A program made the translations under genes and the position numbers. A stretch of DNA of 64,000 nt from Nocardia fluminea (lineage in GTDB: Bacteria; Actinomycetota; Actinomycetes; Mycobacteriales; Mycobacteriaceae), in assembly GCF_002846365.1 (NCBI RefSeq), contig NZ_PJMW01000002.1, positions 4,092,001 through 4,156,000 of the forward strand, in the 5' to 3' direction. The notes beneath the pieces were generated by a model. It saw nothing but the letters and a program-made list of their open reading frames with translations, had not been told where the DNA came from and ran no database searches. Within the stretch, counting starts at the first letter, position 1; each line of letters opens with the position of its first letter. This document shows positions 1-64,000 of this stretch, in pieces.

Positions 1-129
1 CGCTCTGCGCCGACTCTGAGGGATCCGGGGCCAATTCTCGGCGATGCTCGCGTTGGGCGCTTCGGGACTCTCGGGGATCGTCGTCCGATGGCGCGCTGAG
101 CTGTCAGCCGAAGCCGGGCGCCGCGTCGC

Positions 130-738
130 CTAGCGTGTCGCGGCGGCGAGGGTGTGCAGGGCGCTGTCCACCGCGGCGCTCAGCTCGTCGGGGCTGACGC
201 CGTCTCTGGCCTGGATCGACAGCCCGTACAGCACCGTGCTGTACAACATCGCGAGCGAGGCGGTTTCCGTCTCGGGGGCGAGGTCGCCGTCGATGACGCC
301 ACGGTCGAGCCGGGCGCGGATGTCGGCCGTGGTTCGGCTGCGGGCTTGCGCGAGGAATTCGCGGACCGACGCGGTGCGGGTGGCATAGGTCGCGCCCGCG
401 AGGACCACCATGCAGCCGTTCGGCAGGCCCGGATCGGTGTAGGTGGCGATGTTGTCGCGCAGCATCGCCTCGATGGCGGCGTAGGCGGTGGGCTGCTCGC
501 GCAGTGCCCTGGCGGTGTGGGAGCCCTCGGTGCGGCCGTAGAGCTCGACGGCGGCGCGGAACAGGGCTTCCTTGTCGCCGAAGGCGGCGTAGAGGCTGGG
601 GGAGTTGATGCCCATGGCGGCGGTGAGGTCGCTCATCGAAGCGCCGTCGTAGCCGAGTTCCCAGAACACCTCCATCGCACGGCGTAACGCGACCTCCCGA
701 TCGAAGCCCCGGGGACGCCCGCGCTCTGCCATGCGCAA
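130..738 (-). CDS. TetR/AcrR family transcriptional regulator
   Basis: 202-residue one-component regulator. The first 60 residues form the TetR helix-turn-helix (RGRPRGFD, then helices ending in SPSLYAAFGDKEALF); the rest is an all-helical ligand/dimer domain with no identifiable ligand. It is divergent from a short-chain dehydrogenase, and the 155-bp gap between them holds two inverted repeats, so it probably represses itself and that enzyme. The ATG at 738 is preceded by AAAGG. Family assignment is firm; effector and target are inference. Confidence 0.9.
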   Translation of the reverse strand: MRMAERGRPRGFDREVALRRAMEVFWELGYDGASMSDLTAAMGINSPSLYAAFGDKEALFRAAVELYGRTEGSHTARALREQPTAYAAIEAMLRDNIATYTDPGLPNGCMVVLAGATYATRTASVREFLAQARSRTTADIRARLDRGVIDGDLAPETETASLAMLYSTVLYGLSIQARDGVSPDELSAAVDSALHTLAAATR

Positions 739-753
739 CCTTTCTGTGCTGAT

Positions 754-767
754 CGGTAAATATACCG
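754..767. promoter_or_regulatory. Candidate TetR operator CGGTA-N4-TACCG
   Basis: Perfect 5-bp arms around AATA, 16 bp upstream of the tetR start. Position fits autorepression; not proven. Confidence 0.35.
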
Positions 768-857
768 CGCCACGCAGCGGCGGAAGTAGTCGTCCACTGT
801 TTTTGTGTCGATTGGTACAGAACTCTTGACGGTGATGGCCGGAATGCGCTTCCCTAT

Positions 858-879
858 TTATGTATCGACCACTACATAA
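858..879. promoter_or_regulatory. Candidate operator TTATGTA-N8-TACATAA
   Basis: Perfect 7-bp inverted repeat in an AT-rich patch, 15 bp upstream of the SDR start and next to its ribosome site (GGAG). Likely a binding site controlling the SDR gene, possibly for the divergent TetR protein. Its sequence differs from the 754 repeat, so both need not bind the same protein. Confidence 0.4.
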
Positions 880-893
880 TTGGAGCGAGCCTG

Positions 894-1631
894 ATGACGA
901 GCAGCAACACCGTGGCCCTGGTAACCGGCGCGAGCCGCGGGATCGGCGCGGCCATCGCCCGCGCGCTGGCCGCCGCCGGCGCCGATGTGGCGTTCACCTA
1001 CCAGCACGACGAGGTCGCCGCGAAAGCGGTCGCCGCCGAGATCGAGGCTTCGGGCCGGCGGGCGCTCCCGATCAAGGCCGACAGCGCCGACGCCGCACAG
1101 GTCGTGGCTGCCGTCGAACGGACCGCACGGGAACTGGGCGGTCTCGACGTGCTCGTGAACAACGCGGGCATCTTCCCGGCCAAGCCCTACGCGGAGTTCA
1201 CGCTCGACGAGATCGATCGCGCGCTCAACATTCACGCCCGCGCCGCCTTCGTCGCCGGCCAGGCCGCCCTCCCGTACCTCGGCGACGGTGGCCGGATCAT
1301 CTCCATCGGCACCAACCTGTCCGACCGCGCGCTCTTCGGCGGGCTCTCGCTCTACAACCTGAGCAAGTCGGCCCTCAACGGCTTCACCAAAGCCCTCGCG
1401 CGCGAACTGGGACCGCGCGGCATCACCGTCAACCTCGTCCAGCCCGGACCCACCGACACCGACATGAACCCGGCCGACAGCGAGCACGCCGCGACGCAGC
1501 GAGAGTTCAACGCCCTCGGCCGATTCGGCGCCGCCGCCGATGTCGCCGATCTGGTCGCCTTTCTCGCGGGACCGTCGGGGCGCTCGATCACCGGTGCCAT
1601 CCTCACGGTCGACGGCGGCACCAATGCCTGA
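894..1631 (+). CDS. SDR family NAD(P)-dependent oxidoreductase
   Basis: 245-residue classical short-chain dehydrogenase, near FabG length. Seen: nucleotide-binding motif TGASRGIGAAIA at residues 10-21, NNAG near residue 88, active-site YNLSK near residue 155 with an upstream Ser, and the C-terminal SGRSITGAILTVDGG typical of the family. Starts at ATG 894 after GGAGCGAGCCTG. Predicted cytosolic reductase of a carbonyl or alcohol; substrate unknown. The divergent TetR gene suggests induction by a small molecule, perhaps an electrophile. Confidence 0.92.
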   Translation: MTSSNTVALVTGASRGIGAAIARALAAAGADVAFTYQHDEVAAKAVAAEIEASGRRALPIKADSADAAQVVAAVERTARELGGLDVLVNNAGIFPAKPYAEFTLDEIDRALNIHARAAFVAGQAALPYLGDGGRIISIGTNLSDRALFGGLSLYNLSKSALNGFTKALARELGPRGITVNLVQPGPTDTDMNPADSEHAATQREFNALGRFGAAADVADLVAFLAGPSGRSITGAILTVDGGTNA

Positions 1632-1646
1632 GACGCTCGTCGCGGT

Positions 1647-2195
1647 CTACCGAGCGGCGTCGAAGAAGTGGGCGGGGTCGAGGGTGTGCAGCGGCGTCCA
1701 GCGTGGCTCCTGCGCGGGGGCATCGGAGTCGGCGGTCGCGTCGAAGTAGCCCTGTAGTTCCAGTGCGACGCGCGGATTCTCGTCGACCTTGCGAGCGATC
1801 GTGTACAGCGTCGCGAACACGTGGACGCAGCGAGCGGTCCGCGCCGAGCAGGAACAATCGGTGCTCACCAGGGCCGGCGCGGGGGAGTGACCCGCGCCGA
1901 CCAACGCCCGGTGCGTCTCGTCGGTGAGGACGGTCGGGTCGGTGATCGTGTGCCCGATCGCGGTCACCGCCGCCCGCGACAGCGGTGCCACCTCGATATG
2001 CGCGATCGAGGCCTGCCCGCCCCGATGCAGGTGCGCGCGCACCGTTCGTCCCTCGATCTCGGTGCGCACGCCATCGTTGCGCGCGATGCTGCGGGCGCGG
2101 GGCAGCAGCGGTTCCGGGCGGGTCTGGCGCAGCGGTTCGGCCAGGCGCACCCAGTCCATGCCCCACGGGGTGTATCCGAATTCGTTGTCGGCCAT
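1647..2195 (-). CDS. SWIM zinc-finger protein
   Basis: 182 residues. A SWIM zinc finger is visible as C114-x-C116-x6-C123-x-H125, the CxCx(n)CxH pattern of zinc/nucleic-acid-binding SWIM domains. The N-terminus has the GMDWVRLAEPLRQ segment often seen in actinobacterial SWIM partners of SNF2 helicases. The ATG overlaps the helicase stop codon (TGATG), so the two are translationally coupled and probably form one DNA-remodelling unit. Shorter than many SWIM partners (about 250-400 residues). Confidence 0.85.
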   Translation of the reverse strand: MADNEFGYTPWGMDWVRLAEPLRQTRPEPLLPRARSIARNDGVRTEIEGRTVRAHLHRGGQASIAHIEVAPLSRAAVTAIGHTITDPTVLTDETHRALVGAGHSPAPALVSTDCSCSARTARCVHVFATLYTIARKVDENPRVALELQGYFDATADSDAPAQEPRWTPLHTLDPAHFFDAAR

Positions 2196-3964
2196 CAGTT
2201 CTCTCGTTTCCGGCGCAGGATGTCGACGAGGGCGTCGTCGTCGAGGCGGGCCAGTTCGGCGATGCCCGCGGCATCGGACAGATCCGTCAGCGCGGACTTG
2301 CGGGTGTGCATCGCGGCGATGTGTTCCTCCACCGTGGTGGCGCTGGTGAGGGTGGTGACGGTGACGGTGCGGGTCTGCCCGATCCGGTGTGCCCGGTCCG
2401 AGGCCTGCGCCTCCACCGCCGGATTCCACCAGCGATCGAAATGGATCACATCGGCCGCGCGGGTGAGGGTGAGGCCGGTGCCCGCCGCGCGCAGACTCAG
2501 GATCAGCACCGGCGGTCCGTCCGGCGCCTGGAAGCGGGTGACGAGGTCGCCGCGCTGGGTCGCGTCGAGCCCGCCGTGGAAGAACGGCGCCTCGACGCCG
2601 AACTGCTCGGACAGGTGGCGCACCAGCAGGTCGCCGGTCTTGCGGTACTGGGTGAAGATCAGGGTGGGGTCACCGGTGTCGAGGTTGGTGGCCACGATGT
2701 CGGCGCACAGGTCGAGTTTGCCGGAGCGGCCCGCGAGTTCGCCCAGGTCGCCGGAGACCAGGCCGGGGTGGTTGCACACCTGCTTGAGGTGGGTGAGCGC
2801 CGCCAGCACCCGTCCCTGCCGTTGCAGGCCGGAGCCGAAGCCCTCGTCGAGGGCGTCGGCGAGCACCGCGTCGTACACCCGTTCCTGCTCGGCGGTGAGA
2901 TCGCACAGCAGATCGCTGTGGATCTTCGCGGGCAGCGACGCCGCCACCTGCAGCTTCTTGCGTCCGAGGACCACCGGCTCGACGGCGTCCCTGAGCCGTG
3001 CCGCGGCGGTGGCCGAACCCTCCTCGATCGGCCGCACGAACCGGCGCCGGAACTGCGTGCGATGCGCGAACAGCCGGGGCACGGTGAGGTTGAGCAGCGC
3101 GAACAGTTCGTCGAGGTGGTTCTCCACCGGCGTGCCGGTCAGCGCGACCTTCGCGTCGGCGGTCAACGCGCGCGCCGCCCGCGACACCTGGGTGCGCGGA
3201 TTCTTCAGCGCCTGCGCCTCGTCGAACACCACGGTCGCCCACTGCTCACCGGTCAGCGCGGCCCCGTGCAGCCGCAGGGTCGGATACCCGGTCACCAGGA
3301 CCGTCCCGGCCCCGGCGGGCACCGCGCCACCACGCCACGTCACCGGCTTCAACCCCGGCGCGAACCGTTCGATCTCGTGGGCCCAGTTGCCCACCAGCGA
3401 CGTCGGACACACCACCAGTTGCGGCCCGTCGGCACGCCCCTGCAGGAATCCGATGGTCTGTACCGTCTTCCCGAGGCCCATCTCGTCGGCGAGCACGGCC
3501 CCGCCGTACGCCGACACGGTCTCGCGCAACCACCCCACCCCGCGCACCTGATACGGCCGCAGGGTGGCATCGAGAACTCCCGCCAGTTCCCCGTCGAGCG
3601 CCCGCGTCTCGCGCAACACCCGGGCCGCCCGCTCGGCGGACACGATCGCGGTGCCGACCGCATCGGGCACCGCGTGCGCGGCGGCGGGCAACGTGAGCGG
3701 CGGATCGTCGGCCATCGACGCGCGCCAGGCCAGCGCGGACGGGGCGAGGTCGTCGACGGTGACGTCGACCAGTTCGGCGGGTGTGACCACCGCGGTCGCC
3801 ACCTCGACGGGTTCGAGCGCGCCGCGCTCACCGACGGGCAGTGCGAGGGTGAGCTGTTCCGGATCGCCGATCCCCGTCGGCGCGGGCCCGGCGTCGTGCC
3901 CGGTCCACGTCCACAGGGCGAACAGGTGACGGTCGGGGAGGTAGGTGGCCTGAATGGCGGGCAG
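2195..3964 (-). CDS. SNF2/DEAD-like helicase (HelZ-type)
   Basis: Swi2/Snf2 ATPase with Walker A DEMGLGKT around residue 160, DEAQ (Walker B) near residue 250, and a C-terminal helicase lobe ending with AHRIGQTRTV. The first canonical start is GTG at 3802 (535 residues), but the same frame stays open to 3964 with coherent sequence (AIQATYLPDRHLFALW) resembling HelZ N-termini. The only initiator there is CTG at 3964, six bases after AGGAG, so a CTG start giving 589 residues is proposed. Even so it is much shorter than roughly 1000-residue mycobacterial HelZ. Operon with the SWIM gene. Confidence 0.85.
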   Translation of the reverse strand: MPAIQATYLPDRHLFALWTWTGHDAGPAPTGIGDPEQLTLALPVGERGALEPVEVATAVVTPAELVDVTVDDLAPSALAWRASMADDPPLTLPAAAHAVPDAVGTAIVSAERAARVLRETRALDGELAGVLDATLRPYQVRGVGWLRETVSAYGGAVLADEMGLGKTVQTIGFLQGRADGPQLVVCPTSLVGNWAHEIERFAPGLKPVTWRGGAVPAGAGTVLVTGYPTLRLHGAALTGEQWATVVFDEAQALKNPRTQVSRAARALTADAKVALTGTPVENHLDELFALLNLTVPRLFAHRTQFRRRFVRPIEEGSATAAARLRDAVEPVVLGRKKLQVAASLPAKIHSDLLCDLTAEQERVYDAVLADALDEGFGSGLQRQGRVLAALTHLKQVCNHPGLVSGDLGELAGRSGKLDLCADIVATNLDTGDPTLIFTQYRKTGDLLVRHLSEQFGVEAPFFHGGLDATQRGDLVTRFQAPDGPPVLILSLRAAGTGLTLTRAADVIHFDRWWNPAVEAQASDRAHRIGQTRTVTVTTLTSATTVEEHIAAMHTRKSALTDLSDAAGIAELARLDDDALVDILRRKREN

Positions 3965-4005
3965 AACGTTCTCCTCTGATCGGGCAGCACGAACAACCGA
4001 ACAAC

Positions 4006-4016
4006 GTACACTGTAC
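4006..4016. promoter_or_regulatory. Candidate TetR operator GTACA-C-TGTAC
   Basis: Perfect 11-bp palindrome between the divergent helicase and tetR genes. The GTACA/TGTAC half-site is typical of TetR proteins with a tetracycline-repressor-like C-terminus, the type encoded just downstream. It also contains TACACT, which could serve as a -10 box, so binding would block transcription. Confidence 0.5.
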
Positions 4017-4062
4017 TGAGTTTGTTCCCGAATGCTCGAAACACTGCCAGAGAGGATGGCTC

Positions 4063-4818
4063 GTGCCCGCTGACCAGGACAGGGACTCCATCGCCGCGGC
4101 CACCCGGATCCTCGAATTGCTGTGGCGGCATTCCCTGCCGTCGAAGCCGGGCGCGCGTGGCCCGAAACCCGGTCTCACCGTCGACGACGTGGTGGCGGCG
4201 GGCATCACCCTGGCCGACCGCGACGGCATCGAGAAGCTGACGATCCGCGCGGTCGCCACGCAGCTGGGTCTGCGCGCGATGAGCCTGTACACCTATGTCC
4301 CCAGCAAGGACGCCCTGATCGTGCTCATGGTCGACGCCGTCGCCGCCGCGGACCCGCCGATCCCGGCCGGCCTGCCGGCCCGCGAACGCATGATCGCCAT
4401 CGCCGCCCGGATCCGAACCGAGCTGATCGAGCACCCCTGGCTGCTCGAGGTGTCCCCGTGGCGTCAGGTGCTCGGCCCCGCCCGGATGCGCCGCTACGAA
4501 CATCAGCTGGCCGCGATCGAGGACGTCGGTCTGAGCGATCTGGCCATGGACCGCGCGATCGCGGTCCTCACCGACTTCGCTACCGGCAATGCCCGCCTCG
4601 CCATCGCGGCCGCCGGCGCCGCCGCCCAACTCAGTGACGCGCAGTGGTGGGAGGTCAACGGCCCCTTGCTCGCTCGCGTGATGCCCGCCGGCGAATTCCC
4701 CCTCGCGGGGCGCGTCGGTACCGCGGTCGGCGAGCACTACCAGGCTCCGGCCGACCCCGACGGCGCGTTCGAGTACGGCGTGGCCACCCTCGTCGACGGC
4801 ATACTCGCCGACGCCTGA
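4063..4818 (+). CDS. TetR/AcrR regulator, TetR_C-like
   Basis: 251 residues. HTH at about residues 45-90 (LTIRAVATQLGLRAMSLYTY, then PSKDALI) followed by a TetR_C-type domain as in TetR(B) relatives that control efflux or detoxification. GTG start at 4063 preceded by GAGAGG. Divergent from the helicase operon with one palindrome between them; followed by an intrinsic terminator at 4889. Regulated substrate unknown. Confidence 0.88.
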   Translation: MPADQDRDSIAAATRILELLWRHSLPSKPGARGPKPGLTVDDVVAAGITLADRDGIEKLTIRAVATQLGLRAMSLYTYVPSKDALIVLMVDAVAAADPPIPAGLPARERMIAIAARIRTELIEHPWLLEVSPWRQVLGPARMRRYEHQLAAIEDVGLSDLAMDRAIAVLTDFATGNARLAIAAAGAAAQLSDAQWWEVNGPLLARVMPAGEFPLAGRVGTAVGEHYQAPADPDGAFEYGVATLVDGILADA

Positions 4819-4888
4819 TCAGCACCGAGGCGACAGCGTTGTTCAGCGGCGCAGGTACGCACGACCGGCGGGGATGCCTGGATACAGC

Positions 4889-4935
4889 GACAGCGGGCGC
4901 CCTGTCCGGGTCGCCCGCTGTCGGGGGGTTTTCTG
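4889..4935 (+). terminator. Intrinsic terminator after tetR
   Basis: 11-bp stem GACAGCGGGCG / CGCCCGCTGTC with a 12-nt loop, followed by a G/T-rich run ending TTTTCT. Confidence 0.75.
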
Positions 4936-4970
4936 TTGTCAGATGTGGTTGTTTCGGACGCGAGGAGTGG

Positions 4971-5165
4971 TCAGATCGCGGGAGCTTCGTCCGTGTTGAT
5001 CACGGCTTCCAGTTCGCGCAAGCGGTCCATGTGTTCATTCGCGTGGTGCTGGCAGAAGAGCAACTCGCCACCCGCGGGAAGCACGGCACGCACTCGGGCA
5101 GCCGCCCCGCAGCGATCGCAACGATCGAGTGCGGTCAGTGGGGTGCTGGTCAGTGTTCCTGGCAT
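4971..5165 (-). CDS. DUF7455 family small zinc-ribbon protein
   Basis: 64-residue protein with CDRCGAAA and FCQHH, giving a Cx2C...CxHH pattern that probably binds zinc. Small proteins of this family are conserved in actinobacteria near sigA, and here the gene lies about 3.6 kb from sigA. ATG at 5165. Function unknown; size and conserved Cys/His suggest a structural or nucleic-acid-associated role. Confidence 0.85.
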   Translation of the reverse strand: MPGTLTSTPLTALDRCDRCGAAARVRAVLPAGGELLFCQHHANEHMDRLRELEAVINTDEAPAI

Positions 5166-5568
5166 GACTCCTCCGTCCCGGCTCCCGGCGCTGCGTGGCC
5201 GTTCGCCTAGGTGTGGGCCTCGTGGTCACTCCACGCGGCTCGCATCCGCTACTTCCCAGCAGTGGTACGACTACTCTGTCAGACGTTCGGGGTTCAGGCT
5301 TTGTTCCCGGAAGTGAATCTTTGTGTTTTCGATAACAGACCTGCGGTTTCGCTGAAAGCGAACACCCGCCGGTCGTCGGTTTCGAGCACCCACCGATCAC
5401 CCGCGAAGCGCTGATGCCACCTCCCACTCGAACCTGACACGTACCGATATGTCGCTCGCTGCGGTGTTGCTCGTTACCCACCGAGCCGTGCACCGAACCG
5501 AGCCGAACACGATCGCCTTGTGACAGGGTCTTGACCGTCCGAAGCTGTTGTCTACCCGGAGATTACCC
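5166..5568. other. Intergenic, no gene supported
   Basis: About 400 bp between two divergent small genes. Less GC-rich than the coding flanks (for example around 5315-5345), consistent with promoters both ways. The short open frames here lack ribosome sites and coding character. Confidence 0.5.
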
Positions 5569-5940
5569 GTGACATCCGACACTCACACGCTTGTTCACCT
5601 GTGTTCTTCCCAAGAATGGGACGAGGCGCGCCGCGCCGGCGAACGCAGACCGCCCTCGCTGGCCGACGCGGGCTTCGTCCACCTGTCCACCCCGGAGCAG
5701 GTGCACCTGCCCGCCAACCGGCTCTTCGCCGGGCGTGGCGACATGGTCGTGCTGTGGCTGGATCCGGCGGCGTTCACCGGTGCGGTCAAGTGGGAGCCGG
5801 GTGTGCCGAGCGACCCGTCGTCGATGCTGTTCCCGCACCTCTACGCGCCGCTGCCCCTCGGGGCGGTGCTGGCCGCGCAGCCGTATCTGCCCGACGCCGA
5901 CGGCGTGTTCCGCACACCGCGCCGGGAGGGAGTGGCGTAG
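5569..5940 (+). CDS. DUF952 domain protein
   Basis: 123 residues, a single DUF952 domain: LVHLCSSQEWDEARRAG, then DAGFVHLSTPEQ, the conserved FPHLYAPLPL and the terminal region. GTG at 5569 is chosen over the more upstream in-frame ATG because GGAG sits 7 nt before it. Cytosolic; DUF952 proteins resemble ADP-ribosyltransferase/RNA-ligase-like folds but have no established reaction. Confidence 0.88.
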   Translation: MTSDTHTLVHLCSSQEWDEARRAGERRPPSLADAGFVHLSTPEQVHLPANRLFAGRGDMVVLWLDPAAFTGAVKWEPGVPSDPSSMLFPHLYAPLPLGAVLAAQPYLPDADGVFRTPRREGVA

Positions 5941-5964
5941 ACCACAATCGGAGCCGGGCGCGGC

Positions 5965-5970
5965 TACTGT
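5965..5970 (+). promoter_or_regulatory. -10 box TACTGT, leaderless start
   Basis: Hexamer ends 7 nt before the GTG of the antiporter regulatory subunit; no Shine-Dalgarno between. Confidence 0.45.
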
Positions 5971-5977
5971 TGACGAT

Positions 5978-6460
5978 GTGAACGTCGACGTCACAGCGCT
6001 ACCGGGCATCGGAGTGCGCAAGGATTTCGAAGTCAGGTCGGGGCGCCGCGTCGGGGTTGTCGCCCACCGCGACGGTGACATCGACCTGATCGTGTCCAAA
6101 CCCGACGACCCGGACGCCATCGCCGCCCAGGTGCCGCTGTCCACCGACGAGGCGTCGGTGCTGGCGAATCTGCTGGGCGCGCCGCAACTGGTCGCCAAAC
6201 TCAACGACGACCATCGCGATCTGCCGGGCATCACCACCCGCCAGCTCGCCATCGTCGACGAATCACCGTATGCGGGACGAACGCTCGGCGAGACCGGCAT
6301 GCGCACCCGAACCAAGACCTCGATCGTCGCGGTGATGCGCGCCGGTCAGCTCCACCCCTCACCCGGCCCGGACTTCACGTTCACCGAGGGTGATCTGCTC
6401 GTGGTCGTCGGCACCCCGGACGGCCTGGAAGCGGCCGCGAAGATACTCGTGCACGGCTGA
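5978..6460 (+). CDS. K+/H+ antiporter regulatory subunit (KhtT-like, TrkA-C)
   Basis: 160 residues. N-terminal half VTALPGIGVRKDFEVRSGRR is typical of KhtT-type subunits; C-terminal half (about 80-160) is a TrkA-C (RCK_C) domain with LGETGMRTRTKTSIVAV and a closing FTEGDLLVVVGTPDGL. Soluble, binds nucleotide or c-di-AMP in relatives and gates the partner antiporter encoded 5 bp downstream. GTG 5978 follows a -10 box, so the transcript is probably leaderless. Confidence 0.9.
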   Translation: MNVDVTALPGIGVRKDFEVRSGRRVGVVAHRDGDIDLIVSKPDDPDAIAAQVPLSTDEASVLANLLGAPQLVAKLNDDHRDLPGITTRQLAIVDESPYAGRTLGETGMRTRTKTSIVAVMRAGQLHPSPGPDFTFTEGDLLVVVGTPDGLEAAAKILVHG

Positions 6461-6465
6461 CGGCC

Positions 6466-7644
6466 GTGACCTCGCAGGCCTTGGCTCTGCTCGAGCTCGG
6501 CGTGATCTTGTTCGCGCTGGGGATCTGCGGGCGGGTGGCAGGCAGGTTCGGGATGTCGCCGATTCCGCTGTACCTACTCGGCGGACTGGCGTTCGGTCGC
6601 GGCGGATTCATCGACTTGCAGGCCGCCACCGAGTTCGGGCACATAGCGAGCGAGATCGGCGTCGTGCTGCTGCTGTTGCTGCTCGGGCTCGAGTACACCG
6701 CCCCCGAGCTGATGACCGGCCTGCGGCGCTCCTGGGGGGCCGGAGTGCTCGATCTGGTGGCCAACGCGCTTCCCGGGGCCGCGGTGGCGCTGATCATGGG
6801 CTGGGGTGTGCTCGGTGCGGTGGTGCTGGGCGGGGTCACCTACATCTCGTCGTCGGGGATCGTGGCCAAAGTACTCGACGATCTGGGTCGGCTCGGTAAC
6901 CGCGAGACCCCGGTGGTGCTGTCGATCCTGGTGTTCGAGGACCTCGCGATGGCGGTGTACCTGCCGATCCTGACGATGATGCTGGCCGGGTTGAGCCTGC
7001 TGAGCGGATTGATCTCGCTCGCGGTCGCGCTGGCGACCGTCACGGTGGTGCTGGTGATCGCGCTGCGGTTCGGGCGGGTGGTCTCGGCCGTGGTCGACAG
7101 CGTCGATCGCGAAGTGTTCCTGCTCCAATTGCTCGGCGCGGCGCTGCTCGTGGCCGGGGCGGCCTCGGCGCTCAATGTCTCGGCCGCAGTCGGCGCGTTC
7201 CTGCTCGGCATCGCCATCTCCGGGTCCACCGCGCACGAGGCCGCGAAACTGCTGGAGCCACTGCGTGATCTGTTCGCCGCGATCTTCTTCGTCGCGTTCG
7301 GTCTGTCGATCGACCCGACGGCGATCCCGCCGGTGTTCGCCTGGGCCGTCGCGTTGGCGGTGGTGACCACCGGCACCAAGATCGCGGTCGGTTGGTGGGC
7401 GGCGAGCAGGCAGGGCATCCGGCGGATGGGCCGGGCGAGGGCGGGCGCGGCACTGGTGGCGCGCGGCGAATTCTCCATCGTGATCGCCGGATTGGCGGTC
7501 GCCTACGGCAAAGCCGACGCGCAACTGGCGGCTCTGGCCTCGGCCTACGTGCTGCTGATGGCGATTCTCGGCCCGATCGCGGCCCGCGTCGTCGAGCCAG
7601 TGGTCGAATTCCTCAGGCGCCGTTCGGGTGTCGCGACGTCCTGA
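6466..7644 (+). CDS. Cation:proton antiporter (CPA2, KhtU/KefB-like)
   Basis: 392-residue integral membrane protein with about 11-12 hydrophobic segments, starting at GTG 6466. CPA2 features include LLLLLGLEYT early and ISSSGIVAKVLDDLGR, then LVFEDLAMAVYLPIL, the ion-binding helix region, and IAISGS. It lacks the soluble RCK domain of KefB, which is supplied by the upstream gene. Predicted to exchange K+ (or Na+) for H+ for pH and turgor control. Ends directly against the convergent MHYT gene. Confidence 0.92.
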   Translation: MTSQALALLELGVILFALGICGRVAGRFGMSPIPLYLLGGLAFGRGGFIDLQAATEFGHIASEIGVVLLLLLLGLEYTAPELMTGLRRSWGAGVLDLVANALPGAAVALIMGWGVLGAVVLGGVTYISSSGIVAKVLDDLGRLGNRETPVVLSILVFEDLAMAVYLPILTMMLAGLSLLSGLISLAVALATVTVVLVIALRFGRVVSAVVDSVDREVFLLQLLGAALLVAGAASALNVSAAVGAFLLGIAISGSTAHEAAKLLEPLRDLFAAIFFVAFGLSIDPTAIPPVFAWAVALAVVTTGTKIAVGWWAASRQGIRRMGRARAGAALVARGEFSIVIAGLAVAYGKADAQLAALASAYVLLMAILGPIAARVVEPVVEFLRRRSGVATS

Positions 7645-8535
7645 TCAGTCGACGACTCGGCGCGGCCAGGCGCCCGCACCGTCGTAACTCAATTCCTCGG
7701 TGCGGTACTCGTGTTGCGGGTTCGGCGCGTACTGCGCGACCGGTCGAGCGGGCTCGGCCGGGCGTGGCCGCGGGCGATGCCGCGAGGTGAGCCACATGCG
7801 CGGCAGCGCTTCCTCGTTCTCGATCTCGGTCAGGCTCACACTGATCAACACCAGCATGGTGACGATGCTGCTCACGCCGATCAACGGCGCCAGCAGCTGC
7901 ATCGCCTCGGCGCCGGTCCCCGGGGCGGCCTGATGTCCGATGTGCGCGTGCATCGCCGCCATCCCGGTGTAGTGCATACCGCAGACGGCCACACCCATGA
8001 TCAGCGCCGCACCCACGGTGGCGAGAAAGCTCTTGACGCGCAACGTGAACCACAGCGCCACGACCGACGCGACCACCGCGATCACTATCGACAGCGCCAC
8101 GAGCGCCGGGTCGTAGCACACCGTCGCGCTCGAACGCATCGCGTACATCCCGGTGTAGTGCATGGTGCCGACGCCGAGGCCGGTGATGATGCCACCGGAG
8201 AGCAACGAGCGCAGTGTCGGCTGCGGTTTGTTGACCATGAACAGTCCGATGCCGACCACCACCATCGCGGTGATCGCGCTGAACAGTGTCAACGGGATGT
8301 CATAGCGGATCTCGGCGCCGTGGATGGTGAAGCCGAGCATGGCGATGAAATGCATGACCCAGATCCCGGTGCCGCCGATCGCGATCGCGGCGCCGATGAG
8401 CCAGCCGACCCGTCCCTCGGTGGCATTGCGACCGCGGGCCGCGCACTGCAGCCCGAGCAGGCAACCCGTGACGGACATGAAGTAGGCGAGGACAGGGGTG
8501 ATCCAGCCGTAGCTGAAGTGATAAATGTCGAGCAC
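7645..8535 (-). CDS. MHYT domain membrane protein
   Basis: About 296 residues with seven predicted transmembrane segments. Three MHYT-type motifs are seen: MHFIAM, MHYTGM and a second MHYTGM, proposed in this family to bind copper and sense O2, CO or NO. No output domain follows, so it is a stand-alone MHYT protein with a short Arg/Pro-rich tail. Start placed at GTG 8535 (GAGGG upstream; protein begins VLDIYHFSYGW); an ATG at 8664 would add a 43-residue hydrophilic leader unlike the family. Confidence 0.85.
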   Translation of the reverse strand: MLDIYHFSYGWITPVLAYFMSVTGCLLGLQCAARGRNATEGRVGWLIGAAIAIGGTGIWVMHFIAMLGFTIHGAEIRYDIPLTLFSAITAMVVVGIGLFMVNKPQPTLRSLLSGGIITGLGVGTMHYTGMYAMRSSATVCYDPALVALSIVIAVVASVVALWFTLRVKSFLATVGAALIMGVAVCGMHYTGMAAMHAHIGHQAAPGTGAEAMQLLAPLIGVSSIVTMLVLISVSLTEIENEEALPRMWLTSRHRPRPRPAEPARPVAQYAPNPQHEYRTEELSYDGAGAWPRRVVD

Positions 8536-8727
8536 GCGCGAGAAACCCTCAATGCCGATACCGCAGACTTGAGGCGGTAGAACGAAAAGCTGGGTGTGAC
8601 GATACGGTGAAGATCGCCAATCCGGGTCCTCCCCAGTGCAATCCACCAGTGTGGGGTTGATCACGAAACGATTAACTCACGGGTTTACTGGATAAAACAG
8701 ACCGCTAGGAATGTAGCGGAGGAAACG

Positions 8728-8771
8728 AAAAAGCGGCCCGTACCACCGAATCGGTGGTACGGGCCGCTTTT
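8728..8771 (-). terminator. Intrinsic terminator of sigA (bidirectional form)
   Basis: Near-perfect palindrome: AAAAGCGGCCCGTACC pairs with GGTACGGGCCGCTTTT, about 21 bp of stem and a 1-nt centre, with A and T tracts at the ends. 12 bp after the sigA stop on the minus strand. Confidence 0.9.
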
Positions 8772-8782
8772 GTGTGGAAGCG

Positions 8783-10156
8783 CTAGTCGAGGTAGTCGCG
8801 CAGAACCTGCGAACGGCTCGGGTGGCGCAGCTTGCTCATCGTCTTCGATTCGATCTGGCGGATGCGCTCACGCGTGACGCCGTAGACCTGACCGATCTCG
8901 TCGAGGGTGCGCGGCTGACCGTCGGTGAGGCCGAAGCGCAACCGCACCACGCCCGCCTCACGCTCGGACAGTGTTTCCAGCACCGACTGCAGCTGATCCT
9001 GGAGCAGGGTGAAGCTCACCGCGTCGACCGCGACGACCGCCTCGGAGTCCTCGATGAAGTCACCGAGCTGGCTGTCACCCTCGTCGCCGATGGTCTGGTC
9101 GAGCGAGATCGGCTCACGCGCGTACTGCTGGATCTCCAGCACCTTCTCCGGCGTGATGTCCATTTCCTTGGCGAGCTCCTCCGGCGTGGGCTCACGGCCC
9201 AGGTCCTGGAGCAGCTCACGCTGGATACGGCCGAGCTTGTTGATGACCTCGACCATGTGCACCGGGATACGAATGGTGCGGGCCTGATCGGCCATCGCGC
9301 GGGTGATGGCCTGACGGATCCACCACGTCGCGTAGGTCGAGAACTTGTAACCCTTGGTGTAGTCGAACTTCTCGACCGCGCGGATCAGACCCAGGTTGCC
9401 TTCCTGGATGAGGTCGAGGAACGCCATACCGCGACCGGTGTAGCGCTTGGCCAGCGAGACGACCAGTCGCAGGTTGGCCTCGAGCAGGTGGTTCTTGGCC
9501 CGGTTGCCGTCGCGCACGATCCAGTTGAAATCGCGGCGCGTGGTGACCGAGAGCTTCTCGCCCGCCTCGGCGAACTCGCGCATCTTCTCCGCGGCGAACA
9601 GGCCTGCCTCGATGCGCTTGGCGAGTTCGACCTCCTCCTCCGCGTTGAGCAGCGCTACCTTGCCGATCTGCTTGAGATAGGCGCGCACCGAGTCGGCGGA
9701 GGCGGTGAGTTCGGCGTCCTTGCGTGCTTGACGCAGCGCTTCGGACTCCTCCTCGTCCCAGACGAAATCGCCGGAAGCCTTGTCCTTCTCGGACGGCTCC
9801 GCGGTCTCGGCGACGTCGGCGGTTTCCTCGGCGACGTCTTCGACGACGACCTCCTCGCCGACGAGTTCGTCCTCGGCGACTTCGAGATCACCGAGATCGT
9901 CGACCTCGACCGACTCGTCGTCGAGCTGCTCCTCACCGCCCTCGCCCGAGGTCGCCTTCTTCGCGGCGGCCTTCTTGGCCGGAGCCTTCTTGGCGGCAGC
10001 CTTCTTCGCCGGAGCCTTCTTGGCTACGGCCTTCTTGGCCGGCGCCTTTTTGGCGGCGGCCTTTTTGGCCGGCGTCTTCTTGGCCGGGTTTGCGGCGTCG
10101 TCGGCATCGGCGTCGGAGGCCGAGTCGGCGGTCTGACGGGTATTCGTGGCTACCAC
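8783..10156 (-). CDS. sigA: Primary sigma factor SigA (RpoD)
   Basis: 457-residue housekeeping sigma-70. Residues 25-68 are lysine/alanine/proline repeats (KKAPAKKA units), 70-145 are acidic, region 1.2 starts near 155 ([15 protein letters not shown]), region 2 contains [16 protein letters not shown], region 3 follows, and region 4.2 ends with [20 protein letters not shown]. The N-terminal extension is typical of mycolic-acid actinomycetes. GTG at 10156 preceded by AAAGGG. Directs RNA polymerase to TAnnnT-type promoters, many of which are visible in this window. Confidence 0.98.
9953..10084 (-). repeat. [14 protein letters not shown] tandem repeats in sigA
   Basis: Imperfect tandem units encoding KKAPAKKA / KKAAAKKA at SigA residues 25-68, a histone-H1-like basic tail. 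Confidence 0.8.
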
Positions 10157-10402
10157 GTACGCCCTTTCGTGACGGTCTCGTGCGGCGTCACGCCAGAGTG
10201 GTTTTCCGGCGGAGCGGTCGGTCGGGTTGCACCGGCGATGCGTCGGCCGGGTGAAGTCGGCGCTCGTTCACCGACCTTCTCGCGACCGGCCGCGGCCGGA
10301 AGGTTTCACCGGCTCACCGCCGGACGTGTTCCATTGTAACGATCCAACCAGGGTACTCATGGCACGATGCCACCCAGGCGTTGCGTCGCAGGCCGCGCCG
10401 GG

Positions 10403-11161
10403 CTACGGCGCGAGGCCCGCATCGATGGCCATCGCCGCGCCGACGATACCCGCGGTGTTCTTCAAGACAGCCGGAATCACGGGAGTTCGGTTGGTGAGCA
10501 AGGGAATCCACTGTTCGTGATCACGGCTGATGCCGCCGCCCGCCACGATCACCTTCGGCCAGAAGAGATCCTCGATGTGGCGCAACACGCGACTCACCCG
10601 CTGTGCCCACTCCGGGTAGGTCAGGCCCTCGTTGTCCTTGACCGAGGCCGCCGCCAGATCCTCGGCGTCGACGCCCTCGATCTTGAGATGGCCGAGCTCG
10701 GAGTTGGGCACCAGCACGCCGTTGTAGAGCAGCGCGGAGCCGATGCCGGTGCCGAAGGTGAGCAGCAGCGTCAGCCCGTGCAGGTCGCGCGCGGTGCCGT
10801 AGGAGTCCTCGGCCAGGCCCGCCGCGTCGGCGTCGTTGAGCACGGTGACCTCGCGCCCGCCCAGCGCCTTGGCGAACAACGCGCGCGCGTCGGTGCCGAT
10901 CCAGGCCTGGTCGATGTTGGCCGCGGTTCTGGCGTGACCGTCGAGCACCACGCACGGCATCGTGATGCCGACCGGACCCTCCCACCCCGTCTGCGCCACG
11001 AGTTCGGCGACCGCCGCGGCGACGGCGTCGGGCGTGGACGGCCGCGGTGTCGGGATCTTGATGCGCTCATGGGTGAGCAGGCCGGTGGCCAGATCGACCT
11101 CGGCGCCCTTCACCCCGCTGCCGCCGATATCGATACCGAATGCGTGCCCCCGAGTGGACAT
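10403..11161 (-). CDS. ppgK: Polyphosphate glucokinase
   Basis: 252-residue ROK-fold kinase that phosphorylates glucose using polyphosphate or ATP. Seen: phosphate-binding FGIDIGGSGVKGAEVDL at residues 8-24, LNDADAAG (catalytic Asp) near 120, LLTFGTGIGSALL near 145, and GGGISRDHEQWIPLL near the C-terminus. ATG at 11161. Located upstream of sigA on the same strand with a 246-bp gap, the usual arrangement in mycobacteria. Confidence 0.96.
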   Translation of the reverse strand: MSTRGHAFGIDIGGSGVKGAEVDLATGLLTHERIKIPTPRPSTPDAVAAAVAELVAQTGWEGPVGITMPCVVLDGHARTAANIDQAWIGTDARALFAKALGGREVTVLNDADAAGLAEDSYGTARDLHGLTLLLTFGTGIGSALLYNGVLVPNSELGHLKIEGVDAEDLAAASVKDNEGLTYPEWAQRVSRVLRHIEDLFWPKVIVAGGGISRDHEQWIPLLTNRTPVIPAVLKNTAGIVGAAMAIDAGLAP

Positions 11162-11269
11162 GGTTCAACCCCTTGCTGACGTGGTCGAGGTGCCTGGCGG
11201 ACACCACGGAGAAGAGTAGCGGTAGTCACCACGCGCGCGACGAGCCACGACATGTGATGCGATGGGTGG

Positions 11270-12169
11270 GTGCCCGAATACACCGAGCCCGAGACCGTAA
11301 CCGCCCCCACCACATCCGCTGATCACGAGCAGTTGCGGCGCCTCGCCGTCGAGCTCGCGGAGACGGCCGCCGCGCATGTGCGCGCCCGCAGGCCCGAGGT
11401 GTTCGCCGACGACGGACCCGTGGCAGGCGCGGTGGCCACCAAGGGACACGCCACCGATCCGGTCACCGTCGTCGACACCGAATCCGAACAGCTGATCCGC
11501 ACGTTGCTCGCCGAGCGCAGGCCCGGCGACGCGATTCTGGGGGAGGAGGGCGGCGGCGATGTCGGCGCCACCGCGCCGGGCGCTGTCACCTGGGTCGTCG
11601 ACCCGATCGACGGCACCGTGAACTTCCTCTACGGGCTGCCCGGCTACGCCGTCTCGGTGGGCGCGGTGGTGGACGGCAAGCCGGTGGCGGGCGCCGTCGT
11701 CGACGTCGCCGCCGCGACCACCTACAGTGCCGCACTGGGCGCTGGATCGCACGCTGTGCGACCGGACGGCACCCGGGTGACTCTGCGCTGCAGTAGCGAG
11801 GATTCGCTCTCGGTGGCCCTGGTAGCCACCGGCTTCGCCTATGGCAGCGCGCGCCGCGCCCGCCAGGCGCAGCTGCTCACCGAGATCCTGCCGCAGATCC
11901 GCGATATCCGCCGCCTCGGCGCCGCCGCCATGGACCTGTGCCACGTCGCCTCGGGCAGGCTGGAGGCCTACTACGAGCACGGCCTCCATGCCTGGGACTG
12001 GGCCGCGGGGGCCCTCATCGCCGCCGAGGCGGGCGCCGTCGTGCGCGTCCCCCCGGTCACCGTCGGTGGCGCCGCGGGCGAACTGACGGTCGTCGCGGCC
12101 CCAGGCATCGCCGCGGACCTCCACGATCTGCTCGAACGGGTCGGCGCGCCGACGGCGCTACCGGACTAG
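11270..12169 (+). CDS. suhB: Inositol monophosphatase family protein
   Basis: 299 residues. Metal-binding IMPase motifs are present: EEGGGD (motif near 83) and VDPIDGTVNFLYGLP (DPxDGT, near 108), and the C-terminal WDWAAGALIAAEAGAVV (WDxAAG). Hydrolyses inositol-1-phosphate or a related sugar phosphate; in this group it supplies inositol for phosphatidylinositol mannosides and mycothiol. GTG 11270; divergent from ppgK; position matches M. tuberculosis suhB. Confidence 0.93.
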   Translation: MPEYTEPETVTAPTTSADHEQLRRLAVELAETAAAHVRARRPEVFADDGPVAGAVATKGHATDPVTVVDTESEQLIRTLLAERRPGDAILGEEGGGDVGATAPGAVTWVVDPIDGTVNFLYGLPGYAVSVGAVVDGKPVAGAVVDVAAATTYSAALGAGSHAVRPDGTRVTLRCSSEDSLSVALVATGFAYGSARRARQAQLLTEILPQIRDIRRLGAAAMDLCHVASGRLEAYYEHGLHAWDWAAGALIAAEAGAVVRVPPVTVGGAAGELTVVAAPGIAADLHDLLERVGAPTALPD

Positions 12170-12174
12170 ATCGC

Positions 12175-12858
12175 TCAGCACTTGACTTCGCGTGCGGCGT
12201 CGAGGAGGTCGGGATCGATCGAGGACGAGCTGGCGCCGGGGGCCAGGCTCTTCAGTGACCGGAGCACCGCCTCGGCGTCTGCGCCGGGGCGCAGCGATTC
12301 GCCGAACGCCTGCCCGAGCACCAGATCGACGGTGTCGTCGGTGCGCGGGTCCTCGATCAGCTCGGCGCAGGGCGCGATCAACTGCACCGAGGCGGCCGCC
12401 GGCCTGCCGTTCACGCCGAACCGGATCTGACCGGTGCAGGTGAGGTCGCCGCTCACATAGACCGGATCGTTACCGACCTGTGTCCCCGGCGCGCCGGCGA
12501 AGCCGAGGTCGGCCAGCGCCGAGGCGATGTTGCCCGCCTGGCCGCTCTTGCCGTTGGCGTTGAACACCCGCACCCGCGACTCCGACAGGGCCGCCGGGTC
12601 GACCTCGGCGAGTCGCGTCGGACCCACTCTGGTGCCCAGGGCCGCGGGCTGCGGTGCGTTGGTGGCCGTCGGTGTGCTCGGCGCGTTGCACGCCATCGGT
12701 TCGTTGCTGTCGTCACGAGTGCGAAACGCCGTGATCCAGACGAACAGGCTCACCAGAGCCAGCACGAGGACGAGCGCGAGCCAGAGCTCGGGCCGCCGCC
12801 GCGGAAAGGGTTTGCCGTCGCGATCTGTCGCGCTGCCTTCGGTGATCAGTGAAACCAC
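12175..12858 (-). CDS. cei: Cei envelope integrity protein (LytR_C domain)
   Basis: 227 residues: cytosolic Arg-rich start, one transmembrane segment at about 26-46 (LWLALVLVLALVSLFVW), a short linker, then an extracytoplasmic LytR C-terminal domain (RVRVFNANGKSGQAGNIA). Matches the Cei proteins of mycobacteria (Rv2700), needed for cell-envelope integrity. Starts at GTG 12858 only 6 nt after a TAGAGT -10 box, so probably leaderless. Convergent with suhB, 5 bp apart. Confidence 0.9.
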   Translation of the reverse strand: MVSLITEGSATDRDGKPFPRRRPELWLALVLVLALVSLFVWITAFRTRDDSNEPMACNAPSTPTATNAPQPAALGTRVGPTRLAEVDPAALSESRVRVFNANGKSGQAGNIASALADLGFAGAPGTQVGNDPVYVSGDLTCTGQIRFGVNGRPAAASVQLIAPCAELIEDPRTDDTVDLVLGQAFGESLRPGADAEAVLRSLKSLAPGASSSSIDPDLLDAAREVKC

Positions 12859-13232
12859 GCGCTCACTCTACGAGTCCCGCGCCGGTGCGCGAGCCGGGAG
12901 GTCTCGGCGAGTTTCCCGGCAGGTGACGATTCGTCGTCGGTTTCGGCTCGGCGCGGGTTTGATTGCGACTTTCGTCCATCGGTCCGCTATTGTCTGGCCG
13001 CCCAGATCGAATATTTACCGGTGAAACGGTGGTCGGTCGCGGGAACAACAAGGGCATGTCCTGCGTTTACCGAACGCTGTCGGAGTAGATCGCTGGCCGA
13101 TCGAACCTGATAGACGACCGGTGCACGTGTGAGGTGCACCACCGGCGGGGCGGTACGAACGCCGGAACCCTGCGGGGTTACGGCAATCGACTGATCCGGG
13201 ATATACGGAGTAAGGACTGAGGGGAAGACGAC
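12859..13232. other. Divergent promoter region cei / DUF4193
   Basis: No coding signal. Holds the cei promoter at its left end and, at 13120-13140, a GGTGCAC/GTGCACC inverted repeat with a 7-nt loop that could form a small hairpin in the DUF4193 leader. DUF4193 translation starts after GAGGGGAAGACG. Confidence 0.5.
12865..12870 (-). promoter_or_regulatory. -10 box TAGAGT, leaderless start of cei
   Basis: Ends 6 nt before GTG 12858; no Shine-Dalgarno. Confidence 0.5.
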
Positions 13233-13535
13233 ATGGCAACCGACTATGACGCACCGCGGCGCACCGAATCCGACGAGGTGTCGGAGGATTCGCTCGAGGA
13301 GCTGAAGGCCCGCCGCAACGAGGCGCAGTCCGCCGTCGTGGACATCGACGAATCCGATACAGCGGAATCGTTCGAGCTTCCCGGCGCGGACTTGTCCGAC
13401 GAGGTACTCAGCGTTCGGGTGGTCCCGAAGCAAGCGGACGAGTTCACCTGCTCGAGCTGTTTTCTCGTGCATCACCGCAGCCGACTGGCCTCCGAGAAGG
13501 GTGGACAGCTCATCTGCATGGATTGCGCGCTCTAG
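13233..13535 (+). CDS. DUF4193 family protein
   Basis: 100-residue acidic protein. The N-terminus MATDYDAPRR and the C-terminal zinc-ribbon-like pair FTCSSCFLVHHRSRL...ICMDCAL (Cx2C ... Cx2C) define the family. Located as in M. tuberculosis (Rv2699). Highly conserved in actinobacteria; function not established. ATG 13233 with GAGGGGAAG upstream. Confidence 0.92.
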   Translation: MATDYDAPRRTESDEVSEDSLEELKARRNEAQSAVVDIDESDTAESFELPGADLSDEVLSVRVVPKQADEFTCSSCFLVHHRSRLASEKGGQLICMDCAL

Positions 13536-13590
13536 CGGCAGGCGAGTGCGCGGCACCGTGCGGTCGATCGACCCGCATGGGCTGCGCAGA

Positions 13591-13608
13591 CTGATCCGCA
13601 GGGATCAG
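13591..13608. terminator. Possible terminator between convergent genes
   Basis: CTGATCC/GGATCAG stem with a GCAG loop between the DUF4193 and DUF3093 stop codons; no T tract. Confidence 0.3.
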
Positions 13609-13618
13609 CGAGGAAGGG

Positions 13619-14155
13619 TCAGCCCGCGCTCGGGAGTCCGAGCGCGGCCAAGACCCGGTCCGGCCTTCGCGTACTGACCAACCAGTACGGCGTCGGGTCG
13701 TCCGGGTCGTCCAGCACCAGCAATGCCATCGGGCCGATCCAGGCGTGGTGCTGCACATAGGCGGCGGGGTCGAGTTGTCGGCCCAGGGCCGCGCTCTTGG
13801 CCGTCGGCGCGACGGCCACGGCGCGCGCGACGAAGCTCACCGGCAGGTGGGCACGGTCGACGCGCAGTTCCGCCGTACCATCGTCGGCCACGGTGACATC
13901 CAGGCGATGCCTGCTCATCCACAACAGAATCCACACCGGGACCGGCGTCAGCAACAGGTACGGCAGCCACGCCCGCAATCCCGGCGCGCCCATGTGGATC
14001 TCGGCCGCGAGCAGGCCCGCGATCGTGAAGCCGACCGGCCACCACCACAGCGGCACCCACAGGCGCTCGGAGTAGGGCGACGGACCCGGCGCGCGTGGCG
14101 CGCGAGGGTCGGTGTCTGCGGTCTCGGTCGTGGGGGAATGGGGCTGGTCGGGCAC
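13619..14155 (-). CDS. DUF3093 family membrane protein
   Basis: 178 residues with two closely spaced transmembrane segments near residues 36-80 ([17 protein letters not shown], then [16 protein letters not shown]), followed by a soluble PH-like C-terminal part with [14 protein letters not shown]. Matches DUF3093 and the syntenic Rv2698. GTG 14155 lies 6 nt after a TAGTGT box, so it is predicted leaderless. Function unknown. Confidence 0.9.
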
Positions 14156-14161
14156 CCCTCA

Positions 14162-14167
14162 ACACTA
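14162..14167 (-). promoter_or_regulatory. -10 box TAGTGT, leaderless start of DUF3093 gene
   Basis: 6 nt from GTG 14155. Confidence 0.5.
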
Positions 14168-14213
14168 GGTCACCGTGCCAGGGCTGCGACGAGAAGGTCC
14201 GGCCTCGACCGCG

Positions 14214-14219
14214 TAGTCT
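14214..14219 (+). promoter_or_regulatory. -10 box TAGTCT, leaderless start of dut
   Basis: 8 nt from GTG 14228; back to back with the DUF3093 promoter 46 bp away. Confidence 0.5.
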
Positions 14220-14227
14220 CGACCGAT

Positions 14228-14698
14228 GTGAACGCACTTGCACCGATTCCGCTGCGGCGGCTCGATCCCGGCATCCCTGTGCCGACGCGTGCCCATCCGG
14301 GTGATGCGGGCGTCGACCTCTGTACCACCGAGGATGTGATCATCGAACCGGGCGAGCGGGTGCTGGTCGGTACCGGGATCGCGATCGCGCTGCCGATGGG
14401 CACGGTCGGCTTGATCCACCCCCGGTCCGGTTTGGCCGCGAAGGCCGGTCTGTCGGTGGTCAACACGCCCGGCACGGTCGACGCGGGCTACCGCGGTGAG
14501 ATCAAGGTGTGCCTGATCAACCACGACCCGCGCACCGCTATCGAGCTGCGTCGCGGCGACCGCGTCGCGCAGTTGCTGGTGCAGCGGGTCGAGTTGGTCG
14601 ACTTCGCCGAGGTCGACGATCTCGACGAGACCGCCCGTGGCACCGGCGGGTACGGGTCGAGCGGCGGGCATGCCGGCCTGGCCGACAAGGAGGCGTGA
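14228..14698 (+). CDS. dut: dUTP diphosphatase
   Basis: 156-residue trimeric dUTPase converting dUTP to dUMP and PPi. Conserved motifs in order: HPGDAGVDL (1), [12 protein letters not shown] (3), [16 protein letters not shown] (uracil-binding hairpin with catalytic Asp), [10 protein letters not shown] (4) and the C-terminal [11 protein letters not shown] glycine-rich lid that closes over the nucleotide. GTG 14228 chosen because the family begins there and a -10 box precedes it. Stop overlaps the next ATG (TGATG). Confidence 0.97.
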
Positions 14699-15597
14699 TG
14701 GGTCTGTTCGGAAAGAAGAAGCGCGCGCGTGACGACGACTACGTCGACTACGACGAAGTCGAGTACGACGAGGCGGACTACGACTTGGACGCGGACTCCG
14801 ACGAGTACGACACCGACGAGTTCCAGCGCCCCGACTTCGCCCGCCTCGACTTCGACGACGCGCCCACCGACGAGCGCATCTACGGCAATTTCGACCATGC
14901 CCCCGATGCCGCCGCGGGTCCTTACGACATCAGCGAGGTCTCCGACGAGGCCATCTCGCGTCGCCTCGACCTCGGCTCGGTGCTCATCCCGGTGCCCCAG
15001 GGCGGGCAGTTGCAGGTGGAGATGAGTCCCGACGGCACCCCGCAGGCGGTGCACCTGGCCACCGAGCACGGCAGGCTCACGGTCGCCGCCTACGCCGCGC
15101 CCAAGTCGGCGGGTCAGTGGCGCACGGTCGCCGCGGATCTGGCGGAGTCGCTGCGCGGTGACGGGGCGAGCGTGGCCGTCGAGAAGGGCCCGTGGGGCCG
15201 TGAGGTCAAGGCGATCACCGAGGGCGCCGACCTGCGCTTCATCGGTGTCGACGGTCCCCGCTGGATGATCCGGCTGGTCGCCGCGGGGCCCAAGGGCGCC
15301 GTCGACGATCGCAGCCCGCTGATCACCGCGGCCCGCGCGGTGCTGGCCGACGCGGTGGTCCGCCGCGGCACCGACCCGCTGCCCGTGCGCGACCCGCTGC
15401 CGGTGGTCCTGCCCCAGGAACTGGCCGAACAGCTGGCCGCTGCCCACCAGCAGCAGGTCCTGGCTCAGCAGGAAGCTCTCGAAGCCCAGGCCGCCGCCGC
15501 GGCCGCCCCGCCGCCCTCGGCCCTTCCGCCGAAACTGCCGGACGAGCCGCGCCGGGGCGCGGACGGTTCGGCGATGCAGCAACTGGGCCTGAACTAG
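14698..15597 (+). CDS. DUF3710 domain protein
   Basis: 299 residues. A short basic start [13 protein letters not shown] is followed by a strongly acidic Asp/Glu/Tyr-rich stretch (about 10-45), then the DUF3710 core (LDLGSVLIPVPQGGQLQVEM; WRTVAADLAESLRGDGA; VDGPRWMIRLV) and a Pro/Gln tail. Translationally coupled to dut. Conserved in actinobacteria (Rv2696c) with no assigned reaction. Confidence 0.92.
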   Translation: MGLFGKKKRARDDDYVDYDEVEYDEADYDLDADSDEYDTDEFQRPDFARLDFDDAPTDERIYGNFDHAPDAAAGPYDISEVSDEAISRRLDLGSVLIPVPQGGQLQVEMSPDGTPQAVHLATEHGRLTVAAYAAPKSAGQWRTVAADLAESLRGDGASVAVEKGPWGREVKAITEGADLRFIGVDGPRWMIRLVAAGPKGAVDDRSPLITAARAVLADAVVRRGTDPLPVRDPLPVVLPQELAEQLAAAHQQQVLAQQEALEAQAAAAAAPPPSALPPKLPDEPRRGADGSAMQQLGLN

Positions 15598-15737
15598 GCT
15601 CATCCGCCTCTCCGCTCCTCCGCCTCTCCGCGACTTTTGCCGGTCGTGGGGAGGTGGTTCGGCTGGTGACGGGGCCGGCGGTTGGGGGTAGGTCCGGTGT
15701 TGGGAGTGCCCGGCGAGTTACCCATGTACTCGCGAAA

Positions 15738-16481
15738 TCAGTTGTCCTGCAAGGCGGTTGGTTGCTTGTGCGTCGCTGGTGGTAACGCGCTCAACTCCGC
15801 GAATCCGGCATGTCCGAGGACGGCCGGGTCGGCGCCGAGTTCGGCGAGCGTCACTCGGTGCAGTCGGGCCGACGGCAATGTCGCCGCCCATTCCTCGGCG
15901 ACGGCGACCGGGTGGACCGGGTCGTCGACAGCGCCGACCACCGCTACCGGCACGTCGTTGCCCGCCAGGTCTTCCAGCGACGGCCATGCGTATCCGGCGG
16001 CTTCGTCCAGCGCGGCGGGCAGGTGCGGCCACTGACCGCGCCACGACTGGGTCAGCGCGTCGGCCAGCCACGGCGGACTCGAGGCTCGCATTCGCTCGAT
16101 CACCGCCTCCAATCCGTCCGCGCGCAGTTGCTCTGCGGTAACCGCGGCGCTCAATGCGGCTGGGCAGGTAGCGGTTTCGGCACCGGTCCAGGCGGGTAAT
16201 GCTGCTACGACACCGACAACCGCGGTACGGTGCTCGGCTGCCCAGTCGAGTGCGATCGCGGCGCCGAGGGAGATGCCCGCGGCCAGGACCGGACCGCGCG
16301 CCGCGGCAGCGTCCAAAGCCGCGGTACAGCTCGCTATCACGGCTTGCGGGTCCGGTTCGACGGCGTGGAAGGCGAGTCCGTGGGCGAGGGCGGCAGGCCC
16401 GAACGCGCGGGCCGCGAAATCGGCGTCGGAGCCGGTCCCCGGCAGGGCGACCACGGTGACCTGGGGTGGGGTGCGCAACAC
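15738..16481 (-). CDS. Alpha/beta hydrolase
   Basis: 247 residues. Nucleophile elbow AAGISLGAAIAL (GxSxG) at about residue 78, PGTGSDADF (oxyanion region) near the N-terminus, and candidate acid and histidine in AVDDPVHPV. Start set at GTG 16481, which has a TACGCT -10 box 6 nt upstream; the ATG at 16565 would overlap the divergent OB-fold gene. Syntenic with Rv2695. Substrate unknown. Confidence 0.85.
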   Translation of the reverse strand: MLRTPPQVTVVALPGTGSDADFAARAFGPAALAHGLAFHAVEPDPQAVIASCTAALDAAAARGPVLAAGISLGAAIALDWAAEHRTAVVGVVAALPAWTGAETATCPAALSAAVTAEQLRADGLEAVIERMRASSPPWLADALTQSWRGQWPHLPAALDEAAGYAWPSLEDLAGNDVPVAVVGAVDDPVHPVAVAEEWAATLPSARLHRVTLAELGADPAVLGHAGFAELSALPPATHKQPTALQDN

Positions 16482-16487
16482 CGGCCG

Positions 16488-16493
16488 AGCGTA
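16488..16493 (-). promoter_or_regulatory. -10 box TACGCT, leaderless start of hydrolase
   Basis: 6 nt from GTG 16481; decides the start choice. Confidence 0.45.
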
Positions 16494-16555
16494 GCGGCCG
16501 GGCGTTTGCCCATCTACAGTGGCGGTGTACGGCCAACTAGCGGGAGAAGCGTGAC

Positions 16556-16963
16556 ATGTCGTCATCCACGGGCGGACACAAGTCGGGATCGGGTCCGGAC
16601 TCGGGATATTTTCGCCGACTCGGTCGCCGTCTCACCGCCGATATCGACCAGCTCGACGCCGAGGAACTGGCGGAGACGGTCGATGCCTCCGGTGCCCGGC
16701 GGGCCAAGGACTGCTGTCGCGGCGAGGAGGCCACGATTCTGGGCAGACTCCGCAGTGTCGAGGCGTGTCCCAAGGCCGCCGGGGCCACCGTGCAGGCCGA
16801 GTTCTTCGACGGCACCGACGCCATCACCCTGGTGTGGATCGGGCGCAGGCGTATTCCCGGTATCGAACCGGGCAGGCGCATTCTGGTCCGTGGTCGCGTG
16901 GGCGACCGCGACGGCCGCAAAGTGATCTTCAACCCCTACTACGAATTGCGCGGGAACAGCTGA
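16556..16963 (+). CDS. OB-fold nucleic-acid-binding domain protein
   Basis: 135 residues. A short Ser/Gly-rich leader, a helical part (DIDQLDAEELAETVDASGA), then an OB-fold: CRGEEATILGRLRSVEACP, VQAEFFDGTDAITLVWIGRR, IPGIEPGRRILVRGRVG. Probable single-stranded nucleic-acid binding. ATG 16556 preceded by GGGAGAAGCG. Followed 3 bp later by the DUF3159 gene, as in Rv2694c-Rv2693c. Confidence 0.9.
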   Translation: MSSSTGGHKSGSGPDSGYFRRLGRRLTADIDQLDAEELAETVDASGARRAKDCCRGEEATILGRLRSVEACPKAAGATVQAEFFDGTDAITLVWIGRRRIPGIEPGRRILVRGRVGDRDGRKVIFNPYYELRGNS

Positions 16964-16966
16964 CGT

Positions 16967-17713
16967 ATGCCCTCCAGCGACGAGTACCGCATTGCCGCGG
17001 ACCCCGAAGCCACCGTGGTGTTGCCCGTGGTCACCGATGAACAGGTGGACCCGGAGATCGACACCGAGGTGGACAAGGCCGAACAGACCTTGCTCGAGCA
17101 GCTCGGCGGTTTCAGCGGCCTGATCTATTCCACCCTCCCCGTGCTGGTCTTCGTCCCCGTGAACACCTTCGCGGGCCTCACCGTGGCCATCTGGGCCGCC
17201 CTCGGCGTCGCCGCCGCCATCCTGATCTGGCGACTGGTCCAGCGCAGCCCGATCCAGCCCGCCGTCTCCGGCTTCCTCGGCGTCGGCCTGTGCGCGCTCA
17301 TCGCCCAGCGGGTGGGCGAGGCCAAGGGTTTCTTCCTGTTCGGCATCTACACCAGCCTGGTGTACGCGGGCGTGTTCGCGGTGTCGATCCTGCTGCGCAG
17401 ACCACTGGTCGGGGTGATCTGGGGCGCGCTCAACGGCCACGGTCACCACTGGCGTACCGACAAGCGCATCCGCAAGCTCTACGACCTGGCCACCGTGGTC
17501 TGGGTGGTCGTGTTCGGCGCCCGCTACCTCGTGCAGTCGCAGCTCTACGACACCGACCACACCACCTGGCTGGCCGTGGCGCGGATCGGCATGGGCTGGC
17601 CGCTCACCGCGGTCGCCCTGGTGGTTACCGTGTGGGCGGTGCGCCGCGCCGGACATCTGCCCGCCGAGAAGGCCGACAAGTCCGGCGCCGGAACGGAATC
17701 CGTGTCCGCGTAA
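16967..17713 (+). CDS. DUF3159 family membrane protein
   Basis: 248 residues with a hydrophilic acidic N-terminus and about six transmembrane segments. The family signature is LLEQLGGFSGLIYSTLPVLV followed by FVPVNTF and later GALNGHGHHWRTD. Integral membrane protein of unknown role, conserved in actinobacteria in this position. Confidence 0.92.
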   Translation: MPSSDEYRIAADPEATVVLPVVTDEQVDPEIDTEVDKAEQTLLEQLGGFSGLIYSTLPVLVFVPVNTFAGLTVAIWAALGVAAAILIWRLVQRSPIQPAVSGFLGVGLCALIAQRVGEAKGFFLFGIYTSLVYAGVFAVSILLRRPLVGVIWGALNGHGHHWRTDKRIRKLYDLATVVWVVVFGARYLVQSQLYDTDHTTWLAVARIGMGWPLTAVALVVTVWAVRRAGHLPAEKADKSGAGTESVSA

Positions 17714-17812
17714 GGGTGGGTAGGGCGCCGCCGGAGGTGGGGAAGTACCCACCCTGGGGTATCTGGTCGCGACGGCCGGTTCGTCGCACGATCAATGCGT
17801 AGGAAGAACGCG

Positions 17813-18484
17813 ATGATCGTGAGAGGACCGGCGACCATGATGGCAACCGAGCACCGTAATGAGCGACCGGCCACCGCGGCACGCCGCGCCGCCACCAAGA
17901 CTCCGGCGCCCGTGCTGTCGGAGAGCAAGCGCATCGGTGCCGAACTCGACGCGCTGATCGGCCCGGCCGCCCGCGGTGACCGCGATGCCGTCGCCGAGAT
18001 CCTGCGGCTGGTGCACCCGGTGGTTCGCCGGTACTGCTCGGCCCGCATGGGGACCACCGGGCATCTCACTGTCACCGCCGACGACGTCACCCAGGAAGTC
18101 CTGATCGCCACCGTCAACGCGATTCCGCGTTACCGCGATCAGGGCAAGTCGTTCCTTGCCTTCGTCTACGGCATCGCCGCCAACAAGGTCTCCGACGCGT
18201 TCCGTCGCGGCAAGCACACCGCCTACCCCACGGCCGAGCTGCCCGACACCGCCAGCACCTCGGCGGGCCCGGAGGAATGGGTGCTGGCCTTCGAACGTCG
18301 CGCCGCGACCCTCGAACTGATGAAGGTGCTCGCGCCGAACCACCGTGAGGTCCTGCACATGCGCATCGTGCTCGGCTGGAGCGCGGCGCAGACGGCCGAG
18401 GCCATCGGTACCAGCCCCGGTGTGGTCCGGGTGATGCAGCACCGCGCGCTCAACAAGCTGCGCGCGGAACTGAAAGTGGCGTAA
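17813..18484 (+). CDS. Sigma-70 family factor, ShbA/SigD-like
   Basis: 223 residues. Region 2 spans about 40-115 (LVHPVVRRYCSARMG, TADDVTQEVLIATVNAIPRY, FLAFVYGIAANKVSDAFRR) and region 4 about 155-215 (LKVL-type helix, LGWSAAQTAEAIGTSPGVVRVMQHRALNKLR). The FLAFVYGIAANKV segment is typical of ShbA (Streptomyces) and SigD (mycobacteria), alternative factors tied to growth-phase control. Start at ATG 17813, six bases after AGGAAG; ATGs at 17795 and 17837 are alternatives. Not found at this place in M. tuberculosis. Confidence 0.9.
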   Translation: MIVRGPATMMATEHRNERPATAARRAATKTPAPVLSESKRIGAELDALIGPAARGDRDAVAEILRLVHPVVRRYCSARMGTTGHLTVTADDVTQEVLIATVNAIPRYRDQGKSFLAFVYGIAANKVSDAFRRGKHTAYPTAELPDTASTSAGPEEWVLAFERRAATLELMKVLAPNHREVLHMRIVLGWSAAQTAEAIGTSPGVVRVMQHRALNKLRAELKVA

Positions 18485-18488
18485 GGAA

Positions 18489-19160
18489 TTACGGACGCAC
18501 GCCGTGCGTCGCCAGGGTGAGCCGCAGATCCTCTTCGGCCTCCACCGAGGTGACGAACAGCAGCTCGTCGTCACCCTCGAACGGATCGTCGGGCTGCGGC
18601 ACGATCACCCGGCCACCGCGCAGGATCGTCACCAGCGCGGTATCGCGCGGCATCTTCAATGTCCGCACCGGCTTGCCGGCCAGCTGAGTATCGGCGGGCA
18701 GGGTGATCTCGACCAGGTTGGCCTGGCCCTGCCGCAGCGTCATCAGCCGCACCAGATCACCCACCGACACGGCCTCCTCGACGAGCGAGGCGAGCAGTCG
18801 CGGTGTCGACACCGCCACGTCCACGCCCCACGACTCGTTGAACAGCCATTCGTTGCGCGGATCGTTGACCCGTGCCACCACCCGGCGCACCCCGAACTCG
18901 GTCTTGGCGAGCAGGGCGTGCACCAGATTCGCCTTGTCGTCGCCGGTGGCCGCGATGACCACCTCGTAGGTCTCGAGATCGGCGTTCTCCAGCAGCGACA
19001 GCTCGCAGGCGTCGGCGTGGACCCAGACGGCGTCGGGGATCGCGGCGGGATCGATGTGGTCGAGCTGGCGTTCGAGCAACATCACGCGATGTCCGCCGCG
19101 CAGGAGTTCCCTGGCGATCGAGCGCCCGACCGCGCCCGCGCCGGCGATGGCGACCTTCAT
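18489..19160 (-). CDS. ceoC: TrkA-type NAD-binding protein (CeoC)
   Basis: 223 residues: RCK_N Rossmann domain (VAIAGAGAVGRSIARELLRGG at the start, IAATGDDKANLVHALLAKTEFGVRR) and a C-terminal RCK_C/TrkA-C domain (LAGKPVRTLKMPRDTALVTILRGG). Soluble regulatory subunit of K+ uptake. Four bp downstream of ceoB in the same transcript, matching Rv2692. Its own membrane channel is not in the window. Confidence 0.93.
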   Translation of the reverse strand: MKVAIAGAGAVGRSIARELLRGGHRVMLLERQLDHIDPAAIPDAVWVHADACELSLLENADLETYEVVIAATGDDKANLVHALLAKTEFGVRRVVARVNDPRNEWLFNESWGVDVAVSTPRLLASLVEEAVSVGDLVRLMTLRQGQANLVEITLPADTQLAGKPVRTLKMPRDTALVTILRGGRVIVPQPDDPFEGDDELLFVTSVEAEEDLRLTLATHGVRP

Positions 19161-19164
19161 GTGT

Positions 19165-19830
19165 TCAGTCCTCGCTCAGTGGGGCCTTGGCGGCCAGGGC
19201 GATCGCCTCGCCGACTGTGCCGGACGTGGCCGCGACATAGACGACGTCGTCGGCCTGGACGATCGTCTTGGATTCGGGGAGCAGGCCCTGGCCGAAGCGC
19301 AGGATGAACGCCACCCGCACGTGCAGGTCGCGCTCCAGATCACGCACCGTGCGACCGGACCAGTCCTCGTGCAGGGTCAGCTGGGTCACCGCGACCGCCC
19401 CGGTGGGGTCGCGCCAGGTGGTGGTCGAGTTGTCGCCGATGAGGGTGCGCAGGAACCGGTCGGTGGTCCACGGCACGGTGGCGATGGTCGGGATGCCGAG
19501 TCGTTCGTACACCTCGGCGCGCTTGGCGTCGTAGATGCGAGCGACGACACGTTCGACGCCGAACATCTCTCTGGCCACGCGCGCCGAGATGATGTTGGAG
19601 TTGTCACCGGAGCTCACCGCGGCGAAAGCGTCGGCACGTTCGATTCCCGCGCGGGTCAGCACCTCGCGGTCGAAGCCGACGCCGATCACCTCCTGCCCGG
19701 TGAAGCCCTCACCGAGACGTCGGAACGCGGTCGGATCCCGGTCGATGACCGTGACCTCGTGACCCACCCTGGTCAGCGCACGCGCCAGTGACGAGCCGAC
19801 ACGCCCGCACCCCATGATCACTACGTACAC
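19165..19830 (-). CDS. ceoB: TrkA-type NAD-binding protein (CeoB)
   Basis: 221 residues with the same RCK_N + RCK_C layout as its neighbour: VYVVIMGCGRVGSSLAR (GxGxxG), AVSSGDNSNIISARVAREMFG, then TrkA-C (WSGRTVRDLERDLHVRVAFI). GTG 19830 chosen from the family N-terminus VYVVIMGCG. The ceoB-ceoC pair probably acts as a heteromeric NAD(H)-sensing regulator of potassium transport. Confidence 0.93.
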   Translation of the reverse strand: MYVVIMGCGRVGSSLARALTRVGHEVTVIDRDPTAFRRLGEGFTGQEVIGVGFDREVLTRAGIERADAFAAVSSGDNSNIISARVAREMFGVERVVARIYDAKRAEVYERLGIPTIATVPWTTDRFLRTLIGDNSTTTWRDPTGAVAVTQLTLHEDWSGRTVRDLERDLHVRVAFILRFGQGLLPESKTIVQADDVVYVAATSGTVGEAIALAAKAPLSED

Positions 19831-20001
19831 CGTGCACCCTCGTTCCTTGCCTACCCGTGGCGTCCGGCAAGGACCGTACCCGCCGGATGCTCCCATCGCC
19901 CATTTTCCCCACGCCGACGCGGGGCAAACAATCCCGGCATCATCGTGACGCCGGTGAACGTGCGCGCGAAGGTGCTGGTGAACTCCTCTATGCTCAGCCC
20001 G

Positions 20002-21999
20002 GTGTCCAAGTTGACGACGGCAGCCAAGCGTGTGCTGCTGGGCAGGCCGTTCCGTAGCGATTCGCTCGGCCACACGTTGTTGCCCAAGCGTATCGCTCTT
20101 CCGGTCTTCGCCTCCGACGCGATGTCCTCGGTCGCCTATGCCCCGGAGGAAATCTTCCTGGTGCTGTCGGCGGCGGGCATCTCGGCCTATGTGTACGCGC
20201 CGTGGGTCGGTCTCGCCGTCGTCCTGGTGATGGCGGTGGTCGTTGCCAGCTACCGGCAGAACGTGCACGCGTATCCCTCGGGTGGTGGTGACTACGAGGT
20301 CGCCACGACGAACATCGGACCCAACGCCGGTTTGACGGTGGGCAGCGCGCTGCTGGTCGATTACGTGCTCACCGTCGCGGTGTCGATCTCCTCGGCGGCG
20401 TCGAATATCGGTTCCGCCATTCCGTTCGTCGCCACCCACAAGGTGCTGTTCGCGGTGGTGGCGATCGCGATCCTGACCGCGATCAATCTGCGAGGGGTGC
20501 GCGAATCCGGTACGGCGTTCGCGATCCCGACCTACGCGTTCATCGTCGGCATGGCCGTGATGCTGGCCTGGGGGTTGTTCCGGACCTACGTGCTCGGCGA
20601 CGACATCCAGGCCGAGTCCGCCGGTTTCGGGCTCGACGCCGAAGACGAGCGCCTCTACGGACTGGCCTTCGCCTTCCTGATCGCGCGCGCCTTCTCCTCC
20701 GGCTGCGCGGCGCTGACCGGTGTCGAAGCCATCAGCAACGGTGTGCCCGCGTTCCGTAAACCCAAGTCGCGCAATGCCGCGACCACCCTGCTGCTGCTGG
20801 GCACCATCGCGATCGTGCTGCTCATGGGCATCATCATCCTGGCCCAGAAGATCCGCGTCGTGTACGCGCACGACCCCGCGAACCTGGTCGGCGCGCCCGC
20901 CGATTATCACCAGAAGACTCTGATCGCGCAGATCGCCGAAGCGGTGTTTCACGGCTTCCCGATCGGCTTCTTCTTCATCACCATCGTCACCGCGCTGATC
21001 CTGGTGCTGGCCGCCAACACCGCGTTCAACGGTTTCCCCGTACTCGGTTCGATCCTGGCCCAGGATCGCTACCTGCCCCGTCAGCTGCACACCCGCGGCG
21101 ACCGGCTGGCGTTCTCCAACGGCATCCTGTTCCTCTCGGGTGCCGCGATCGCGTTCGTGGTGTTCTTCGGCGCCGAGGTGACCAAGCTGATCCAGCTCTA
21201 CATCGTGGGTGTGTTCGTCTCGTTCGTGCTGAGCCAGACCGGCATGCTGCGCCACTGGACGCGCCTGCTGCGGACCGAGACCGACCCCGCGCAGCGTAGG
21301 CGGATGAAGCGGTCCCGGGTGATCAACGCGATCGGTCTGACCGCCACGGGCGCCGTGCTGATGATCGTGCTGGTCACCAAGTTCTTCGCCGGTGCCTGGA
21401 TCGCGATCATCGTGATGGTGGCGATCTTCATCGTGATGAAACTGATCCGCAAACACTACGACTCGGTTTCGCGCGAACTCGACGAATCCGACTGGGACGG
21501 CGTGCTGCCCAGCCGCACCCACTCGCTGGTCCTGGTCTCCAAGCTGCATCTGCCCACGCGGCGTGCGCTGGCCTTCGCGCGCGCCACCCGCCCGGACACG
21601 CTGGAAGCGGTGACGGTCAACGTCGACGACGCCGACACCCGCAAGCTGGTCCGCGAATGGGAGAACAGCGAGATCAACGTGCCGTTGAAGGTGATCGAAT
21701 CGCCCTATCGCGAGATCACCAAACCGGTGCTCGACTACGTCAAGCGGGTGCGCAAGGACGCCCCGCGCGACGTGGTCACCGTCTTCATTCCCGAATACGT
21801 GGTCGGACACTGGTGGGAGCAGGTGCTGCACAACCAGTCCGCGCTGCGGTTGAAGGGCAGGTTGCTGTTCGAGCCCGGTGTGATGGTGACGAGCGTGCCG
21901 TGGCAGCTCAGTTCCTCCACCAGGGCCAAGCAGGCAGCTGATGTGAACGCGCCGGGTTCGGTGCGCCGAGGTTTCGAACGACCAGGACGTCGCGAATGA
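20002..21999 (+). CDS. APC family permease
   Basis: About 665 residues with roughly 12 transmembrane segments followed by a soluble C-terminal domain of about 170 residues beginning near LVLVSKLHLP (USP-like). Family start SKLTTAAKRVLLGRPFRS and the conserved LPKRIALPVFASDAMSSVAY and AYPSGGGDYEV point to the KimA/Rv2690c group; KimA-type members import K+. Lying divergent from the Trk genes fits potassium transport. GTG 20002 picked from homologue starts; GTG 19945 and ATG 19990 are in frame upstream. Confidence 0.9.
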   Translation: MSKLTTAAKRVLLGRPFRSDSLGHTLLPKRIALPVFASDAMSSVAYAPEEIFLVLSAAGISAYVYAPWVGLAVVLVMAVVVASYRQNVHAYPSGGGDYEVATTNIGPNAGLTVGSALLVDYVLTVAVSISSAASNIGSAIPFVATHKVLFAVVAIAILTAINLRGVRESGTAFAIPTYAFIVGMAVMLAWGLFRTYVLGDDIQAESAGFGLDAEDERLYGLAFAFLIARAFSSGCAALTGVEAISNGVPAFRKPKSRNAATTLLLLGTIAIVLLMGIIILAQKIRVVYAHDPANLVGAPADYHQKTLIAQIAEAVFHGFPIGFFFITIVTALILVLAANTAFNGFPVLGSILAQDRYLPRQLHTRGDRLAFSNGILFLSGAAIAFVVFFGAEVTKLIQLYIVGVFVSFVLSQTGMLRHWTRLLRTETDPAQRRRMKRSRVINAIGLTATGAVLMIVLVTKFFAGAWIAIIVMVAIFIVMKLIRKHYDSVSRELDESDWDGVLPSRTHSLVLVSKLHLPTRRALAFARATRPDTLEAVTVNVDDADTRKLVREWENSEINVPLKVIESPYREITKPVLDYVKRVRKDAPRDVVTVFIPEYVVGHWWEQVLHNQSALRLKGRLLFEPGVMVTSVPWQLSSSTRAKQAADVNAPGSVRRGFERPGRRE

Positions 22000-22017
22000 G
22001 CGGCGCGCCGGTCGAGG

Positions 22018-23394
22018 GTGAGAGTGGGTGTGGCCGTGAGTGATGGGAGCGGACAAGAATTCGAGGTACGTCTCGGGGCGCCGGGGCACGGTGGATTCAT
22101 CGTCGGGCGCCACGAGGGCCGCGTCGTGTTCGTGCGGCACGGGCTGCCCGGTGAGCTGGTGCGAGCGCGGGTGACCGAGGACCGCGGCGGTTCGTTCTGC
22201 CGGGCCGACGCGGTCGAGATCATCGAGGCGTCCCCGGACCGGGTGCCCGCGACCTGCCCGGTGTCCGGGCCCGGCGGCGCGGGATGCTGTGACTTCTCCT
22301 TCGCGACACCGGCCGCGCAGCGCGCGCTCAAGGCGACGGTGGTGGAAGAGCAGCTGCGTCGGCTGGCCAAGATCGAGCGGGAGGTGACGGTCGAGCCGAT
22401 CGCCGGTGATCCGGGTGAGGTCACCGGTGGTTGGCGCACGCGGGTGCGGTTGGTGGTGGACGCTGCCGGGCATGCCGGTGTGCACCGTTACCGCAGCACC
22501 GAGGTGATCGCGGATCTGCGCTGTCCGCAGCCCGTCGCCGGAGCGCTCGACGGTGTCGCGGATCGGCTGTGGACGCCGGGGGCGGATCTGGTGGTCGCGA
22601 TCGACGGTGACGGCGTGCGTCATATCGTGGAATTGGCCGAGACTCCCGCGTCCGGTCCCGCCGGTCGTCCCGAGACCCCGCGTGGCGCGAGTCGCGGACG
22701 CGGGCAGCGTCCGGGGCGTCGTCGTGAGTCGTCGCCGCCGGTGGCTGATGAGCGTGGGGCGATCCGGGACCGGGCGGCGTCGCGGAAGTCGGCGATGAAC
22801 GCGCCGCGTGAGGAGTGTGTGGTCGAGGGCTCGGGTCGCGTCGTCGAGTATGTGGCGGGGCGGCGGTGGGAGCTGTCGGCGACGGGGTTCTGGCAGGCGC
22901 ATCGCGGTGCGGCGCAATGCTATTCGGATCTGATCGCCGAATGGTCGGGACTCGCTCCCGGCGGTTCCGGGTGGGATCTCTACGCCGGTGTGGGTGTGTT
23001 CGCTGCCCGCTTGGCCGAGCAGGTGGGGCAGACCGGTTCGGTGACCGGTATCGAGTCCGCGCGTTCGGCGGTGGCCGACGGGACGGCGGCGCTGGGGGAT
23101 CTGCCCTGGCTGGAATTGCGTAGTGACCGGGTCGAGCGGTGGGCGCGAAGCGCTGCGGGCAGGCCGGATGTGGTGGTGCTCGATCCGCCGAGGGCGGGGG
23201 CGGGCAAGGATGTCGTCGCCGCGGTCGGTGACGCCGACCCGCGCCGGATCGTTCACATCGGTTGTGACCCGGCGGCTTTCGCGCGCGATCTGGGCTTGTA
23301 CCTCGACGCCGGCTACCACCTGGCGGAACTGCGGGCCTTCGACGCGTTCCCGGCGACGCACCATGTCGAGTGCGTGGCGCTGCTCGACCGCTGA
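22018..23394 (+). CDS. TrmA/RumA-like class I SAM-dependent RNA methyltransferase
   Basis: 458 residues. N-terminal TRAM RNA-binding domain (about 8-65), a Cys-rich CPVSGPGGAGCCDF segment that could ligate Fe-S as in RumA, then the methyltransferase core with GWDLYAGVGVFAARLAEQVG (SAM loop), VVLDPPRAGAGKDV and the catalytic-Cys motif HIGCDPAAFARDL. An Arg/Pro-rich insert (about 218-265) interrupts the middle. Predicted m5U methylase of tRNA or rRNA. Syntenic with Rv2689c. Confidence 0.9.
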   Translation: MRVGVAVSDGSGQEFEVRLGAPGHGGFIVGRHEGRVVFVRHGLPGELVRARVTEDRGGSFCRADAVEIIEASPDRVPATCPVSGPGGAGCCDFSFATPAAQRALKATVVEEQLRRLAKIEREVTVEPIAGDPGEVTGGWRTRVRLVVDAAGHAGVHRYRSTEVIADLRCPQPVAGALDGVADRLWTPGADLVVAIDGDGVRHIVELAETPASGPAGRPETPRGASRGRGQRPGRRRESSPPVADERGAIRDRAASRKSAMNAPREECVVEGSGRVVEYVAGRRWELSATGFWQAHRGAAQCYSDLIAEWSGLAPGGSGWDLYAGVGVFAARLAEQVGQTGSVTGIESARSAVADGTAALGDLPWLELRSDRVERWARSAAGRPDVVVLDPPRAGAGKDVVAAVGDADPRRIVHIGCDPAAFARDLGLYLDAGYHLAELRAFDAFPATHHVECVALLDR

Positions 23395-23443
23395 GCTGTC
23401 GGTAGCCCGGACGATTCCGCCGATAGAAAGAGAGAGTTCGCGC

Positions 23444-23449
23444 TACATT
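23444..23449 (+). promoter_or_regulatory. -10 box TACATT, leaderless start of flavoprotein
   Basis: 6 nt from ATG 23456. Confidence 0.45.
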
Positions 23450-23455
23450 GTCTCA

Positions 23456-24841
23456 ATGGTGGATGTGAACGGCTCTCGCCGGTTCGTTGTCATCGGGGGT
23501 GGGCTGGCCGGGCTGGCCGCCGCCGTGTGGCTGGCGGAGGCGGGCCAACAGGTGACTCTGCTGGAGCGGCGAGGTCGCCTCGGCGGCCGCACGCAGGCGA
23601 TGCGGGTTGCCGAGGTGGACGACCTTCCCGACAACGGCCAGCACGTGGTGGCCAGCGGATACCGCAGTCTGTGGCGGTATCTGGAGAGTGTGGGCACGCT
23701 GCGGCACGTGGAGTTCCCTGGCGCGGGAAGCCTGCGCTGGCCCGGTGGTCGCGCGGTCATGTTGCACACCAAGGGTTTCCGGGCCGTGCGCACGCTGATG
23801 GGTGCCCATCCCGACGCGGGGCCGCTGGAGCGGCTGCGTGCGCTGCGCTCGGCGCTGATGCTGATGCGGCAGGCACTGTGGCAGCCGGCCTACCTCGCCG
23901 ACATCACCACCGACGAGTGGTTCCGGCGCCTGGCGATGCCGGCGAAAGCGCGGGAGGCACTGTGGGATTGGCTCGCGCTCGGCATCGCCGCGGAACCGGT
24001 GGACAAGGAGTCGGCGAAGGTGTTCGCCGACGTGCTGGCCACCGGAATCCGGATCGGGATGCGCACCCGGACGGGCGTGACGATCGGCTATCCCACCGTG
24101 GATCTGGACACGCTCTACATCACCGGTGCCGAGCAGCTCTTCGACCGCCACGGGGTCGAGGTGCGCTACCGGGCGGTGGCCAGCAAGATCATCATCGTCG
24201 ACGGTGCGGCCACCGGGGTGCAGCTGGCGGACGGCTCGGTGGTCGAGGCCGACGCCGTGATCTGCGCGGTGCCGAACACCGGCATCGGCGGGCTGCTCGA
24301 CGACCTGCCCGAGCACGCCGAAATCTACGCTGCCGCGGACAAACTGGGCTTCACCCCGATCGTGAGCACGAACCTGTACCTGGACCGGCCACTGAAGACG
24401 AAGTCGGCCATGGAGGCGCTGATCGGCGGCACCGGGGTGATAGATCAGGTCTTCGACCGGCAGCGCATGCACCAGCGCGCGCCCGAGGGCACCTGGCTGT
24501 ACTGCCTGACCACCAGCGGTGCGTACGAGCAGATCCACAAGAGCAACAGCGAGATCGTCGCCGAACAGATGGATCTCATCCGTCGCTATTATCCGGAAGC
24601 CGCAGACGCCCAGGTCGTCACCGGCCACGTGGTGAAGATGCCGAAGGCGACCTTCTCCCAGGTGCTCGGCACCGACAACCTGCGTCCCGGCCAGCGCACC
24701 TCGGTCCCGAACCTGATGCTGGCCGGCGACTGGACCCGCACGGACTGGTGCGCCACGATGGAAAGCGCCGTCCAGAGCGCCGAACGCGCCGTCGAAGCAC
24801 TCCTCGCGCAGCCCGAACCAGACCGCGCCGGAAAGCGCTAG
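23456..24841 (+). CDS. FAD-dependent amine-oxidase-fold protein (HpnE-like)
   Basis: 461 residues. FAD-binding VIGGGLAGLAAAVWLAEAG at residues 9-27, the RRGRLGGRTQAM second motif, and a C-terminal FAD motif LMLAGDWTRTDWCATMESAV. Overall pattern resembles hydroxysqualene dehydroxylase (HpnE) and phytoene-desaturase-like enzymes. No other hopanoid or carotenoid gene lies nearby, so the substrate is unproven. Its stop overlaps the convergent SIMPL gene by 3 bp. Confidence 0.82.
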   Translation: MVDVNGSRRFVVIGGGLAGLAAAVWLAEAGQQVTLLERRGRLGGRTQAMRVAEVDDLPDNGQHVVASGYRSLWRYLESVGTLRHVEFPGAGSLRWPGGRAVMLHTKGFRAVRTLMGAHPDAGPLERLRALRSALMLMRQALWQPAYLADITTDEWFRRLAMPAKAREALWDWLALGIAAEPVDKESAKVFADVLATGIRIGMRTRTGVTIGYPTVDLDTLYITGAEQLFDRHGVEVRYRAVASKIIIVDGAATGVQLADGSVVEADAVICAVPNTGIGGLLDDLPEHAEIYAAADKLGFTPIVSTNLYLDRPLKTKSAMEALIGGTGVIDQVFDRQRMHQRAPEGTWLYCLTTSGAYEQIHKSNSEIVAEQMDLIRRYYPEAADAQVVTGHVVKMPKATFSQVLGTDNLRPGQRTSVPNLMLAGDWTRTDWCATMESAVQSAERAVEALLAQPEPDRAGKR

Positions 24842-25509
24842 TCGAGGGCCCAGGTGACGCGGACGCTCGCGCCGACCTCGGTCTCGCCGGGGACCACGGG
24901 CACCGGCGAACTGGCTCGGGCCATCAGCATGGGAGAGGAGTCCATCTCCGCGCTGATGTCGTAGGCGCGCGAGGAGGGCGCAGAAGTGTCCTCGGTGATC
25001 TGGAGAACCGCGCCCAGCCGCACTCCGGCACGGGTCGCGTACTGCTCGGCTTTCGCCTTCGCGTCGTCGTAGGCCGCGTCGCGAGCCTGCTCGAGCAGCG
25101 GGGCCGGATCGGCGATGCCACGGGTGAGGCCGCCGAGGCGGACATCGTCGCCGCCCGCGTTCACCGCGGCGGCCACCGTTTCGGCGGGGTCGGTGCCGGT
25201 GCCTTCACGCAGCGACACACTGAGACCGGTCGACGCCAGGTAGCCCACGATTTCGTTGCGCCCGTTGTCGGTGTAGACGGTCTCGGTGCGCACACTCAGG
25301 CCACTGGTCGCCATGTCCGCGTCGCTCACGCCCGCGGTGCGCAGCGCCGCGACGACCGCGCTCACCCGGTCACCGGCACGCCCGTAGGCCCCCGCGACGG
25401 TGCCTGCTCGCGATTCCACCGACAACGTCAACCGGATCAGATCGGGGACCACGCGCACCACCCCGCGCCCGAAGGTGGTCGTGCTCGCCTGCCAGGACTT
25501 CTTGCTCAC
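24838..25509 (-). CDS. SIMPL domain (DUF541) protein
   Basis: 223 residues without a convincing signal peptide. SIMPL features: VPDLIRLTLSVESRA (beta strand), a YGRAGDRVSAVVAALR helix, SGLSVRTETVY, YLASTGLSVSLRE, and DAAYDDAKAKAEQYATRAG in the second half. Relatives are often periplasmic oligomers or stress-linked; role here unknown. Confidence 0.88.
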   Translation of the reverse strand: MSKKSWQASTTTFGRGVVRVVPDLIRLTLSVESRAGTVAGAYGRAGDRVSAVVAALRTAGVSDADMATSGLSVRTETVYTDNGRNEIVGYLASTGLSVSLREGTGTDPAETVAAAVNAGGDDVRLGGLTRGIADPAPLLEQARDAAYDDAKAKAEQYATRAGVRLGAVLQITEDTSAPSSRAYDISAEMDSSPMLMARASSPVPVVPGETEVGASVRVTWALD

Positions 25510-25582
25510 CGCGGTACTCCTGTCGGTCGAAGGCTGCTGTGCTGCTCAACGTCTCGTATCCGGACCGAGTTCCGTCGCGCGC

Positions 25583-27445
25583 TCAGTAGTTCTCGGCGTT
25601 GCCCGAGATGGTGCGCACTGTGGCTTCCATCTGCGCGTAGGCCCCGGCCGCGAGCCGTTGCAGCAGTGCGAGTTTCAGTTTCGGGTGCTGCTCGGCGAGC
25701 TCGTCGAACACGGCCGCGCTCATCACCGCCACCCGCACCCCGGTCTCGGCGACGATGTCGTTGACGAACTTCTCGCCGGTCAACATCGGGATCTCGCCGA
25801 ACGACATTCCCGACGACAACGTCAGCAACCGGTGCACCCGCCCGTCGGTGCCCGCGAACGTGGCCCGCACCCGCCCGGCGAGAATCAGGTACAGCCCGGA
25901 CCGAGGCTCGCCGCGCTCGGCGATCACCTCACCGCGGGCGAAGGTGCGGCCGATGAAATCCGCGCACAGCCGGTCCCGGTCGGCGGCGGCAAGCCCCATC
26001 AGCAGCGGGTGCTCGTCCAGGTCGATCGAGGTGATGGCGCTGGTTCCCGGCGGCCGATGCCGGTCGAGCACGATGTCCTCACACCATTCGGTCGCGGTGT
26101 CGCGATCGACGAACACCCGCCCGCGCGGATCGTCCGGGTCCAGACTCGACACCTCGTGGCCGAGCTTGGCATCGGGATCGACCAGCGCCACCCGGCTGCC
26201 CCGGCGTACCAGCTCGGCCTGCAACTGCTCGATCATGCCGCGCGCCACTCGACTCACCTCGCCGACCCGGCGCAGGTCGATCACCAGCGCGTCGAGCTCG
26301 TCGGCGTTGCCCTCGATCGCCCGCACCGCCCGCTCGGCACCCGCGAACAACAGGTCTCCGTGCAGCTCGTAGACCCGCGCACGGTCGCCGTGGGCGGCCA
26401 GCACCTCGGCATCGTCGGGGGTGCGGCGCAGTCGCGACGGCAGCTGCGCCACCGAGTAGTCGGCGCGGATCGCGGTCCGCGCCGATCGGGTCACGTGACA
26501 GAAGTGCAATTCGAGCCGCCGCGACAGCTCCCGGCACGCCGCGACCCCGCGCACACTGTTGCCCTGCCCGTCCAGCCGCGGTGAGTACACCGAGATCCCG
26601 AGCTGACCGGGCAGCACCGCGATGATCCCGCCGCCGACCCCGCTCTTGGCGGGCAACCCGACCGTGGTCACCCAGTCCCCGGCGGCGTTGTACATGCCGC
26701 AGGTGGTCATCACGCTGAGTACCCGTTCGGTGAGCGAGGTCGACAGCGCCCGTTCGTGTGTCCTCGGGTTGATGCCGTTGTCGGCGAGCGTCGCGGCCAT
26801 CACGGCCAGGTCCGCGCAGGTGATCTCGATCGAGCACTGCCGGAAGTAGCGGTCGACCGCGTCGTCCGGGTCGACGTCGATGATGCCGACCGAGCGCAAC
26901 ATGTACCCGATCGCGCGATTGCGGTACCCCGTGCGGGCTTCGGATTCGTAGACCGCCTCGTTCATCGTCAGCTCGCGCCCGGCGAAGCGGGAATAGCAGC
27001 GACGGACCCGCTCGAACCTGTCGGCGGCGTCGCGGCCGTCGATCAGTGAGGCCGCGGTGATCGCCCCGGAGTTGATCATCGGATTGCTCGGGCGCTGGCT
27101 GTCGGGTTCGAGACTGATCTCGTTGAACGGCTCACCCGAGGGCTCCACGTCGATGTGCGCGGCCACTCCGTCGAGCCCGCGATCGGCCAGCGCGAGCGCG
27201 TAGGTGAACGGCTTGGAGATGGACTGGATGGTGAAGCCGATGTCGGTGTCGCCGACCTGGTAGACGAGTCCGTCGGCGGTCGCCAGGCACAGTCCGAACG
27301 AATCCGGCGCGACGGCGGCGAGCTCGGGGATGTAGTCGGCGGGTGCGCCGGAGGTGTCGTCGCGGCAGACCGCGTACACCTCGTCGAGCATGCCTGCCAC
27401 CACACCGGGGTCGATCGTGCGCGTCGCGCCGTGCGGTCGGATCAC
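25583..27445 (-). CDS. glsA: Glutaminase A fused to STAS and cyclic-nucleotide-binding domains
   Basis: 620 residues in three parts. Residues 1-315 are a serine-dependent glutaminase (TIQSISKPFTYALAL with the SxxK catalytic pair, NPMINSGAI, later TCGMYNAAGDW and AKSGVGGGI) converting glutamine to glutamate and ammonia. About 340-440 is a STAS domain (LDALVIDLRRVGEVSRVA). About 465-605 is a cNMP-binding fold (GEVIAERGEPRSGLYLILAG). The added domains suggest control by a nucleotide or anti-sigma-like partner. GTG 27445 lies 6 nt from a TACAGT -10 box. Confidence 0.93.
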   Translation of the reverse strand: MIRPHGATRTIDPGVVAGMLDEVYAVCRDDTSGAPADYIPELAAVAPDSFGLCLATADGLVYQVGDTDIGFTIQSISKPFTYALALADRGLDGVAAHIDVEPSGEPFNEISLEPDSQRPSNPMINSGAITAASLIDGRDAADRFERVRRCYSRFAGRELTMNEAVYESEARTGYRNRAIGYMLRSVGIIDVDPDDAVDRYFRQCSIEITCADLAVMAATLADNGINPRTHERALSTSLTERVLSVMTTCGMYNAAGDWVTTVGLPAKSGVGGGIIAVLPGQLGISVYSPRLDGQGNSVRGVAACRELSRRLELHFCHVTRSARTAIRADYSVAQLPSRLRRTPDDAEVLAAHGDRARVYELHGDLLFAGAERAVRAIEGNADELDALVIDLRRVGEVSRVARGMIEQLQAELVRRGSRVALVDPDAKLGHEVSSLDPDDPRGRVFVDRDTATEWCEDIVLDRHRPPGTSAITSIDLDEHPLLMGLAAADRDRLCADFIGRTFARGEVIAERGEPRSGLYLILAGRVRATFAGTDGRVHRLLTLSSGMSFGEIPMLTGEKFVNDIVAETGVRVAVMSAAVFDELAEQHPKLKLALLQRLAAGAYAQMEATVRTISGNAENY

Positions 27446-27451
27446 AGCGTC

Positions 27452-27457
27452 ACTGTA
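27452..27457 (-). promoter_or_regulatory. -10 box TACAGT, leaderless start of glsA
   Basis: 6 nt from GTG 27445. Confidence 0.45.
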
Positions 27458-27708
27458 GGTCGGCGAGTAGGCGGCCCGGTCCTGGACGCGCGGGGGAGAT
27501 TGTCCTCACAGCCCAGAACGCGGTGAGGTAAGCCTTGGTCGAACCCGATTTCCGCCCGCGCGTCCTGTTCAACGGGCCCGCGGCGGTATCGTCGTCGCGA
27601 CCGTAGACCTCGTCGTGCCCGCGCTGGGAAGGGCCCGCGAGCCTGTGCCCGTCACGCGGGCAAATACACTGGGCTGATCACAATGTAGTCCGGAGGGAGC
27701 GAGTTCAG

Positions 27709-29607
27709 GTGGGAGTGCTGTCGCGGGTGGATTCACCCGAAGATCTGCGCCGGCTGAGCGTGCCGCAGCTGCGGGAACTGGCGGACGAGATCCGCGAGTT
27801 CCTGGTGCAGAAGGTCGCCGCCACCGGAGGCCATCTCGGCCCCAATCTCGGGGTGGTCGAGCTGACCATCGCTGTACACCGGATCTTCGATTCGCCTGCC
27901 GACCCGTTGATCTTCGACACCGGTCACCAGGCCTACGTGCACAAGATTCTCACCGGACGCAAGGATCGCTTCGACTCGCTGCGCAGCCGTGACGGTCTGT
28001 CGGGCTACCCCAGTCGCGCCGAGAGCGAGCACGACTGGGTCGAGTCCTCGCACGCGTCGGCGGCGCTGTCCTACGTCGACGGCCTCGCGAAGGCGTTCGC
28101 GCTCACCGATCAGGACCGCACCCCGGTCGCGATCGTCGGGGACGGCGCGCTCACCGGCGGCATGTGCTGGGAGGCGCTCAACAACATCGCGGGTGCGCCC
28201 GATCGCCCGGTGGTGGTGGTGGTCAACGACAACGGTCGTTCCTATGCCCCCACGATCGGTGGGCTCGCCGACCGCCTGACCGCTCTGCGCACCCAGCCCG
28301 CCTACGAGCACGCGCTCGACGCCGGCAAACGCATCCTGAAAAGCATTCCCGCCGTGGGTGATTCGGCGTATTCGATGGTCCACGCGCTCAAGGCCGGGAT
28401 CAAGGACGCGGTGAGCCCGCAGGAATTGTTCTCCGATCTGGGCATGAAGTACGTCGGCCCGGTCGACGGCCACGATCTCGTCGCGCTCGAGGCGGCGATG
28501 CGGCGCGCCAAGGACTTCGGTGGTCCGGTCGTCGTGCACGTGGTCACCCGCAAGGGCAACGGTTACGAGCACGCCGAGAACCACGTCGCCGATCAGATGC
28601 ACGCCTGCGACCCGATCGACCCGCTCACCGGCCGCCCGCTGGCGGGCAAGAAGGCCAAGGGCTGGACCGCGGTGTTCTCCGAAGAGCTCATCGAACACGG
28701 TGCGCGCCGCGCGGACATCGTCGCCATCACCGCCGCTATGCCGGGCCCCACCGGCCTGGCCGCGTTCGGTGAACGCTTCCCCGAGCGCATGTTCGACGTC
28801 GGCATCGCCGAACAGCACGGCATGGCCTCGGCCGCCGGTCTGGCGCTGGGTGGCATGCACCCGGTGGTCGCCATCTACGCCACCTTCCTCAACCGCGCGT
28901 TCGACCAGCTCCTGATGGACGTGGCCCTGCTCAAGCAACCCGTCACGGTGGTGCTGGATCGCGCGGGCGTCACCGGCCCCGACGGCGCCAGCCACAACGG
29001 CATGTGGGACTTCTCGCTGCTGGGCATCATCCCCGGCATCCGCGTAGCCGCCCCGCGCGACGGCGCCACCCTGCGGGAGGAGCTGGCCGAGGCGCTCGCC
29101 GTCTCCGACGGTCCGACCGTGCTGCGGTTCCCGAAAGGCAGTGTCGCCGAGGACATCACAGCCGTGGAACGCCTCGACGGACTGGATGTGCTGCGACTGG
29201 CCGTGCCCGGTGCCGGTTCCGCGCAGTCCCAGCACGGTGACGTCCTGATCGTCGCTGTCGGCCCCTTCGCCGACACCGCCATGAAGGTCGCCGAACTGCT
29301 GGAGCCCCAAGGTATTTCGGTCACCGTCGTCGACCCGCGCTGGGTAATCCCGGTGTCGGACACGCTGGTCAAGCTCGCCGAGAACTACCGCCTGGTCGTC
29401 ACTGTGGAAGACGGCGGCCTGCACGGCGGTATCGGCTCCACCGTCTCCGCCCGCCTGCGCGACGCGGGCCTAGACGTCCCCACCCGCGATCTCGGTGTGC
29501 CCCAGCAATTCCTGGACCACGCCTCCCGCAACGAGATCCTCGAAGAACTCGGCCTCACCCCCGACGCCATCGCCCAGCGAATCGGCGGCTGGCTGCAGTC
29601 ACGCTGA
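27709..29607 (+). CDS. dxs: 1-deoxy-D-xylulose-5-phosphate synthase
   Basis: 632 residues, normal Dxs length. Condenses pyruvate and glyceraldehyde-3-phosphate, first step of the MEP isoprenoid pathway. Seen: [17 protein letters not shown] motif [17 protein letters not shown] near 145, YVGPVDGHD, and the transketolase-like second half with [11 protein letters not shown] and [18 protein letters not shown] 27709 follows GGAGGGAGCGAG; a TACACT -10 candidate lies at 27665. Confidence 0.97.
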
Positions 29608-29762
29608 TCGGCCTCCTGGCCTCCGACACCGGAGGTGTGGCAGCCAGCAGCAACGCTAGTGCCGAGCGGTGCGCCGGGTCGACTGATTGTGCCGCGGGGA
29701 GCTTCGGCCGTGGCGCTGGACCGCTCGATGTCGGGCGCGCTGTCACCGCAGGCCACCCGAGC

Positions 29763-29788
29763 GACCCTGCCGCGCCTGCGGCAGGGTC
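29763..29788. terminator. Terminator-like hairpin between dxs and EspG-like gene
   Basis: Perfect 11-bp stem GACCCTGCCGC / GCGGCAGGGTC with a GCCT loop in the 190-bp convergent gap; no T tract, so either a weak bidirectional terminator or an end-protection structure. Confidence 0.5.
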
Positions 29789-29797
29789 GAAATGGAT

Positions 29798-30562
29798 TCA
29801 GCGGTAGGCGGGTTCGTTGCCCTCGCGATAGATCGCGAGCGCCGATTTCATCAACCGCACCAACGACGCTCGCGCGTCACCCGCATCACCCGGGCGCGCC
29901 TCGATCATCGAGCCACGTTCGGTGACAAGGTAGCGCCCGTCCGGAAAATCCATCACATGGAAGCCCTGGCCGTGTTGCGGGCGGTTGTCGATCGCAGCTC
30001 CCGGGTAGCCCGCCACGTACACGAGGGTCGATCGCGTCCGCCCGAAGAACTCGTCCGCCTTCTGCTGCGGCGTGCGCCGGTCGGCCGCCCACGGGTCGTA
30101 GGGGGTTTCCTCGTCGAGGTCGTTGCTGTTCATCGAGAACACGTCCCCGTTTGCCGCCCCCGTCTTCGGCAGCCGGGCAAGGAGCTTGTCGGGCAGCTGT
30201 TCGATCTCGAGCAAGCTCATCCGGATGTCACCACCCTCGTGGTCCAGCGGCACGCGCTGCTGTTCCACCAGCACCGCCTGCTGTCCCCGCACCGCCGCGA
30301 ACGACCGCAATTTCTCCCCGTCACCGTATCCGGCGAACTCGAACCGCGCTTCCGGCTCGAGCAGAATCCGCACCGCCGCGTCCAAGGAGTGGTCGAACAT
30401 CGGCAGAATCCGCTGCGCCTCGTCCTGCCACAGCCGGTCGTACTCGTCGACGGTCACCGCGTTCGCCTGCGTTTGCAGGGGATACGGCAGCACATCGCGA
30501 TCCGCAGCCCGCCACAGGACGGTGAACCCGAGTGCACTGAACTGCCACTGCCCCTGGCTCAT
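29798..30562 (-). CDS. ESX secretion-associated protein, EspG family
   Basis: 254 residues. The opening WQFSALGFTVLWRAADRDVLPYPL is the EspG-type start, with a central antiparallel sheet region and a late GRYLVTERGSMIEARPGD. EspG proteins are cytosolic chaperones that bind PE/PPE pairs before ESX export. Its ATG overlaps the stop of the PPE-like gene upstream (ATGA), consistent with a substrate-chaperone pair. Confidence 0.8.
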   Translation of the reverse strand: MSQGQWQFSALGFTVLWRAADRDVLPYPLQTQANAVTVDEYDRLWQDEAQRILPMFDHSLDAAVRILLEPEARFEFAGYGDGEKLRSFAAVRGQQAVLVEQQRVPLDHEGGDIRMSLLEIEQLPDKLLARLPKTGAANGDVFSMNSNDLDEETPYDPWAADRRTPQQKADEFFGRTRSTLVYVAGYPGAAIDNRPQHGQGFHVMDFPDGRYLVTERGSMIEARPGDAGDARASLVRLMKSALAIYREGNEPAYR

Positions 30563-31859
30563 TCGCCGATCACCGGCGGCACCGTCTTGGCTCGCTGATC
30601 CTCGCTGAGGCCCGTGAGTTCTTCACCGTTCTCCTGGTTGATCAGATAGTCCTTCGTCCCGGCTTCCTTCTCGTCGTCGCCCTTCCCGCGACCGCCACCG
30701 GCACCCATACCGCCCATGCCCGACATCCCCCGGCCAGACCCGCCGGAACCCGCGCCCGCTGTACCGGCACCGCCTTTTCCGGCGGCCGTACCACCCGGCG
30801 TGCCCGGAACGGCCGCTCCTGGAACGCCGGAACCCGGTGTCCCGGAACCCGGCGAACCCCCGCCGGGAGAGCCACCGGTCCCCATCGGCGTCGTCGAGGC
30901 GGGTGTGGTGCCGGTCGGTGAAGTCGGCGTGGTCGGCACGGTGGATTGCGGTGTCGTCGTCGCGGGCCCTGTGCTCGACGGCGTGGTGTCGTCACCGTCG
31001 TCGGACGGGTCCTCCGTCGTCGGCGTCTCGGTGGTCGGTTGTTCGGTCGTCGGCTGTTCGGTGGTGGGTTGTTCGGTCGTGGGCTGCTGTGTTGTCGGCT
31101 CGGTGCCCGTGGTGCCGTCGTTGCTGCCCCTGTCGTCGCCCGGCTTCCCCCCGGTCTCGAGCGGGTTATAGGGCTGCGGCACAAGCGGAACGTCGGTATC
31201 GGCGATCTTGATGGCCTCGTAGTAGATCCCCTTGATCACCTCCGCGCCTTCGGATTTCGCGGTGTCGGCGTTGTGGCTGTACATCTTCCAGGTGGGTCCG
31301 GGGATGTAGCTCGCGATCCCGCTGAGCGTGGAGCCTTCGTGCGGCTGGACCCGATCCTTGGCGATCTGCATGGCCGACTCGACCACCTTCACCTTCTCGG
31401 CCATCATCTGCGCCGACGACAGCAGGTTCCCCGACTTCTCGACGTACTCCCTGATCCCAGCGCCCGCGCTGGCTCCCGCGTTGCCGGTCCACTTCTCGGC
31501 GATCGCTTTTCCGATCTCGGTGTCGTAGGTCTTGAAACCCTCTTCGAGCTTGTTGCGCAGGGTTTCCCAGCGGGTGTGCAACGTATTGACGTCGGTCATC
31601 GACATCGCGGAAACCCGCTCGTACAAGTCCGACATCTGACTCGGCTCGTCGTACGAGACGACCTGCGGCTTCTGATAGGCACCGTCGAAATCGCTCTGCA
31701 ACTCCGCCAACCGATTCCGTGCGATATGCGCGTCCGGGCTCTCGTCTGTCGAGCGGTCGGCTTGCTACCGTCCGCGTAGTCCTTCAACGTGAGGTAGGTA
31801 TTACCGCCGGGAACGGCATTGACGACTGCCCTGCCGACCACATTGTCCAGGAATGACAC
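30559..31859 (-). pseudogene. PPE/WXG-like ESX substrate with a frameshift
   Basis: Two overlapping frames make one protein. The first starts at GTG 31859 (MSFLDNVVGRAVVNAVPGG) and leaves frame near 31758; the second runs to 30559 and its first start-like codon is TTG 31710. Adding one base in the CCGACC run at 31756-31761 joins them as GSKPDRSTDESPDAH. The product, about 430 residues, has a helical WXG/PPE-like head (YERVSAM; LHTRWETLRNKLEEG; EKWTGNAG), then a Thr/Pro/Gln linker of PTTEQ repeats and a Gly/Ser/Pro-rich tail. Either a broken gene, a recoded one or a sequencing error. Confidence 0.7.
31016..31102 (-). repeat. PTTEQ-coding 15-bp tandem repeats
   Basis: Five to six imperfect 15-bp units encoding PTTEQ/PTTET in the linker of the PPE-like protein. 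Confidence 0.75.
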
Positions 31860-31861
31860 TC

Positions 31862-32254
31862 TTATCCACCCCCGGGAAGGTCGGCGCCCTGCGAAGTCAG
31901 CGCTTGTGCTTGGGCTACTTGCTGGTCTTCGTACTTCTTCACCGAGATCTCGATGGTGTCGCGGATGAGTGTGAGTACGTCGATGTGCTCTTGAAAGGCT
32001 GTGTTGAAGTCACGTTCCCCGCCGACCGCTTTCATGCCGAGCATCTTCGACAACTCGTCAGCGGCCGGAAAACGCCCGAGTCCGGAAACTGTTGCGACGG
32101 ACTGCAAGTCGTTCTTCAGCTGGTTGAAGAGGTCGATCTGCTTGTTGCTCGCATCACGGCAACTCGTCGCGACCGACGGATCGAGGTAAAGGCGTCCCGC
32201 CTTCGCTTCCTCGTTCAGGTACTGCCAGCGGGACTTCTCTTCTTCTGAAGCCAC
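31862..32254 (-). CDS. Small helical protein of ESX locus, unknown
   Basis: 130 residues, hydrophilic and predicted all-helical (QYLNEEAKAGRLYLDPSVA; NQLKNDLQSVATVSG; FNTAFQEHIDVLTLIRDTIE), ending ADLPGGG. Size and helical hairpin resemble PE/WXG100-type partners, and it directly precedes the PPE-like gene (2 bp), so a PE-like partner role is inferred. GTG 32254 has a strong AAAGGGGG site; the ATG at 32281, overlapping the lipoprotein stop, is the alternative. Confidence 0.65.
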   Translation of the reverse strand: MASEEEKSRWQYLNEEAKAGRLYLDPSVATSCRDASNKQIDLFNQLKNDLQSVATVSGLGRFPAADELSKMLGMKAVGGERDFNTAFQEHIDVLTLIRDTIEISVKKYEDQQVAQAQALTSQGADLPGGG

Positions 32255-32277
32255 GACACCCCCTTTGTTCGAACAGG

Positions 32278-32829
32278 TCATTTAGGAAAGAGAGGAACAA
32301 TCGCTGCTGCGATCGGCTGTAGCCGTTCGCACGGCGGTACCGCCTTCTCTTTCACGCCGGTGGTAAGTAGATCGAGTTGTGCGAGACCCGTGGCCGTCGA
32401 GAAGGCGATCGAGCAGTCTTCATTCGCCTTGTAGTGGCTCTGCCGGAACTGCACACCGCTGCGGCCGGCGATCACGACGTCCTTGAACTCGATGTTCGTC
32501 GGCTTGGCGCGCACTTCATCGAGTGTGTGGATCGTGGAGTACGCACCGATCCCGAACCCGGATGGATAGTTCGCGTCATCCCACCGACAGATCTTCCAGC
32601 CAGGTTCTTCAGCGCCGAGGATGCCGGATCGCTTCGATTTCACATCCAGCCCCAAGCTGGTCAAAGTCGAGTCAGGGATCTGACTGCACGGATCCCATAA
32701 GGCTGCTGTAGCCGCGGCCTGGTCGGTGGTCGCACTCGGCTGCGCGTTCCCACTCTCGGTAGAGGAACAACCCGCGATAGCAAGCGCTCCACACAACAAC
32801 GTGGTCACCGCCATAAACCGTCGCCGCAC
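32278..32829 (-). CDS. DUF3558-type lipoprotein
   Basis: 183 residues. Signal peptide with basic RRR, hydrophobic VTTLLCGALAIA and lipobox IAGC at about residue 21, so a membrane-anchored exported lipoprotein. The mature part carries WDPCSQIPDSTLTSLGLD and CRWDD, typical DUF3558, with paired cysteines. DUF3558 lipoproteins often accompany ESX or cell-wall loci in Nocardia. GTG 32829 chosen because GGAGG sits 6 nt upstream; ATGs at 32814 and 32835 are alternatives. Confidence 0.78.
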   Translation of the reverse strand: MRRRFMAVTTLLCGALAIAGCSSTESGNAQPSATTDQAAATAALWDPCSQIPDSTLTSLGLDVKSKRSGILGAEEPGWKICRWDDANYPSGFGIGAYSTIHTLDEVRAKPTNIEFKDVVIAGRSGVQFRQSHYKANEDCSIAFSTATGLAQLDLLTTGVKEKAVPPCERLQPIAAAIVPLFPK

Positions 32830-33372
32830 GAGCATCCTCCGTCTTCCCCGATCACCGAGCCACACCGTCCGGCCGAGCCCGCTCCAACCCCACGGCTACC
32901 CGAATGCTCCCCGCACCCGGCCACCCCGTCGTTGCGCACAGCCTACGACACCACCCCGCCCAATTCACCTCACCGCCCCCGTCCGGTGAAACGTTGCTAA
33001 CCCCACCGAGTTCCGCCGTGTCGAAGTTCTGCCGACCATCGCGATCCATCCCAGGCGACGCCGGACGCTAGCGAGTCGAATGGTCGAGCACCCACGTTCA
33101 CCTCCTTGCGCCTCACGCCCAGCCAGCCACGAGATGGCACTCCTTCGCACCGTTAGACGCACCGAAGCCCCTTCCGGTTCCATCGATTTCACCGCACGGA
33201 CCGACCCCGTCGTATCCGCTACGCTCAGCGATTGGCACTGCGTGCCGCAGGTCTGACGCACCGCTCCTTCCAGCGGTGACGACCTGTTCGATCAGGTTCG
33301 ACACCGCAGGTCACGGGCCAGGGAGTGCCCGCTGACCCGGGGTGGCATCACACGAGGGGCGGGGCAGCGAAG
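32830..33372. other. Divergent intergenic region, no gene supported
   Basis: About 540 bp between the leftward lipoprotein operon and the rightward EspC-RHS operon. No open frame has a ribosome site with coding character. Contains the promoters for both arms and, at 33284-33302, a direct repeat TTCGA-TCAGG-TTCGA within CCTG...CAGG. Confidence 0.5.
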
Positions 33373-33699
33373 ATGACAAGCGCAGGTGGGGAACTCAGTA
33401 TCTCCCCGGACAAGATCAAAACCCACGCCACCAATGTCACCTCCGCCGGTTCCGGGCTGACCGAAGCACTCGAAGCAGCCCAAGCGGTCTCGGCCCCCTC
33501 GGACGCTTTCGGAAAACTGTGTGCCTTCCTCGGCCCGTTGTTCGTCGACTCGGTCGAAACCGATGGCATCGACGCGATCCAGGCCGCGATCGACGCCTTC
33601 GGGAACACCAGCTCGAACCTGACCGCTGTCGCCGACGCGTTCACCACCCGCGACACCACCAACGCTACTGCGCTCAAGACTCAAGAGTCCGGCGTGTAA
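33373..33699 (+). CDS. EspC-like ESX secreted protein
   Basis: 108 residues. Matches the T7SS EspC-type family: LSISPDKIKTHATNV start, helical hairpin with SGLTEALEAAQAV, FGKLCAFLGPLF, then a second helix ending NLTAVADAFTTRDTTNA. Proteins of this kind are secreted through ESX systems and often pair with a larger partner. Its TAA overlaps the ATG of the RHS gene (TAATG), so the two are made together and probably pair. ATG 33373 follows GGGGCAGCGAAG. Confidence 0.82.
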   Translation: MTSAGGELSISPDKIKTHATNVTSAGSGLTEALEAAQAVSAPSDAFGKLCAFLGPLFVDSVETDGIDAIQAAIDAFGNTSSNLTAVADAFTTRDTTNATALKTQESGV

Positions 33700-36600
33700 T
33701 GGCCGCCAACCCCCTCATCGCTGCGAAGGAAGACACCACCGACTGGTCCACCGGGATCAGCCTGGTCAGCTCGGTCACCGACCTGTCCGACGCGATCTCG
33801 GGCGGTTCCTGGATCGAAGTAGGCCTGGGTGTTGTCGGTCTCGGCGCCGAAGCAGTCTCCCTCGTGGTGGACCCGCTCGGGACCTTGGCCGGTTACGGCG
33901 TGGGCTGGCTGATCGAGCACTGTCAGCCTTTGCAGGATGCTTTGGACTGGATTGCGGGTGATCCTGCCCAGATCGAGGCTTATGCCAAAACTTGGGACAA
34001 TGTTGCCGCTCGGATCAGCGAGGTAGCGACGGCCCAGAACGCCGCGGTCACCGCTGATGTCGCGGATTGGACCGGTCTAACCGCCACCGCCTACAAATCC
34101 GCGGCGTCGAACACTACGAATCTGCTCACCGCGGCCAACACCGCCGCGACCGCCGCTGCTTCGGCGATCCGGATGGCGGGTGGGATCGTGGCCGCGGTCC
34201 GCGAGACCGTGCGTGACTTGGTAGCCCAGACTGTCGGTCGTCTCGCGGTGTGGGCGGCTGAGTTGGTGTTCTCGGTCGGTTTGGCGACCCCGCTGGTCGC
34301 GGTCCAAGCCACCGCTTACATCGCGAAAACCGTTGCGACGATTTCGAAGTTGTTCTCGAAGCTGGCCAAGACGATGTCGAAGCTGAAGCCGTTGCTCGAG
34401 CAGTTGAAGTCGGCGTTCGGTGATATCGCGAAGGCGTTCAAGAAGACCCCGTCGAAGACCTCGAAGAACACCGACACCACTACCACGAGCCCCGCGGCCG
34501 CGAAGAACACCGACACGACAACACCGTCGACCACGAAACAGACAGATACACTATCGAATCCGGCCAGTACACCCGACTCCCCATCCAAAACCACTGACAC
34601 GTCGGATACCCCGGGCAATACGAAACCCGCGAACACTCCGAGCGATACCAGCAAGCTGCCCGATCAGACCGATTCGCAGAAACCGGACCTCAACAAAACC
34701 GCGAAACAAACCACCGACTGTGGTGACCCGGTCGACGTCGCGACCGGCGAATTCCTGCTCCCTGCAACCGATATCGACCTCCCGGGTGTACTGGCTTTGG
34801 TTCTGACCCGCCGACACCGATCGTCGTACCGGTTCGGCCGGTGGTTCGGGCCTTCTTGGGCCGCGACACTGGACATGCGCGTCGAAGTCGACCAGGTCGG
34901 AGTCCAGTTCGTCGGACCAGACGGGGAGCTGTGGCAATTTCCCCACACCGCCCCCGACGTTCCCGTTCATCCTGTCCACAAGGGCATCCGCGCAACCATG
35001 ATCCGCACCGAGTCCGGCGGGTACTCGGTCCACGACCCAGAACGCGAACTCACCTGGATATTCCGACCCACCGGGCCGGAAACGTCACTCGGCAACTATC
35101 CGATCACCGAGATCACCGACCGCCACCACAACCGAATCACCTTCCACTACAACAGCACCGGTCAGCCCACCGAAGTCACCCACTCCAGCGGATACCGTGT
35201 CCGCATCGACACCGACGGTGACCGCGTCACCAGTCTGAGTGTGCTCGGCACCACCCCCACCGGCGAACCCCTCACAGCCGCTGTCCGCGAATTCAGCTAC
35301 ACAGCAGGTGATCTCACCGCGGTCACCAATGGTGTCGGTGCGACCACGAACTTTCGCTACGATGAACAACACCGCATGCTGTCCTGGCACGATTCCCGCG
35401 GCACCGCGATGCGCAACACTTATGATAAATCCGGGCGGGTCATCGAACAGGTCGGCACCGACGGCATCCTGTCGGCCACCTTCATCTATGAACAGCTTCC
35501 CGAATTCGGGCGCTCACGCACCCATCACACCAACTCTCTCGGTGCCACACAGGTTTTCGAGTTCGACGAAGACCTCTGCCTGCGCAACCTGATCGATCCG
35601 CGCGGTGCGGCATCGATCACCGACTACAACGAGTACCGCCAGCCGGTCCGCCACGTCGACGCCTACGCGAACACCACCGTCTTCCTCTACAACCCCGACG
35701 GTGACCTGGTCCTGGTTCGACGCCCCGACCAGCAAACCATCACCATCACCTACGCCGCGCCGCGGCGTCCGGCCACGATCACCGATGTCGACGGCACCAT
35801 CCTTACCCGTACTTACGACGAGACCGGCAATCTCATCACCATCACCGACGCCGATGGCATCTCGACCGCTTACACCCATCATCCGTGTGGTGCCCCAGCG
35901 TCGATCACGCTCTCGACCGGTGCCACCACCGTTATCGATGTCGATGCCGGTGGGCTGCCGACGCGGATCGTGGAACCCGGCAACGCCGTCACCACTATCT
36001 CGCGGGATGCGTTCGGCCGCCCGGTCACGATCACCGATCCCCTCGGCAACACCAGTACCAGCCAGTATTCGGTCGAGGGAAAGCTGCTTTCACGTATCGA
36101 TGCTGATGGCACTGTCCAGTCATGGACCTATGACGGTGAAGCGAACCTGCTCACCTACACCAACCAAATCGGTGCCATTACCCGCTACACATACGGCAAC
36201 TTCGACTTGGTCGCCACCCGCGAAACCGCCGATGGTTCCGTTACTTCCTATACCCACAACACCGAACGTCGGCTCACCTCCGTCACCAACCCTCTCGGTG
36301 ACACCTGGACGTACGAATATGACCCAGCTGGAAACGTCTGCACCGAAACCGACTACAACGGGTCGGTTATCCGCACCGACTACGACCTCCTCGATCGGCC
36401 TACCACCATCACCACACCCACCGGTGTCCAGCGCCGCCTCACCTTCGACATCCTGGGCCGGTTCACCGGTGTCAGCACTGACACCGGTGAATGGATCACC
36501 AATACCTACACGCCGACCGGGCAACTCGCTACAGCACGAAACGGGATCCACACCGAGGTGACCCATTCGGTCACCTTCGCCCATACTCCAGCGGGCCGAG

Positions 36601-38171
36601 TGCTGACCCAGCACGTCGACGGACGCCCCGTCACCTACCACTACGACGAACACGGCCGTCGCATCGGATACTCGACGCCCAGCGGAGCAACGACCGAATA
36701 TGAACGTACCGCGACCGGGCAAATCTCCGCCCTGACCACGCACGGTCATCGATTCGACTTCACCCACGACCAAGTCGGTCGCCAAAATAGTTGGCACAGT
36801 ACCGGTATCGGACAACACAACACCTACAGTCCCACCGGCAACCCCCTGCAACGTGAACTCGTCCAACTCGACCCCCACACCAGCACCCCCATCCGGCTTC
36901 TCGAACGCGACGAATATGCCTGGCGCCCCGATGGTTACATCACCAGCCACACCACCACAACGCCCACCACCAGTCGTCGCCGCGACTACACCGTCGACGT
37001 CATCGGCCGCATCACCCACATCGGCTCCCCGGCCGACGGTGTCACCGAGCAGTACAGCTACGACGCCCTGTCGAACCTCACTACAGCCGAGATTCCACCA
37101 TCGCCGTCACCCGCTGATCCTGCTCCCCCCGTCAGCAACCCATCCGCACTCCCGACAGATCCGCGGTTCGAATACCGCAACAACCTCCTTGTCCGAGCCG
37201 GCCGCATCCGCTACCACTACGACATCGCCGGCCGCCTCATCCGCAAAGAAAAGACCCGGATCTCCCGCAAACCCGCGATCTGGCACTACCGCTACAACGC
37301 CTTCGACCAACTCGCCGAAGTCACCAACCCCGATAAGAACACGTGGACCTACACCTACGACCCCTTCGGCCGCCGAACCACCAAACTTCACCAATCAAGC
37401 GAAACCCGCACCGAATTTTCCTGGGACGGGGTCCACCTCACCGAGCAAACCACGACCACCGCCGGCTCGGGCATCCAAACCCACACCTGGGCCAACCACC
37501 CCACCACTCACATCCCTCTCACTCAGTCGGTGGACGACCAATTCTGGGCAATCGTCACCAACCTCCAGGGTGCCCCCACTCATCTCACCAACCCCGAAAC
37601 AGGCGAAATCGCCTCAACCGCCACTGCAGACCTCTGGGGACGAACCACCTGGACAGGCCCCGAAACGCCGCACCGCTTCCAGGGTCAACAACACGACCCA
37701 GAATCCGGCCTCCACTACAACTACCACCGCTACTACGACCCCGAAACCGGCCGCTACCTCACCCAAGACCCACTCGGCCTGAAGCCCTCTCCCAATTCGA
37801 CGACCTACCCTCACAATCCGCTGGTCTGGTCCGATCCGCTCGGTCTGACACCGTGCGGTTTGTCACGCGAAGCACCGCGCCTTGAAGACGGAAATAGCAG
37901 GACTGGATGGAGGCATATTGAACAACGTCACATTCCTGGAGGATCGAACAATCAAGGATCGCTGTTTGCGGTTGGTACGACACGCGAGCAAATTGAAACA
38001 GCGGCGCGCGAAATTGTGGAGCGGGGTACTCGCCAGTCCGATCCTAGCAAGGATTATCAAGTATTCGAGCGTAGGATGACGATCAACGGGTTGCGTTCAA
38101 ATTATCGACTTGTGGTAGATTCTACAGATGGCAACAACATTGTGACGATGTTTCCGATACTTGGAAGGTGA
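33699..38171 (+). CDS. RHS-repeat polymorphic toxin with WXG-like N-terminus
   Basis: 1490 residues. 1-248: helical head with WTG at 124-126, like the WXG turn of ESX substrates, and hydrophobic helices near 180-245. 249-338: Thr/Lys/Pro linker. 339-415: DUF6531-type start (CGDPVDVATGEFLLPATDID). 420-1383: YD/RHS repeats forming the shell, ending with the conserved RYYDPETGRYLTQDPLGL and a second SDPLGL. 1384-1490: variable tip with GWRHIEQRHIPGG, ERRMTINGLRSNYRLVVD and NNIVTMFPI, resembling BECR-fold ribonuclease toxins. Base composition drops at the tip, as expected for an exchangeable toxin end. Confidence 0.88.
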   Translation: MAANPLIAAKEDTTDWSTGISLVSSVTDLSDAISGGSWIEVGLGVVGLGAEAVSLVVDPLGTLAGYGVGWLIEHCQPLQDALDWIAGDPAQIEAYAKTWDNVAARISEVATAQNAAVTADVADWTGLTATAYKSAASNTTNLLTAANTAATAAASAIRMAGGIVAAVRETVRDLVAQTVGRLAVWAAELVFSVGLATPLVAVQATAYIAKTVATISKLFSKLAKTMSKLKPLLEQLKSAFGDIAKAFKKTPSKTSKNTDTTTTSPAAAKNTDTTTPSTTKQTDTLSNPASTPDSPSKTTDTSDTPGNTKPANTPSDTSKLPDQTDSQKPDLNKTAKQTTDCGDPVDVATGEFLLPATDIDLPGVLALVLTRRHRSSYRFGRWFGPSWAATLDMRVEVDQVGVQFVGPDGELWQFPHTAPDVPVHPVHKGIRATMIRTESGGYSVHDPERELTWIFRPTGPETSLGNYPITEITDRHHNRITFHYNSTGQPTEVTHSSGYRVRIDTDGDRVTSLSVLGTTPTGEPLTAAVREFSYTAGDLTAVTNGVGATTNFRYDEQHRMLSWHDSRGTAMRNTYDKSGRVIEQVGTDGILSATFIYEQLPEFGRSRTHHTNSLGATQVFEFDEDLCLRNLIDPRGAASITDYNEYRQPVRHVDAYANTTVFLYNPDGDLVLVRRPDQQTITITYAAPRRPATITDVDGTILTRTYDETGNLITITDADGISTAYTHHPCGAPASITLSTGATTVIDVDAGGLPTRIVEPGNAVTTISRDAFGRPVTITDPLGNTSTSQYSVEGKLLSRIDADGTVQSWTYDGEANLLTYTNQIGAITRYTYGNFDLVATRETADGSVTSYTHNTERRLTSVTNPLGDTWTYEYDPAGNVCTETDYNGSVIRTDYDLLDRPTTITTPTGVQRRLTFDILGRFTGVSTDTGEWITNTYTPTGQLATARNGIHTEVTHSVTFAHTPAGRVLTQHVDGRPVTYHYDEHGRRIGYSTPSGATTEYERTATGQISALTTHGHRFDFTHDQVGRQNSWHSTGIGQHNTYSPTGNPLQRELVQLDPHTSTPIRLLERDEYAWRPDGYITSHTTTTPTTSRRRDYTVDVIGRITHIGSPADGVTEQYSYDALSNLTTAEIPPSPSPADPAPPVSNPSALPTDPRFEYRNNLLVRAGRIRYHYDIAGRLIRKEKTRISRKPAIWHYRYNAFDQLAEVTNPDKNTWTYTYDPFGRRTTKLHQSSETRTEFSWDGVHLTEQTTTTAGSGIQTHTWANHPTTHIPLTQSVDDQFWAIVTNLQGAPTHLTNPETGEIASTATADLWGRTTWTGPETPHRFQGQQHDPESGLHYNYHRYYDPETGRYLTQDPLGLKPSPNSTTYPHNPLVWSDPLGLTPCGLSREAPRLEDGNSRTGWRHIEQRHIPGGSNNQGSLFAVGTTREQIETAAREIVERGTRQSDPSKDYQVFERRMTINGLRSNYRLVVDSTDGNNIVTMFPILGR
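37848..38171 (+). other. C-terminal toxin tip of the RHS protein
   Basis: About 107 codons after the last DPLGL motif. Candidate catalytic residues are the two histidines and Arg of HIEQRHIPG and the late Arg/Tyr strand (SNYRLVVD); the final strand IVTMFP matches the closing strand of BECR tRNases. More A/T-rich than the shell. Confidence 0.6.
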
Positions 38172-38173
38172 AA

Positions 38174-38656
38174 ATGGTCGAGTTCATTTTCACGGTTCGT
38201 GATGGAACTCCGGAGGATGGGTATTCACTGGGTGATCTCGAAATCGTGGGTAACTCAGCGTCGGTTACCACGCGCGGTCTCGAACACCCTGATCAAGGTA
38301 TGATGGTGTATCCCTCCGCTGTGGATCTTCTCTTCGAGGCTCGCTTACTGGCCGGTCGCGGAAAAGGCAACGGGAGGTTCGAAGGTCTTGGCTCCATGTT
38401 TGTTGTCGAGTTTTCGCTACAAAAGGATCGCGTAACTACCCGACACGGCAAGTTGTTGATTGATTCCACGCCGTTGTCGCAGTTTCTTTGCGCTGTCTAC
38501 GATAGTGCAAAAGCTCTGTTCGACCATGGCGTCGGCGCCGTTGCGGAGAATCGCAAGGTGCTGAATGTTTTGGAGAAGGAAATAGCCTCGTTCGAAATGT
38601 GGCGCACATCCCTTGATGTCGAACATATGAAATCAAAAAATAGACGGAACCGTTGA
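38174..38656 (+). CDS. Probable immunity protein to the RHS toxin
   Basis: 160 residues, no family recognised. Alternating strands (VEFIFTVRDGTPEDGYSLG; FVVEFSLQKDRVTTR) then helices and a basic end. ATG 38174 lies 5 nt after GGAAGG and 2 bp past the toxin stop; GTG 38168, overlapping that stop, is the alternative. Position immediately after the tip, small size and distinctly lower GC are the usual marks of a cognate immunity gene. Function is inferred from context only. Confidence 0.7.
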   Translation: MVEFIFTVRDGTPEDGYSLGDLEIVGNSASVTTRGLEHPDQGMMVYPSAVDLLFEARLLAGRGKGNGRFEGLGSMFVVEFSLQKDRVTTRHGKLLIDSTPLSQFLCAVYDSAKALFDHGVGAVAENRKVLNVLEKEIASFEMWRTSLDVEHMKSKNRRNR

Positions 38657-38857
38657 GTTAGAGATTGGGCGGTTGTTGAAATAGATTTCAATATCATCAG
38701 GTGTGCTTCGGGCGTATGCCGAATCTGTGTCGGCTGCAGCCCGTTTCATGTCGGCGGAGTGCTTTGGCCGCGAGATGGACGATGTCGTGTGGCCATCCCG
38801 AACAGCAAGCAGTGCGGCGGTGTTGTCCGCCGGCCGACAAACGTGATTGGTACCGGA

Positions 38858-40108
38858 TCAGTCGGAGGTGGGGGTCAGGGCGCTCGTCAGGGCCGGAACC
38901 GCGAGGGTTCGCTGCCATTGCCGTGCGCCGCCGGCGAGGAGGAAGGCCTCGATCCTCGCGGACAACTCTTCGGGGGTGCCGACGTTGTTGTAGTCGGGGA
39001 GTCCGTCCCAGCAGAGACGACGGACCAGGTCGGGGGAGAGGAGGTTCTCTACCGGGATCGAGTGTTCGGTGGAGAGTTCGCCCATGGCGCCGCGGGCGGT
39101 GGTGAGGCGGGCGGCGGCGATGGGGTCGCGGCGTTCCCAGCGGTTGACCGGGGGTGGGCCGTCGAAGGGGAGGGTCAGTGGGGGGAGTTGTTTGTCGGGG
39201 AGGGTGCGGCCTCGTTCGACGGCGGCCAGCCAGTCGCGGGAGTAGCGGCGTTGGCGGGGGCCGCCGAAGACGGGGAGGGTGCGCAGTTGGGCGATCGAGC
39301 GGGGTTCGCTGGTGGCGGCGGTGACGATGGCCGCGTCGGGCAGGATGCGGGAGGGGGCGACGTCGCGGGCGCGGGCGAGTTCGTCGCGGGTGGTCCACAG
39401 TTCGCGCACGATCGCCAGTTGGCGGGTGCGGCGCAGGGTGTGGATGCCGGAGGTGCGGCGCCAGCGGTCGGCTTTCGGGGTGGGCGGTTCCATGGTGCGG
39501 ACGTGCTCGAATTCCTCTGCGGCCCAGTCGAGTTTGCCCTGGGCGGTGAGGTCGGCGGCGACGGTGTCGCGGAGTTCGAGGAGCAGTTCGACGTCGAGGG
39601 CGGCGTAGTTGAGCCACTCGTCGGGCAGCGGGCGGCTCGACCAGTCGGCGGCACCGTGGCCTTTGCGCAGGGATCGGCCGAGGAGGTTTTCGACCATCGC
39701 GGCCAAGCCGACGCGTTCGTAGCCGGCGATGCGTCCGCCGAGTTCGGTGTCGAAGAGGCGGGCGGGGCGCAAACCCAGTTCGGCGAGGCCGGGCAGGTCC
39801 TGGTCGGCGGAGTGCAGGACCCATTCGAGGTCGTTGATCGCCTCGGCGAGCGGGGTCAGCGCGTCGGTGACGGGAATCGGGTCGATGAGGAACGAGCCGG
39901 CGCCCTCACGGCGGAGCTGGATCAGGTACGCCCGTGCCGAATAGCGGAAACCGGACGCGCGTTCGGCGTCGACAGCCAGGGGGCCGGTGCCCCCGGCGAG
40001 GGTTTTGGCGGCCGCGGCGACCTCTTCGGCGGTCGCCAGCACAGGTGGAACCCCTTCGGCAGGGGCGAGCAGGGGCTCTGCTGCGGTGGGTTCCTCGGCG
40101 ACCGACAT
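38858..40108 (-). CDS. Ribonuclease D (HRDC domain)
   Basis: 416 residues. DEDD 3'-5' exonuclease core: LAVDAERASGFRYS, LVHSAD-type WVLHSADQDLPGL, LFDTELGGRIAG, and LNYAALDVELLLEL (YxxxD). The HRDC domain follows (TRDELARARDVAPSRILPDAAI), with a helical C-terminus. Processes structured RNA 3' ends. Predicted leaderless from ATG 40108. Syntenic with Rv2681, which in M. tuberculosis neighbours dxs directly. Confidence 0.93.
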   Translation of the reverse strand: MSVAEEPTAAEPLLAPAEGVPPVLATAEEVAAAAKTLAGGTGPLAVDAERASGFRYSARAYLIQLRREGAGSFLIDPIPVTDALTPLAEAINDLEWVLHSADQDLPGLAELGLRPARLFDTELGGRIAGYERVGLAAMVENLLGRSLRKGHGAADWSSRPLPDEWLNYAALDVELLLELRDTVAADLTAQGKLDWAAEEFEHVRTMEPPTPKADRWRRTSGIHTLRRTRQLAIVRELWTTRDELARARDVAPSRILPDAAIVTAATSEPRSIAQLRTLPVFGGPRQRRYSRDWLAAVERGRTLPDKQLPPLTLPFDGPPPVNRWERRDPIAAARLTTARGAMGELSTEHSIPVENLLSPDLVRRLCWDGLPDYNNVGTPEELSARIEAFLLAGGARQWQRTLAVPALTSALTPTSD

Positions 40109-40116
40109 AAACGTGA

Positions 40117-40122
40117 ACTCTA
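40117..40122 (-). promoter_or_regulatory. -10 box TAGAGT, leaderless start of RNase D gene
   Basis: 8 nt from ATG 40108. Confidence 0.45.
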
Positions 40123-40130
40123 CGTGGCGA

Positions 40131-40769
40131 TCAAGGGCGATCGGTGCGGGTATAGGACTCCGGTCGTAAATGGGTTACCCCGGCGGGTGGTAACCCGGCG
40201 GCGAAGGCCAGCACCTCGCAGAACGCTTCGACGTGTCGTCGCATCTCGGTGGTCGTGGCCGTCCACGAGGCGCGGAGTTCGAGCTGGTGCGCGCGGGGTG
40301 GGCCCGCGATATCGCCGTAGCGGACCGAACTGGTCGCGGTGACCGTGCCGCCGAGGGCGGTGAACGGTTCGCCGCGCGATTCGAGGGAGTCGACGAGCCA
40401 GCTCCACGCCACCTCGGGTAAGAGGGGGTCGGCGGCCAGGGCGGCGTCGATGTCGGCCTGGATGTAGGCGACGAGCCGGAACACCCCGTTCCAGGTCTCG
40501 TCGCCGTCGGGGTCGTGTAGCAGGATCAGCCTGCCGAACGCGTCGCCCTCGGAGTCGGTGGGCACCGAGGGGGTGTCGGGGTGGACGACCTCCGCTCCGA
40601 GCGCATAGGAGAACGGCGCCAACCGTTGCGGGGGACGGATAGGCGCCAGCTCGATTCGGGGGTGCACTGTTGCGGTGCCCATCGCATCGACCGCCGCCCG
40701 AAAAGAAGCAGGCTCGCGGGGCGTTCCCCCGGTCGGTGCGGCGCCGTCGCGGATGTCGAGCGGTGTCAC
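40131..40769 (-). CDS. DUF3000 family protein
   Basis: 212 residues. DUF3000 features: FRAAVDAMGTATVHPRIELAPIRPPQ, LAPFSYALGAEV, GRLILLHDPDGDETWNGVFR and ASWTATTTEMRRHVEAF. Conserved actinobacterial protein of unknown role, next to RNase D as in Rv2680. GTG 40769 lies 8 nt after TACCGT, suggesting a leaderless start and ruling against more upstream ATGs. Confidence 0.9.
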   Translation of the reverse strand: MTPLDIRDGAAPTGGTPREPASFRAAVDAMGTATVHPRIELAPIRPPQRLAPFSYALGAEVVHPDTPSVPTDSEGDAFGRLILLHDPDGDETWNGVFRLVAYIQADIDAALAADPLLPEVAWSWLVDSLESRGEPFTALGGTVTATSSVRYGDIAGPPRAHQLELRASWTATTTEMRRHVEAFCEVLAFAAGLPPAGVTHLRPESYTRTDRP

Positions 40770-40777
40770 GAGGAGGA

Positions 40778-40783
40778 ACGGTA
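40778..40783 (-). promoter_or_regulatory. -10 box TACCGT, leaderless start of DUF3000 gene
   Basis: 8 nt from GTG 40769. Confidence 0.45.
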
Positions 40784-40985
40784 GACCGTGGGTGCCCGGC
40801 GCCGTCGGAGGCGCGCCGCCGTGCGCGTTGCGTGCGGGCCGCGTTGCGTAGCGTGCATTCTCGGCGCCGGTCCGATGCACGATGTGCGACGAGAACGGGG
40901 TCTGCGGGCCACCGCTGCTCGGCCGTCGGAACGTGTGGCCGGTCCCACACTCGCGTGGGCGTGAGGTTCCCGCGGGCTCGGCGCT

Positions 40986-40991
40986 TAGGAT
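40986..40991 (+). promoter_or_regulatory. -10 box TAGGAT, leaderless start of hemE
   Basis: 8 nt from ATG 41000; no ribosome site. Confidence 0.5.
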
Positions 40992-40999
40992 GAACGGCG

Positions 41000-42055
41000 A
41001 TGAGCACTTACACCCGCCGCCGGTTGACCGATGCCCCTTTCCTGGCCGCCGCCTCCGGCGCGACGCCCAGCAGGCGCCCGGTGTGGTTCATGCGTCAAGC
41101 CGGCCGGTCGCTGCCGGAATACCGCGAACTGCGCAAGGGTATCGGCATGCTCGAGTCGTGCTTCGACCCGGAACTGGTGTGTGAGATCACCATGCAGCCG
41201 ATCCGCCGCCACGGCGTCGACGCGGCAATCCTGTTCTCCGACATCGTCGTTCCGCTCAAGGCCGCGGGCATCGACCTCGACATCGTGCCCGGTGTCGGCC
41301 CGGTCATCGCCTCACCGGTGCGCACCGAGGCCGACGTGCGCGCGCTGCCGCGGCTGCGTCCCGAAGAGGTCGGCGCGGTCACCGAGGGCGTGCGACTGCT
41401 CACCGGTGCGCTCGGCGACACCCCGCTCATCGGCTTCGCGGGCGCCCCGTTCACCCTCGCCTCCTACCTGGTGGAAGGGGGGCCGAGCAAGCAGCACGAG
41501 CGCACCAAGGCGATGATGCACGCCGACCCGAAGACCTGGCATGCCCTGCTGGGCGCCCTCACCGACATCACCATCGCCTTCCTGCAGGCCCAGTTGACGG
41601 CTGGTGTCGACGCGGTGCAGCTGTTCGACTCCTGGGCGGGCGCGCTCTCGCTGGCCGACTACCGCGAGTACGTGCTGCCCCATTCGGAGCGGGTGTTCGC
41701 CGAGGTCGCCTCGGCGGGGGTGCCGCGCATTCACTTCGGTGTCGGCACGGGTGAACTGCTCGGTGCCATGGGTGAGGCCGGTGCCGATGTGGTCGGTGTG
41801 GACTGGCGGGTGCCGCTCACCGACGCGGTGCGTCGGGTCGGTGCCGGAAAAGGCTTGCAGGGCAACCTGGATCCCGCGATCCTGTTCGCCGGATTCGACG
41901 CGGTCGAGGCCGAGACCCGGCGGATCGTGCGGGAAGCGGACGAGGCGATCACGCTCGGCGCCAGCGGGCACATCTTCAACCTCGGCCACGGCGTACTGCC
42001 CGATACCGATCCCGGCGTGCTGACCGCGCTGGTCGAGTTGGTGCACTCGCTGTAA
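41000..42055 (+). CDS. hemE: Uroporphyrinogen decarboxylase
   Basis: 351 residues. Removes four carboxyl groups from uroporphyrinogen III to give coproporphyrinogen III. Seen: [16 protein letters not shown] (substrate arginines), [11 protein letters not shown] with the catalytic Asp, [26 protein letters not shown] and [12 protein letters not shown]. First gene of the hemE-hemG-hemQ cluster of the coproporphyrin-dependent heme route. Confidence 0.97.
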
Positions 42056-42066
42056 GGACGCCCCGC

Positions 42067-42072
42067 TACGGT
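42067..42072 (+). promoter_or_regulatory. -10 box TACGGT, leaderless start of hemG
   Basis: 6 nt from ATG 42079. Confidence 0.4.
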
Positions 42073-42078
42073 CGTGGC

Positions 42079-43440
42079 ATGAGGATCGCGGTCGTCGGTG
42101 GCGGAATCAGCGGGCTCGTCGCGGCCTATCGGTTGCGGCAGCGGCTGGGGGACAGCGTCGATATCGTCGTGCTCGAGCAGAGTGGGCGGGTCGGCGGGGT
42201 GCTGTACACCCGCGAATTGGCCGGGGAGCCGGTCGATCTGGGCGCCGAGGCGTTCGTGGGGCGCAGGCCCGAGGTGATCGAGTTGATGAGCGAGCTCGGC
42301 CTGGCCGATCAACTGGTGCGACCAGCCGGGAAACGACCGCTGATCTGGGCGCAGGGGTCGGCGCATCCGCTGCCGGGGCGCACCCTGATGGGGATTCCGT
42401 CCGATGTCGAGTCGCTGCGCGGGCTGGTCGACGATGCGACCCTGGACCGGGTCGCCACCGAGGCGCAGCGCCCGCTGCACTGGGAGCCGGGCTCTGACCT
42501 CGACGTACAGACCCTGGTAGGTGACCGTTTCGGCAGGCAGGTCGTCGAGCGCAGTGTCGATCCGTTGCTGGGTGGGGTGTACGCGGGGATCAGTGCCTCC
42601 ATCGGCGTCCGCGCCGCGCTACCCACCCTTGCCGAGGCGCTCGACGGCGGCGCGTCGAGTCTGACGGAAGCTGTCCGTGCGGCGATGCCGGCGCCCAGCT
42701 CGGAACCGGTATTCGGTGGACTGCGTGACGGCTACGGCGCCCTGCTGGCCGCGCTGACCGAGGCGTCGGGCGCCCGTTTGGTCACGACCACGGCCGCGAC
42801 CCGAATCGCCCGCGGACCCCACGGCTGGGTGGTCGACCCGCTCGGAGCCGTCGACGCCGTCGTCATCGCGACGCCCGCTCCGGTGACCGCCCGTCTGCTG
42901 CACTACGTGGCGCCCGAGGCCGCCCGAGCCGCCGCGAGTATCGAATTGTCGTCGTCGGCGTTGGTCGCGATGGCCCTGCCGCGTGACACCGCTCTTCCGG
43001 ACAACTCCGGCATCCTCGTCGCCACCGGAGAACCCTTGCGCGCCAAGGCGTTCACCCTGTCCAGCCGAAAATGGCCCCATCTGGCCGAGCGTGATGTAGC
43101 CCTGGTCCGCGCCTCCTTCGGCCGCCTCGGCGACGACAAGCCGCTCTCCTGGACCGACGAAGACCTCATCGCGGCAGCTGTCGCCGACCTGTCCACCGTC
43201 ACCGGCATCCCGATCACCCCGATCGAAGCGGCCGTCCAACGCTGGCCGGGTGGCCTGCCGCAGTACGCACCCGGCCACACCGAACGGATCGCGACACTGG
43301 AAGCCGCCGTCGCTGCCCTCGACGGCCTCGCGGTAGCGGGTGCCTACCTTCACGGCGTCGGGGTCCCTGCCTGCGTCGCCTCGGGAACCGCGGCCGCGGA
43401 ACGCGTGGCTGCCGCGTACGTCGAGAGCCCACAGCGCTGA
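42079..43440 (+). CDS. hemG: Protoporphyrinogen/coproporphyrinogen III oxidase
   Basis: 453-residue FAD enzyme of the HemY/CgoX type. FAD motif IAVVGGGISGLVAAYRLRQR at residues 2-21, EQSGRVGGVLYT, SVDPLLGGVYAG, and a C-terminal GLAVAGAYLHGVGVPACV. In actinobacteria it oxidises coproporphyrinogen III to coproporphyrin III. Located 23 bp after hemE but with its own -10 box. Confidence 0.95.
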   Translation: MRIAVVGGGISGLVAAYRLRQRLGDSVDIVVLEQSGRVGGVLYTRELAGEPVDLGAEAFVGRRPEVIELMSELGLADQLVRPAGKRPLIWAQGSAHPLPGRTLMGIPSDVESLRGLVDDATLDRVATEAQRPLHWEPGSDLDVQTLVGDRFGRQVVERSVDPLLGGVYAGISASIGVRAALPTLAEALDGGASSLTEAVRAAMPAPSSEPVFGGLRDGYGALLAALTEASGARLVTTTAATRIARGPHGWVVDPLGAVDAVVIATPAPVTARLLHYVAPEAARAAASIELSSSALVAMALPRDTALPDNSGILVATGEPLRAKAFTLSSRKWPHLAERDVALVRASFGRLGDDKPLSWTDEDLIAAAVADLSTVTGIPITPIEAAVQRWPGGLPQYAPGHTERIATLEAAVAALDGLAVAGAYLHGVGVPACVASGTAAAERVAAAYVESPQR

Positions 43441-43738
43441 TTCCCGAAGGGTGCTCACCGAACTCGACAGTTTCTCCGGCTGACCAGCGGCGTGTCAGCG
43501 GACATCAGCGATAGCGGTGCTGCATGATCGCCCGCTGTGACCATTGCCGGTGAGCAGCGCAGCGCGCGAAGCCTGATCCTCGATCCCGATCTCGGGCCTG
43601 TCGAACTTCACGACGGTGAGGTGACGACGGTGACCTCGGTGTTCGGCAGTGACGAGTCGTCGCCGTGGCGGGCGAGCAGGCCGGTGCGGGACCGAGCCCC
43701 AGCGGCGGGCGAAAACGCCGCAGTGGCACCATAGATCC

Positions 43739-44434
43739 ATGGCGCGACTCGACTACCAGGCTCTCAACTCCACCATTCGCTACCTGATGTTCTCGGTGTT
43801 CCAGGTTCAGCCGGGCGTGCTCGGTGAAGACCGGGCCGGGGCGATCAAGGAGGCACAGGAGTTCTTCGACGGACTCGCCGACAAGGGTGTGGTGCTGCGC
43901 GGGATCTACGACGTGGCGGGGCTGCGGGCCGACGCGGATTTCATGCTGTGGACCCATGCCGAGCGAGTCGAGGACCTGCAAGCCGCCTACTCGGATTTCC
44001 GCCGCACGACCGAGCTCGGCCGCGCGAGCGCGCCGGTCTGGAGCAACGTGGCGGTGCACCGGCCCGCGGAGTTCAACAAGAGCCACATTCCGGCGTTCCT
44101 GGCCGGGGAGGACGCGGGGAACTACATCTGCGTCTACCCGTTCGTGCGGTCCTACGAGTGGTACCTGCTCCCCGACGAGGAGCGGCGCAAGATGCTCGCC
44201 GACCACGGCAAGGCCGCGCGCGGATACCCGGACGTGCGGGCCAACACCGTGACTTCGATGGCGCTGGGCGACTACGAGTGGCTCCTGGCCTTCGAGGCTC
44301 CCGAACTCCACCGCATCGTGGATCTGATGCGTGACCTGCGGGCCACCGAGGCTCGGCTGCACGTGCGCGAAGAGGTGCCGTTCTTCACCGGCCCGCGCGT
44401 CGAGGTCGAACAGCTCGTCACCGCACTGCCGTAG
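43739..44434 (+). CDS. hemQ: Coproheme decarboxylase HemQ
   Basis: 231 residues, chlorite-dismutase fold. Seen: [40 protein letters not shown], a central [20 protein letters not shown] with the catalytic Tyr, [15 protein letters not shown] with the heme-ligand His, and [11 protein letters not shown]. Final step of the coproporphyrin-dependent pathway (coproheme to heme b). ATG 43739. Followed by a strong terminator at 44447. The 298 bp upstream of it has only a weak 65-codon frame. Confidence 0.96.
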
Positions 44435-44446
44435 CGGCGTGACACC

Positions 44447-44480
44447 GAAGGGCCCGGTCATGGATCGGGCCCTTCTTCTC
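44447..44480 (+). terminator. Intrinsic terminator after hemQ
   Basis: 10-bp stem GAAGGGCCCG / CGGGCCCTTC, 9-nt loop, then TTCTC. Confidence 0.75.
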
Positions 44481-44559
44481 GGCCTGGTGTCGCCGCGGTC
44501 TCGCCCTCGAGTATCGTGAGCGGGCCGATTGCGGCCATGAGGGTGAGAGAGATTCGCGC

Positions 44560-46431
44560 GTGGTATCAGGGTGGGGAACGGATCGGACCGAAGAGGGTCG
44601 ATCCGCGACAGTGGCTGTCGATCGAAGCGCACCGGAAGGGGTTGAGCCGCACCGCACTCCGGTGCAGTGGCTGCGCTCGGCGCGCACGGATTCGATCGTC
44701 GCCGTCTGCTACTTGTCGCTCGCGGTTTTCGTACTGGCGGGGCTGTGGTCGAACCCCCGTAGCGGGTACCTGACCAAGAGCGATCAGGACCAGACCCTGT
44801 TCGAGTGGTTCAACGCCATCACGGCGCGAAACATCACCCACCTGGCGAGCCCGTTCAGCACTCAGCTGCAGAATTACCCCGATGGCGTGAACATGATGGC
44901 CAACACCCTCATGTACGGCTGGGGAGTACCGTTCGCGCCGGTCACCCTGCTTTTCGGGCCGACCGTCACGTTCGTGTCGGCGCTGACATTCGGCCTGTTC
45001 AGCACGGCATTCGCCTGGTATTGGGTGTTCTCGCGCGAGCTGGTGACCGCCAAATTCGCCGCAGCCGTCGGCGGTGTGTTCTGCGGCTTCGCACCCGCGA
45101 TGATCGCGCACACCAACGGGCACGCGAATTTCGTTGTCCTGGTGTTGCTTCCGCTCATCGCGTTGCAGATCATCAAAATGGCGCGGCACGCGGAGCGCAC
45201 CGTCGGGGAGCGCACGGTGTGGCAACCGCGCGCCGCCGTCGTGCTCGGACTGCTGGTGGCTCTGCAACTCACCCTCGGTGAGGAGCCGTTGCTGATCTTC
45301 GCGCTCGGCTTCGCGGTCTTCGCCCTCGCCTACCTGCGCACCCGGCGCGCCATCGCGCTCTCGTTCCGCGCGGTGGCCCCGTCGGTGCTGCTCGCGGCAC
45401 TGATCACCCTCACGCTCACCGGTTTCGGGCTGTGGTGGCAATTCGCCGGACCACAGTCGTACCGCTTCATCGGGATCGGCCGGGTCGGCAACGACGTGCT
45501 GTCGCTGTTCCAGTTCTCGCCGGAATCGGCGGGCAGCATGTTCTCGTTCGGCCCCGACGTGAGCATCAATCCGACCGAGGACAACGCCTACTTCGGCTGG
45601 CCGCTTCTCCTGCTCGTCGCCGTGACCGCGTTCTTCCTACGGCGCGAACGCATTGTGCGGGCCGCGGGCATCGTCGTCGTAGTGTTCACGACGCTGTCGC
45701 TCGGCATCGTGCTGTCCTTCGACGGCGTCGTGCGCTTCGGCGAGGGCGACTTCGCCATGGTGCCGATGCCGTGGCTGGCCTTCGGGTGGATCCCGCCACT
45801 GAACGGGATCATCGAATCACGGTTCGCCATGGCGGCCGTTCCCGGCATCGCGATAATCCTGGCCCTCGGCACCCAGCGGGCCATCGAAGCGTGGCGCACT
45901 CGCGCCGCGATGCGCCGGCCGGTTGCCTGGTTCGCCGCCCTGACCTTCGCGCTGCTGCCCATCGCGCCGACCGTGCTGCCCGTCTCGGAGCGCCCGCCGA
46001 CGCCCGCGTTCTTCGCCGAGGGCACTGTGCGGCAGTACGTCTCGGACGGTTCGGTGGTGATCGTGCCGCCGCCCACCTCGGCGGACGCCGTCGCGCTGCG
46101 ATGGCAGGTCGATGCCGATTTCGCCTTCCCGCTCGTCGGCGGCTACTTCGTCGGCCCGAGCGGCGCGGACCGTGGGGCCGGTTACGGCGCCGACCCTCGG
46201 CCCACCGCAGTGCTGCTCATGCTGGCCAGGATGTTCGACACGGTGCCGGTCATCGACCAGGCTCGGCGCGACCAGGCCCGCTCGGACCTGCGGTACTGGC
46301 GCGCCGATGTGGTGGTGCTGCCGCCGACCCACAGCGGTGATGTCCTGCGCCGCACCGTGGACGACCTGCTCGGCGTGCAGGCCGAGCAGGTCGACGGTGT
46401 GTGGGTCTGGGACGTGCGTGGTGTCGGGTGA
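44560..46431 (+). CDS. Polytopic membrane protein, GT-C glycosyltransferase-like
   Basis: 623 residues with about 11-12 transmembrane segments after a 45-residue hydrophilic leader. The first large loop begins SDQDQTLFEWFNAITARN, an acidic DxD-like position usual for GT-C polyprenyl-phosphate-sugar transferases, followed by YPDGVNMMANTLMYGW. The C-terminal part is a soluble domain. Likely works on cell-envelope glycans, but no specific family is recognised. GTG 44560 has GAGAGAG upstream. Not in the equivalent M. tuberculosis interval. Confidence 0.72.
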   Translation: MVSGWGTDRTEEGRSATVAVDRSAPEGVEPHRTPVQWLRSARTDSIVAVCYLSLAVFVLAGLWSNPRSGYLTKSDQDQTLFEWFNAITARNITHLASPFSTQLQNYPDGVNMMANTLMYGWGVPFAPVTLLFGPTVTFVSALTFGLFSTAFAWYWVFSRELVTAKFAAAVGGVFCGFAPAMIAHTNGHANFVVLVLLPLIALQIIKMARHAERTVGERTVWQPRAAVVLGLLVALQLTLGEEPLLIFALGFAVFALAYLRTRRAIALSFRAVAPSVLLAALITLTLTGFGLWWQFAGPQSYRFIGIGRVGNDVLSLFQFSPESAGSMFSFGPDVSINPTEDNAYFGWPLLLLVAVTAFFLRRERIVRAAGIVVVVFTTLSLGIVLSFDGVVRFGEGDFAMVPMPWLAFGWIPPLNGIIESRFAMAAVPGIAIILALGTQRAIEAWRTRAAMRRPVAWFAALTFALLPIAPTVLPVSERPPTPAFFAEGTVRQYVSDGSVVIVPPPTSADAVALRWQVDADFAFPLVGGYFVGPSGADRGAGYGADPRPTAVLLMLARMFDTVPVIDQARRDQARSDLRYWRADVVVLPPTHSGDVLRRTVDDLLGVQAEQVDGVWVWDVRGVG

Positions 46432-46470
46432 CCGGTAGTCGACCCGTGGAAACCGCCGCTCGATCGGGCC

Positions 46471-46899
46471 TTATTCGCCTGCCGGCTTCAGGCGCAACGA
46501 AATCGAGTTGATGCAGTACCGCTGATCGGTGGGCGTGGGATAGCCCTCACCTTCGAAGACGTGCCCGAGGTGGCTGTGGCAGTTCGCGCAGATCACCTCG
46601 ACCCGGCGCATGCCCAAAGTGTCGTCGGCCTTGAGGATCACCGCGTCGGAATCGGCGGGATCGAAGAACGACGGCCACCCGCAGTGCGAGTCGAATTTCT
46701 CTGTGCTGCGGAACAATTCGGCGTCGCAGGCGCGACAGGTGTAGACGCCCTCGGTCTTGGTGTCGGTGTATTCGCCGATGAACGGGCGCTCGGTGGCGGC
46801 CTCGCGCAGGACGGCGTATTCCTCGGGATCCAGTTTCGCCCGCCATTGCTGCGGCGTCAGCTGGATACGCGGCGTGGGCAACGAAGTATCGGAACTCAT
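46471..46899 (-). CDS. msrB: Peptide-methionine (R)-S-oxide reductase
   Basis: 142 residues. Zinc cysteines CRACD and CANCHSH, substrate motif HCGWPSFFDPAD, GHVFEGEGYPTPTDQRYCINS with the catalytic Cys near the C-terminus. Repairs methionine-R-sulfoxide in proteins. ATG 46899 lies 6 nt from a TAGCGT box. The final helix reads NSISLRLKP instead of the usual NSAALRF, conservative. Confidence 0.96.
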   Translation of the reverse strand: MSSDTSLPTPRIQLTPQQWRAKLDPEEYAVLREAATERPFIGEYTDTKTEGVYTCRACDAELFRSTEKFDSHCGWPSFFDPADSDAVILKADDTLGMRRVEVICANCHSHLGHVFEGEGYPTPTDQRYCINSISLRLKPAGE

Positions 46900-46905
46900 G
46901 GCTCC

Positions 46906-46911
46906 ACGCTA
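46906..46911 (-). promoter_or_regulatory. -10 box TAGCGT at msrB start
   Basis: 6 nt from ATG 46899; a weak GGAGCC also fits a leadered start. Confidence 0.35.
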
Positions 46912-46959
46912 ATGGTTTCGGCCGGTGCGCGCCGTGAGCGGTGCGTCACCGGCCGATAA

Positions 46960-48306
46960 CTACTTGAGCGCGGGCTCGCGATCCTCGACCGGTGTCACCG
47001 GATCCTCGCGGGTCGGCGGGTCTTGCGCCACCGGTGCCACGGGCGCCGGTTCGTCGGTGCCGTCCCGCGAATCGGGCGCACTCGCGATCCAGGTCGGGTC
47101 GATCCCGAACTGCAGCCTGCCCTCGCGACGCGCGGCCAGATAGCGGTCGCCGAGCACACAGAACACGACGATCAGCAGCAGGCCCCAACCGAAGGTCACC
47201 CGGAGGTATTCGAGGTTGCGGCCGACGCCCTGCCAGCGATCGGAGAGCCACTTGTCGTAGGTCATGAACCCGAAGATCGCCAGCCACGCGGGCCAGTTAC
47301 GCAGCACGGAATTGCGCAGCACCACTGTCATCAGGAACGGGAACACCATCATCGAGTAGTACATCTGGCCCAGCGAGGGCAGCAGGAACCACGCGGTGAG
47401 CAGCACACCGGAGAAGGTGGTGACGAAGAACAGCTCGTCGTGGCGGTAGTAGCGCCACAGCAGCCACAGCGATACCGCAACGATCGCGGCCATCAGGACC
47501 TTGATCAGCAGGATCAGCCATTCCGGCAATCCGTAGTAGAGCCCGTTGCCGCCGACCGAACTGTTGAAGTAGTCGCGGGTCTCGGCCAGATAGGGCATCA
47601 CGTGCGTGAAGAACTTCTCGGGGTCCGCCGACAGCGGCCAGGCGATCGCGGTGAGCGCCAACGGCACACCGAGCGCCGTGATGAACACCTTCCACTGCCC
47701 GCGAACCGCCGCGACCAGCAGTAACGGCGCCAGCGTCGGTTTCACCGCGATGCTCAACCCGAGCGCCACACCCGCCCAGAGGTCCCGGCGCGCCAGCAGC
47801 AGCGTGATGAACAGCAGCTCGGCCAGCAGCAGACAGCCGTTGACGTTGGTGAAGACCAGCGTGTTGGTCACCGTCTCGGAGGCGAACATCGCCAGCAGCA
47901 GCGCGGGCGCGGCGACGGAGCCGAGACCGAACTTGAACAGCCGCAGCAGCAGGTACCACGCGAGCAGGATCGCGACCGCGTTGAGTCCGATGAACAACCA
48001 CCGTGACAGCTCGTAGTCGATGATCGCCACCGGTGCGATCAGCAGCGTCCCGCTCGGATAGTAGAGATAGTGCGGGTCGACCGACGAGAAGTCGGCGGTG
48101 TACAGCGGCCTGCCGTTCAGGAACTCGAACGAGGCGTTGTACACAGGCCGGTAGTCGTCGGTGACGAAACCGTTGATCGCCTTGATGAAGACGCGGTTCA
48201 GCACCATCATGACCGCGAAGGGCCACAGTGCGAACTTGATCACCTCGGCGGAGGTGCGAGCGGTACGGGGCTCGAGCTGTCGGAACAACACTGGGGCACG
48301 GTACAC
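46960..48306 (-). CDS. aftC: Arabinofuranan 3-O-arabinosyltransferase AftC (GT87)
   Basis: 448 residues, about 10 transmembrane segments. Opens with a hydrophilic start and FALWPFAVMMVLNRVFIKA, then the extracytoplasmic FVTDDYRPVYNASFEFLNG with an acidic DD typical of the GT87/GT-C catalytic loop, and SSVDPHYLYYPSGTLL. The Asp/Glu/Pro-rich tail is cytosolic. Adds alpha-1,3 arabinofuranose branches in arabinogalactan and lipoarabinomannan from decaprenyl-phospho-arabinose. Next to msrB, as Rv2673-Rv2674. Confidence 0.88.
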   Translation of the reverse strand: MYRAPVLFRQLEPRTARTSAEVIKFALWPFAVMMVLNRVFIKAINGFVTDDYRPVYNASFEFLNGRPLYTADFSSVDPHYLYYPSGTLLIAPVAIIDYELSRWLFIGLNAVAILLAWYLLLRLFKFGLGSVAAPALLLAMFASETVTNTLVFTNVNGCLLLAELLFITLLLARRDLWAGVALGLSIAVKPTLAPLLLVAAVRGQWKVFITALGVPLALTAIAWPLSADPEKFFTHVMPYLAETRDYFNSSVGGNGLYYGLPEWLILLIKVLMAAIVAVSLWLLWRYYRHDELFFVTTFSGVLLTAWFLLPSLGQMYYSMMVFPFLMTVVLRNSVLRNWPAWLAIFGFMTYDKWLSDRWQGVGRNLEYLRVTFGWGLLLIVVFCVLGDRYLAARREGRLQFGIDPTWIASAPDSRDGTDEPAPVAPVAQDPPTREDPVTPVEDREPALK

Positions 48307-48375
48307 CGAATCGGGTAGCGATGGTGTCGCCGGACCCGGGTGACGCGCCGGAACCGGGTGATTGCCCGACGCGGA

Positions 48376-49929
48376 TCAGGCCGGGCAGGCGCCGCCGTCG
48401 GCGGGCAGTTTCCCCTCGGCGAGGTAGTCGTTGACGGCCTTCTGCGCACACCCGGAGTGGGTGATCACCGGATGGCCCCAGCCCTGCCAGGTCATCGTGG
48501 CGTGCCGGGCACCCGCCGAGCCGAGCGCACCGGTGACCGAGGCCGCGGCCCCACCGACGATCGGATCGGCCACACCGGCGAACACGAGCACCGGCAGGTC
48601 GAGTTCCGACGGCAGCGGCGCCGCGGTGGAGACCGGCCAGGCCGAGCAGACCATCAGCCCGATGGCGGCATTGCGCCCGAAAACCGGATATTTGCTCGCC
48701 CACGTCTCAGCGAGTTCACGGGCCTTGTCCGCGGTCGGGGGCTGCTGGCTGTCGGTGCACCGGTTGACGAACTCGCCGTCGGAGGTGATCGCGGCGGCTT
48801 CGCGCGCGACCAGGGCCGACAGCGGCCCGCGATCGCCGCGGTCGGCCGCGGCCAGGACGTCGGCCAGCGCGGTGACCCGATTCGCTTGGTCACCGCGCGG
48901 ACTGGACAGGAAACCGGTGAGCGCGGTCGACAGGTCTGCGGCCGAGATGTCGCCGAGCCCGCCGCTGTTCGCCTTGTTCATCAGTGCGAGCACCGCCGCT
49001 CGTGGATCGGCGCCGAGCGCGCAGTTGGCGGCCTTGCAGCGCTGCGCGAACGCGGTGAGAGCCGCTTCGGCGCCGGTGACGCGCGCCTCGGCCATCGTGG
49101 TGGCGTCGGCGCCGACGGGTTCGGGGGCGTCGAGAACGAGGCGGGCCAGGTGGTCGCCGTAGCGCCGGGCGTAGCTCAGCGCCACCTTGGCGCCGTTGCC
49201 CGCGCCGAGCACGTTGATCTTGTCGACCTGCCATTGCTTACGCAGCTGTTCGATGTCGTCTGCGGCGTGCGGCGCGTCGAAGGTGCCCTCGTAGGGCTGC
49301 AGGAAGTCGCGGCAGGCGATGGTGGCGTCCTGGCTGAAGCCCGCGACGGCCCCGACCTGATCGGCGTTGCCCACTCCGGTCTGGCCGAGGTCGGTCATCA
49401 CCGCGCGCAGCTGCGCCGGAATGCAGTCGATGGGCTGGGAGGCGCCGATGCCACGTCGATCCACCGCGACGATCGGCTGCGCCGCCAGCAACGCGCTGTT
49501 GGGCCCGATCGCCAGACCGGCCAGCGTCGAGGCCGACGACCGGTCCGAACCGGAGGTGAGCACCAGCGGGGGCGCGTCGGTGGGCGTCTGCGGCAGGCGA
49601 GCGCGCAGGGCGCCCGCGCGGAACGTGCCGAGCACGGTGCCCGCGGTATCGATCGGAGTCGAGAATTCGGCGCAGTCGAGGACCAGGCCCGCCGGAGCGG
49701 GGCCGAAATCGAGCGAGCTCAACGTGGCCGCGGTGCAATCACGCCAGGCCAGGTCGGTTTTGGGTACCTCGGCCTTGGCCAGGTCCTGCGGTGCGGGCGC
49801 TTCGGTCTGGGCGCCGCCCGCCCCGGGACGTTCGACAGCGACGACGGGCCGATCCGACGGCCCGGCCCCACAGCCCGCGAGCATAATCGACAGTGTCGCG
49901 GCCGTCGCCGCGGCCCGAGTCCAACGCAT
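48376..49929 (-). CDS. Secreted TAP-like alpha/beta hydrolase without Ser nucleophile
   Basis: 517-residue exported lipoprotein: signal RAAATAATLSIMLAGC with lipobox near residue 20. Alpha/beta-hydrolase layout with VAVDRRGIGAS, a nucleophile-elbow position NVLGAGNGAKVALSYARRYG, LPVLVFAGVADPIVGG (acid) and GWGHPVITHSGC (His), TAP-like C-terminus. The elbow reads GxNGx where serine is expected, so it may be inactive or use another residue. Syntenic with Rv2672, a proposed secreted protease. Confidence 0.85.
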   Translation of the reverse strand: MRWTRAAATAATLSIMLAGCGAGPSDRPVVAVERPGAGGAQTEAPAPQDLAKAEVPKTDLAWRDCTAATLSSLDFGPAPAGLVLDCAEFSTPIDTAGTVLGTFRAGALRARLPQTPTDAPPLVLTSGSDRSSASTLAGLAIGPNSALLAAQPIVAVDRRGIGASQPIDCIPAQLRAVMTDLGQTGVGNADQVGAVAGFSQDATIACRDFLQPYEGTFDAPHAADDIEQLRKQWQVDKINVLGAGNGAKVALSYARRYGDHLARLVLDAPEPVGADATTMAEARVTGAEAALTAFAQRCKAANCALGADPRAAVLALMNKANSGGLGDISAADLSTALTGFLSSPRGDQANRVTALADVLAAADRGDRGPLSALVAREAAAITSDGEFVNRCTDSQQPPTADKARELAETWASKYPVFGRNAAIGLMVCSAWPVSTAAPLPSELDLPVLVFAGVADPIVGGAAASVTGALGSAGARHATMTWQGWGHPVITHSGCAQKAVNDYLAEGKLPADGGACPA

Positions 49930-49961
49930 GCGCTACACACTGCCAGGTTCGGCGCCAGGTT

Positions 49962-50723
49962 TCATCGACGGGCCCACCGGGCCAGGACGGTGCCGTCCTC
50001 GGCGAGCACCAGCTGCTTGCGCGCCATCGGCAGGTCGAATGTGCTCGCCGACAGCGAGATTCGCCCGCCCGCGCCCCCGACCAGCATCGGGGCCGTGGTC
50101 AGGCAGAGCTCGTCGACCAGGCCCGCCTCGGCCAGCTGCCCGAAAAGGTGCGGTCCGCCTTCGCACAGCACGCGGTGCAGACCGCGTTCGGCGAACACCC
50201 GGACCAGCGCGGCCGGCATGATCGCGGCCTCGCCGGCGACCACCACCTGCGCACCCGCGTCCTCGAGCGCGCCCACCTGCTTCGGGTCCGCGTGGCTGGT
50301 GGTGACGATCAGCGGCGGCACCTCGGCGTCGGTGAAGAACTTCGATCCCGGATCGAGCTTCGCGGTCGCGGTGACCACCGCGATCGGCGGCGGGGTGCCG
50401 TCGGGATGACCACCGATGCCGTGCCGATGATGCGCGATGCGCCGTTGGGGGTCGGGGTGCGCGCCGCCGTAGTTCTCCGCGCGCAGGGTGCCCGCGCCGA
50501 TCACGATCACATCGGCCAGTTCACGCAGGAGCGTGAACACCGTCTTGTCCGCCTCGGTGCCCAGTCCCTCGGAAACACCGTCGACGGTGAACGCGCCGTC
50601 GATGCTGCTGACGAAGTTCGCCCGCACCCACGGGCCGTCCAGATGTCGTGGATAGGCATAGCACCTGGCCAGTGCGTCGGCGTCGAGGTCTGCGAGCTGG
50701 GTCACATTGTGGATACGCTGCAT
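49962..50723 (-). CDS. RibD C-terminal-like pyrimidine reductase family protein
   Basis: 253 residues, DHFR-like fold. GPWVRANFVSSIDGAFTVDG is the RibD_C substrate segment; VFTLLRELADVIVIGAGTLRAENYG the NADPH-binding region; RVLCEGGPHLFGQLAEAGLVDELCL the late GGxxL motif. Lacks the deaminase domain, so it is a stand-alone reductase like Rv2671, which has been linked to folate/flavin reduction. ATG 50723 is used; GTG 50741 in frame is possible. Confidence 0.87.
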   Translation of the reverse strand: MQRIHNVTQLADLDADALARCYAYPRHLDGPWVRANFVSSIDGAFTVDGVSEGLGTEADKTVFTLLRELADVIVIGAGTLRAENYGGAHPDPQRRIAHHRHGIGGHPDGTPPPIAVVTATAKLDPGSKFFTDAEVPPLIVTTSHADPKQVGALEDAGAQVVVAGEAAIMPAALVRVFAERGLHRVLCEGGPHLFGQLAEAGLVDELCLTTAPMLVGGAGGRISLSASTFDLPMARKQLVLAEDGTVLARWARR

Positions 50724-50746
50724 AGGGATCGATGCAACCACGTCCG

Positions 50747-50752
50747 TACCAT
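50747..50752 (+). promoter_or_regulatory. -10 box TACCAT, leaderless start of zapE
   Basis: 6 nt from ATG 50759; supports this start over ATG 50732. Confidence 0.4.
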
Positions 50753-50758
50753 TTGTCC

Positions 50759-51778
50759 ATGCAAGAACGCCTTGTCGATCGCCATCCGGAGGTCCCGGCC
50801 GACCAACTCGTCGCGCAGATGGTGCCCCCGCCCATGTTCGACGAGGTCAGCTTCGCCTCCTACATCCCCGACCCCAACGAACCCAGCCAAGCGGCCGCGG
50901 TCGCCAAGGCCGAGCAATTCGCAGGTCAGGTGGCGAAAATCCACAAGGCCGCCTCGAAGAAGAGCCTCTTCGGCAAGAAGAAGGCGGTCTCGGGCGCGGG
51001 TCTGTACCTCGACGGCGGCTTCGGTGTCGGCAAGACCCACCTGCTCGCCTCGATCTTCCACAGCTCCCCGGCGCCCAAGTCGTTCGGCACCTTCGGTGAG
51101 GTCACCAACCTGGTCGGCGCGCTGGGCTTCAACAACGCCGTCGAACGGCTCTCGGCCAACAGCGTGCTGTGCATCGACGAGTTCGAACTCGACGATCCTG
51201 GCGACACGATGCTGGTCTCGCGGCTGCTCACCGAACTGTCGGCCCGCGGCGTGTCCATCGTGGCGACCTCGAACACCCTGCCCGGCCAGCTGGGCGAGGG
51301 TCGCTTCGCCGCCTCGGACTTCCTGCGTGAGATCAAGAAGCTCGGCTCGATCTTCGACCCGGTCCGCGTCGACGGGCCCGACTACCGGCACCGCGATCTG
51401 CCGCCTGCCCCGGAACCCACCTCGAACGAGTTGCTCGTCGAGCGCGCCGCGAGCACACCGGGCTCCACCCTCGACGAATTCGACGTGCTGCTGAAGCATT
51501 TGAGCACGCTGCACCCGTCCAAGTTCGGTGCGCTGATCCACGGCGTGGCATCGGTGTTCATCTCCGACGTGCACACCGTGACCGATCAGGCCGTCGCGCT
51601 GCGCGTGGTCGTGCTGGCCGACCGCCTCTACGACGCGAGCATCCCGGTGACGGTGTCGGGCGTGAAGCTCGACGAGATCTTCTCGACGGAGATGCTCGAC
51701 GGCGGCTACCGCAAGAAGTACCTGCGCGCGATCTCGCGTCTGCTCGCACTCTCGCGCTTCGAGGCCGCGGCAGCCTGA
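50759..51778 (+). CDS. zapE: AFG1/ZapE-type cell division ATPase
   Basis: 339 residues. P-loop ATPase of the AFG1 family: GLYLDGGFGVGKTHLLASIF (Walker A near 85), VLCIDEFELDDPGD (Walker B), SIVATSNTLP (sensor 1), and a late VLADRLYDASIPVTVSG. Relatives act at the division septum or with the inner membrane. Divergent from the reductase gene and convergent with the GNAT gene (11 bp), as in Rv2671-Rv2669. Confidence 0.92.
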   Translation: MQERLVDRHPEVPADQLVAQMVPPPMFDEVSFASYIPDPNEPSQAAAVAKAEQFAGQVAKIHKAASKKSLFGKKKAVSGAGLYLDGGFGVGKTHLLASIFHSSPAPKSFGTFGEVTNLVGALGFNNAVERLSANSVLCIDEFELDDPGDTMLVSRLLTELSARGVSIVATSNTLPGQLGEGRFAASDFLREIKKLGSIFDPVRVDGPDYRHRDLPPAPEPTSNELLVERAASTPGSTLDEFDVLLKHLSTLHPSKFGALIHGVASVFISDVHTVTDQAVALRVVVLADRLYDASIPVTVSGVKLDEIFSTEMLDGGYRKKYLRAISRLLALSRFEAAAA

Positions 51779-51789
51779 CCCGCGGAAGG

Positions 51790-52329
51790 TCAGAGCGCGC
51801 GTTCGAAGACGAAATCGGAGTGCAGCTGGCTGCCGACCATGAACGTCTTGGTGCCCACCTGCCGGAAACCGTGCTTGGCGTAGAACTTCTGCGCGCGCTC
51901 GTTGGCCTGGTTGACGCCCAGCCACAATGTCTCCGCGCCGGAGTCGCGGGCGGTGTCGAAGACGGCTCCCACCAAGGCCGCGGCGACACCGCTGCCGTGG
52001 TGCCCGGGCAGGACGTACATCTTGCTCAGTTCGACCACCTCGCCCGCGCTCACCTGCGCGGCGACGTCGGGGTCGCTCGGCCTGCCCGCGATGAGCATGG
52101 CGTAGCCGACGATCTCGTCACCCTCGACGGCCTTGAGCACGGTTCTGGTCGGGTCGGACAGGTATTCGCCGAAGCGTTCGCCCGACAGCATCTGCTCGAG
52201 GAAGATCTCGATATCGCCCGCGGTTGCCTCGGGCGGGCAGGCGAGCGGAAATGTCGCGGCGGCGACATCGCTGAGCGCCTCGGCGTCCCAGAGCCCGGCT
52301 CGGTCGACGACGACGGAACTGTTGGTCAT
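51790..52329 (-). CDS. GNAT family N-acetyltransferase
   Basis: 179 residues. Acetyl-CoA-binding strand-helix VVELSKMYVLPGHHGSGVAAALVGAVF (motif A, with the H-G-S-G-V-A form of RxxGxA) and the closing LGVNQANERAQKFYAKHGFRQVG (motif B). ATG 52329 directly follows GGAAGG. Substrate unknown; syntenic with Rv2669. Confidence 0.9.
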   Translation of the reverse strand: MTNSSVVVDRAGLWDAEALSDVAAATFPLACPPEATAGDIEIFLEQMLSGERFGEYLSDPTRTVLKAVEGDEIVGYAMLIAGRPSDPDVAAQVSAGEVVELSKMYVLPGHHGSGVAAALVGAVFDTARDSGAETLWLGVNQANERAQKFYAKHGFRQVGTKTFMVGSQLHSDFVFERAL

Positions 52330-52466
52330 CCTTCCAGTACAGCACGGGCCCGCAGGCCGCGGCGTGACTGTGGATCGCGACAGCGCGGCGGCCCCACGGC
52401 TGGCCGGGCACTCTCGCACGGACTGTGGGCTGTCCAGCGCGGTGGCACCTTACCTACCGGTCCGAG

Positions 52467-52472
52467 TAGTCT
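52467..52472 (+). promoter_or_regulatory. -10 box TAGTCT, leaderless start of FMO
   Basis: 7 nt from ATG 52480. Confidence 0.45.
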
Positions 52473-52479
52473 CCTGCGC

Positions 52480-53988
52480 ATGACGAGCGGTAGCCGCATC
52501 GGGATCGTCGGTGCGGGAGTGGCGGGTTTGGCCTGCGCGAAGGTATTGAGTCAGGCGGGGTTCCCGGTCGAAGTCTTCGACCGGGCCCCCGACGTCGGCG
52601 GTGTGTGGAGTGCCACCCGCCGGTATCCGGGACTTCGCGCGCAGAACAGCAAGTCCACGTACGCGTTCAGCGATCACCCGATGCCCGAGGACTTCCCCCG
52701 CTGGCCCGACGGCCAGCAGATGCAGGCCTACCTGGCCGGATACGTGCAGGAGTTCGGCCTCGGCCCCCACCTGCGCCTCGGCACCGAGGTGGTGGCGGCC
52801 GATCCGGTCGACAGCGGCTGGCTGCTCGAGATCCGGGATCAGATGGGGGTGCACCGCACCACCTGCGATCACCTGATCGTCGCCAACGGCGTCTACAGCG
52901 ACCCGGTGATGCCCGACCTCAACGGTGCCGCGGCGTTCCGCGCCGCCGGTGGGCGGCTGTGCCACGTCTCGGAATTCCACGATGTCGAGCAGGCGCGTGA
53001 TCGTTCGGTCGTGGTGCTCGGCTACGGCAAGTCCGCCTGCGACGTGGCCGAGGCCGTCAGCCATATCGCCGACGAGACCACCGTGGTGGCGCGCAGACTC
53101 ACCTGGAAGATGCCGCGCAAACTCGGTTTCGGCGTCGACTACGAGCGGCTGCTGCTGACCCGCGCGGGGGAGGCGCACTTCGCTTCCCGCTTCCCGCACC
53201 GCGTGGAACGGTTGCTCGACCGTCTCGCGCTGCGCCAGGCGAACATGGACCTGCTGCAGGAGCGGGTCACGCGCAAGCTGCGGCTGCGTGAGCTCGATCT
53301 GGTACCGACGGGCCCGATCTCCGAGATCGGCACCAGCAGCGCGAGCCTGGCCACCGAGGGCTTCACCGAGCAGGTCGAGGCGGGCCGGATCAGCGTGCAC
53401 CGCGACACCGAGATCACCGAACTGATCGGTGGACGGCACGGACCCGCGGTGCGGCTGGCCGACGGCAGCCTGAAACTGGCCGAGATCGTCCTCTGCGCCA
53501 CCGGATACCGGCAGGAGGTCCCGTTCCTCACCCCGTTCGTGCGACGCGCCCTCACCGACGAGGTGGGCGATTTCCGGCTCTACCGCCACATCCTGCCGGT
53601 GGAGGTCCCCAACCTGAGTTTCGCCGGCTACAACAGCTCGAACGCGAGCGCGCTGAGCGCCGAGGCGAGCGCGCACTGGATCGCCGGGCTGCTCACGGGC
53701 CGCTTCGTGCCGCCGATGGCCGAGCTGATGAACAACGAGATCGACGCGCGCCTGGAGTGGTCGCGGACGCGCAGCGAGGGCAACCACGCGCACGGCGCGT
53801 CGGTGGTCCCGTTCTCGCTGGCCAATATCGACGAGATGCTCGACGATCTCGGCAGCCCGCTGCCGTTGAGATCGCGGTTGGCGCAATGGGTGCGTCCCGT
53901 GCGGCCGTCGTCCTATCGGGGGGTGCTGCGCAATCGCGCGGCGGCGGCCCCCGTGGCGCCCACCCCGGCGCCCGTAGCCGAGCGGTAG
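52480..53988 (+). CDS. Flavin-containing monooxygenase-like protein
   Basis: 502 residues. FAD motif IGIVGAGVAGLACAKVLSQAG at 6-26, FDRAPDVGGVWSATRRYPGLRAQNS (class B monooxygenase second motif), CHVSEFHD in the position of the FxGxxxHxxxF fingerprint, NADPH motif VVVLGYGKSACDVAE, and ATGYRQEVPFL. Oxygenates a nucleophilic hetero-atom or ketone; substrate unknown. Long Pro/Ala tail. Followed by a LysR gene on the same strand. Confidence 0.88.
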   Translation: MTSGSRIGIVGAGVAGLACAKVLSQAGFPVEVFDRAPDVGGVWSATRRYPGLRAQNSKSTYAFSDHPMPEDFPRWPDGQQMQAYLAGYVQEFGLGPHLRLGTEVVAADPVDSGWLLEIRDQMGVHRTTCDHLIVANGVYSDPVMPDLNGAAAFRAAGGRLCHVSEFHDVEQARDRSVVVLGYGKSACDVAEAVSHIADETTVVARRLTWKMPRKLGFGVDYERLLLTRAGEAHFASRFPHRVERLLDRLALRQANMDLLQERVTRKLRLRELDLVPTGPISEIGTSSASLATEGFTEQVEAGRISVHRDTEITELIGGRHGPAVRLADGSLKLAEIVLCATGYRQEVPFLTPFVRRALTDEVGDFRLYRHILPVEVPNLSFAGYNSSNASALSAEASAHWIAGLLTGRFVPPMAELMNNEIDARLEWSRTRSEGNHAHGASVVPFSLANIDEMLDDLGSPLPLRSRLAQWVRPVRPSSYRGVLRNRAAAAPVAPTPAPVAER

Positions 53989-54039
53989 CCGACACGCCGG
54001 ATCGCCGTCGGCAACGCCGGTGGCGATCGGTGCGTTGGT

Positions 54040-54045
54040 GATAAT
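54040..54045 (+). promoter_or_regulatory. -10 box GATAAT, leaderless start of lysR
   Basis: 6 nt from GTG 54052; a GATCGCC/GGCGATC stem at 54000-54028 upstream could terminate the FMO transcript. Confidence 0.4.
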
Positions 54046-54051
54046 CCTCGC

Positions 54052-54996
54052 GTGGACGCGCTGGATCTGAACCTGCTGCTCGCCCTCGATGCGCTGCTCG
54101 ACACGAACAGCGTGACCGAGGCGGCCAGGCGACTGCACACCTCGACCTCGGCGATGAGCCGCACCCTCACCCGGCTGCGCGAGGTGCTCGGCGACCCGCT
54201 GCTCGTTCGTTCGGGTAGACAGATGGTGCCGACGCCCCGTGCCCTCGAATTGCGCCACGATGTGGCGAGCCTGGTCGATCAGGGCCGTTCGTTGCTCACC
54301 GCCCGTGACGGTACCGGGACCGGCAGACATCGTGATTTCGTCGTCCGCGTGGGCGATTCGGTCGGTGCCAGCCTGTCCGGTCCGCTGCTGGCGGCGGTCC
54401 ACGCGCAGCTACCCGGGGTGACGGTGCGGCTGCTCGCCGCCGACACCGCCGACGGCGCGGTGGCGTTGCGCGACGGCCGGGTCGACGTCGAAGTCGGCAT
54501 GATCGGGCAGACCGATCCCGAAACGGTGGTCAAGCGCCTGTTCGTCGACCGCTGGATCGGCGTCGCCGCAGCCGACCATCCGTTCGCTCTCGACCGCCCG
54601 ACCGTCGCCGCCTACGCCTCGGCACGCCATCTGGAGGTGTCACCCACCGGTCGCACGCGCGGCCCGATCGACGACCGGCTCGCGCTGCACGGCCGCACCC
54701 GCCGCGTGGTCGCCACCGTCGCCGACCTGCCCACCGCGCTGCTCACCCTCGCGTCGACCGAGTTGGTCTGCCCCGCACCGGAACTGCTGTCGCGCACCGC
54801 GCGTACCGCCCTCGGTCTCGCGATGTTCGAGATCCCGCTGCCGCTGCCCGCCCCTGTCGTCGCCATGGCGTGGCATCCACGCAACACCGCCGACGCGGGC
54901 CACCGTGCCCTGCGCGACCTCATCGGCGGTGTCCTGCACGAGCCGCCGAAGCCGGCTGCCGACCCGGGTCTTGTCCCGCTGGCGAAACCGGCCTGA
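54052..54996 (+). CDS. LysR family transcriptional regulator
   Basis: 314 residues. N-terminal winged HTH (LDLNLLLALDALLDTNSVTEAARRLHTSTSAMSR kept in pieces here: SVTEAARRLHTSTSAM is the recognition core) and a periplasmic-binding-like effector domain from about 90. Probably controls the preceding monooxygenase; orientation (same strand, not divergent) makes this uncertain. Confidence 0.9.
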   Translation: MDALDLNLLLALDALLDTNSVTEAARRLHTSTSAMSRTLTRLREVLGDPLLVRSGRQMVPTPRALELRHDVASLVDQGRSLLTARDGTGTGRHRDFVVRVGDSVGASLSGPLLAAVHAQLPGVTVRLLAADTADGAVALRDGRVDVEVGMIGQTDPETVVKRLFVDRWIGVAAADHPFALDRPTVAAYASARHLEVSPTGRTRGPIDDRLALHGRTRRVVATVADLPTALLTLASTELVCPAPELLSRTARTALGLAMFEIPLPLPAPVVAMAWHPRNTADAGHRALRDLIGGVLHEPPKPAADPGLVPLAKPA

Positions 54997-55146
54997 CGGA
55001 CACCCCTGAAACGTTCGTCAGCCCCTCGCGTGTGACCGGTGTGGGCGAATGCCCGGTCGGCGCAGTGTGTTTGTCAGCACGGCGGCAAAATGCCGCGAGG
55101 ACGACGCGGAGCATTCCTCAGCCGCGCGGAGCCGAGCGAAGTAGGG

Positions 55147-57198
55147 CTAACCGACGTCCGGGGTGGGCGGGCCGAACACGTCGCGGCGGCCAGGGGGGAG
55201 ACCAGCCGAACGTTTCAGTTCGTCGAGCATGGCCTGCAGCTTGTCCACGTGCGCGCGTTCGATGTCGAAGGCACGGTAGGTACCGGTGACGGTGATGCCG
55301 GCCGAGTCGGTGGCGGTGGGCGGAATCGGGTCGGCGGCCGGACGTTCGACGGACTCGGTGCCGCTCGTCGACCCCTCGCGTCCGTTCGGCAGGCCGAGCG
55401 TCGGTGGATCGAAGTCCGAAGACGGGCGATCGTGGTCGGTGAGCGCCGCGTGGCCGGTGCGCGGAGCCTGCTCGGGCAGGCCGTGCTGGACGGGCGAGCC
55501 GCCGGTGTCCGCCGGTCGATCGGCGCTCGACGGGCTCGGGAAAGCGGTGCCGTTGACCTGCGCGGAGTCGGCGGTGCGGGCCGGATCTGCCGGGACCTGG
55601 TTCGGCTGCGTGGTGAGTTCTGTCGGCGGGGTGAGGCGGGGCGGCGGCCCGGAGGGGGTCGGCGGCTCGGGTGATTCCCCGGTGGTCAAACGGTCACGAG
55701 GGGTGAAATCATCGAACAAGGATTCGGCGCGGTGCGCGGAGTCGCTGGTGAAGCCGTTGCGGGCGTGCCCGTTTCGGTCCGGGGCAGGCTCGTCCGTGAA
55801 CGACCAGTGGATGCCGTTTGCTGTGTTGCCCAGAGGCTCTGCCTGCGCCGACGGGTCGGGGCGCGACCCTTCGGCTGGAGGGTTGCTCTCGCCGCGGTGG
55901 AGGGCGGCGTCGGGGGAGTACGGGTCGAATCCACTGACCGGCTTGCCGTTCAGTGGCGGGGTGGATCGCTCGCCTGTGAAGCCCGAGGACAGGTGGTCGT
56001 CCGCGGCACGGACAGGATCCGCCGGCGCGGGTGCGACCCCGTTCCCGTTGGTGGACAACCCCTCCGGCGACGGAACGCCCAGTCTGCCGTTTCCGGTGGC
56101 CGGGTTGTCCGTCGGCTTCTTGACCGGGCGGGCCCGCTCGATCACGGCATCGGGGCTGATCTCCGCCGTCAGCGGGTCCGCCGGCGCGGTCCGCGGCGAC
56201 TGTGCTTCGACCGGGGTGCTCGGCACACGCGTCCTCGCACCGAGCCCGTTCGCACCGCCTTCACGCACGACAGCTCGCACCTCCGCACTCCCCGGCAGGG
56301 TCGCGCTCGCCGCGGATGAGGTGCCGACATCCGAAATGGGTGCGTGATCCTCGGCGAGCGCCGTCGCGGGGGCCGTCGCCGATGTCGGCGCGCTCGCTTC
56401 CGGCGTCTCCACAGCGGGGGCTGTCAGCACCGTGCCGCTCGCCGCGGGCACCGTCGTGCCGTTCCGGGTGGACGCGATGTCGCCGGCCACGCCTTTCGCG
56501 CTGCCGTTGGTCCCGTTCGTCGAGGTCCCGTTCACGAACGAGGCGGCCGCGACCCGCTCACCGGATCTGTCGCCGGTGCTGCTGAGCCGCGTGGGCGCGG
56601 ACCGCCGGGTCGACGGTTCGTGACCGGAGTCGGTGCCACCGACCGCGGCGAACGAATCGGTGTCCGGCGACGCCGGTCGACCCAGGGGTGCGGCCGCCGC
56701 CTCGGCCGTGCGGGGGACCGGCGTGGCGGCCAGTGCGGTCGGGTCGCCGAGGTGATCGGTGGCCGGCCGCGCGGGGGAGTTGCGGCGTTCCAGCGGGGGC
56801 CGGGAGCTGTCTCGGTTCTGGTGTGGCGGTAAAGAACCGGGGCTCGACCGGGGGTCGTCGAATCCGTCGGCCGCGCGTTCGGCGGCCTCCGCGGCTTCGC
56901 GGACCTCGCGGCGGCTGAGTGTGCCGCGTGCGGGCCGACCGGAGTCGCTCTCACCGTCGTTGTCGAGGGCGTCCAGCCGCGAACTCAGGCGTGAAATGTC
57001 CTGTGACGCACGAAACGCCCAGGACTCCAGTCGCCTGATCCGGGTGTGGTCGGGCAGATCCTCGTCGGCCGGGAAGGTGGGCACATCGAGCTGGACCCGC
57101 GCGGCGACGATATCGAGCTTGTCGCTGACTTCGCGCAGCGCCGTGGCGATACTCGCCAGCATCGACCCGATGGACTCGTCGTGCTCAGCGTGGTTCAT
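55147..57198 (-). CDS. Long disordered protein with helical N-terminus, unknown
   Basis: 683 residues. Residues 1-90 are helical and coiled-coil-like (SMLASIATALREVSDKLDIVA; RLESWAFRASQDISRLSSRLD). From about 95 to 640 the chain is Pro/Ser/Thr/Gly-rich and predicted disordered. The last 45 residues form one more conserved-looking helix (AFDIERAHVDKLQAMLDELK) and end GPPTPDVG. No signal peptide or membrane segment. ATG 57198 with AGGGTG upstream. Ends plus spacer design suggests a scaffold or tether. Confidence 0.7.
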   Translation of the reverse strand: MNHAEHDESIGSMLASIATALREVSDKLDIVAARVQLDVPTFPADEDLPDHTRIRRLESWAFRASQDISRLSSRLDALDNDGESDSGRPARGTLSRREVREAAEAAERAADGFDDPRSSPGSLPPHQNRDSSRPPLERRNSPARPATDHLGDPTALAATPVPRTAEAAAAPLGRPASPDTDSFAAVGGTDSGHEPSTRRSAPTRLSSTGDRSGERVAAASFVNGTSTNGTNGSAKGVAGDIASTRNGTTVPAASGTVLTAPAVETPEASAPTSATAPATALAEDHAPISDVGTSSAASATLPGSAEVRAVVREGGANGLGARTRVPSTPVEAQSPRTAPADPLTAEISPDAVIERARPVKKPTDNPATGNGRLGVPSPEGLSTNGNGVAPAPADPVRAADDHLSSGFTGERSTPPLNGKPVSGFDPYSPDAALHRGESNPPAEGSRPDPSAQAEPLGNTANGIHWSFTDEPAPDRNGHARNGFTSDSAHRAESLFDDFTPRDRLTTGESPEPPTPSGPPPRLTPPTELTTQPNQVPADPARTADSAQVNGTAFPSPSSADRPADTGGSPVQHGLPEQAPRTGHAALTDHDRPSSDFDPPTLGLPNGREGSTSGTESVERPAADPIPPTATDSAGITVTGTYRAFDIERAHVDKLQAMLDELKRSAGLPPGRRDVFGPPTPDVG

Positions 57199-57572
57199 GC
57201 ACACCCTACTTCCCGTGGTCGCCCGAGCGTGCCCGCCTCGGCCGCAGCGATCATATCCATCGGCGCGACAGCACGTGGTGTCGTGACCGCTTACGCGACG
57301 CGCCGAACTGATTCGCAATCAGGATGAAACGGACATGCAACAGGCCGGGTCTGTGTATCGAAATGATCAAGATCTAGGCGTCTTCGTGCGACGTTGGCAC
57401 AATGAAATGGCTTGATATACAAGCAGAGTCGCATTTGTGACGTCAATCACCGAGCGATGACGCACCCGAACGCGGGTCAAGGGGGCTGGCGCCTTTTCGG
57501 TGGCTGCGGGAACCTGATGTCCAGGACGTGCGCGTGAGCCTACGACGGGTCCCTTGGTGAGGGAGTGATGGT
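57199..57572. other. Divergent intergenic region
   Basis: No gene supported. Unusually AT-rich between 57300 and 57440. Contains the promoter candidate at 57394. Confidence 0.5.
57394..57421 (+). promoter_or_regulatory. Promoter candidate TTGGCA-N16-TATACA
   Basis: Sigma-A-like -35 and -10 boxes about 150 bp before the 57573 gene, inside the AT-rich patch. Confidence 0.35.
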
Positions 57573-58526
57573 GTGAGGACGAAGCGGCTGAGCGAGACCC
57601 AGGTGGTGTGTGGACGTCGAGCGTTGCTCGACGAACTGGGAATTTCCGAGGGCAGCCGCCGCGCCGTCACCGAACGCACCGGATATGGCTGTGGTTGCCC
57701 GGAATGTGCCGCGAACCAATGGAATACGCAGCGGCTCGAGCACTGGATCTGCGGCAGGCTCACAGCAGCGGGCGCCGACGAGGCCGAAGTCGACGCGCAG
57801 ATCGGTGATATTCCGGTCGACATCTACTGGCGTCGCGGCGACCGGCGCTGCGTGGTCGAGGTGCGCAGCGGCCCACTCGACATCACCGCGGCCCGCGCGC
57901 ACCGGAAACGCTTGCAGGCGGCGGGGATCGACGATGTGCTGTGGGTGTGCCCGCAGGGCTTCTGGGTGCCGCTGGTGCCCGCGGTCGGTATCGCCGATTT
58001 CGCGCCCGCGGCCGCCGACTACCGGATCGACCAGGGCATGCTCACTGCGGGCGAGACCGGTTTCGCCGCTCCGGTCCGTGGCAGCACGGAGTTGCGCGAT
58101 TTTCTCGAAGGCTGGGTGTCCGGCGAAATGCACTGGGGACACGCGGATCTCACGACAGGAGGGTGGTCCGACGTGGGCACCTGGGAACGGCACACCGCGG
58201 CGCAGGCCGCGATGATCGAGCACCAGCGCACCGAGTTGCGCGATCAGCGGGTCGAGCTCGCGGTCTCGCGCCAGGCCGTGCGCGACAAGCAGCGGTTGGT
58301 CGGCCGTCTGCACAACCGGATCGATCGGGCCGGGGTGAACGCCGACGCCGAGGCCATCACCATGGCCGGATTGCGCAGCGAGCTCGTCGCCCAGCAGCGC
58401 GTCGCGGCGAGCCTGCGCGCGAGCATCGGGCGGATGGATCGCACCCTGAATCAGTGGCAGTGGCTCACCTGCTGCGCGATGCTGCTGGTCCTCACCGTGA
58501 TGGTCGGCGCGATGGTGACGCGCTGA
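57573..58526 (+). CDS. Membrane-anchored protein with CoiA/REase-like domain, unknown
   Basis: 317 residues. N-terminal CxCx2C (GCGCPEC) near residue 39, then a compact domain with IGDIPVDIYW, CVVEVRSGPLDITAARAHRKRL and DVLWVCPQGFWVPLV, resembling the CoiA/PD-(D/E)xK layout (D...E-V-R, with Arg where Lys is usual). About 200-290 is coiled-coil, and 293-315 is one transmembrane helix (WLTCCAMLLVLTVMVGAM). So the domain faces the cytosol on a stalk. GTG 57573 follows GAGGGAG. Tail-to-tail overlap of 35 bp with the next gene. Confidence 0.7.
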   Translation: MRTKRLSETQVVCGRRALLDELGISEGSRRAVTERTGYGCGCPECAANQWNTQRLEHWICGRLTAAGADEAEVDAQIGDIPVDIYWRRGDRRCVVEVRSGPLDITAARAHRKRLQAAGIDDVLWVCPQGFWVPLVPAVGIADFAPAAADYRIDQGMLTAGETGFAAPVRGSTELRDFLEGWVSGEMHWGHADLTTGGWSDVGTWERHTAAQAAMIEHQRTELRDQRVELAVSRQAVRDKQRLVGRLHNRIDRAGVNADAEAITMAGLRSELVAQQRVAASLRASIGRMDRTLNQWQWLTCCAMLLVLTVMVGAMVTR

Positions 58527-59685
58527 GCCGCATCGGCAACCGGTCCCACTGCCAGTCGTGGCGTAGGACGAGACCGGCCAGGTCGAGGAGATCGAGCCCG
58601 GTTTCGGCGCTGACCGTGGCCAGCGCCTGCCGATCGTAGGGTCCCTGTTCCAAATCGGTGATCAGGCGTTGCTCGATCGACGCGTCGACCGGGCGGGCTC
58701 GGAGCTGGGCCGTGCCGAGCGCGCTCCCGGTCCAGACCAGCCAGCCCCAGCCGTGCTCGTGTGCGTAGGCGCGGCCGAGTTCGCTCTGGACCAGGTTGTG
58801 ATGGAAGGCCGTGCGGCCCAAGGGAACCACGTCGATCAGCACGGTGCGGCCGTCGGTGAGCTGCGCGGCGACAGCCGGATAGTGCACCCGGTCCTCGTCG
58901 GCGAAGCGATAGGTCAGCGCGGTCGGTTCCTCCTGGAATGCCGCCACCACCGGGTCGGCGTCGAGGGTTCTCAGCAGCCGGGCCGCCATGGCCGAGTCGT
59001 AGGCGACGTCGCGACCTACCTTCGCCAGGTAGAACCGTCCGCGGCCGTCGTCGTCGCCGTCGGCCACGCGCGCCGACTCCGTCGGTAACCGGGTGGCGGA
59101 CCCGGTCGACCATTCGACCTCACCCAGCAGTGCCCGCAGCTCGTCGGCACCCTCCTCGGGTACCCGCAGCTTGGCCAGGATGCTGGCAGTCTTCTTCTGC
59201 CAGCCCAGGATTCGCTGCATCACATAGCCGGCCACCCGCTTGGCGTCGCCCGGCTCGTGTCCGGCCAGCCTCAGTTTCAGATAGGACCATTCCATGGCCA
59301 CCAGGTCGGTATCGGTCGCGTAGGTCTCGGCGAGCAGCATGCGCACCAGGCTCAAATCCCCGGCCTCGACCGGATACCGGTGCGCGAACACCCGCGCGGA
59401 CCGGTGCCCGGAGCGGGCCGCTTCGCGCACGATCCGCCCGACCGCTTTGGCATAGAGCTGGCGGACCCGGTCGCGCGCGAGGTCGTAGCGGGCGCCGATG
59501 CGGGTGAGCGTCTCCGGGCGCTGCCCCCCGATCCCGAGGCGCAACGCGACGATGCGCGCGTCGCGGGCGGCGCGTTCGGCATGCTCGGTGAGCAGTTCGC
59601 CGACCAGCTCGTCGAGCTCCTCGAGCTCCAACGAGACGTCGGCGGCGATATCGTGGCCCGGTGGCCTGACGATCTCGGCACTCAC
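58492..59685 (-). CDS. Sigma-region-4 HTH protein with TnsA/REase-like C-terminus
   Basis: 397 residues. Residues about 25-90 look like sigma region 4 (ALRLGIGGQRPETLTRIGARYDLARDRVRQLYAKA). The middle is helical. From about 270 a restriction-endonuclease-like fold follows: ADEDRVHYPAVAAQLTDG, TVLIDVVPLGR, HHNLVQSELGRAYAHEHGWG. The catalytic Glu-x-Lys of TnsA-type nucleases is replaced by D-V-V, so binding or sensing rather than cleavage is likely. Function unknown. Confidence 0.68.
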   Translation of the reverse strand: MSAEIVRPPGHDIAADVSLELEELDELVGELLTEHAERAARDARIVALRLGIGGQRPETLTRIGARYDLARDRVRQLYAKAVGRIVREAARSGHRSARVFAHRYPVEAGDLSLVRMLLAETYATDTDLVAMEWSYLKLRLAGHEPGDAKRVAGYVMQRILGWQKKTASILAKLRVPEEGADELRALLGEVEWSTGSATRLPTESARVADGDDDGRGRFYLAKVGRDVAYDSAMAARLLRTLDADPVVAAFQEEPTALTYRFADEDRVHYPAVAAQLTDGRTVLIDVVPLGRTAFHHNLVQSELGRAYAHEHGWGWLVWTGSALGTAQLRARPVDASIEQRLITDLEQGPYDRQALATVSAETGLDLLDLAGLVLRHDWQWDRLPMRLSASPSRRPSR

Positions 59686-59737
59686 AGCGGCGACCTCCCT
59701 CGCTCGGTCGAGTCAGCGTAGCCGCAGGACCCGACAA

Positions 59738-60811
59738 CTAGAGCGAGGTCAGATACTCGCTGTAGAACAGGCACAACCCCGTCGCCGACGCGATCCCGGC
59801 CAGCACCCAGAACCGGATGATCACCGCGGTCTCGGGCCAATTGTTGAGTTCGAAGTGATGATGGAACGGCGCCATCCGGAACAGGCGGGTGTGCGTCGTG
59901 CGGAACACCACGATCTGCAGCACCACCGACATGATCTCGGCGACGAACAGCGCCCCGATCACCACGGCCAGCAGTTCGGTGCGGCTGGTGATGGACAGAC
60001 CGGCCAGCAGGCCACCGAGGCCGAGGGAACCGGTGTCGCCCATGAAGATCTTGGCCGGTGCCGCGTTCCACCACAGGAAACCGATACACGCCGCCGCGCC
60101 GGCGGCGCTGACCATCGCCAGGTCGAGCGGATCGCGCACCGTGTAGCAGCCGCGGCCGGGGGTGATCTCGCACGAGTTGTCGTACTGCCACAGCGTGATC
60201 ACCACGTACGCACCGAGCGTGAGGCTCATCGAACCCGCCGCCAATCCGTCGAGCCCGTCGGTGATGTTCACCGCGTTCGACCACGCGACCACCAGCAACA
60301 CGATGAACGCGACGAAGAACAGCGACGCGAAGGTGATGGTGCTGATGTCGCGAACATAGGACAGGTTGGGGCCCGCCGGCGTGAGCCCGGTGGCGCCGGG
60401 GAAGCGCAGCACGAGCACGGCGAACACCACCGCGGCACCGATCTGCCCGATGTACTTGCCGGCTGCGGTCAGGCCGAGGTTGCGGTGTTTGCGCAGCTTG
60501 ATGGAGTCGTCGAGGAAACCCACCACGCCGAGTGCCGACGCCAGCAGCAGTACCAGCACACCCGACGCGCTCGGCCCCGGCGCGTCCCACAGCAACCCGA
60601 TCAGATGCGATCCGAGGTATCCGGCCCACACCCCGGCCCCGATCGCCAGCCCGCCCATAGTCGGCGTTCCGCGTTTGGCCTGATGGCTGGCGGGCCCGTC
60701 GATGCGGATCTCCTGCCCGAACCCCCGGCGCGCGAAAACCCGGATCAGCCCCGGCGTGAGCGTGATGGTGACGACAAGCGCGATCCCCGCCGACAACAGG
60801 ATCTGCCTCAC
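59738..60811 (-). CDS. mraY: Phospho-N-acetylmuramoyl-pentapeptide-transferase (MraY)
   Basis: 357 residues with about 10 transmembrane segments. Conserved MraY blocks: [31 protein letters not shown] (Asp pair), [15 protein letters not shown] (Mg-binding Asp), [12 protein letters not shown], and [14 protein letters not shown]. Transfers phospho-MurNAc-pentapeptide to undecaprenyl phosphate, making lipid I. GTG 60811 has GGAGGGG upstream. Lies alone, far from mur genes, between an REase-like gene and tRNAs, so it may be a second copy. Confidence 0.95.
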
Positions 60812-60952
60812 TCGATTGCCCCTCCATGCCGCCGGTTCCGCACCGGACCAGCCCGGCGATGCCGTGTGCCGATACTAGGGGAGCTCACCGGCAAACCGTG
60901 CCGAGAGTGATCTGGGTTACAGGCTGGACACGCCCGACCGGTGCTACAAACA

Positions 60953-60982
60953 AGTCAGGCCCCCTCGAAAGGGGGCCTGACT
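60953..60982 (-). terminator. Terminator of the tRNA Gly-Cys-Val operon
   Basis: Perfect 13-bp stem AGTCAGGCCCCCT / AGGGGGCCTGACT with a CGAA loop; on the minus strand it is followed by CTTGTTTGT. Confidence 0.85.
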
Positions 60983-60990
60983 CGGTACGG

Positions 60991-61065
60991 TGGTGCGCGA
61001 TACTGGGATTGAACCAGTGACCTCTTCCGTGTCAGGGAAGCGCTCTCCCGCTGAGCTAATCGCGC
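60991..61065 (-). tRNA. tRNA-Val(GAC)
   Basis: Full cloverleaf: acceptor GCGCGAT/ATCGCGC, D arm GCTC...GAGC, anticodon loop CTGACAC, T arm ACTGG TTCAATC CCAGT. The 3' CCA is encoded (60991-60993). Confidence 0.97.
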
Positions 61066-61066
61066 G

Positions 61067-61137
61067 AGGTGGAGACGGGAATCGAACCCGTGTGCACGGC
61101 TTTGCAGGCCGTTGCCTCACCACTCGGCCACTCCACC
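61067..61137 (-). tRNA. tRNA-Cys(GCA)
   Basis: 71 nt: acceptor GGTGGAG/CTCCACC, anticodon loop CTGCAAA, T loop TTCGATT, discriminator U. CCA not encoded. Confidence 0.97.
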
Positions 61138-61177
61138 GTACAAAGGAGGATGGGGCTAGTGCCTTACCTACCTCTCG

Positions 61178-61249
61178 AGCGGATGACGAGATTCGAACTC
61201 GCGACCCTCACCTTGGCAAGGTGATGCGCTACCACTGCGCCACATCCGC
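61178..61249 (-). tRNA. tRNA-Gly(GCC)
   Basis: 72 nt: acceptor GCGGATG/CATCCGC, anticodon loop TTGCCAA, T loop TTCGAAT, discriminator U. CCA not encoded. Confidence 0.97.
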
Positions 61250-61657
61250 ATTTACTTCACACTGAGGAGAGCGGCTCGGCCTGGCGGCTTTGCTGCTCTC
61301 TGCGGTGCGAGGAGAACATTAGCCGACGTTCGACGCAGACTACAAATCGCCTGGTAAACCGGCCAAAATATGAATTACACGCATGTCACCCCGCATCCCG
61401 GCCGAACCGAGCCGCCACCTACGCGCCCACATCGCGTGACATAGATATGCGCATCAAGCCATGTTTTCTCACAACAGATCGAGTTCGGACGATCGATCGC
61501 CCGCTCGCGTGTGCACGCGCGCGAGCGCGGGCACCGACCCCACGAGGTCCACCACGCCGAAACCCTGCTTCACAAGGCGATTTGGTGTCATCCCCGCCCC
61601 CCGTGCTAATGTTCCATCTCGTTCGAGCGGCTCAAAACCCGCCCGAACACAGTGTTC
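61250..61657. other. Intergenic region between divergent tRNA operons
   Basis: No gene supported. Should hold the promoters of the Gly-Cys-Val operon and of tRNA-Val(CAC). For the latter, TAATGT at 61607 with TTGGTG 19 bp before it is a weak candidate. A 17-bp palindrome lies at the right edge. Confidence 0.5.
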
Positions 61658-61659
61658 GG
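61643..61659. repeat. Palindrome CCGAACAC-A-GTGTTCGG at tRNA-Val 5' end
   Basis: Perfect 8-bp arms around one A, overlapping the first two bases of tRNA-Val(CAC). Confidence 0.7.
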
Positions 61660-61729
61660 TCCCATAGCTCAGCGGGAGAGCGTCCGCCTCACACGCGGAA
61701 GGTCGCTGGTTCGAAACCAGCTGGGACCA
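61658..61729 (+). tRNA. tRNA-Val(CAC)
   Basis: 72 nt: acceptor GGTCCCA/TGGGACC, anticodon loop CTCACAC, T arm GCTGG TTCGAAA CCAGC, discriminator A. CCA not encoded. Likely integration target of the element whose integrase starts 144 bp downstream. Confidence 0.97.
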
Positions 61730-61736
61730 CCGAGAG

Positions 61737-61781
61737 AAAGAACCCCTGACCAGGCATTGCGCTCGGTCGGGGGTTCTTTTT
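61737..61781 (+). terminator. Intrinsic terminator after tRNA-Val(CAC)
   Basis: AAAGAACCCCTGACC pairs with GGTCGGGGGTTCTTT, followed by TTTT. Confidence 0.85.
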
Positions 61782-61873
61782 GTGCGCGAAATCAGGGTTC
61801 GGAAAACGCCTAGTCACGCCTGTATCAGTGTGCTGTAGCCTACAATCCAGGACCACAGTGCAAGGGGACCGGC

Positions 61874-63250
61874 GTGGACGACGAGATACGCGATGGCTTG
61901 TGGCGTAGGACCGTGGAGGTTACCGCCGAAGGGCAGGCCGACCTCATCAAGAAGGTGGCTGCCGTGGAGCGGCTACTCAAGAAGCTCGCCGCAGAGAAGC
62001 CGAAGCCGCGGCGTGCCCGCGGCGAGGGCGCCCTGTACTTCCGTCAGCGTGACGGCATGTGGGTCGGGCAGATCGAGCTGCCCCGCGGCCCGGACGGGAA
62101 GCGGCAGAAGACCAAGCCGATCTACAGCAAGGATCGCGCGGTCGTCGTCGCCAAGCTCGGCAAGCTCAAGGACGACGCCGAGAAGGGCTTGCTCTCGCAA
62201 TCCGATGTCCGGCTCACGGTCGGCGACTACCTCGATACGTGGATCGTCGAGGTTGCACCGACCAAGGTGAAGCCGCACGCGTTGGCGTCTTACAAGTCGG
62301 CGATCAACACCCGGATCAAACCGGCGATCGGCGGCCGCCGGTTGGCGGAGCTGAAGCCAGACGACATCCGGCAGATGCACAAGTGGATCCTCGCCGCCAA
62401 GTACAAGCACGGGAAGGTCGAGAAGACCTACACCACCCGATCGGTGGAGGAAGCACACAACGTTCTGTCCTCGGCTCTGAGCGACGCGCTCGCGGACGGG
62501 AAGGTGCATCGCAATGTCTGCGAGCTGGTCTCCAAGCCGAACGTTCTGAGCCGGTCTCACGGAGACCTGACGTCGGAGCACGCGCGCGCTGTCCTGATCG
62601 CAGCGATCGAGCATCATGACCCGATGGCTACCCGCTGGGCGGCGGGCCTGATGCTCGGCGGACGTCAAGGGGAGTTGCTCGGACTCGAGTGGGACAGAGT
62701 CGATTTCGATCGCGGAATGCTGGACCTGTCGTGGCAACTCGAATGGCTGCCACTCAAGTCGGGCGCCGACCCTGAGGACCCCGATCGGTTCGACATCGAA
62801 CCCGGATTCGAACACCGGCCGATATGGCGCGGCGCGGCGTGGACGAGACCGAAGACAACGAAGAGTCAGCGCGTCGTCCCACTGCCCGAGCCGCTGGCCG
62901 CGATCCTCACTCTGCACCGCGATCGGACGCCGGCGAATCGCTGGAACCTGGTGTGGGTCAGCACGCCCAAAAAGTCTTCGCGCTGGCAAACGGCCACCCC
63001 CATAGGCGATTCCGTGGACCGCGATGGATGGAAGGCTGCGCAGGAGCGCGCCGGTGTCGACCCGGTCGACGTGCACGCGATGCGTGGAACCACAGCTACC
63101 TTGCTGATGGAGGCCGGTGTCGACGCCCGCATCATTCAGGCAATCCTCGGGCACAGCAATGTGGTTACTACTCGCGGGTATCAGACTGTCAATTTGGACG
63201 CGGCGCGTGCGTCGCTCGGGAACCTTCATGGCCTGCTCGAGCTCAGTTAG
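61874..63250 (+). CDS. int: Tyrosine recombinase/phage-type integrase
   Basis: 458 residues. N-terminal coiled/basic part, an AP2-like arm-binding region (GALYFRQRDGMWVGQIEL), SAM-like core-binding domain (about 105-215, LTVGDYLDTWIVEVA), and the catalytic domain with Arg (GGRQGELLGLEW), Lys (TKSQRVVPL), HAMRGTTATLL, LGHSNVVTTRGYQ with the Tyr nucleophile. HAMRGT has Gly where the box-II motif HxLRHT has its second His. GTG 61874 follows AAGGGG. Directly downstream of tRNA-Val, the classic place for an integrated element. Confidence 0.94.
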   Translation: MDDEIRDGLWRRTVEVTAEGQADLIKKVAAVERLLKKLAAEKPKPRRARGEGALYFRQRDGMWVGQIELPRGPDGKRQKTKPIYSKDRAVVVAKLGKLKDDAEKGLLSQSDVRLTVGDYLDTWIVEVAPTKVKPHALASYKSAINTRIKPAIGGRRLAELKPDDIRQMHKWILAAKYKHGKVEKTYTTRSVEEAHNVLSSALSDALADGKVHRNVCELVSKPNVLSRSHGDLTSEHARAVLIAAIEHHDPMATRWAAGLMLGGRQGELLGLEWDRVDFDRGMLDLSWQLEWLPLKSGADPEDPDRFDIEPGFEHRPIWRGAAWTRPKTTKSQRVVPLPEPLAAILTLHRDRTPANRWNLVWVSTPKKSSRWQTATPIGDSVDRDGWKAAQERAGVDPVDVHAMRGTTATLLMEAGVDARIIQAILGHSNVVTTRGYQTVNLDAARASLGNLHGLLELS

Positions 63251-63597
63251 GGACCGATCCTGAAGCTAAGGCAATCCTTTCCATGTAGTAACGATTTGGC
63301 AAAACCGGAGAACGGTGCTCCGAAACGCTTGCGGCACCAACCATTACCGCAGTTACGATCACGTGACCTGGCGAACCTACGACTCGGCAAACGTCCAGCG
63401 GGGGAGCAGCATCCGCATTGACGCGGCCAGTAGTATCGAACACATGTTCGAACGGGAGTGCGGGGCTCTCTTCGATCGACCGGGTGGCGAACTACTCGCA
63501 GAGGTGCAGCATGGGGCAAGAGGCGCAGTCGATCGGATCCATCCCAGCGTGCGAGCTGGTGGCTGATGCTGTCCGGCAGGGCGTGTTAGCGGGCGAT
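63251..63597. other. Element intergenic region with SOS box
   Basis: No confident gene. A 55-codon frame from ATG 63511 (GAGGTG upstream) to 63678 is possible but overlaps the repressor gene tail. Confidence 0.4.
63436..63451. promoter_or_regulatory. SOS (LexA) box TCGAAC-ACAT-GTTCGA
   Basis: Perfect match to the actinobacterial LexA operator TCGAAC-N4-GTTCGA. Lies inside the integrated element, between integrase and XRE repressor genes; likely links element expression or excision to DNA damage. Confidence 0.75.
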
Positions 63598-63873
63598 CTA
63601 CTTGCCAACCTTTTTCCCCCGGGCCTTGACGGTCTGAGCCTGTGCCGCATTAAGGAAATCGCCCGCGGTAACTCCTAGCGCCGGCGCGATTCTCAGGATC
63701 TGCTCGATCGTCAGCGTGAGCTTCCCGTTCTCGATCCGCGACAGCGTGGTGGTGTGAATTCCCGTTCGCTCAGACAGATCCGCCTGGGTCAGTCCAGCAC
63801 GGGCGCGCTCAGCGCGGAGGTGCGCAGCCAGCGCCTCATGCGCCAGCTCCTCAAGAGAGTCGGAGTGATCCAT
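63598..63873 (-). CDS. XRE family HTH protein (element repressor-like)
   Basis: 91 residues. Cro/C1-type HTH: LRAERARAGLTQADLSERTG, then TTTLSRIENGKLTLTIEQI, and a short basic tail (KARGKKVGK). ATG 63873 is used; the frame stays open upstream but that part has no coding character. Facing an integrase, it is probably the maintenance repressor or antitoxin of the element. Confidence 0.85.
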   Translation of the reverse strand: MDHSDSLEELAHEALAAHLRAERARAGLTQADLSERTGIHTTTLSRIENGKLTLTIEQILRIAPALGVTAGDFLNAAQAQTVKARGKKVGK

Positions 63874-64000
63874 GCGGCTAATTCTGATAGCAGATCGGCT
63901 AAATTTGCAACCCTTTCGGGGCGTGGCACCCTGCATGTCGTGTCCGGCAACCCGCGAGAAATCGATCATTGACACTTAGCGGCCCGGCTATGTAGCTTAG

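Follow-up and report, generated by a model that had tools for sequence, protein, structure and literature searches.

Organization of the locus

The 64,000-nucleotide stretch of Nocardia fluminea DNA analyzed here, referred to as the window, carries three consecutive plus-strand genes for a small EspC-family protein, a giant RHS protein, and a small predicted immunity protein, beside a minus-strand cluster that includes an EspG-family gene (Table 1). The EspC-like reading frame and the 1,490-residue RHS reading frame share a single base at a TAATG junction (33697-33701), which confirms on the sequence the coupling described in an earlier note on this DNA. As that note also had it, a small gene of differing composition lies directly 3' of the RHS gene, with a GC content of 0.513 versus 0.676 for the whole window, 0.620 for the RHS shell, and 0.503 for the tip; translation of this third reading frame might also begin farther upstream, with the GTG at 38168. 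The helical head that had been drawn at residues 1-248 with a W-T-G turn does contain WTG at residues 124-126, but its extent is corrected here to a constant head of about residues 1-250, followed by a T/S/P-rich linker that runs to about residue 341. Overall, the earlier reading of an RHS giant with a swappable tip, an EspC escort, and a likely antidote gene is supported.

Table 1. Features of the locus, in window coordinates
Feature	Position	Strand	Basis
EspG-family gene	29798..30562	-	PF14011 88.4 bits, cut-off 27
PPE-like gene, its frame apparently broken between 31710 and 31859	30559..31710	-	PPE 18.6 bits, cut-off 26
Small EspG-cluster gene, 139 aa	31862..32281	-	No Pfam family; conserved in cluster
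DUF3558 gene, divergent neighbor	32278..32865	-	PF12079 94.7 bits; same neighbor in L016, L017, L020
EspC-family partner, 108 aa	33373..33699	+	PF10824 (EspC) 29.4 bits, over curated cut-off 23.5
FTTRD, the partner's [YF]xxx[DE] motif, Phe replacing canonical Tyr	33640..33654	+	Aligned column
RHS protein, 1,490 aa	33699..38171	+	ORF; Pfam/NCBIfam matches
WxG head, residues 1-250, predicted helical	33699..34448	+	Conservation and upstream EspC in relatives
WTG turn, residues 124-126	34068..34076	+	WxG in 79/79 heads
T/S/P-rich linker	34449..34721	+	Translation
DUF6531 and RHS shell, residues 342-1383	34722..37847	+	Pfam/NCBIfam; 8qjc match
DPLGL...NPxxW.DPLGL end motif, predicted self-cleavage region	37767..37847	+	Alignment with solved RHS proteins
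Variable tip, residues 1384-1490, predicted BECR-fold RNase	37848..38168	+	Tip comparison, models
Predicted immunity gene, 160 aa	38174..38656	+	G071 relative after tip fragment; tip and downstream gene co-travel in relatives

A conserved WxG head

A protein search that scored the 7,984 candidates with the most shared words yielded 60 proteins, the window's own included. Ten heads were then used to scan genome contigs, which gave 99 relatives; the locus comparisons below use the best 80 of these. Eighteen of these best 80 of 99 loci are from Nocardia and 62 are from other genera (Amycolatopsis, Saccharopolyspora, Saccharothrix, Lentzea, Actinoplanes, Glycomyces, and others), most of which lack mycolic acids. 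Within the genus, 20 of 148 genomes have a close head (E at most 1e-60). The head was unmatched in 50,697 phage records, and a single match was found in 72,556 plasmid records (35% identity, Tsukamurella, NZ_LR134447.1 223072-223653). The WxG motif is kept in every head compared, namely 79 of 79, from the window and 78 of the best 80 of 99 loci, L092 and L094 having been set aside as truncated; neither W124 nor G126 is part of the search patterns by which the loci were located.

Profile comparisons place the head near, and below the thresholds of, known type VII families. WXG100, WXG100_2, and T7SS_signal appear as sub-threshold families on residues 1-250, and the window head scores under the cut-offs of PF06013 (21.5 versus 27.3 bits), PF25547 (20.5 versus 27), and PF21725 (21.3 versus 27); the PF25547 cut-off is passed by the relatives L049 and L056. 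Neither Pfam nor NCBIfam lists a PAAR/T6SS or Tc-type head for the RHS protein, and the Pfam matches of the scanned relatives likewise hold no PAAR or Tc head, as the earlier note had expected. No Sec signal was seen by eye at the N-termini of the heads inspected. When the profile of the heads was compared with the PDB, designed coiled coils ranked first, followed weakly by ESAT-6-like and EsxA proteins (E 0.018-0.3).

The same kind of head, with an EspC partner, is also found in some genera on short proteins (with a CdiA_C tip in L070) and in Saccharopolyspora on long proteins that do not match the window shell (loci L070, L084, L089, and L048-L065).

An EspC-family partner upstream of the head

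The small protein encoded upstream of the head belongs to the EspC family by its PF10824 score, and it reaches only 13.3 bits against the WXG100 cut-off of 27.3. An EspC-like gene had been proposed as the coupled partner of the RHS protein, and the same coupling recurs in other genomes: an EspC-like ORF lies just before the head in 70 of the best 80 of 99 loci and overlaps it in 59 of them, by 4 bases in 44, 1 base in 13, and 8 bases in 2, the remaining 11 of the 70 having a gap of 11-256 bases. A profile built from 42 such upstream ORFs and the window's own was run at E 1e-3 on the 8,111 ORFs of at least 60 residues in the best 80 of 99 loci; because it found only one match besides the ORFs preceding heads and the fused ORF of L069, the pairing of EspC with the head is not a matter of chance.

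Ten of the best 80 of 99 loci have no clean partner gene upstream of the head. In one, L069, EspC and head form a single ORF; in L034 and L080, the tail of an EspC-like frame remains before the head, as judged by eye; and in L022, L023, L037, L043, L052, L060, and L061, no EspC-like frame was seen by eye in 700 bases. The fused ORF of L069 (9533-10729, Nocardia puris) lacks an RHS shell and leads into a tip-like end; it may be what a deletion left behind or else a small toxin.

The partner also carries a conserved motif of its own. Across 71 EspC-like proteins (those of the 70 loci, from the best 80 of 99, and the window's), the column that holds FTTRD in the window reads [YF]xxx[DE] in 61, with Tyr in 51, Phe in 10, and a final Asp or Glu in all 71, and the next best column for this pattern reaches only 3 of the 71. 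The distances among EspC proteins correlate with those among heads (r 0.904, 69 pairs), and none of 2,000 within-genus shuffles attained this value (mean r 0.74, maximum 0.82); genetic linkage by itself could explain much of the agreement. A model of a natural EspC-head fusion, of modest quality, is most like EspB, and Foldseek returned no match for it under E 1. In the alignment behind this model, 22 rows are nested pieces of a single ORF, included to bring the two blocks into register; the rest are 28 of 66 EspC and 23 of 74 head references, which gives a real depth of 51 other rows. The WxG of the head and the [YF]xxx[DE] of the partner correspond to the two halves of the type VII signal.

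YbaB-EspC-head sets

Of the best 80 of 99 loci, 51 have a YbaB-like gene upstream of EspC; none was found in the 18 Nocardia loci of that set. The window's genome has two more such sets, L105 (3031-5121) and L106 (3554-5400), in each of which a YbaB gene that scores over cut-off precedes EspC and a head protein without toxin or RHS, of 326 residues in L105 and 303 in L106. The YbaB-like proteins EspD and EspH have been proposed as chaperones of EspA/EspC and EspE/EspF (PMC6107294). By analogy, the YbaB-EspC-head set may work like the EspD/H-type sets, and the likeness is kept at this level: assignment of the head to the EspA_EspE family (PF18879) was rejected, the window head being unlisted at E 0.1. 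Eight of the ten heads of set A1 match PF18879 weakly (best E 4.3e-4), and other relatives score 14.9-19.0 bits against a cut-off of 27. It is possible, though we regard it as rather doubtful, that YbaB, EspC, and the WxG head constitute a widespread actinomycete antibacterial module for RHS and other toxins, of which the host-directed EspD/H-EspC/F-EspA/E sets of pathogens would be toxin-less descendants.

The RHS shell and its variable tip

Beyond the linker, the protein carries DUF6531 at residues 342-414, 13 RHS-repeat stretches, and an Rhs-associated core, and the solved RHS protein 8qjc matches residues 337-1389 with an E value of 1.3e-79. A relative of the window shell is present in 42 of the best 80 of 99 loci. 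The C-terminal DPLGL...NPxxW.DPLGL motif aligns with that of solved RHS proteins and is predicted, by analogy with them, to be a self-cleavage region. Shells are exchanged as well, the heads of P0010, P0014, P0015, and P0016 being 95-98% identical and their shells 44-50%.

Conservation falls at DPLGL, residue 1383. Tips were compared for the 53 of 59 relatives that were long enough and had kept the end motif, the other six being dropped, and the resulting 54 tips, with the window's included, form 29 clusters; among 21 relatives whose heads are at least 85% identical, the tips are only 5-24% identical. The same head with different tips, which the earlier note had proposed to look for in other Nocardia genomes, was thus found in many Nocardia and in other actinomycetes as well. 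At the same chromosomal site in Nocardia caishijiensis (L016), the sequence matches the window on both sides (in pieces between 24837 and 37777, and at 38870-42054), and the relative has another tip and another downstream gene: for the intervening 37778-38869, where the window's tip and third gene lie, blastn gave no match longer than 150 bases at E 1e-20. Judged from these alignments, the tip and the downstream gene are swapped together at the DPLGL boundary. The layout of a polymorphic toxin, with a constant body, exchangeable C-terminal tips, and tip-specific downstream genes, holds in the family as first read from the window.

The window's tip resembles the CdiA-CT, BrnT, and Ntox41 RNases in fold and motif and is likely an RNase toxin, with a predicted BECR fold. 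No Pfam family matches it over cut-off; an assignment as bacterial EndoU was ruled out, since its PF14436 score of 16.2 bits lies under the cut-off of 25.3. A Foldseek search with the tip gave nothing under E 0.001, with NTF2-like designs in the lead and 7m5f_C, from a CDI complex, at rank 12, and phmmer against the PDB gave no match for either the tip or the third protein. Several other tips on the same head bear HNH/EndoVII-fold and ADP-ribosyltransferase names or CdiA_C. Within the genus, the window's tip was found in 2 of 150 genomes, its own included; its family also occurs on PF21725-headed RHS proteins of Streptomyces. We consider it very improbable that tip and downstream gene have no toxin-antidote relation, the tip being a variable adhesin or a nontoxic surface domain: the lack of a Pfam family over cut-off for tip and third gene alike would fit such a role, whereas the resemblance to known RNases and the toxin domains or names on several other tips of the same head argue against it.

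The predicted immunity gene

The third protein matches no Pfam or NCBIfam family, and its position after the tip is a general feature of the family. In a test set made up of the window and 37 loci from the best 80 of 99 (uncut, longer than 1,200 residues, and with a recognizable tip), a plus-strand ORF lies within 400 bases downstream in 37 of 38. When two loci have related tips, their downstream proteins are related in 18 of 27 pairs and unrelated in 9, as opposed to 0 of 676 related among the other pairs, and no shuffle of 2,000 reached 18. These comparisons indicate that a tip-specific downstream gene holds across the family.

Support is thin for the window's own pair, which has one second case. 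Neither the tip nor the third gene (protein P0003) has a relative in the best 80 of 99 loci; among 150 genomes of the genus, P0003 is present in 4, its own included, and the protein search found six P0003 relatives, every one from Nocardia. In genome G071, a P0003 relative (47% identity) begins seven bases after an interrupted piece of the tip (70%, covering residues 47-102 of 103) that contains a stop. We conclude from these sequence relations that the protein encoded at 38174-38656 is likely the antidote to the tip.

The downstream gene also bears on the target of the toxin. An ESX-exported protein could instead be aimed at eukaryotic predators or hosts, as cells of any kind could be targets of an RNase tip, mycobacterial ESX substrates act on hosts, and the genus includes opportunistic pathogens. 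We think this quite unlikely, as the tip-specific downstream gene and the exchange of tips fit rivalry among bacteria that share the toxin's target, and so does a toxin-less immunity-like gene at the same site in genome G006 (L112, 7385-8663), where the right flank is the same as the window's, the copy of the third gene is 75% identical, and no RHS was found in the 16 kb taken. The immunity-like gene of G006 precedes a VapBC-like pair, named by eye. Separately, genome G104 has a weak P0003 relative (32%) whose neighbors are an EspC-like gene and a TPR protein resembling EspA (PF23275; L113, 4033-6597).

The EspG cluster and the ESX machinery

EspG is described as a chaperone for PE/PPE substrates of ESX systems in the accessible text of PMC6107294. 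An EspG relative lies within 10 kb in at least 7 of the 18 Nocardia loci (from the best 80 of 99), EspG occurs with the other three cluster genes in at least 6 of the 18, and the cluster is positioned as in the window in at least 3 (L016, L017, and L020); these counts are lower bounds because some Nocardia contigs are short. The open piece of the PPE-like gene starts with TTG at 31710, and longer open copies are present in L016 and L020; the frame break in the window may be a sequencing error or a real loss.

ESX machinery is present in the genome, though absent from the locus. Two EccC genes score over cut-off on contig C2, near 729 and 761 kb, and a third EccC-like gene on contig C3 scores just under it (500.7 versus 509.15 bits); the window, at 4.09-4.16 Mb of C2, lies away from the ESX core genes. 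The earlier description of the locus as ESX-linked accordingly stands for the type of head and partner and for the adjoining EspG/PPE-like cluster, and does not stand for the ESX core genes, which are located elsewhere in the genome. Across 296 genomes of the class, the head matched at E 0.001 in 22 and at E under 1e-30 in 13; EccC is over cut-off in all 13 of these strong-head genomes (E 7.6e-202 or lower), as opposed to 115 of the 296 overall, a co-occurrence with a hypergeometric value of 3e-6 that ignores kinship and, as kinship confounds EccC prevalence, is not a clean probability. The contig that carries the third EccC-like gene (C3 of G000, 313 kb) also has, in L110 at 12942-15511, a 398-residue ORF in two neighboring copies that share the same start and by eye resemble transposase genes.

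These data bear on whether the head is an ESX signal at all. An RHS toxin with an immunity gene could leave the cell by lysis, in vesicles, or by a membrane-anchored route, with EspC and the head acting as an anchor or plug; hydrophobic stretches seen by eye in the head, its scores under the type VII cut-offs, and the absence of linked ESX core genes would agree with such an exit, and the folded RHS cage is thought, in the accessible text of PMC10327511, to be too large for the type VII channel. We judge this unlikely, however, given that both halves of the candidate type VII signal are conserved over several families, that EccC accompanies the head in 13 of 13 strong-head genomes, and that the same tip is carried on other type VII heads too.

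A model for export and action

The reading that we favor, and hold to be probable, is that EspC and the RHS protein are exported as a pair through one ESX system, with the RNase tip directed against rival bacteria and the small protein serving as the antidote. The gene overlap suggests that translation would be coupled, allowing EspC and the head to pair at once, and the pair would form a PE/PPE-like four-helix bundle, a fold modeled on the natural fusion. The WxG and [YF]xxx[DE] motifs observed in the two proteins would together form a composite export signal recognized by EccC. By comparison with solved RHS proteins, the RHS part would cage the tip and cut itself at the DPLGL motif, after which the tip would enter the target cell and cleave RNA. 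Exchange at the DPLGL boundary, as the locus comparison shows, replaces tip and downstream gene jointly.

Relation to known systems

RHS toxins on an ESX pathway had been called little described in mycolic-acid actinomycetes; links between RHS and type VII systems are already in print. In 2012, PMC3482391 listed RHS-bearing type VII toxins for firmicutes and actinobacteria, the Listeria protein LrhA is presented as a T7SSb RHS case by sequence and model (PMC10327511), RHS is said to be genetically linked with T7SSa in PMC11217815, citing Bullen 2022, and NCBI labels Streptomyces RHS proteins 'putative T7SS-secreted'. We found no EspC-partnered RHS toxin in the accessible literature on RHS and type VII, mostly other than subscription journals. 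Neither the EspC-family partner nor the YbaB-EspC-head set, nor an RHS body attached to such a set, was found in the texts cited here.

Several systems share parts of this arrangement, as far as their accessible texts describe them. The PEST cassettes of Mycobacterium abscessus prophages combine three genes, for a small helical partner, a polymorphic toxin with a type VII head, and an immunity protein, with heads modeled as a PE/PPE-like dimer with the partner and with toxicity and protection shown for two cassettes (PMC10654092). Their partner is a WXG100 protein instead of an EspC-family one, Rhs appears nowhere in that text, and they lie in prophages, whereas the head described here has no phage-record match. 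The Listeria LrhA/LxpABC/LrhI system has DUF6531 and RHS, a helical head, small helical partners, and an immunity gene, but it belongs to a T7SSb of Bacillota beside essC and uses three partners and an immunity protein with a membrane segment (PMC10327511). In the EspA/EspC and EspE/EspF pairs, with the YbaB-like EspD, EspH, and EspL, a YxxxD/E-type EspC protein likewise stands beside a WxG protein (PMC6319747, PMC6107294); here, in contrast, the WxG protein extends into an RHS cage and tip. The Streptomyces proteins with PF21725 heads share the RHS shell, a type VII head, and the tip family and differ in the family of the head. AaEAS of Amycolatopsis azurea is also an actinomycete type VII toxin with an upstream targeting factor and a downstream predicted immunity gene; unlike the window's protein, it has an LXG head and an alarmone synthetase tip, with no RHS body described in the accessible text (PMC12691689). 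The channel of type VII systems is estimated at about 30 Angstrom, as quoted in PMC10327511, which raises the question of how a 1,490-residue cage-bearing protein would pass through it.

EspA/EspC-type ESX substrates are known mainly from pathogens, and their role is therefore hard to test. Here a pair of this kind heads a protein whose predicted activity lends itself to assay, and it does so across many non-mycobacterial genera, which would offer a direct readout of ESX export. If the RHS protein is indeed exported by ESX, type VII antibacterial warfare would extend over a large group of actinomycetes.
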